DNA of 23,334 bases from a virus. Below the pieces are notes generated by a model. That model was not told the origin of the DNA. It did not search any database and saw only the letters and a list, made by a program, of their open reading frames with translations. Position 1 is the first letter of the stretch, and every line of letters begins with the position of its first letter. Below, in pieces: positions 1 to 23,334 of this stretch. A program made the translations under genes and the position numbers. The DNA is taken from positions 1-23,334 of the IMG/VR virus record IMGVR_UViG_3300043353_000021; one strand, given 5' to 3'.

Positions 1-3000
1 GTCGCCTCGCTTTGAATCTGAGCCGATTGCTGCGCCGCGGTAAACGTGGCCCCTATTGTATTGCCGGCGTCCTGTCTATTCTCTTTGCGCAAGTTAACTA
101 ATTCTTGGCGTAGCTGTCGCAGCTCCCCTGAGAAGTCCGGCAGTCCACGGATGAATGCAGAGTCCTGTGCGGGCAGAACCATTTCCTCTTTGTGCAGCAG
201 CGCTGGATAGTTGTTGAATGGCACACGGGACAGGCCTTCGGCATGCGGATACCCGAGTGCATATACATCGTTGCGCGCAGACAAGTATTCACGCAACGCT
301 TGCTCAACGCTGATGAGAGTCTTGTCCATGTTTACCAGATAACCGACCTGCGCCTCGAGTGCCTGCAGTTGCGCTTCGGCGATGAACTCTTTCGCACGGG
401 TCACACCGGCTGCGGTAGTCATCTCTTCGGTGATCTTCTTAAACAACGCGTCGTAGTCCGCACCCGAGCCGAAGAATTCCCTGCCGCCTTGCAGCAAGGC
501 CCGCGCAGCAGTTTGCATGCGCTGCACATCCTCGGCTTGATAACCTCCAGACCTCGCCTGAGCAGAAGCACCTCCGTATTGCGCCTGCAGCTCCCACATC
601 TTCTGTCCGGCTGTGAGATTGCTTAGTGTGTCGTCGACGCGCAAAGAATCATTGAAGTCCATGAACGACCGCGTGGCGGACCTCATCGCGTCACGAGTCG
701 AGGTCAAGGCATCTTTCTGCCGATCATAAGCATCACGCAAGGTATCGAGAGCCGTGTCCATGACACCGCTCAAGCGTTCGAACTTCTCCGCGGCCGACTC
801 AGTCTTCTCTGCCACCTTCTCTATGATCGGATTAAGTTCGGCAAAGGCACCGGCAACCTTCATCAACGCTGCATAGCGCTGCCTGTCCCCTTCGTTCTCG
901 AGGTTGAGCCCATCTACAATCTTGCGGAAGAAGTCCCGGTCATAGCTGCGCAATATCGCCTCAGTGAATCCTGTCCAGCCAGAGCCAGCCTTATTGAGTT
1001 CAGCAGCGATCTGCTGGTACTTGAACGACGCTTGTTCTTCTGGCTTCAGGAAGTTCGCTGTGTAGGTCGCGATGTTATTCCCGAGTGCTTCGACGCCACC
1101 GGACAATTCAGCAAGGCGCACAGCGGCCTCGAGCGAGATGCCATTGAACTGCTTCAGCACGCCGCCGAACGATTGCAACTGCTTCCAGTATTGGTTCACG
1201 GCAGACACTTGTTCGACTGCGCCGAGCTTTGCCTCATCGGTCATGCCCGCGGTAACTTTGTCGAAGTACGCCAGCAGCTGAGCGTCCATGCCCGAGTTGC
1301 GGAGTGCGTCGACCATCACGAACGCAGACCCTGCGGCCAACGCCTTCGCCAGGTCTTCCTCGCTACGTCCGACACCCTTGTCGGTGTAGCTGCCGCCAAG
1401 AGAATGGAACAACTGAACCATCGACGCTGCAGTACCTGCCGGGTCCGTCGATATGCCAACCCCGAATTTAGCCGAGGTGTTCGAAGAGCCGAGCAGCGTG
1501 GCCATGCGTCTATAGTTCGCGTTCAGGTCCTTTACCATTGTGGCGGTACTTGCATCGAATTCGTTGCCCATAGCGCCCACGCTCATAGCAGAATTGAAGC
1601 CGGCCGAGCCTTCCATCTTCGGACCGCCCTTGTGTCCGTACTTCTTATAGAGTGAGTAGGCTGCAATCGCTGCCAGGGCAACCCAGCCCGCCACGGGCAC
1701 CGCCATAAGGCCAGCGTAAGCGCCAGCGCCGACAGAGCCAATAGCACCTGCACCAGCCGCACCAGCAGCGGTGTAGCCAGCCATAGCAGCAGTGCCAACA
1801 CCGCCGAACAGTGTTGAGCCGACATACGATCCGGCCATCGAGCCCATCGTGCCCAGCATCCCGCCGCCGCCAGCCTGCGCGCCGCCCACTGCGCCGCCCA
1901 TGATGCTCGCACCAGCACCGCTCATTGCGCCCATGATTGTCGGACGCAGCACCATTGTCTTGAACAGATTCTTGATGAGGTCCGCGGCCTTGAGCGAACC
2001 TGCCATGAGTTGATCGGAGAGCGATTGTCCAACCTGTTCCCAGGCCTTCTCGAATTCGGCGCTGGCTTTCTTGGCGGACTCTGCGGCAGCGTCCGTGACT
2101 TCTTTGCTCTTGATAGCAGCAGCCAGGCGCTTACGTGCCTCTATCTCGTTGATGAGGACCTGCTTCGCTTGATCGTTGCCTTCGAACTTCGCCAGGTCGT
2201 CCTCGAGCCTGGCCACAGTGACCTCTTCGATAGCCGACTTGAGCTTGCCATGATTGGCAACCTCTTCTTCAATGGCCTGTGCCTTCTCGTGAATCTTGAC
2301 AATGTCCTTCGTGGCATTCTCAAGATTCTTTGCGTCGAAATCTTCTTGCGCTTTTAAGGCCTTGACGTCGCGTGCGTACCTTTCGTCGAATTCCTTCAGA
2401 TCACGTGCGCGTTCTTTATCGAACTCGTCCATGTCGATCTTGGCTTTTTCATCAGCAAGCCACCTGGCAGTCCTCAATGCCTCTTTCGCCAGCCTGGCAC
2501 GCTCCTTCTCTTTCTCCTTCCGCAGCTTCATCTCTGCGTCAGTCTCACCGGCTACGATCTTGATTTGCTCTTCACCTGCCGCATACATGGCGAGTGCCGC
2601 GGCAGCGTTCTGCCTGTCCAGATTTTCTTGGAACTTCTCGCCCAGGAACTTACGGTCGGCCAGTTCCTTGAGCCGGTCCATGTGGCCTTCGGCTGCTTTC
2701 ACAACGCCGGACCAATCCAACTTCAGCGCGGCATTCGATGCTTCAGCAAGAGCCTTGACCCCAGAGAGCACGCCTTCGATCACACGCATGATCGTCTCGA
2801 AGGGCGAAATGAGTTTCAGAAGGAAAGCAATAGCGTCGTTGACAAAGTTCTTGACGCTTTGATTCGCGCCGAGTAGATCTGTCTGCTTACCTAAGCCAAG
2901 CATCTCCAGCGTATTCTCATAGAGCGCATCCTTAAGCGCGGACATCCCAGGTATGAAACCAACCGTGATGGCCTGGATTGCCTGCCGCGATCTGGACGTG

Positions 3001-3707
3001 AATTCAGCATTGGCATCCGACATGGCATCGGTCTGCGCAATCATTTCTTCAGTGAGACTCGTTTGGAACTTTGTCGAGTCCGACAGTACCTTCATCACCT
3101 TGATAACTTCACCAGCGCCACGGCCGAACAGCGCCTGCATGATTTCTGTCTTCTCAACGCCGTCGGCATAGTTGCCCATCGCAGCGGCGATAGCCTGCAT
3201 GCGCTCTGCCGGGTCGAGTGCTTGGATGTCCTTGAAGCTGAGGCCAATACGATTCAGCGCCTTCGCAGCCTTGTCGCCCTCGTCGTCTGTCGACTTGAGC
3301 ACGCGCGTCATCTGGTTCATGTAGCCAGCCATGCCCTGCATGGATACACCAGCAACGTCTGCGGCGGTCTGTAGCTTGGCAATGTTGACCGCGGAGGCGC
3401 CGGTCATGTCCGCCAGGTCGGCGTACTCACCAGCCTCCATCATCAACGCATAGAGCTGCTTAACTGCGTCGATGGCCAGCTCTACAGCCTTCTCGATAGC
3501 TTGCGCGCCAAGCATACCTTTCATGAAGGATGCCGCCATCGTGTCGCCGGCATCCTTAGCGCCTGACGCACCCTTCTTCGCACCGTCGCCTACACCGGCT
3601 GCGGCCTTCTCAGCCTTCTCAGCCGAACGCGTAAAGCTGTCCAGCGATTCCTTGCCTTGATCAACCTGTCGTGAGTCGATGCCGATGCCGAGTGTAGTTA
3701 TGTCCAC
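1..3707 (-). CDS. Tail tape measure protein, C-terminus cut by window edge
   Basis: This frame stays open from a GTG at 3707 to the left edge, giving at least 1235 residues. The GTG is preceded by a strong GAGGAG site six bases upstream, which also overlaps the end of the chaperone T frame. The product fixes tail length and sits in the tube lumen before DNA ejection. The N-terminal 330 or so residues read like tape-measure proteins (tail-length domain with Gly/Ala-rich amphipathic helices). Residues about 370-555 are Lys/Glu/Ala-rich and likely coiled coil. Residues about 570-690 are a Gly/Ala-rich hydrophobic stretch able to span membrane. Near residues 1160-1177 is the VPFNNYPALLHKEEMVLPA motif, common near the C-end of these proteins. 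By analogy with lambda (853 residues, about 135 nm), the tail would be roughly 190 nm or longer. The family assignment is confident; the true end lies outside the window. Confidence 0.93.
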   Translation of the reverse strand, partial: MDITTLGIGIDSRQVDQGKESLDSFTRSAEKAEKAAAGVGDGAKKGASGAKDAGDTMAASFMKGMLGAQAIEKAVELAIDAVKQLYALMMEAGEYADLADMTGASAVNIAKLQTAADVAGVSMQGMAGYMNQMTRVLKSTDDEGDKAAKALNRIGLSFKDIQALDPAERMQAIAAAMGNYADGVEKTEIMQALFGRGAGEVIKVMKVLSDSTKFQTSLTEEMIAQTDAMSDANAEFTSRSRQAIQAITVGFIPGMSALKDALYENTLEMLGLGKQTDLLGANQSVKNFVNDAIAFLLKLISPFETIMRVIEGVLSGVKALAEASNAALKLDWSGVVKAAEGHMDRLKELADRKFLGEKFQENLDRQNAAAALAMYAAGEEQIKIVAGETDAEMKLRKEKEKERARLAKEALRTARWLADEKAKIDMDEFDKERARDLKEFDERYARDVKALKAQEDFDAKNLENATKDIVKIHEKAQAIEEEVANHGKLKSAIEEVTVARLEDDLAKFEGNDQAKQVLINEIEARKRLAAAIKSKEVTDAAAESAKKASAEFEKAWEQVGQSLSDQLMAGSLKAADLIKNLFKTMVLRPTIMGAMSGAGASIMGGAVGGAQAGGGGMLGTMGSMAGSYVGSTLFGGVGTAAMAGYTAAGAAGAGAIGSVGAGAYAGLMAVPVAGWVALAAIAAYSLYKKYGHKGGPKMEGSAGFNSAMSVGAMGNEFDASTATMVKDLNANYRRMATLLGSSNTSAKFGVGISTDPAGTAASMVQLFHSLGGSYTDKGVGRSEEDLAKALAAGSAFVMVDALRNSGMDAQLLAYFDKVTAGMTDEAKLGAVEQVSAVNQYWKQLQSFGGVLKQFNGISLEAAVRLAELSGGVEALGNNIATYTANFLKPEEQASFKYQQIAAELNKAGSGWTGFTEAILRSYDRDFFRKIVDGLNLENEGDRQRYAALMKVAGAFAELNPIIEKVAEKTESAAEKFERLSGVMDTALDTLRDAYDRQKDALTSTRDAMRSATRSFMDFNDSLRVDDTLSNLTAGQKMWELQAQYGGASAQARSGGYQAEDVQRMQTAARALLQGGREFFGSGADYDALFKKITEEMTTAAGVTRAKEFIAEAQLQALEAQVGYLVNMDKTLISVEQALREYLSARNDVYALGYPHAEGLSRVPFNNYPALLHKEEMVLPAQDSAFIRGLPDFSGELRQLRQELVNLRKENRQDAGNTIGATFTAAQQSAQIQSEA

Positions 3708-3710
3708 AGA

Positions 3711-4097
3711 CTACTCCTCGGGCTCGGACTCGTCCGGCTGCTCATCCTTATCGCGCGCATCGCGCATGGTCCTGTCCATACGTATAAGCACATCGAGTTC
3801 CCACGATGTTGGAACGATGCTGCGGTTGTTGAAGAACGCTTGCAGTTCATGCTCGGAGATAGCAGCCAGGCCGAAGCCTGGCGTGCGCGTGCTGCTAAGA
3901 CGAAGGAACCACTCCCAAAGATAGTCCGTTCCAGGTGGCATAGACCACTTGCGAATCGCGACAAGTTCATCAGGAGGAACACCATTCATCCTTTCAACAA
4001 CAAGCAGAGTCTCTAACAGCGTTACGCCGTCTTTGCCTCTTTTACTGCCGCGGGAACTGGCTTCAACGAAGGCGCAGATGTCTTCTGCGATTGCTTC
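3711..4097 (-). CDS. Tail assembly chaperone T extension, made by -1 frameshift from the G gene
   Basis: This is the downstream (-1) frame of a lambda gpG/gpGT-type pair. It is open from the slippery site at 4103-4097 to a TAG at 3711, adding 128 residues to the first 133 of the G protein for a fusion of about 261. The first part encodes EAIAEDICAFVEASS and later GVTLLETLLVVERMNG, sensible protein sequence lying upstream of the only ATG (3989). That ATG has no usable Shine-Dalgarno at proper spacing, because AAGG abuts it directly. Later come a WSMPPGTDYLWEWFLRL stretch and an acidic tail rich in D and E. In known phages the G and GT forms are made in a fixed ratio and coat the tape measure during tube assembly. 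Its place directly before the tape measure fits. Independent initiation at 3989, giving 92 residues, is the alternative. Confidence 0.82.
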   Translation of the reverse strand, partial: EAIAEDICAFVEASSRGSKRGKDGVTLLETLLVVERMNGVPPDELVAIRKWSMPPGTDYLWEWFLRLSSTRTPGFGLAAISEHELQAFFNNRSIVPTSWELDVLIRMDRTMRDARDKDEQPDESEPEE

Positions 4098-4495
4098 AAA
4101 AAAGCGGCCTCGTCCTCCAGACCTTGAAGGATGCGGTCCTTCCAGCTTGGCTTCACAGCCAGTATCTGCACGACACGCTCATTGCTGAACGGCGCCGGCT
4201 GTCCCTTCACCGTAAAGCCGAACCAGCCGACGCACACGGCAGCAGCTACCTCGAACTCGTTCTGCCGAAGCGTGGAGTCGAGCTGCTCGGCGCCTTCTTC
4301 GGTCTTGAGATCGAAGCGTGTCCGCTTCACAGCCTGGCGACGAATAGCTCGCTGCCGCTGGTTCGCGAGTGTCTTCTGATATTGGTCCGAGTCTTTGCCG
4401 ACGATGATGAACCCCTCGAGGGGCTCACCTTCTTCGTCCCAGCCCACGGCAACGCGTTGCGTGTTGAGCTCTTCTTGAATTTGCTCTAGTTCCAT
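4022..4495 (-). CDS. Tail assembly chaperone G protein (zero-frame product)
   Basis: This 157-residue protein is in the lambda gpG position: after the tube gene and before the tape measure. The ATG at 4495 overlaps the stop of the preceding glycosidase-domain gene in a TAATG junction, so translation is probably coupled. The N-terminal half carries GFIIVGKDSDQYQ, and the C-terminal part has FTVKGQPAPFSNERVVQI followed by LAVKPSWKDRILQGLEDEAA. This is typical of small tail chaperones in which a growing-residue-number check is followed by an incoming-frame shift. The slippery heptamer covers codons 132-133. Ribosomes that do not shift add a Lys/Ala-rich tail and stop at 4022. Family assignment rests on position, size and the frameshift rather than a catalytic motif. 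Confidence 0.8.
   Translation of the reverse strand: MELEQIQEELNTQRVAVGWDEEGEPLEGFIIVGKDSDQYQKTLANQRQRAIRRQAVKRTRFDLKTEEGAEQLDSTLRQNEFEVAAAVCVGWFGFTVKGQPAPFSNERVVQILAVKPSWKDRILQGLEDEAAFLKQSQKTSAPSLKPVPAAVKEAKTA
4097..4103 (-). promoter_or_regulatory. Programmed -1 ribosomal frameshift heptamer TTTTTTG
   Basis: On the minus strand the zero-frame codons are GCT TTT TTG, so the heptamer T TTT TTG fits the X XXY YYZ rule for -1 slippage. After slippage the next codon is GAA at 4097, which lies in exactly the frame of the downstream open frame ending at 3711. Both frames are open for the 75 bases between the slip site and the G stop codon (TAA at 4024-4022). The position, late in the chaperone gene just before the tape measure, is where such sites occur in many siphoviruses. 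No obvious strong stimulatory hairpin was found by eye. Confidence 0.8.
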
Positions 4496-6015
4496 TACTT
4501 TACCTTGAAGTCGTAGATGGTGACGTCACCGACGCCGTAGACAGCCTCGATGCCGACCTGCGCGCTGGTGCAGTATTCAGTCCCTCGGCACATTGCGACG
4601 CCGTTGTACTTGGCCGTCTTCATGTGCGCGACGAACTTGGCGAAGTCCAAGTGGACGTTGCCCTGCGCATCGGTGGGATGATTCTCGCCATCGTGCTGGA
4701 AGACGATGAACTTCCAGCCTGTCCGCGGCTGGCCTGTTTCTTCGTTCGTGAACTTGCCATTGAGCCCGCCGAACGTGTACTTGTCGCCGGCGAAGTAGAC
4801 GTGATAGACAACGCCATCGATCGTCGTGTCATGGCTGTACCAGCCAGGGTTGCGGCCATTCGGATGCTTGCCGTAGTTCCCGCCATTACCCATCGGGATC
4901 ATAATCTCGTGTGTGATGGACGAGTTGCCGAAGCCTTCACCCTGATCCGGTGTCTCTTGGAGCCAGATGTCCCATGCCAGGTGCCACCGCCCAGAGGTAG
5001 CTGCGTTCTTCGCCCACTTCATGTCCGCCACGAGTGAGCCCGGCGTCATGTTGCTCAGCTTCATAGGGAGCTTGCAGTTCGGCGTGGTACCAGAGGGTGC
5101 CTTCGTAATTATGGAGCCGCCTTGCGCTTGCCAGAGGGCAGCAATGTTGCTTGGCGTTCCAGAGGGAGCTGTCGGGACAGTCTTACCATCCGGAGCGCGC
5201 ACCACGTACTCCCAGGCGGGCCATTGCTGGGTGTTGTAGTGACCTGGCATGGCGCCGTAGATGATGGCGGGATAGCACTTGACTTCGCTATAGGCGGAGT
5301 TGTCGTTGATCTTCTCTCCGGCCTGATTGAACTCGGGCCAGCGCCACTTGATGCGTGCGGCAACACCGCCGTTGGACACTGTCAGCGAACGCTCGACCTC
5401 CTGCATGAATTGGTGGGCTTGCGTGCCTTCGTCAATGCCGCGCCGTCCCCAGCGGTTGTCGATGATCCAGTAGCCATCAATCTCCAGCATATCGGCAGGG
5501 TGCCGTGCCATGTTGGCAACGGTCGGGACAGAGCCAGATGGCGCTACAGGCGGAGGTGCAGAGGTGGGCGGAGGTCCGGCGCGTGGGTCAGTGGCCCCTT
5601 CCCACTTGTCGGCGTTCCACTTCCACCAGCCGCCTGCAGCATTCGATTGATACACAGCGCCGCCCGAGTACAGCAGCAGCTTCACGTTCGAAGAGATGGT
5701 GTCGACGTTGTTGCGCCGGACAACACCGTCGGTCACGGTCCAGCGCGCACCAGATGCGTCGGTAATGCCGTCGCCAGGTGGCAACGACGTGCCGCTGGGG
5801 CTCTCCGCACCAGCAGCAGGAGGCGGTGCGGACGTGGGCGGAGGCGTGGGCGCTGCCGTAGGAGGTGGCGAAGGCGACGGCACTGGTGATGGTGCAGGCG
5901 CGGAACCGGACGGCGTGAACGTACCGACAAACTTGCCGGTGAGCGTGCCATCGAATGTCCCGGTGAGAGTTGTCTGCGCAGGGGCTCTCCTGCTGTCTGC
6001 ACCATCGTCTGCCAT
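4495..6015 (-). CDS. Virion/tail protein with GH12-like beta-glucanase domain and Pro-rich linkers
   Basis: This is a 506-residue modular protein. The ATG at 6015 is preceded by GGAG seven bases upstream. Residues 16-33 carry a repeating TGxF pattern (LTGTFDGTLTGKFVGTF), possibly a virion anchor. A Pro/Ser/Ala linker spans about 34-80. Residues 83-145 form a small Trp-rich domain (WTVTDGVV, YQSNAAGGWWKW) resembling modules seen beside carbohydrate-active domains. A second Pro-rich linker follows. Residues about 165-506 match glycoside hydrolase family 12 landmarks in order: YWIIDNRWG (182-190), VKCYP (245-249), AWDIWL (347-352), HEIMI with nucleophile-position E370, and VGIEAVYG with acid/base-position E490. 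Family members cleave beta-1,4-glucans or xyloglucan, so the protein may digest cellulose-like or other beta-glucan exopolysaccharide at the cell surface. Signal peptide absent, as expected for a virion part. The fold is confident; substrate and activity are inferred. Confidence 0.85.
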   Translation of the reverse strand: MADDGADSRRAPAQTTLTGTFDGTLTGKFVGTFTPSGSAPAPSPVPSPSPPPTAAPTPPPTSAPPPAAGAESPSGTSLPPGDGITDASGARWTVTDGVVRRNNVDTISSNVKLLLYSGGAVYQSNAAGGWWKWNADKWEGATDPRAGPPPTSAPPPVAPSGSVPTVANMARHPADMLEIDGYWIIDNRWGRRGIDEGTQAHQFMQEVERSLTVSNGGVAARIKWRWPEFNQAGEKINDNSAYSEVKCYPAIIYGAMPGHYNTQQWPAWEYVVRAPDGKTVPTAPSGTPSNIAALWQAQGGSIITKAPSGTTPNCKLPMKLSNMTPGSLVADMKWAKNAATSGRWHLAWDIWLQETPDQGEGFGNSSITHEIMIPMGNGGNYGKHPNGRNPGWYSHDTTIDGVVYHVYFAGDKYTFGGLNGKFTNEETGQPRTGWKFIVFQHDGENHPTDAQGNVHLDFAKFVAHMKTAKYNGVAMCRGTEYCTSAQVGIEAVYGVGDVTIYDFKVK

Positions 6016-6033
6016 GTGAATGCTCCGGTTGGA

Positions 6034-7257
6034 TTACGAAGGAACGACCGCGCTGTCTTGCAGCTCGATCGTCGTGGCATTCGCCGCCAGTGTAGGACCG
6101 CCAAGGTCGTTGAACAAGGCGACGAAGTTATACGTGCGCTTGAGGCCCGTTTCCACGTCGTCCGGCGTACTCGAGTTGAGCTTCACCTTCTGGAGTGAGA
6201 ACGTATTGAAGTCTGCGGTGTCTGCATTACTCGCAGCCAGCGCGGACACGATGGTCGTCTCGACTTCATCGTCGTACAAGTCCGGGATTTCCGCGCTGTC
6301 GTAATAGGCTGTGAAGCTGCCGGTGGCCATGAGCTTGCCGGTGAACACGTCCGGACGGATGTTGTCGCCCACGACAGGGTCAGCAACCGCGCCACGGGCG
6401 TCCAGGGTGAGCGAGAGGTCGGTCACTGTACCGCGGCGAGTGCCGTTCACGACAAGCGCACCACCGGCCGCGACCATCACGCCAGTCGTTGTCTCGTTCA
6501 GCGGCGCGGAGAAGTAGCGTGTGACGTCCTTCGATTGGTCCAAGCCCAAGAAGGTCCAGTCCAGGCCGGCGTTGCCGGAGCCAGGCAGACGCACGTTCAC
6601 GGAGGAAGCCTTGACGTCCTGATTGCGCTGGCTGCGTGGGACTTCCGGGAACCATTCTTCGGCGGTGTAGTAGATGTCGGTGTGCCCTGTCTCCGGGACA
6701 AACGTGACACCGCCTGGGAACATAAACGCCGATGCCGCTACCGCGGTCTCGATAGACGGGGCTTTGCGATTCAGTGGAATCACGGTGAGGATCAACGCAG
6801 ACACGCCAACGATCAGCATGTTGCGGCGCGAGTTTGCATTCAAGCCCGCAGTCGGACGAATGACGCGACCGATCTTCGCACCATCCGTGAGCCACGAACC
6901 CGTCGTGCGTGTGATGGTGTACGTCGGACCAGCGCCAGCAACCGTTGCCGTGACGCCAGAGATGTTCGCGACTGCGGTGAACTCACGCATCAGCAGCGCT
7001 GCGAAGAAGTCTGCATACGTGCCAGGCGAGAACAGACCGGCGATGGAGCCGTTGACGGTCACTGCACCATGCCGCGAGGACATAAGCTGCTTGCGCGACG
7101 TCTGCTCGGACTCGGTTGTATAGGACTCTTTCGAACGGTCGAAGGTCGAAGTGTCGCGGCGAATAACTTGTCCGCCAGTGCCAGGAACCGCGAGTGTGCC
7201 CTTCGCAGTTTGCCGCTTCATGATTAGGAGCTTATTCGCACCTTTTGCGATTGCCAT
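6034..7257 (-). CDS. Major tail tube protein
   Basis: This 407-residue protein has an ATG at 7257, with GAGGA upstream at about seven bases. It resembles tail tube proteins of long-tailed phages: the N-terminus MAIAKGANKLLIMKRQTAKG with an early GTGGQVIRRD, a beta-rich body, and repeated 'polarity' phrases such as GLFSPGTYADFFAALL and GKLMATGSFTAYYDSAEI. Tube proteins polymerise as stacked hexamers around the tape measure. Its position fits: immediately after the tail terminator and before the chaperones, interrupted only by the glycosidase-domain gene. It is longer than many tube proteins (often 200-350), so it may hold an extra beta domain exposed on the tail surface. There are no cysteines in the parts inspected. 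The alternative would be another tail structural protein. Confidence 0.82.
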   Translation of the reverse strand: MAIAKGANKLLIMKRQTAKGTLAVPGTGGQVIRRDTSTFDRSKESYTTESEQTSRKQLMSSRHGAVTVNGSIAGLFSPGTYADFFAALLMREFTAVANISGVTATVAGAGPTYTITRTTGSWLTDGAKIGRVIRPTAGLNANSRRNMLIVGVSALILTVIPLNRKAPSIETAVAASAFMFPGGVTFVPETGHTDIYYTAEEWFPEVPRSQRNQDVKASSVNVRLPGSGNAGLDWTFLGLDQSKDVTRYFSAPLNETTTGVMVAAGGALVVNGTRRGTVTDLSLTLDARGAVADPVVGDNIRPDVFTGKLMATGSFTAYYDSAEIPDLYDDEVETTIVSALAASNADTADFNTFSLQKVKLNSSTPDDVETGLKRTYNFVALFNDLGGPTLAANATTIELQDSAVVPS

Positions 7258-7288
7258 GATGGTGTCCTCAAGAAGAACCGTTGATCTT

Positions 7289-7696
7289 TCAACTACTTAC
7301 TTGCGCTTGCCAGTAAATAGTCACCGGAACCCGCCATTGCCCATCTGCCGGCACAGCGGCCGCTACGGTTGGGACACGGGTAATTATCGTAGAAACGCCG
7401 TCTTCAACCAAAGTTGTGCCCCGACGGAAGTGGGTGCGCAATGCGTCTACTCGGTTCTCAGCGTCCCTCGGACCTTTACCCTGCGGATAGAACAACGCGA
7501 CTTGCAGGAAACCTTGTTCGATGAACGTGAGCGTGTCCATCGGTGTGATCGGATCATTGGGAACGAATCGCGCCTCTTGATACACCGAGCCATCAGCCGG
7601 TGGAGAGAACGACACGTTGTCCCAGGCCGTAGGAACGCCCGGTGTAAGAGCTGCCAGATGCTTCTCGAGGGCGCGACGTATTTGCGGCAGGCTCAT
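7289..7696 (-). CDS. Tail terminator protein (DUF4128-like)
   Basis: This 135-residue protein starts at the ATG at 7696, which overlaps the preceding stop codon (ATGA) and follows GAGGAG. A longer frame reaching 7786 exists but would run into the gp10-like gene and lacks a site. The sequence MSLPQIRRALEKHLAAL, then VSFSPPADGSVYQEARFVPN and later TLTFIEQGFLQVALFYPQG, followed by DALRTHF and a closing VPVTIYW, is the usual pattern of tail terminator proteins (lambda gpU or Gp13-like). These cap the finished tube and bind the head-side connector. Order (gp10-like, terminator, tube) agrees. Confidence 0.8.
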   Translation of the reverse strand: MSLPQIRRALEKHLAALTPGVPTAWDNVSFSPPADGSVYQEARFVPNDPITPMDTLTFIEQGFLQVALFYPQGKGPRDAENRVDALRTHFRRGTTLVEDGVSTIITRVPTVAAAVPADGQWRVPVTIYWQAQVSS

Positions 7697-8109
7697 AAGC
7701 TCCTCACCGCAGCGGCAATGTAGTCTGAATATCGTTGCACTGTTAAGCGCACGATGCCAGGTGGCGACGGTGCCTGCTTCGACCATCCATATTCCAGACG
7801 CCTTGCGTATGGCAATGAATTGGTAATGTAGACAACACCGCCTGCACGCACTTGGCTAACCGCAGCGGCCACGCGTGGAACAGATACAGTCCCGATCGTT
7901 CCGAAACCGTCTTCCTTGTCGACTACTTGAATCGTCGTCGTGTCCGGCGAGCCGACACCTATCATCCAGTTCCCGCGGAACCGGCCTGTGTCGACTGGCG
8001 ACATCCGAGTCATCGCAACGGTCATATCGATCACGACCTTTCGCACAATGAGGTCCATGGACAAGTTTGTCTTCTCCTGGAACTTGCGGATGTCGTCACT
8101 GAAGCTCAT
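7693..8109 (-). CDS. HK97 gp10-like tail completion / head-tail joining protein
   Basis: This 138-residue protein has an ATG at 8109 that overlaps the upstream stop by four bases (ATGA), with GAGGGG just ahead. The HK97 gp10-like pattern is clear: an N-terminal helix, the phrase MTRMSPVDTGRFRGNW at about 33-48, and YARRLEYGWSKQAPSPPGIV at about 101-120, ending in a helix. Members lie between head-closure and tail-terminator genes and help join head to tail. The flanking genes here fit that order exactly. Confidence 0.88.
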   Translation of the reverse strand: MSFSDDIRKFQEKTNLSMDLIVRKVVIDMTVAMTRMSPVDTGRFRGNWMIGVGSPDTTTIQVVDKEDGFGTIGTVSVPRVAAAVSQVRAGGVVYITNSLPYARRLEYGWSKQAPSPPGIVRLTVQRYSDYIAAAVRSL

Positions 8110-8477
8110 GTGCCCCTCGCCTGTACTTCATGAAGGACGACCACGCCTGCAGGCTGTAGCGGGCGAGACTCCACAACTTCGAGCCGAGTCGCACCAAGCG
8201 TGATGACATCACCGCTCTGCGGAGTCGTGCCCAGGCTAGGAGCAATAAGCACGCGACGATCTCCACTCTGTATGAGTGAACCATCAACCTCGCGTTGTGA
8301 GTATTCAAATTCAACACCGTAGGCACTCCATACTTGTTCACCGCCTTCTTCCACGATGCCGGAATCTGGGTCGTATCCACCAGCCTCGCCCGGACGTGTG
8401 AGCAGCACAATCTGTCCGAGTTCGTTGAGCAGGTCGACAGCGGCCTGTGCTAGCTCGTCGTAGAGTGCTGCGGCCAC
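8106..8477 (-). CDS. Head-closure / stopper-like connector protein
   Basis: This 123-residue protein starts with GTG at 8477, which shares one base with the preceding TAG stop (TAGTG); GAGAG lies about six bases upstream. The sequence has a helical start (MAAALYDELAQAAVDLLNEL) followed by a beta-rich body, including GVEFEYSQREVDGSLIQSG, DRRVLIAPS and a closing RLEVVESRPLQPAGVVVLHE. This resembles small neck or stopper proteins that plug the portal channel after packaging. Assignment is mainly from size, predicted beta content and location between the adaptor and the gp10-like gene. No catalytic motif is seen. Confidence 0.65.
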   Translation of the reverse strand: MAAALYDELAQAAVDLLNELGQIVLLTRPGEAGGYDPDSGIVEEGGEQVWSAYGVEFEYSQREVDGSLIQSGDRRVLIAPSLGTTPQSGDVITLGATRLEVVESRPLQPAGVVVLHEVQARGT

Positions 8478-8938
8478 TAGATTCTCTCGAAGGTCACGGG
8501 ACCGTACCCGCCAGACAATTCAATCAGGCCGTACAGTAGGTCCCCGATGATCGGGTAATGGTCGGACGGCTTTACCGCGGCAGGTGCTGCGTAGCGCAGC
8601 GTAAGCGGCCCCACGGTCTTTTCAAGTACGGGCGCGCTGTCCAGGTCGCGGTACAGACTGCCCTCGACGTGGCGGCGTGCGGCTTCAGCAGTGGCAGCGG
8701 CGACGTTCGGATGAACACGCGCTACAGCCGGTGTCACTGTCGTGTCCCACAATGCTTCGGGGAGCAAGCGGCGCGCATAGATGAACTGTGTCCCGCGCCG
8801 TAGTGCTGCTTCCTTCTCGGTCGTCGACTTGTTGTCCCAGACGTTCTTGGCAAAGCCGAGATCGGTTAGATATTTGTTGGCATCCGCTAGGCTGATGAAG
8901 CTGTCATAGCCCGGAGCCGGGTAGACGGCTACAGCCAT
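8477..8938 (-). CDS. Head-tail adaptor, DnaT-like ssDNA-binding family
   Basis: This 153-residue protein starts at the ATG at 8938. The opening (YDSFISLADANKYL), the run AALRRGTQFIYARR with RLLPEALWD, and VAAATAEAARRHVEGSLYRD, followed by PVLEKTVGPLTLRYA, are the recognised pattern of the phage 'DnaT-like ssDNA-binding' family. Despite that name, these proteins occupy the head-tail adaptor position in many siphoviruses. A role in connecting portal to tail is inferred from position; true DNA binding is not shown. Its stop overlaps the start of the next gene by one base. Confidence 0.83.
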   Translation of the reverse strand: MAVAVYPAPGYDSFISLADANKYLTDLGFAKNVWDNKSTTEKEAALRRGTQFIYARRLLPEALWDTTVTPAVARVHPNVAAATAEAARRHVEGSLYRDLDSAPVLEKTVGPLTLRYAAPAAVKPSDHYPIIGDLLYGLIELSGGYGPVTFERI

Positions 8939-8943
8939 GATGC

Positions 8944-9288
8944 TTAGGCCTCTTCTTCTTCGGCTCTCTTCCAGCCGGAACGCTCGTGAATCTTGACGTC
9001 GGCCAAGCCCACGTCCATCGTGTCGCCAGCCGCATTCACCATGTGCACAGTCTCGGCGCTCGCAGCATCTGGCGGTGCTGTGCTATCAACAACGGCTGTC
9101 ATGCCGACCTCTTCATCCGGTCCCGTTGACGGCGCACCGTTCGGACCTTCGCTCGAGTTGGCAGGGCCAGCCTTCACACCATCCTGCCGCACGGTAGGGG
9201 GCTCGGGTTCGATGTCGCGCGCAATCTTGTCCACCATCGCGGCCTCATCGATGCTTTCGGCTTTCGCTGCTTTCTTTGCAGTGGTCAT
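8944..9288 (-). CDS. Small acidic protein of unknown function at head-tail boundary
   Basis: This 114-residue protein starts at the ATG at 9288, chosen because AGAGG lies six bases upstream. A frame extending to 9357 would start inside the terminator hairpin. The N-terminus is Lys/Ala-rich (MTTAKKAAKAESIDEAAMVD), the centre is Pro/Gly/Ser-rich and probably disordered, and the C-terminal third (TVHMVNAAGDTMDVGLADV, then KIHERSGWKRAEEEEA) looks folded. Small proteins with this ending are often found between capsid and connector genes, but no function is known to me. It is the first gene after the transcription terminator and so marks the start of the tail module. Confidence 0.75.
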   Translation of the reverse strand: MTTAKKAAKAESIDEAAMVDKIARDIEPEPPTVRQDGVKAGPANSSEGPNGAPSTGPDEEVGMTAVVDSTAPPDAASAETVHMVNAAGDTMDVGLADVKIHERSGWKRAEEEEA

Positions 9289-9304
9289 CTTTAGCCTCTC
9301 GATT

Positions 9305-9330
9305 AAAAATCTCCGGACCGAAGTCCGGAG
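9305..9330 (-). terminator. Rho-independent terminator with UUCG tetraloop
   Basis: On the minus strand an eight-base perfect stem CTCCGGAC / GTCCGGAG closes on a TTCG tetraloop (C-UUCG-G, an unusually stable RNA loop). It is followed at once by ATTTTTAATC. This is a classical intrinsic terminator. It lies after the Pro/Gly-rich gene (stop at 9366) and only about 16 bases before the ATG of the next gene. A second weaker hairpin (GTCCG/CGGAC, 9339-9355) precedes it and shares sequence with it, so alternative pairing is possible. Confidence 0.85.
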
Positions 9331-9365
9331 CAATCTACGTCCGCCAACTACGGACACAGGAGAAA

Positions 9366-9605
9366 TTACTTCTTCAGCGGATTGACCTGCGGTTGATCAC
9401 CGGGCAGGTCTTGATTCGGACGCGGTGCGTTCGGATCATTGGGGTCGCCGCCAGGTGCTGCCGGCTCGCCCGGCTCTTCCGGCTCGCCGCGGGCACGACG
9501 TGCTGCACGCTCTGCTTCTTTCTCCGGTGAGTGGCCGCGGCCAGCTTCACCAGACTTGCCAGGTGCGTCACCGCCCTTGTTTCCGGGGTCATCGGGTCTT
9601 GCCAT
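9366..9605 (-). CDS. Pro/Gly-rich low-complexity protein, unknown
   Basis: This 79-residue protein starts at the ATG at 9605, with AAGGAG eight bases upstream. An upstream in-frame start at 9662 lacks such a site. The sequence is almost wholly disordered: GNKGGDAPGKSGEAGRG near the start, a basic EKEAERAARRARG segment in the middle, then short collagen-like repeats (GEPEEPGEPAAPGGDP, then NDPNAPRPNQDLPG) and a PLKK end. No function is known to me. Its place after the HeH protein and before a terminator makes it the last gene of the head module. It may be a minor capsid or surface tail. Confidence 0.7.
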   Translation of the reverse strand: MARPDDPGNKGGDAPGKSGEAGRGHSPEKEAERAARRARGEPEEPGEPAAPGGDPNDPNAPRPNQDLPGDQPQVNPLKK

Positions 9606-9670
9606 GAAAAGATCTCCTTGAGTAGATAAGACATAGGGGTCATGCCCCTTGTCGGAAGACACGACGCACC

Positions 9671-10237
9671 TTAGCGTGCGTTGTGCCGGTCGACCAGTTC
9701 AGCGAGCTCAGCCTTCTTCGCGTCTGCCGGGAACTGGACGTTCTTGGCCTTCAGGGCTGTCCGCATCTCTTCGGACGTCATGCCCTCCGAGGGCGGCGTG
9801 CCGTTATCTGAGGGCTTTGTCTCGGGTGCCGTCTGATAGCCCATACGTGGATCAGCAGACTCGCTGCCGACCTCATCGATGTCCAGTGGGCGACCCGACG
9901 TGGTCATGGGGTACATGGCCGTCGGTTGCGCCGCATTGGGGACGGCCTTCACGACCTGGCTGCGACCGTACTTCTCGGCCGACAGTCCCGTCTGCAGTTC
10001 GGCATCCTCGCTCTGCAACTGCGGGATGTTGATGGCGTTCTCGCCCTCGCCCTTCAGACGCGGATCGAATTGCATGCCGATCATCTTGCGCGACTCCTCG
10101 TCGATCTCGTAGTCCTGTCCGGGAGACGAGAGAATCTCACGCGCGTCGATGGGCTCGAAGTATTGAACGCCGTCGGTGGCTTCCAGCTTCTTGTTGAGCG
10201 CTTCATCGTCGCCGGTGTAGCGTAGTCCGATTTTCAT
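9671..10237 (-). CDS. Unknown head-module protein with C-terminal HeH/SAP-like domain
   Basis: This 188-residue protein starts at the ATG at 10237, with AAGGAG six bases upstream. A longer frame reaching 10582 only shadows the cement gene and is rejected. The N-terminal half carries KIGLRYTGDDEALNKKLE and YFEPIDAREILSSPG, followed by acidic and Pro-rich linkers. The last 36 residues (SEEMRTALKAKNVQFPADAK then KAELAELVDRH) match HeH/SAP-like helix-extended-loop-helix domains, which can bind nucleic acid. Location after the capsid and cement genes suggests a virion component or an assembly factor. The gene function itself is not known to me. Confidence 0.75.
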   Translation of the reverse strand: MKIGLRYTGDDEALNKKLEATDGVQYFEPIDAREILSSPGQDYEIDEESRKMIGMQFDPRLKGEGENAINIPQLQSEDAELQTGLSAEKYGRSQVVKAVPNAAQPTAMYPMTTSGRPLDIDEVGSESADPRMGYQTAPETKPSDNGTPPSEGMTSEEMRTALKAKNVQFPADAKKAELAELVDRHNAR

Positions 10238-10247
10238 TGAGTGCTCC

Positions 10248-10628
10248 TTATGGCTTGGCCAGGAAGATCGTGCTGTTGATCGTCGGCGTGCCGCCAGCGG
10301 TGTCGTTGTAAGCACGGATGTAGCGATAGTAGACGCCGGCAACTTCGTTGTTGAACGGAATCTCGAGGCGCCCCGTTGCTTTGACTTCGCGTGCAGCCAA
10401 TTCGACCGGCGTGGTAAAGACAAGGCTGGAAGAGCCTTGGATGCGCACGGTGTAGGTGTTGCCACCAGAGACGTCGACGGCGCTGGTGTCCACCACTGCA
10501 ACGGCGTCCATGTGTGCATCGCCGACGTCGACGACGCGAGCAGAGCCACCGACCTGAGCAGCGGCGTCCACGGTGACAACACCGGCGTCCTTCAGGAGGG
10601 TCAGATTGTCGTAGGTATGAGCAGCCAT
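10248..10628 (-). CDS. Capsid cement / head decoration protein, Bbp16-like
   Basis: This 126-residue protein starts at the ATG at 10628, with AAGGAAT upstream. An upstream extension to 10676 would overlap the capsid gene and is not supported. The sequence is beta-rich: AHTYDNLTLLKDAGVVT, then VGGSARVVDVGDAHMDAVAVV, SSLVFTTPVELAA, and a closing VAGVYYRYIRAYNDTAGGTP. The pattern of a jelly-roll or sandwich that 'reports a difference per coordinate' is seen in Bbp16-type capsid cement proteins placed directly after the major capsid gene. The likely role is to stabilise expanded capsids. Family membership is recognised from pattern and position only. Confidence 0.68.
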   Translation of the reverse strand: MAAHTYDNLTLLKDAGVVTVDAAAQVGGSARVVDVGDAHMDAVAVVDTSAVDVSGGNTYTVRIQGSSSLVFTTPVELAAREVKATGRLEIPFNNEVAGVYYRYIRAYNDTAGGTPTINSTIFLAKP

Positions 10629-10659
10629 GATGGTCGCATTCCTTTTCTGTGTGCTGTCG

Positions 10660-11586
10660 TTATGCGACGAGAGCAAGATTGCCGATGTGCCGAATGCGTG
10701 CAGCGGCGCGACCGTGTTCGATCAAGATGCCGTTGTACCATTCGACCCGAGTGCGGAACACTGGCGCGGCTTGCAGCTCGCCCAGGTCGCGAACGTCCAT
10801 GGGACCGTTCTGGATGCCCTGAATACGCCCGGCACCAATGCTCAGGATGTAGAGGGACGTGGCTGTTGCTGGGCCGCTCGCTGCTGCCTCATCGAAGCCG
10901 AGGATGTCGTCGCCGCCGTTCGCTCCGTATGCGACGAGCATGGGGATGTCGTTGTAGCTCGAGATGCGCCGGCCGAATGCGTCCGCGCTGTACGTCACGA
11001 AGCCAGCGACAGAGGTCGTGCGTGCTGCCGCGGTGAACTTGCGCCGCATACCCTTCGACATCAGGTAGTGCGTCGGGTTGTCCACGCTGTCGGTGGCGTC
11101 ATCGATCACGCCGAGAGACAGGGCAGCACCGCCAGAGGTGGCACCAGCCGAGATGACCTGCGCATTCACCAGACGCTTCTGCAGTCCGTCGAACTCGCGT
11201 GGGTTCGTGGACGAATCGCCCTTGATGAACTTCTGCGTCCAGCCCGCAGCGAGTGACTTGACCTTCATGCGCTCGTGCGTTGCGCGAATGCCTTGGCCTT
11301 GCGTCTGGATGATGAAGCGGTCCACGTCCAGATCCCCGCCTGCGATGACGAGTGCCTCGGTCTGTGGATTGAGCACGCCGGACGATTCCGGGAATGCTTC
11401 GTTAACGCCGCGGAAGCTGATGCCCGGGAGCGAGCCTTCACGGTTGTACTTGAGTGCGTTGCCTGCGATGTTCTCGAAAGGCAGGACCTGGAGGATGTCC
11501 GATTCCTGCGCAAACATTTCGATGACGGCAGAGCGCACGATGTCGCCAGAGTTCAGCTTGGCGGCTTCGACGAGGGTCAGTGCCAT
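10660..11586 (-). CDS. Major capsid protein, HK97 fold
   Basis: This 308-residue protein starts at the ATG at 11586, with AAGGTGA upstream. It has no long N-terminal delta domain, consistent with a separate scaffold gene just before it. Typical elements are an N-arm (MALTLVEAAKLNSGDIVR), an E-loop-like region (residues about 35-75, including SLPGISFRGVNEAFPESSG), a spine helix near 95-120 (ATHERMKVKSLAAGW), and the P-domain/A-domain phrases HYLMSKGMRRKFTAAAR, FGRRISSYNDIPMLVAY and IYNG-like VEWYNGILIEHGRAAARI at the end. The product forms the icosahedral shell. Confidence 0.9.
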   Translation of the reverse strand: MALTLVEAAKLNSGDIVRSAVIEMFAQESDILQVLPFENIAGNALKYNREGSLPGISFRGVNEAFPESSGVLNPQTEALVIAGGDLDVDRFIIQTQGQGIRATHERMKVKSLAAGWTQKFIKGDSSTNPREFDGLQKRLVNAQVISAGATSGGAALSLGVIDDATDSVDNPTHYLMSKGMRRKFTAAARTTSVAGFVTYSADAFGRRISSYNDIPMLVAYGANGGDDILGFDEAAASGPATATSLYILSIGAGRIQGIQNGPMDVRDLGELQAAPVFRTRVEWYNGILIEHGRAAARIRHIGNLALVA

Positions 11587-11611
11587 TGTTTCACCTTAAA
11601 GGATGTCACCT

Positions 11612-12418
11612 CTAGTGCGCACCACCCACCGCTTGCTGAGCGCGGTACTGTGTGATGCGTGCCTCGGGCGGGAGTTTGGATAGGTCCGGGCCACCTTTGG
11701 AGGCTCCGTTGGTGCCCATTGCACCTGAACCCTGTGCCCTCGGCCAGAGGTGTGGCGCGTTCTCGCGCAGAGAAGCCGCCCACTCCTCGGGTGTGAGGGG
11801 CGTCTTGCCATCTTTCCCGAAGACAACGGTGTCGCCACTCATGGCAACAACATTGGCATCGTCGTCGATGGTCCAGCCGGCGCCCTTGGCGCGCAGCACG
11901 ATGTCTTCTGTAGCTTCAGGCAGTGCGCCTGCCTTCTGAGCTGCCTTGATGATGGATTCGGCCATCGCACGCTCTGCGAGCTTGTCGCCTCGTGCCTTCT
12001 GCTTGTCGGCGCGTGCAGCCTCGGCCTTGAGCTTCTTGTCCCAATCCTGCGCCATGCGTTCGGTGCGCTTGTTCAGCACCTCGTCAATCTTGCCCTGCTT
12101 GATCAGCCCGGCCTCTTCGTCGTCCGCAAACCTCTTGAGGATGTTGCGCACGGCTTCGGGGTCGATGCCTTCGAACTGAGCCAGGTTGGCCTTGAGCTCC
12201 TTCTCTTTCCCAATCAGTTCACCGTTCTTCGCCTTCAGTCCCGCTACCTGCTCGTTCACCGCAGCCTCGATCATGCCTTGCACGAGGGGCTTCAGGTTCT
12301 CGGGAATTTGCGGCGGCGCTGGAGGTGCCGGAGTGGGAGAGGGAGGCGTGCCGCCACCGCCAGCCGGATCTGGATCGGGAGAGCGGTATTTCATCATGAC
12401 ATTACGAGTCAAGAACAT
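11612..12418 (-). CDS. Capsid assembly scaffolding protein
   Basis: This 268-residue protein starts at the ATG at 12418, preceded by AAGGGGA about nine bases upstream. The N-terminal ~35 residues are Pro/Gly-rich. Residues about 40-165 are highly charged and rich in K, E, A and Q, and are almost surely helical coiled coil (e.g. LKAKNGELIGKEKELKAN). A small folded part (GWTIDDDANVVAM and TPLTPEEWAASLRENAPHL) precedes a Gly/Ser-rich segment. A coiled-coil protein directly before the major capsid gene is the scaffold that guides shell assembly and is later lost. No protease motif was seen. Confidence 0.8.
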   Translation of the reverse strand: MFLTRNVMMKYRSPDPDPAGGGGTPPSPTPAPPAPPQIPENLKPLVQGMIEAAVNEQVAGLKAKNGELIGKEKELKANLAQFEGIDPEAVRNILKRFADDEEAGLIKQGKIDEVLNKRTERMAQDWDKKLKAEAARADKQKARGDKLAERAMAESIIKAAQKAGALPEATEDIVLRAKGAGWTIDDDANVVAMSGDTVVFGKDGKTPLTPEEWAASLRENAPHLWPRAQGSGAMGTNGASKGGPDLSKLPPEARITQYRAQQAVGGAH

Positions 12419-12422
12419 GGTT

Positions 12423-12728
12423 TCAAATCCCCTTGGGAGTTGTTGGACCGGACGCTACGACCGATTGTACGTCCCAAAACATGGGGGCAGTTAAACCGAC
12501 CATGAGACAGTCGTAGCAAATACATGAGTAAATCACGGTCCCGCCAGTCGGACCGCGTTTGCCTCGGACAGCGCCGTTAACGACGCGAGCATAGGTCTGT
12601 GATCCGCACCGGCGACACCGCAGTTGATCGGGCTTCTCTGGGAGCGCCTTGGCACGTAGCAGCACGGCGACTTTCGCTGAAGGGGGCTTCGCCAGGGCAA
12701 CGAGAGAGCACATAACGACAGCAACCAT
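12423..12728 (-). CDS. Small zinc-ribbon protein, unknown
   Basis: The frame gives 101 residues. Two CxxC pairs (C38/C41 in LRCRRCGSQ and C71/C74 in CICYDCLMVG) are spaced as in zinc ribbons, with a Gly-rich hairpin between (GKRGPTGGTVIYSC). Small ribbon proteins of this type are common in phage structural or early regions; their role is unknown, though nucleic-acid binding is plausible. The start is uncertain. The ATG at 12728 has no good Shine-Dalgarno and the first ~28 residues (hydrophobic and Lys/Ala) may not be translated. The protein may begin at an internal GTG near residue 22. It is the first minus gene beyond the inverted cassette and is followed four bases later by the scaffold gene. 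Confidence 0.6.
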   Translation of the reverse strand: MVAVVMCSLVALAKPPSAKVAVLLRAKALPEKPDQLRCRRCGSQTYARVVNGAVRGKRGPTGGTVIYSCICYDCLMVGLTAPMFWDVQSVVASGPTTPKGI

Positions 12729-12759
12729 ACACCAAGCCGGGATGAATTTCCAAGTTTAT

Positions 12760-12788
12760 TTCCTAACACAGCCGTAGCTGCTCGTCAA
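12760..12788 (-). promoter_or_regulatory. Possible minus-strand promoter before the zinc-ribbon gene
   Basis: On the minus strand TTGACG (12788-12783) is followed after 17 bases by TAGGAA (12765-12760). The -35 matches consensus at five of six bases; the -10 is weak. A promoter here would restart late transcription past the inverted plus-strand cassette. This is a candidate only. Confidence 0.3.
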
Positions 12789-12835
12789 TAGCCTTCTAGA
12801 TTCGTCGGGTATGCCTGGCGCAGGGTGAATTTGTT

Positions 12836-12845
12836 CTGGTATACT
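12836..12845 (+). promoter_or_regulatory. Extended -10 promoter (CTGGTATACT) for the plus-strand cassette
   Basis: TATACT at 12840-12845 is preceded by TGG, giving an extended -10 (TGn). No good -35 is seen, which such promoters often lack. The predicted transcription start would fall at about 12851-12853, on or next to the ATG of the first cassette gene at 12852, implying a leaderless mRNA. The gene has no Shine-Dalgarno, which fits. Confidence 0.5.
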
Positions 12846-12851
12846 TGCGGC

Positions 12852-13139
12852 ATGAACACACTGACCCGCACCCAGGCAATCGCCGCCCACCTGGCAGACG
12901 ACTTCGCCTTCGCTATGGACGACGACGAGGGCGAGCTGCCCTCCCAGGCTGCTAAGCTCCGCTACGTCGCCGCCATCAACGAAGATGTAACGAAGGCAGA
13001 GTTCGTGGCCGCTGCTGTGGAAGCAGGGTTCCACGCCCACTCGGCCGGTGCCAGGTTCCTCGAGTCCCGTAAGGTGTCTCGTTCTTATGGCAGCGAATTT
13101 GACGCTTCCGGTCGTAGCGTCCTGCCCCTCGCCGCATAA
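12852..13139 (+). CDS. Cassette gene 1: small protein, possible helix-turn-helix, unknown
   Basis: This 95-residue protein starts at the ATG at 12852. A start at 12825 would lie upstream of the predicted promoter and is rejected. The N-terminal half is acidic (ADDFAFAMDDDEGELPSQ). The middle (VTKAEFVAAAVEAGFHAHSA then GARFLESRKVS) has the spacing of a small helix-turn-helix, with a basic second helix, and resembles phage proteins in which a short helical pair ends in a positively charged helix. It could be a regulator or a DNA-binding early protein; this is inference. Codons end mostly in C, unlike many of the minus genes. It is the first of seven plus genes. Confidence 0.72.
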   Translation: MNTLTRTQAIAAHLADDFAFAMDDDEGELPSQAAKLRYVAAINEDVTKAEFVAAAVEAGFHAHSAGARFLESRKVSRSYGSEFDASGRSVLPLAA

Positions 13140-13140
13140 T

Positions 13141-13152
13141 CTGGTGTATACT
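13141..13152 (+). promoter_or_regulatory. Second TATACT promoter-like box inside the cassette
   Basis: CTGGTG followed by TATACT (13147-13152) starts right after the stop of cassette gene 1 and closely resembles the box at 12836-12845 (CTGG then TATACT, then a GCG two to three bases on). A start about seven bases further on would give a short leader ahead of the ATG at 13182. No clear -35. Confidence 0.42.
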
Positions 13153-13181
13153 AGCGTCAGACCCCAACAGAAAGCAGCAAA

Positions 13182-13355
13182 ATGAAGTTCACACGCAAAG
13201 CAGCTCATGTCGCGTTCCCCGCGACGGTCGTCAAGTTCGCCGCATACAAGTGCCCGATCACCGGCAAAGACATGATCACGTACAAGTTCGCGAACGGCGA
13301 AAAATCTTCCGACAACGCAACCCGTTTCTTCGGCTTGTTCGCCGAAATCAAGTAA
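13182..13355 (+). CDS. Cassette gene 2: 57-residue basic protein, unknown
   Basis: A short gene. ATG at 13182, stop TAA at 13353. The product is Lys/Phe-rich and basic (MKFTRKAAHVAFPATVVKF then AAYKCPITGKDMITYKFANG), with a single Cys and a C-terminal TRFFGLFAEIK. It probably forms a small beta-hairpin domain. Function not known to me. A 13-base stretch (CCAACAGAAAGCA, ending five bases before the ATG) is repeated in front of the next gene and is probably a shared initiation region with a weak GAAAG site. Confidence 0.68.
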   Translation: MKFTRKAAHVAFPATVVKFAAYKCPITGKDMITYKFANGEKSSDNATRFFGLFAEIK

Positions 13356-13385
13356 ACTCAACTCCTCACCAACAGAAAGCACCTC

Positions 13386-13925
13386 ATGTCCTACGTTCAC
13401 GACGAATACTCCTACGACAACGCAGTCCGCAACAAGATCCGCCGCGCAACCCGCGCGAAGTTCGAAGCGGCGAACCCCGACCACTTCGAAGTCGTCGAGT
13501 TCCTCGGCTCGGCAGCATCGTGGTCGGAGTTCGCGAAGTCGCTGTACGACTCGTGGAGCAGCCGCGGCGGGCTGTCGATCGGCCAGATGGCAGCAGCTCG
13601 CAGCATGGTTGCCAAGGCACAGGCTCGCCAGGCCGAGCGCCTGGCAGCACGCAACGCGCCAGCCACCTCGGGCCACCATGTGAGCACCGTCGGCCAGCGC
13701 GAGGTCTTCGTGCTCACCATCAACCGCATCATGGAACATGAGGGGATGTATGGCACCTCGTACTTCCACACCTGCACCGATGCGCAGGGCAATGCGTTCA
13801 TTTACAAGGGCACCTCCGAGCTCGGCGAAGTGGGCGACACCGTCACCGTCAAGGCAACGGTCAAAGAGCACACCGCGTACAACGGTGTTGCGCAGACCGT
13901 CATCAACCGCCCGAAGGTGCAGTAA
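13386..13925 (+). CDS. Cassette gene 3: two-domain protein with OB-like C-terminus, unknown
   Basis: This 179-residue protein starts at the ATG at 13386. The N-terminal half is helical. Residues 46-85 (WSEFAKSLYDSWSSRGGLS then IGQMAAARSMVAKAQ) match a short helical module often seen in phage DNA-associated proteins. Residues about 105-178 (REVFVLTINRIMEHEGMYG, then YFHTCTDAQGNAFIYKG, LGEVGDTVTVKATVKEH and TAYNGVAQTVINRPKV) read as a five-strand OB-like barrel and recur in phage and bacterial nucleic-acid proteins. A role in nucleic acid binding is plausible. It is the largest protein of the cassette. The same CCAACAGAAAGCA leader as gene 2 ends four bases before its ATG. Confidence 0.82.
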   Translation: MSYVHDEYSYDNAVRNKIRRATRAKFEAANPDHFEVVEFLGSAASWSEFAKSLYDSWSSRGGLSIGQMAAARSMVAKAQARQAERLAARNAPATSGHHVSTVGQREVFVLTINRIMEHEGMYGTSYFHTCTDAQGNAFIYKGTSELGEVGDTVTVKATVKEHTAYNGVAQTVINRPKVQ

Positions 13926-13927
13926 TC

Positions 13928-14029
13928 ATGGACCTGCTGGAGATTCTCACTGCAGCAGCCATCACGTACCTCATGTCCGTGATGAGCCTCGTCATCTTTA
14001 TCACAACGCCCAAAGTCAAGGCCAAATGA
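13928..14029 (+). CDS. Cassette gene 4: 33-residue single-span membrane peptide, unknown
   Basis: A very short gene. ATG at 13928, two bases after the stop of gene 3, and stop TGA at 14027. The product begins MDLLEILTAAAITYLM, continues through a hydrophobic SVMSLVIFITT segment, and ends with basic PKVKAK, so it should span the membrane once with its C-terminus inside. The ATG of the next gene overlaps its stop (ATGA), which argues it is translated. Its size is that of phage membrane micropeptides. No known function. Confidence 0.6.
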   Translation: MDLLEILTAAAITYLMSVMSLVIFITTPKVKAK

Positions 14030-14250
14030 AGCACCGCAAATTCTTCGACCTCTACCCGCACGCCGACGTGCGGCACTTCGCGAAGCTCACCCGCGAGCAG
14101 CTCGAGGAGGACCCGCCTTGGAAGGCGCTCCGCCGCCTCGACCTCAGTGGCGACCGCCTGGCGTTTCGGGCCTACATCCTGCGGCACGAAGGCCAGCAGA
14201 CTCTCGTCAACATCATCATGGGCGACCACGGTCTCCCGAATAGGTACTAA
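14026..14250 (+). CDS. Cassette gene 5: 74-residue protein, unknown
   Basis: ATG at 14026 overlaps the stop of gene 4; AAGG lies just upstream. The frame is open further upstream, but that extension only shadows gene 3. The protein (MKHRKFFDLYPHADVRHFAK then LTREQLEEDPPWKALRRLDL) is charged and mostly helical, ending MGDHGLPNRY. No motif is recognised. It lies one base before gene 6, so the two are likely co-translated. Confidence 0.68.
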   Translation: MKHRKFFDLYPHADVRHFAKLTREQLEEDPPWKALRRLDLSGDRLAFRAYILRHEGQQTLVNIIMGDHGLPNRY

Positions 14251-14251
14251 C

Positions 14252-14506
14252 ATGAAGAAAGCCGACATCCGATTCACAGTGGAGGGGAGGGGCGAATTCC
14301 CCCTCGACATGCTGCGCTACGACCGCTGCTTCCCGCGCACGGGCGAGGACGCCGACATGATGCTGCGCCAGCCCGAGCACCTGCGGTCGACCCGCTGCGT
14401 TACGCTGGTCGCCCTGGCACGCGACAATCGCTTCTGGCAGCCGACCGAGGGCCGCTGGCTGTCGTTCGGTTGGAGTGTGATCGAAGTCCACGCTATGGTA
14501 GAATAA
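14252..14506 (+). CDS. Cassette gene 6: 84-residue protein, unknown
   Basis: ATG at 14252, one base after the stop of gene 5, with AGG upstream in GGTACTAAC. The protein starts MKKADIRFTVEGRGEFPLDM and continues LRYDRCFPRTGEDADMML, ending in a Trp-rich FWQPTEGRWLSFGWSVIEVH. This pattern (short beta strand, Arg-rich middle, final beta strand) is seen in small phage proteins of unknown role. No catalytic motif. The reading frame continues upstream without a start that is better placed. Confidence 0.68.
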   Translation: MKKADIRFTVEGRGEFPLDMLRYDRCFPRTGEDADMMLRQPEHLRSTRCVTLVALARDNRFWQPTEGRWLSFGWSVIEVHAMVE

Positions 14507-14509
14507 GCG

Positions 14510-14686
14510 ATGACCTACATCCCCACCGAACTCGTTCAAATCACCATCACGCAACGCGAGCTCACGCGCATCCTGTGCGCACTGTGCAGCTACTCGGCAA
14601 ACACGCTTGTGCCGCACGAGGACAAGCTGGCCAACGACCTGGCGCTCAAGCTGTCACCCTACAGCACCGACCTCCCGCAAGACTAG
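14510..14686 (+). CDS. Cassette gene 7: 58-residue protein, unknown
   Basis: ATG at 14510, stop TAG at 14684-14686. The product (MTYIPTELVQITITQRELTR then ILCALCSYSANTL) is predicted helical with two Cys three residues apart and an acidic end. The last gene of the cassette, it converges on the minus-strand basic gene. The CTAG at 14683-14686 provides the stop codon for both, so the two genes overlap by four bases with no terminator between them. Function unknown. Confidence 0.62.
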   Translation: MTYIPTELVQITITQRELTRILCALCSYSANTLVPHEDKLANDLALKLSPYSTDLPQD

Positions 14687-14826
14687 CGCTTCCGGCCCTT
14701 GCCCTTCTTGCCTCGCTGCACGGCGTAGGCAATGGCAAGGGCTTGCTTCAGGGGCTTGCCCTTCTTGTACGAGTGCCGCACATTGGCCACGAAGGCCTTC
14801 TTCGACTTCCCCTTCTGCAGAGGCAT
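14683..14826 (-). CDS. 47-residue highly basic phage protein, unknown
   Basis: The real start is the ATG at 14826 (AGGG about seven bases upstream), which overlaps the stop of the membrane gene before it in a TAATG junction. An extension to 15075 would cover two other genes. The product MPLQKGKSKKAFVANVRHSY, then KKGKPLKQALAIAYAVQ and GKKGKGRKR, is strongly basic. The pattern (MPL-x-KGKSKK then a KxQALAIA helix) is widespread among small phage proteins near portal and head genes. The charge suggests nucleic-acid binding, but no function is established. Confidence 0.75.
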   Translation of the reverse strand: MPLQKGKSKKAFVANVRHSYKKGKPLKQALAIAYAVQRGKKGKGRKR

Positions 14827-14969
14827 TACGGCACCCTGCCGACAAGCTGCGCCGCCACGAGGCACGCCAGGCCCGCCGCGGTGAGGTTGAAGCGACCAGT
14901 GCCAACGCCTACGGCTGCCAGCACGAACAGCACGATGGCTGCGATTAAGAACGCGAGGGAAATTGGCAT
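14826..14969 (-). CDS. 47-residue two-span membrane protein, unknown
   Basis: An easily missed small gene. On the minus strand ATGATG lies at 14972-14967; the second ATG (14969) is six bases after GGAGG and is preferred. The first overlaps the stop of the gene before it. The product begins MPISLAFLIAAIVLFVLAAV, a clear first membrane span, then GVGTGRFNLTAAG, then LACLVAAQLVGRVP as a second shorter span. The RFNLTAAGLA turn resembles small bacterial and phage membrane proteins. A holin-like role is possible but there is no lysis gene in view. Stop and next ATG share TAATG. Confidence 0.68.
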   Translation of the reverse strand: MPISLAFLIAAIVLFVLAAVGVGTGRFNLTAAGLACLVAAQLVGRVP

Positions 14970-15193
14970 CATGCACCTCCATAGATCCGCTTACGGTACT
15001 CTTCACGGTTCTCGCCAGGTCGCTTCTGCCCCATGAGCTCTGCGATCTGCCGGTCTGCATGCTCTTGCTTGCCATCCGCGGCCGCGAGCTTCGCCGCCTC
15101 GAACTCCTCGCGCGTCGGTATTGACGCCATCAGCTTCTCCTTCATCGCCCTGAAGTCGCTGGCGTCCTCGATAGCTCGGTTCATCATCTCCAT
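14969..15193 (-). CDS. 74-residue charged helical protein, unknown
   Basis: ATG at 15193 has AGGAG six bases upstream. The protein (MEMMNRAIEDASDFRAMKEK then LMASIPTREEFEAAKLAA, ending in EEYRKRIYGGA) is charged, Glu/Lys/Ala-rich and should be almost all helix. It follows the minor head protein by 17 bases and its stop overlaps the membrane gene. No known family recognised. Its company suggests a structural-operon accessory protein. Confidence 0.75.
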   Translation of the reverse strand: MEMMNRAIEDASDFRAMKEKLMASIPTREEFEAAKLAAADGKQEHADRQIAELMGQKRPGENREEYRKRIYGGA

Positions 15194-15210
15194 GTTACTC
15201 TCCTGTTAAA

Positions 15211-16314
15211 TCATGCACCAGACCGCTTAAACGCCTCACCATAGCGTTTGCGCAGCTCATCCAAGGTCAAGTCCTCACCTCGCGCGTTGCGCAGCTCCTC
15301 GAAGGTTAGACCGCCTTCGGTGAAGAGCTTAGCCCGAGTGGCTCCCAGCACCTGAACTTGTCGGGCTGGCGTCTGCTTCTTGAGCCAGTCCTCGTAATCA
15401 ATCTTCCCAGGTACCTGCCCGTCCATGCTGGCACGGGTACCGATGTCGAATTCCTCGATGTCAACACCGAGCGACTTCCACGACTTCGTCAGAGGCACGT
15501 AGGTAGAGCGGCACTGCCAGTGCAACCGACCTGGGCCAGCGCCCCACGGGTATTCATGGTCGATGGGCTTGTGCGTGCGCGTGTAGAGCTTGCCATCTCG
15601 AACCTGGCACTCGGGCGTCGTGCGTGCATCCAGCGTCGACAGCCACTGCAGATTGCCAATGAGGTCCGAGTTCTCCTCAGTGAACTTGTCCTTGGCGAAC
15701 TGCGCCGTGTGAGACAGCGCCGTGCGCACGACAGCCGCGGCCTCGCGTCGCGTCACCTCGAGTGCACCGTCGCGGTACTTCATCTCCTTTGTCCCGCGCA
15801 GCTCTCGGACGATCACGTCTGTCGTCTTGTTCTGCACGTACCCGTCCGCTATGGTCCGCCGTATGATGCGCGCCTTGCTCTCCTCTTGGTCCGCAAGGAA
15901 CTCGGACAGCAGCGCGCCCTGGAAGGGTCGGGACATAGCACCAGCGTAGACCTGATTGATGTCCACTCGCGCGATGTCGATGGACGGAGGCATGTTCTGC
16001 GCGAGCATGCCCTCCTGGAACTCTAGCTCGAGGCTGGTCAGCCCCTTGATCTCCGCACGCAGCGACTCGTTCAGTGAGGCGTACGCGGCGTGATTAAGCT
16101 CGCGCACACTCTCAAGCATCACCTCGAGGCGCTTGATGGTGAAGCGCTCTGGCGTCATGTACTCGAGCTTCTGGACAAGCTCGGAGAACAGCCCAGCGTC
16201 CGCGCGGTTGAGGATGCCGATCATGCGACGCACTACGCTGTCCGAGTAGTTGCGCAGGTTCACAGCATGGTCGATCTGGCCATCACGCAACGCGGTGTTG
16301 ATCGACTCCGCCAT
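15211..16314 (-). CDS. Minor head protein, phage Mu F-like head morphogenesis
   Basis: This 367-residue protein has its ATG at 16314 sharing one base with the portal stop (TGATG). The N-terminal two thirds are helical. The Mu F-like core is visible at about 186-280: VTRREAAAVVRTALSHTAQ, then LQWLSTLDARTTPECQVRDG, then GAGPGRLHWQCRSTYVPL. These proteins bind the portal region inside the procapsid and some travel into the host with the DNA. The order portal then Mu F-like then scaffold then capsid is standard, though here seven plus genes intervene. Confidence 0.9.
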   Translation of the reverse strand: MAESINTALRDGQIDHAVNLRNYSDSVVRRMIGILNRADAGLFSELVQKLEYMTPERFTIKRLEVMLESVRELNHAAYASLNESLRAEIKGLTSLELEFQEGMLAQNMPPSIDIARVDINQVYAGAMSRPFQGALLSEFLADQEESKARIIRRTIADGYVQNKTTDVIVRELRGTKEMKYRDGALEVTRREAAAVVRTALSHTAQFAKDKFTEENSDLIGNLQWLSTLDARTTPECQVRDGKLYTRTHKPIDHEYPWGAGPGRLHWQCRSTYVPLTKSWKSLGVDIEEFDIGTRASMDGQVPGKIDYEDWLKKQTPARQVQVLGATRAKLFTEGGLTFEELRNARGEDLTLDELRKRYGEAFKRSGA

Positions 16315-17945
16315 CAGCGCGGCCTCGCCTTAGCACGTCTGTCCGGTGGCGGCGGTGCTGCGATCTGGATCGGCTTCGCACCGTTGCCTGCTGCAGCTGC
16401 CGCGGCTGTCGCTGCGAGTGCCGGTGGCGTCACTCCTGGGAGTCCTGGCGCTGGCAGGCCCATTGTCCCGAGTGGTTCTTCTTGCTCGACGTCTTTGTCG
16501 ATATCTTCATTGCTTCGCTCAGTAGCAATGAGGCCAAGACGACGGAAGAAATCACGCACATCATTCTTAGCCAGTAATCCACTCTGCCAGCTCTTTGTGA
16601 GTTCAGCCATGAGTTGCGGATTCGCCTGTAGCTGGACGAAGTCTTGCTGTATCTTAAACGCGTCGGCATAGTCCGTCTCTTTCATGTCCAGGTAGCGTGC
16701 GCAGTAGCCGATGACCCTCTGATAAGCCTCGGACACGTTCACAACGCACAGGGACAGGACCGACGTCGTCGCCTCGCGGTCGTTGTTCTCGCCCGTTGCT
16801 GTCTTGTTGACCTTCGTCGCCTCGATCATGCGCGCGCCGACAGCTACCATCTGCGCTTCCTTGTGCTCCATGGCCTCTTTGGCTAGAGAGTTGGGCTGGG
16901 CCTGCGCCATTCCGAATGCTGCGCCCTGCGGCAGCAATAGGGGGCTGCGTGAGCCGATATACATCTTCTGTCCGGTGTACCTTCGCTCTCCGGTGGCGTC
17001 CAGCACGTAGGGGTTCTGCATGAAGTCGCGCCACTGCTCTGTGAGTCCGCTAATCCAGGGTTGCACCTGTCCGCAGAAGAACACGCTATCCTCGTAGTCA
17101 GCAGAATTGCGGAAGTGAGCAAGATTAAGTTGCGCGAGTCCATACAGCGGAGCCGGGTCGATGCCAGCGTCGTTGTTGTTGCTGCCGATGAACGCGAATG
17201 GTATCTCGGTCAACACCGCACCGCGGCTGCGCAGCTCTACAGCCTCGATCTGTGCCTCCTCGCCCGTGGCTGCGTTCTGCACTACGCCAAGGGACACGAG
17301 TCTCTTCGTCTTCGTCACGCCAGTGTCCTCGCGCCATAGACGCACCTCCACGTTGCCAGCGTCGTTGAGCTTGATCTCGCGCCACTGCTTGACGAGTATG
17401 ATGCCCCACTCGCCATCCTCTTCTTCGGCTTCTTCCTCGAGGACGACCATGGACAGCGTCGCTTTGCCGTCCACGATCTGGTAGCGCCAGTTGATGATGG
17501 CCTCGGCGTGATAGGCCTTCACGACAGGGTGCCCGAGTGCCTCGGACCAGTCCACGAAGAGGCCATGTCGTCCGACTGCGAGGTTGTTGCTCAACACCGC
17601 TTGCGATTGCTGGTAGAGCGACACGCCGAGGCCATCACAATCTTCGAGTAGATATTCGAGCTCAGTTGGGAGGTCAGTCACAGGGTCACGATGGAAGGCC
17701 AGGCCGACCAGTCCCTCGAGCGTGAACTGCGTGGCAGGGTACCAGACCGCTCTGCTGCGGTAGGCCTTGTTGCGCGCCACGTTCTCGACGCTGGCGTCTA
17801 CCGAGTTCAGCATCGGCAGATAGGTGTCGCCTCGCAGCGCGTTGTCTCCGGACACGACGTCGCGCACGACGGACCATCGCTCGCGAACGGGCTGCGGGAC
17901 ACGATTGAACGAGACGTCTGTCGTGATGTCTGTCGGTGCGCTCAT
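16314..17945 (-). CDS. Portal protein, DUF4055 type
   Basis: This 543-residue protein starts at the ATG at 17945, which overlaps the stop of the preceding small gene (ATGA). Phrases typical of DUF4055 portals include AYRSRAVWYPATQFTLEGLV (61-80), GLAFHRDP (81-88), DCDGLGVSLYQQSQAVLSN (102-120) and AVGRHGLFVDW (123-133). Middle residues GGYG-like segments are absent, but the stem/wing order holds, with FIGSNNNDAGIDPAPLYGLA further on. The C-terminus is Ala/Pro-rich and basic. Twelve copies form the ring through which DNA enters and leaves the head. Confidence 0.9.
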   Translation of the reverse strand: MSAPTDITTDVSFNRVPQPVRERWSVVRDVVSGDNALRGDTYLPMLNSVDASVENVARNKAYRSRAVWYPATQFTLEGLVGLAFHRDPVTDLPTELEYLLEDCDGLGVSLYQQSQAVLSNNLAVGRHGLFVDWSEALGHPVVKAYHAEAIINWRYQIVDGKATLSMVVLEEEAEEEDGEWGIILVKQWREIKLNDAGNVEVRLWREDTGVTKTKRLVSLGVVQNAATGEEAQIEAVELRSRGAVLTEIPFAFIGSNNNDAGIDPAPLYGLAQLNLAHFRNSADYEDSVFFCGQVQPWISGLTEQWRDFMQNPYVLDATGERRYTGQKMYIGSRSPLLLPQGAAFGMAQAQPNSLAKEAMEHKEAQMVAVGARMIEATKVNKTATGENNDREATTSVLSLCVVNVSEAYQRVIGYCARYLDMKETDYADAFKIQQDFVQLQANPQLMAELTKSWQSGLLAKNDVRDFFRRLGLIATERSNEDIDKDVEQEEPLGTMGLPAPGLPGVTPPALAATAAAAAAGNGAKPIQIAAPPPPDRRAKARPR

Positions 17946-18154
17946 GGTGCTTTGCCCTTGCTAAGCCAGCGCGTGAGCGCGCCGCGGATGCCGCCGAGCA
18001 TCTCCTGCTGCTGGTCGTCCGCGATCAGCGTCGAGTCGATGCGCTGCAGAAGGACACTGCGCCACTCGGGACGTCCTCCCCATGAGCCCTCTGGCACAGA
18101 GGTCATGAACTCTTTGCACTCTGTGAATAGCGTTCGCTGCTCGGAAGATAACAT
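17942..18154 (-). CDS. 70-residue protein between terminase and portal, unknown
   Basis: The best start is the ATG at 18154, with AAGGAG six bases upstream. A TTG at 18172 would place that site inside the gene. The product (MLSSEQRTLFTECKEFMTSV, then PEGSWGGRPEWRSVLLQRID, ending TRWLSKGKAP) is mostly helical with a Trp/Gly loop. No family recognised. It lies between large terminase (gap of 14 bases) and the portal (4-base overlap), so it is co-transcribed with packaging genes. Confidence 0.75.
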   Translation of the reverse strand: MLSSEQRTLFTECKEFMTSVPEGSWGGRPEWRSVLLQRIDSTLIADDQQQEMLGGIRGALTRWLSKGKAP

Positions 18155-18168
18155 GCTGTTCTCCTTGA

Positions 18169-19626
18169 TCAACCATTGGTGCTGAAGCCCATGCTTATCG
18201 TCATCGCATCGGTGGCTTCCTTCAGCAAGCGGTAGCCTGCCTCGTCTGCGACGTGATCCTCTGCGTCCGTGTCGATGTCGTCCGGCTTCTTCTCATCCCG
18301 CGGCAGCACGGGTATGGTGCGGACGAACTGCGGACAAGTGTTGAAGACGAACAGACCTGCCTCCTCCATGCGAGGCTTGAGCGACGCGGCCAGGCGTCCA
18401 CGCATCAGGGACCAGCGCCTCATGCGCGAGCCTGGCGTCTTGTCCGCCTTCGTCCAGTACACGCCGAGCGCAGCCTGCTGCTTGCCAGGGCTGTCGCCGT
18501 TGATCTCGTCGAAGATGCTGCTGTCCGCTGGACCTGGCGTGCAGCGCATATGGATGGCCCACTCTTTCTGCCTCTCGATGATGCCCGCGGCAATGGTCCT
18601 GTCCGACAGCTTGAGCCCTTGATTAGGCTTGCCGTTCCAGCCATACCACTCGTGGATGCGGAACAACGTGCCTCGAGGAAAGGACCAGCGCTTGCCGTTC
18701 CCGAGATAGCATTCTGTCCCGTCGCTCTCGGCCCACCAGCCGATGCTGAAGGGCTTCGATGAGCCCCAATCGAATGAGCGATCGATGCCCCACGATGGGG
18801 GAATCGCGAATGGCTCGAGGATGTGAATGTCCCTGCGCCAGACGTCGTCGAACATACCGCCTGCCACGATGTCCCAATCGCCCTCTAGCATGGCTCGCAC
18901 CAATGCAGGGTTGCCAAGGCCCGCCAGGCGCGAGCGGTACTTCGGGTCAGCCTTCATCAAGGCTGGATTGTCCGCGAGCCTTGCAGGTATGAACGAGCGC
19001 ACTAGACCGCCTTCTTCCTCCGGCATCTCGCGTAGTGCGAACGGCGCAGTGTTGTCGATGAATGAAGCCTTGACCCAATTATGCCCAATGCCGCCAGGAT
19101 TGCCGGAGACGAGCACGCGCGGGAACAGTCCAAGATATGCGGCAGGGATCGCAAGACCCACCATGCGGACACGGCCTCGGAGGTACGTATACATCTGCTC
19201 GGTCCAGTGCGTGATCTCATCGATAAGCAGCACATGAATCTCAGCACCTTGATAGTTGTAGATGTCATGCTCGTATTGGCAGTGACAGAGGTGGATCACA
19301 GAGCCGTTGTAGAAGCGTATCTGTCCCAGCCCGTAGTTGATCTTGCACCACTTGAAGACGATCCACATGCCAAGCAGCACAGGGAACGACGTCGGTCCCT
19401 CCATGTGATTCTTGTTGAGGTCGGGGAACGTGCGTCGGAAGATGTAGACCTGCAAGCCAGGTATCAAGACGCACCATGCGATTGCCGCGACGCGCATCAA
19501 GTGGCTCTTGCCTCCACCTGCTGCTCCTCCATACAAGAGCTCGGTCGCCTTGGACAGGAACGCGAGTCCCTGCTTATACTGAAGACGAAGAATTGTCCCG
19601 AGGTCAGGACTTGGATTCATCGTCAC
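18169..19626 (-). CDS. terL: Terminase large subunit (packaging ATPase/nuclease)
   Basis: This 485-residue protein has all the main landmarks. Walker A is GGAAGGGKS (33-41). Walker B is VLLIDE (132-137, with D136 and E137). The RNase H-like nuclease begins at SFDWGSSKPF (D286), and a late acidic cluster in DDIDTDAEDHVADEAGYRL probably completes the metal site. GLGNPALVRAMLEGDWDI (237-253) is typical of the hinge region. It cuts concatemers and pumps DNA into the procapsid. The GTG at 19626 is preferred because GAGGG lies eight bases before it; the ATG two codons later is an alternative. It overlaps the small terminase gene by 23 bases. Confidence 0.95.
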   Translation of the reverse strand: MTMNPSPDLGTILRLQYKQGLAFLSKATELLYGGAAGGGKSHLMRVAAIAWCVLIPGLQVYIFRRTFPDLNKNHMEGPTSFPVLLGMWIVFKWCKINYGLGQIRFYNGSVIHLCHCQYEHDIYNYQGAEIHVLLIDEITHWTEQMYTYLRGRVRMVGLAIPAAYLGLFPRVLVSGNPGGIGHNWVKASFIDNTAPFALREMPEEEGGLVRSFIPARLADNPALMKADPKYRSRLAGLGNPALVRAMLEGDWDIVAGGMFDDVWRRDIHILEPFAIPPSWGIDRSFDWGSSKPFSIGWWAESDGTECYLGNGKRWSFPRGTLFRIHEWYGWNGKPNQGLKLSDRTIAAGIIERQKEWAIHMRCTPGPADSSIFDEINGDSPGKQQAALGVYWTKADKTPGSRMRRWSLMRGRLAASLKPRMEEAGLFVFNTCPQFVRTIPVLPRDEKKPDDIDTDAEDHVADEAGYRLLKEATDAMTISMGFSTNG

Positions 19627-20020
19627 TAGGCTTGCCCTCGATGTGTACCGTCAACACCGGAGGCGTTAGCGCTTGTCCGCCTGGGCCTGTGACCTCTGTG
19701 CGCGTGAGCTTCGGTGCCACGTACTCTGCCAGCTTGCTGATGAGGTCCACAGCACGCGCAGGGTCCGCGACGACCGGATATCGAATCGTCTCGCGCTGGC
19801 CTTCTGGGTTCGTCTGGTACTCGCCAGGCACACCGTTAGCCACGCGAGACAGCCACAACTTCACGTTGTCCTGATTCTCGTCGATTAGGTCCTGCACGAT
19901 GGCCTTGAACTCTTTCGTCACTTTGTTCTGCACGCCCTTCTTGCGACCGGAGTTCTCGAGCTTCTGTCCACGGAAGTTCCAGCCTGGCGAGCGGTCCTCA
20001 ACTTCATTGTCGTCACTCAT
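19604..20020 (-). CDS. Terminase small subunit-like protein
   Basis: This 138-residue protein starts at the ATG at 20020, with AGGG nine bases upstream. A GTG at 20041 upstream is less well supported. The N-terminus (GWNFRGQKLENSGRKKGVQN then KVTKEFKAIVQDLIDE) is basic and could bind DNA. A helical middle (VKLWLSRVANGVPGEYQTNP, then DPARAVDLISKLAEYVAPKL) is followed by a Pro-rich tail. Location directly before large terminase and the general pattern suit the small subunit, which recognises the packaging site. No helix-turn-helix is certain by eye, so the name rests on context. Confidence 0.72.
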   Translation of the reverse strand: MSDDNEVEDRSPGWNFRGQKLENSGRKKGVQNKVTKEFKAIVQDLIDENQDNVKLWLSRVANGVPGEYQTNPEGQRETIRYPVVADPARAVDLISKLAEYVAPKLTRTEVTGPGGQALTPPVLTVHIEGKPSDDESKS

Positions 20021-20062
20021 GGTCGAAACCCTGTAGAACACTGTTTAAGTGGCACAGCGGAA

Positions 20063-20089
20063 AGTATAGGCCAAAACGCCGGCTGTCAA
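20063..20089 (-). promoter_or_regulatory. Sigma70-like promoter before the terminase operon
   Basis: On the minus strand a perfect TTGACA (20089-20084) and TATACT (20068-20063) are separated by 15 bases, two short of ideal. They lie about 45 bases ahead of the small terminase ATG, in the only non-coding gap on that side. It is the best promoter match on the minus strand and a likely driver of packaging and structural genes. Confidence 0.55.
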
Positions 20090-20107
20090 ATCGCGCAATG
20101 TCCAACA

Positions 20108-20443
20108 TCAACACCGCAATGCTGTCACCCCGAGTTCATACCACACGCGATTCAATAGCCTCACGCCTCTTTCTTTGTTGTTGCCTCCACTAAGCAGCGC
20201 GATCAAATCGTCAGCATTAGTACGATGAATCTGGCTGCGGTTATAAGCATGGAATAGCGTCATGTCCTTTGTGTTTCGAAGCAGCACGCAAATGTCTGGA
20301 CGACGACACCAGAGCTGCTTATAAAACGTGCGACTGCTTAGCTTAGACGTCTCTTCCTTCTCGAAAGATATACTCGGAAAATGCTCCGACAGCAGAGCTT
20401 TCACATGATCAACACCGCAATCGACTGTGCTCGCTTGAGCCAT
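20108..20443 (-). CDS. 111-residue protein of unknown function
   Basis: ATG at 20443 has AAGGGA about seven bases upstream. The protein (MAQASTVDCGVDHVKALLSE then HFPSISFEKEETSKLSSRTF, and later YKQLWCRRPDICVLLRNTKD) looks like a compact alpha/beta fold; the segment LFHAYNRSQIHRTNADDLIA precedes a Gly/Asn-rich turn and a final RVWYELGVTALRC. No family recognised. The 14-base ATCAACACCGCAAT occurs at both ends of the gene (20107-20120 and 20408-20421, plus strand). It sits between the palindromic island and the late promoter, so it could be a regulatory or accessory gene. Confidence 0.72.
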   Translation of the reverse strand: MAQASTVDCGVDHVKALLSEHFPSISFEKEETSKLSSRTFYKQLWCRRPDICVLLRNTKDMTLFHAYNRSQIHRTNADDLIALLSGGNNKERGVRLLNRVWYELGVTALRC

Positions 20444-20466
20444 AAACTTTCCCTTCGAAAATAGTA

Positions 20467-20578
20467 AAACCCCTAAACCCCGTTTTTAACACCGTTTCCC
20501 ATAAATCCCCCTATGTGTGTTTTCCCCGTAAGGGGTTTTATGGGAAACGTCCCATTTAGGGGGTTTAGGGGTTTAGGG
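20467..20578. repeat. Nested inverted repeat with telomere-like TTTAGGG tracts (candidate origin or terminator)
   Basis: This lies in the non-coding gap 20444-20594. Outer arms: a perfect 15-base inverted repeat at 20467-20481 and 20560-20574 (GGGGTTTAGGGGTTT type). Inner arms: 18 bases at 20493-20510 and 20532-20549 with one mismatch (GTTTCCCATAAA core). Both share almost the same centre (about 20521). In the loop CCCC-GTAA-GGGG (20524-20535) makes a competing small hairpin. On the plus strand three units of TTTA plus 5, 4 and 3 Gs run from 20555 to 20578. On the minus strand the outer stem is followed by TTTTACTATTTT, so it could also end helicase transcription. A weak TTAAAA-17-TACTAT box for the 111-residue gene lies on the minus strand within it. 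Confidence 0.75.
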
Positions 20579-20594
20579 TGTTGTGACTGTGGAC

Positions 20595-22373
20595 CTAAGT
20601 ACGGTGTTGATCGTAGAAGTCCTGCATCCCCTTAGCCTCGTGGAACAGTCGCTCGCCCTCGTACGACAGCTTAACCCAGCGCCAGGTCTTCATGGTCGCT
20701 CCCTCTTGCATCTCCATCGCGTCCATTTTTAGCTCGACCTTATTGACTTCGTCCGTCCACCAGCGCACTGCTGTCTTCAGATATTTGTTGAATTGCACAC
20801 GGTTCTTTACGCGGACAATCCCGTTCTGTTTGCACCATAGCTGATACATATTGTAGAACAGACCATACTCGATATCGCACCGCTGAACCATCGACATCGC
20901 CTTCCATGTCTCACGCTTCTCTTTGCTACCGCCAGTGCCAACGAAGCTCTTCAGCTCTTCGATCTTTGGCTTGCCAATGTACTCTGTCGCCTGGCGGACA
21001 AACGAGCCGATGATGTCCATCTCACTGCGGTGTAGCGCGACCTGATGCTTAATCGTCGCCGGTAGCTTGAGCCCGTTCTTCTTGTACTTGTCAACGGCGT
21101 GCACTGCCCATAGCAGCACCTCTGATCGTCCCTGCGGTGTTGAGCATTGCTCCAGCAGTAGCTGGTTCACGGCATAGTCGGCATCACCGTTGTCCACGTC
21201 TTCTTGTGGCCCGAACTTAGCTGCCGCAGGAAATAAAAACAGCCGACGAAACATGGCGTCATCGTCGGCTGGAATGATTGGCTTATGATTCGTTGCGATG
21301 GTGATCTTGTGCGTCGCTCTGAACGTCTTGTAGTTCTCATGCGACCCGCGGGCGGTGATCGTATCGTCACCTGTGATGGCCTTGATCGTGCCGGCCTTCA
21401 ACTCTGCATTGTCTTCTGTCTCAGAGCCGTGTGCAAAGCGAATACCGTTCAACGACGCCAGCGCATACTGCTCATTGTTGTCCGTTCCGCCTTTCTTGTT
21501 TTCCAAAAAGCCTTGAGGCAATTTGCCAGCATACGCGCCCAATGTTCTAGCGATGACGTCAATGAACAAGCTCTTGCCGTTGCTGCCTTTGCCGAACATC
21601 ATCACGAGCCCGTGATCTCTGCGCAGCCCTGTAATGCTGTATCCAATCCAGGTGTGCAGGAACTCATACATATCCTCTTTCTCGAGGCAAATCTGCCGGA
21701 CTACTTTCTCCCATCGCGAATAGTCTGCATGCGGATCAAACACGGTGTCGGTGCATACCGTTAAATAATGATCTGGCTGTCGCCAATGCAGGGTGCCTGT
21801 CTCTAAGTCGACGACACCGTTCGTACAGTTCAGGTGCCACGGGTTCGGGTTCATCTCTACAGGACGCGGCTCGTGGACAGACTTCAGATGGTTATACACC
21901 AGCGTTGAAATCTGGCTTATGGTGCTGGCACGACCCCATCGTTGAATCAACTTGGACAGATGCTGTCGCTGCCGATCAAGCTCATCGCGCCGCTCTTGTG
22001 GCGCCGTGCGAATGTCTTCGAGCAGGATATTAAATTGATTGCGAATGACATCCACCGACATCGTGGACACCTGCGCGTTGATCAACTCTCTAACACTACC
22101 ACTGAACCACATTCCTCGCTGGACGTTGTACGCGAAGAGGTCTGAGCCTTTCCCCTTCGGCCCGAGGTCCATGCAAAACAGATGCCCATACTTGCTGAGG
22201 AACGCATGCTTGAGGTCGGTGTCCAGGGTGCCGAGGCCATCGGCTGTAGCGTGATCTGCTAAGTCCGGATGGACTACCTCTACGCGCTTGCCTTTCGGTT
22301 GCAATCGCTCTTGCCGCTCTTTTTCATTTGCTCGTTCATTGAATGCGTCCGCTGGGTTAAGTGGGTCTGTCAC
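20595..22373 (-). CDS. D5-type primase-helicase (superfamily 3 helicase, phage/plasmid primase family)
   Basis: This 592-residue protein begins with GTG at 22373 overlapping the primase stop (GTGA), with GGAGAG upstream. The D5 N-terminal region appears at about 165-200 (NPNPWHLNCTNGVVDLETG). The superfamily 3 helicase core has Walker A GKGSNGKS (261-268) and TGDDTITARG (334-343). The region FRATHKITIATNHKPIIP (351-368) carries a sensor-type motif, followed by the arginine-rich RRLFLFP. The C-terminal part (FVRQATEYIGKPK and later YNMYQLWCKQNGIV) resembles the usual winged-helix tail. It should unwind phage DNA as a ring at the origin and work with the primase encoded just upstream. Confidence 0.92.
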   Translation of the reverse strand: MTDPLNPADAFNERANEKERQERLQPKGKRVEVVHPDLADHATADGLGTLDTDLKHAFLSKYGHLFCMDLGPKGKGSDLFAYNVQRGMWFSGSVRELINAQVSTMSVDVIRNQFNILLEDIRTAPQERRDELDRQRQHLSKLIQRWGRASTISQISTLVYNHLKSVHEPRPVEMNPNPWHLNCTNGVVDLETGTLHWRQPDHYLTVCTDTVFDPHADYSRWEKVVRQICLEKEDMYEFLHTWIGYSITGLRRDHGLVMMFGKGSNGKSLFIDVIARTLGAYAGKLPQGFLENKKGGTDNNEQYALASLNGIRFAHGSETEDNAELKAGTIKAITGDDTITARGSHENYKTFRATHKITIATNHKPIIPADDDAMFRRLFLFPAAAKFGPQEDVDNGDADYAVNQLLLEQCSTPQGRSEVLLWAVHAVDKYKKNGLKLPATIKHQVALHRSEMDIIGSFVRQATEYIGKPKIEELKSFVGTGGSKEKRETWKAMSMVQRCDIEYGLFYNMYQLWCKQNGIVRVKNRVQFNKYLKTAVRWWTDEVNKVELKMDAMEMQEGATMKTWRWVKLSYEGERLFHEAKGMQDFYDQHRT

Positions 22374-23317
22374 GCGTTCTCTCCGTAGAAGGGTCCACGC
22401 CTACGGTGGCCCTGCTTAATGACTTCCTCGGCCACCCATGTCTCGAGGTCGCCCCAATTCTTAGCCTCACAGTGTCCGTGATGGCACTTGAAGCCACCCA
22501 TGTAGCCGTTCGCCTTCATGGGAGGGGCCACCGCCGCGCCGGTGTTGCTGCGTGCGGTGTGACTCTCGATCCATGGACACGTAATGTCCATCCAGCCGCT
22601 GCCAGTCGCATGCTTGACGCGACCCAGCCGCTTGAGTGCATATTTGATGAGCTCGAAGCAACGCTTGCGTTCCATCGTCACGCCGTCGTTCGGTTCAACG
22701 AAGTTTCTGAATCTCTCGACAAGGCCGAACGCGTGTCGGAGCTCGCTCCACGACGTTCGTATATTCGGCCGCCAGACCCAGACCTTACAGCGCCAGGGCA
22801 CGCCATCAACGATGCTGGTAGGCTTACCATTGATGCCCTCTGGCAAACGCAGCACACGCGTGACTCCGGCCATGCCAGGGTCAACACCGCCTGCTGTTAG
22901 CTTCGCGATGATCTGGCGAATGGCATCCGTCACTCTCTCGGCGCTGGGCTCGGGCTGCTGTAGGAAGAACGACGCTTGGAAGTTCCCAGGCGACGACTCA
23001 ACGACAAGCGTGGGCACAAGCTCTTCGGGTATCACGTTGAGCGGGAGCTTCGTGCCTATGTCGTCGATCATGATGCACCACGTCTTAGCGAACTGAGACT
23101 TGCGACGCTTGTACCGTCCATCTTCTTCCTTGAAGCTGCTGATGGCAACGTAGTTGTTGCGGTCGTGATGCAATGGGCAAGCCCCACTGTGCCACGGTGT
23201 ACCGACCCATGCAGTCGGGTCGGCCTCGCTGGGGTTGCCTCTGACGGAGCAGAGGATAGCCCGTTCGTCTGGTGCTAGGTCTTTGAATAGTTCTGCAAGA
23301 ACAATGGAGTTGGTCAC
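22370..23317 (-). CDS. AEP-type DNA primase (RepB-like), start possibly outside window
   Basis: At least 315 residues. The catalytic core of archaeo-eukaryotic-type primases is visible: IMIDDIGTK with D85 and D86 as the metal-binding pair, the following SSPGNFQASFFLQ (108-120), and TRVLRLPEGINGK (153-165). A C-terminal zinc-finger region carries CPWIESH and later FKCHHGHCEAKNWGDLE. It should make RNA or DNA primers at the replication fork and act with the helicase that follows. The GTG at 23317 has no Shine-Dalgarno, and the frame stays open to the right edge, so the true start may lie beyond the window. Confidence 0.85.
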   Translation of the reverse strand: MTNSIVLAELFKDLAPDERAILCSVRGNPSEADPTAWVGTPWHSGACPLHHDRNNYVAISSFKEEDGRYKRRKSQFAKTWCIMIDDIGTKLPLNVIPEELVPTLVVESSPGNFQASFFLQQPEPSAERVTDAIRQIIAKLTAGGVDPGMAGVTRVLRLPEGINGKPTSIVDGVPWRCKVWVWRPNIRTSWSELRHAFGLVERFRNFVEPNDGVTMERKRCFELIKYALKRLGRVKHATGSGWMDITCPWIESHTARSNTGAAVAPPMKANGYMGGFKCHHGHCEAKNWGDLETWVAEEVIKQGHRRRGPFYGENA

Positions 23318-23334
23318 GCCAACTAATGCGGGCA

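Follow-up and report, generated by a model that had tools for sequence, protein, structure and literature searches.

A glycoside hydrolase family 12 domain encoded beside the tail tube gene of a phage: a candidate virion-attached beta-glucanase

Glycoside hydrolase family 12 (GH12) includes xyloglucanases, beta-1,3-1,4-glucanases and endoglucanases. These enzymes carry two glutamates, one serving as the nucleophile and the other as the acid/base, together with a conserved aspartate (PMC7303141, PMC9181691). Among phages, polysaccharide hydrolases are already known as a class. A precedent for a phage-encoded beta-1,4-glucan hydrolase is Erwinia phage S6, for which host cellulose is required for infection; of its enzymes gp095 and gp094, the first is a verified cellulase of family GH5 and the second is predicted to belong to GH48 (PMC9544554). 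Here we analysed a 23,334-bp virus record (IMG/VR IMGVR_UViG_3300043353_000021; class linear, which is often a fragment), referred to as a whole as the window, from a soil bacteriophage in which a 506-aa protein carries a GH12 domain. S6 differs from this phage in the GH families of its enzymes, in its assignment to the Schitoviridae and in the position of the genes. Classical phage depolymerases share the proposed role of opening a polysaccharide layer; however, these tail-spike beta-helices and lyases have another fold, and the GH12 gene adjoins the tail tube gene, not the genes of the tail tip.

The closest described structures are the Bacillus licheniformis xyloglucanase (2jem/2jen) and Rhodothermus marinus Cel12A (1h0b), with which the phage protein shares the fold (Z 26.1 and 22.8), the order of the motifs, the positions of the catalytic glutamates and the aspartate. 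Compared with these enzymes, the phage protein has about 100 residues of extra loops, a proline after EIMI and a front end with TGxF repeats and a Trp-rich module, and it lacks a signal peptide. Ramlibacter and Polaromonas also have secreted GH12 proteins, such as L044, with a homologous domain (about 40-47% identity in alignment). Unlike the phage protein, these are encoded on bacterial chromosomes, carry a signal peptide or lipoprotein signal, and often end in a C-terminal CBM5/12.

The gene lies at 4495..6015 on the minus strand, which the original prediction had left unstated, and the open reading frame proposed there proved to be real. All of the predicted landmarks were found in the protein, which consists of a TGxF-repeat N-terminus, a Pro-rich linker, a Trp-rich module, another Pro-rich linker and the GH12 domain. 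The TGxF repeats (residues 17-35, LTGTFDGTLTGKFVGTFTP; 5911..5967, minus strand) form a possible attachment tail, the Trp-rich module covers residues 71-145 (5581..5805, minus strand), and the GH12 domain, recognised by fold search and by a profile through its relatives, covers residues 165-506 (342 aa; 4498..5523, minus strand). The NxWG and KxYP motifs are present as NRWG (187-190) and VKCYP (245-249). Immediately upstream on the same strand is a tail tube protein gene (6034..7257; PF18906, 2.8e-13; phrog_290), and downstream are a tail assembly chaperone gene (4022..4495, minus strand; phrog_313, 2.1e-11) and a second chaperone ORF (3711..3989, minus strand; PF23812, 9.1e-10). The gene is preceded by a GGAG motif 5′ of its ATG, and its stop codon overlaps the chaperone start as TAATG. 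It is therefore encoded among virion structural genes, with the tail tube on one side and two chaperones on the other, confirming the predicted placement in the tail module. The two chaperone ORFs (3711-4495) do not share a reading frame and are separated by a short gap; a programmed frameshift is common at this spot in many phages.

Searched alone, the 506-aa protein gave no significant match in Pfam, PHROGs or NCBIfam, and its top hit among PDB chains by phmmer was Rhodothermus Cel12A at only E 0.33, with EIMI aligned over ELMI; the GH12 assignment thus rests on relatives and on structure. Two scans of IMG/VR yielded more than 30 related loci at 32-67% identity, and a scan of bacterial genomes added nine relatives in Ramlibacter and Polaromonas. 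The curated cut-off of the GH12 family PF01670 (27 bits) was exceeded by the Ramlibacter protein L044 (41.4 bits, 2.3e-10), L045 (31.9), L023 (29.2) and L031 (29.1), and also by L029 and L036, a set that includes bacterial and several phage proteins. L016, an ortholog sharing about 62% identity with the 506-aa protein, scored just under the cut-off (23.3 bits, 7.9e-5). A first profile of five sequences (A2) found no PDB chain, and a 30-sequence family profile retrieved 2jem at E 3e-15 and 1h0b at 2.8e-6. In the profile alignment, E370 (HEIMI; codon 4906..4908, minus strand), the predicted nucleophile, falls on the E of ELMI in Rhodothermus Cel12A; E490 (GIEAV; codon 4546..4548, minus strand), the predicted acid/base, falls on the C-terminal GH12 glutamate; and D349 (WDIWL; codon 4969..4971, minus strand) falls on the conserved active-site aspartate of the GH12 YDIW motif. 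All three residues are invariant among 30 phage and bacterial relatives. At the position matching E370, 2jem has Q and 2jen has A, which we took to be altered nucleophiles. The invariance and the profile alignment uphold the GH12 landmarks and the two catalytic glutamates that had been read from the sequence, and the protein almost certainly belongs to GH12.

Structure prediction and a fold search had been proposed as a check on this assignment, and together they recovered the GH12 jelly-roll. Prediction from the single sequence gave no usable model (pLDDT 34), and AlphaFold with the 30-sequence alignment gave a model of residues 159-506 with pLDDT 91.3 and pTM 0.91. The best 50 rows of a Foldseek search of this model against the PDB were all GH12-type endoglucanases or xyloglucanases, led by 2jem at 7.1e-16. 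VIA-align placed 2jen closest (Z 26.1, rmsd 2.0 Å over 229 residues, 27% identity), with GH12-type structures at ranks 1-43 (Z 19.8-26.1). GH11 xylanases came next, and a GH11 identity was rejected because their best Z was 17.7 against 26.1 for GH12. The surplus of the 342-aa domain over typical GH12 chains of about 220-230 aa was accounted for by the extra loops. Residues ~165-506 are thus a genuine GH12 domain with a predicted beta-jelly-roll fold. The dN/dS of the GH12 part between members was 0.05-0.17, a rough estimate with several high dS values, indicating that the domain is under purifying selection. Since the fold search was led by GH12 at E 7e-16 and the domain shows this low dN/dS, the GH12 match is not due to chance.

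The domain is very probably catalytically active and is predicted to hydrolyse beta-glucan with retention. It is conceivable that the fold mainly binds glucan, as a carbohydrate-binding adhesin with weak or no hydrolysis, given that the surroundings of the nucleophile are altered (EIMIP, where the GH12 motif EhMI is followed by W) and that the domain carries long inserts. However, a pure binder could lose the catalytic glutamates and the aspartate, and these are invariant in 30 sequences, which makes an adhesin an improbable reading. The replacement of W by P after EIMI and the additional ~100 residues may instead mean that the substrate range differs.

An export signal was looked for in the 506-aa protein and its nearest relatives, and no N-terminal hydrophobic stretch was found. 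The maximal KD hydrophobicity of the N-terminus was 0.37 for the 506-aa protein and -0.1 to 0.9 for the proteins of the phage loci, compared with 1.8-2.3 for the secreted Ramlibacter relatives. The absence of such a stretch, unlike in the Ramlibacter relatives, indicates that the phage protein is not made for the usual export route. This bears on the idea of an auxiliary metabolic gene, whose enzyme would be secreted by the infected host to feed on plant glucan. The relatives in Ramlibacter are indeed exported, as secreted enzymes or lipoproteins, some of them bearing CBM5/12, and a lipoprotein-type signal is also present in L029, a relative on a viral contig. Nevertheless, neither the 506-aa protein nor its closest relatives carry a signal peptide, and their genes lie in the tail operon, so that we consider a metabolic role very improbable.

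No structural counterpart of the front end is known. The Trp-rich module gave no convincing match in the PDB and had no match in catalogued phages. In a plasmid collection, its sole matches were proteins of the Burkholderia group at 39-42% identity, resembling the N-terminal module of Caballeronia/Paraburkholderia proteins; two of them are annotated as glycosyl hydrolases, one of these encoded among exopolysaccharide genes. These matches, with their glycosyl hydrolase annotation and exopolysaccharide context, suggest a carbohydrate-related accessory module. Most relatives keep the TGxF repeats in the form LTGTFxGTFTGTF, and we infer from the sequence that the repeats may attach the protein to the particle. 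At L004:4866-6338, on the contig shared with L065, the TGTF repeat stretch at the start is apparently in another frame (MLMVQASSQVRSSGRSQVRST), and the remaining protein is intact.

We compared the tube-chaperone interval in relatives whose tail tube is 85-93% identical to that of the 23,334-bp record. All relatives with a complete interval carry a gene there with a similar front end. This gene is of two types, the GH12 type of the 506-aa protein and a second type encoding a protein of 438-439 aa (L066, L067, L068, L071, L073, L075 and L078). Between the types, the front ends are 60-79% identical and the C-terminal parts 40-44%. The two GH12 types stand apart in the tree, and a single common clade was rejected (p-AU 0.0004). 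Together, the difference in identity and the rejection of a single clade indicate that the enzyme domain was replaced and the front end retained. Closely related phages with one front end and two separate GH12 lineages thus form a natural experiment, in which the switching of glucan targets by domain swap is testable. No comparable gene lies in the tube-chaperone interval of phages with a more divergent tail tube (33-41% identity), namely L077, L079, L080, Curvibacter phage P26059A, Limnohabitans phage DC31, Caulobacter phage DMCA and Synechococcus phage Yong-M4-211. Bacterial and phage GH12 sequences are interleaved in the tree, and well-supported branches force at least three changes, which points to repeated exchange of GH12 domains between phages and Comamonadaceae.

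The occurrence of the gene in the same slot in every clade member with a whole interval speaks for attachment to the virion, which we regard as likely. GH12 domains fused to tail proteins in other phages support attachment by analogy: in L031 and L036, GH12 follows a baseplate hub protein (TIGR02218, 4.9e-47) and a beta-helix, and in L020 and L022 it is part of probable tail fibres, one of which also has a CBM35. An active enzyme might also work outside the virion: set loose at lysis, it could thin the surrounding biofilm or glucan of plant origin and so help progeny to spread; location in the tail operon would suit this, and lysis would be enough to release a protein without a signal peptide. 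The fixed tube-chaperone slot, the retention of the N-terminal module across enzyme swaps, and the fusions to tail proteins fit attachment better, and we judge action after release to be unlikely. The tube-decorating or adhesive role put forward in the original prediction is plausible and is helped by the lack of a signal peptide, by the gene's coupling to that of the chaperone and by a front end that stays constant as GH12 domains are swapped, although the tube is no better tied to the protein than any other part of the particle.

On balance, we moderately favour a virion-attached GH12 beta-glucanase that would open a glucan coat. The protein would be made late alongside the tail proteins, and its N-terminal TGxF/Trp-rich module would anchor it to the virion, at the tail tube or another part of the tail. 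The GH12 jelly-roll would cleave beta-1,4-linked glucan with net retention, E370 acting as the nucleophile and E490 as the acid/base. The enzyme would thus bind a glucan coat or biofilm that surrounds a soil host of Burkholderiales type and open it locally, allowing the phage to reach the cell surface. Different GH12 domains on one front end within the phage group fit a target polysaccharide that varies. A tentative and rather doubtful extension is that the tube anchor is constant and the GH12 domain exchangeable, such that the tail shaft, not the tip, digests the glucan layer, with domains traded several times with secreted enzymes of Comamonadaceae-type hosts.

The host is presumably a Burkholderiales-type soil bacterium. 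A search of 301 Ramlibacter-family genomes for the tail tube found nothing closely related, only copies at 33-39% identity and one marginal match. The earlier suggestion of a cellulose-like beta-1,4-glucan in the host coat or biofilm is reasonable but only one candidate, since GH12 spans several glucanase specificities and the structure nearest to the GH12 model is a xyloglucanase. The balance tips slightly towards a bacterial beta-glucan coat as the target, and certain soil bacteria, probably Burkholderiales, may be protected by a beta-glucan layer through which phages have to cut. The exopolysaccharide of Ramlibacter was rejected as the substrate, because the polymer described in the literature has mainly alpha linkages (PMC9658432) and does not fit.

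With the 506-aa protein and three other members as queries, tblastn found no relative in 50,697 phage records, BFVD, a viral structure library, gave no match at E <= 1e-3, and PHROGs held no relative of the 506-aa protein. The enzyme family was thus not found in the phage collections searched, and it occupies an unusual gene position. Apparent reports of GH12 in viruses were found to concern GH127 or GH120 instead. Relative to the collections and openly accessible literature covered, GH12 among phage polysaccharide hydrolases, the slot next to the tube gene and the exchange of whole catalytic domains there appear to be new.

The relatives also provide leads to new GH12 enzymes. Several of L023-L030 carry GH12 with CBM5/12-like modules. 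In L005:1761-5189, a 1,142-aa beta-helix protein, the GH12 domain is interrupted by a GH18 chitinase-like domain at about residues 555-830. A giant fusion of 1,989 aa (L017:63-6032) comprises a fibre-like start, a beta-helix, GH12, a stretch that is GH18-like by eye and a cellulase-type GH8 domain (PF01270, 4.5e-14); its C-terminus matches phrog_1696, 'major tail protein'. The genomes of L044, L045, L048 and L049 (G016-G019; Ramlibacter and Polaromonas) each have 2-5 places matching the GH12 family, some of them adjoining. At L070:3355-4873, on the contig shared with L019, the GH12 gene is split into two frames (388 and 139 aa) and otherwise matches L018/L069, reflecting either a real loss or a sequencing error. 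Finally, genes for QueC and a radical-SAM (QueE-like) protein are present in a related phage record of 59.9 kb (L103:134-2284), suggesting 7-deazaguanine DNA modification.
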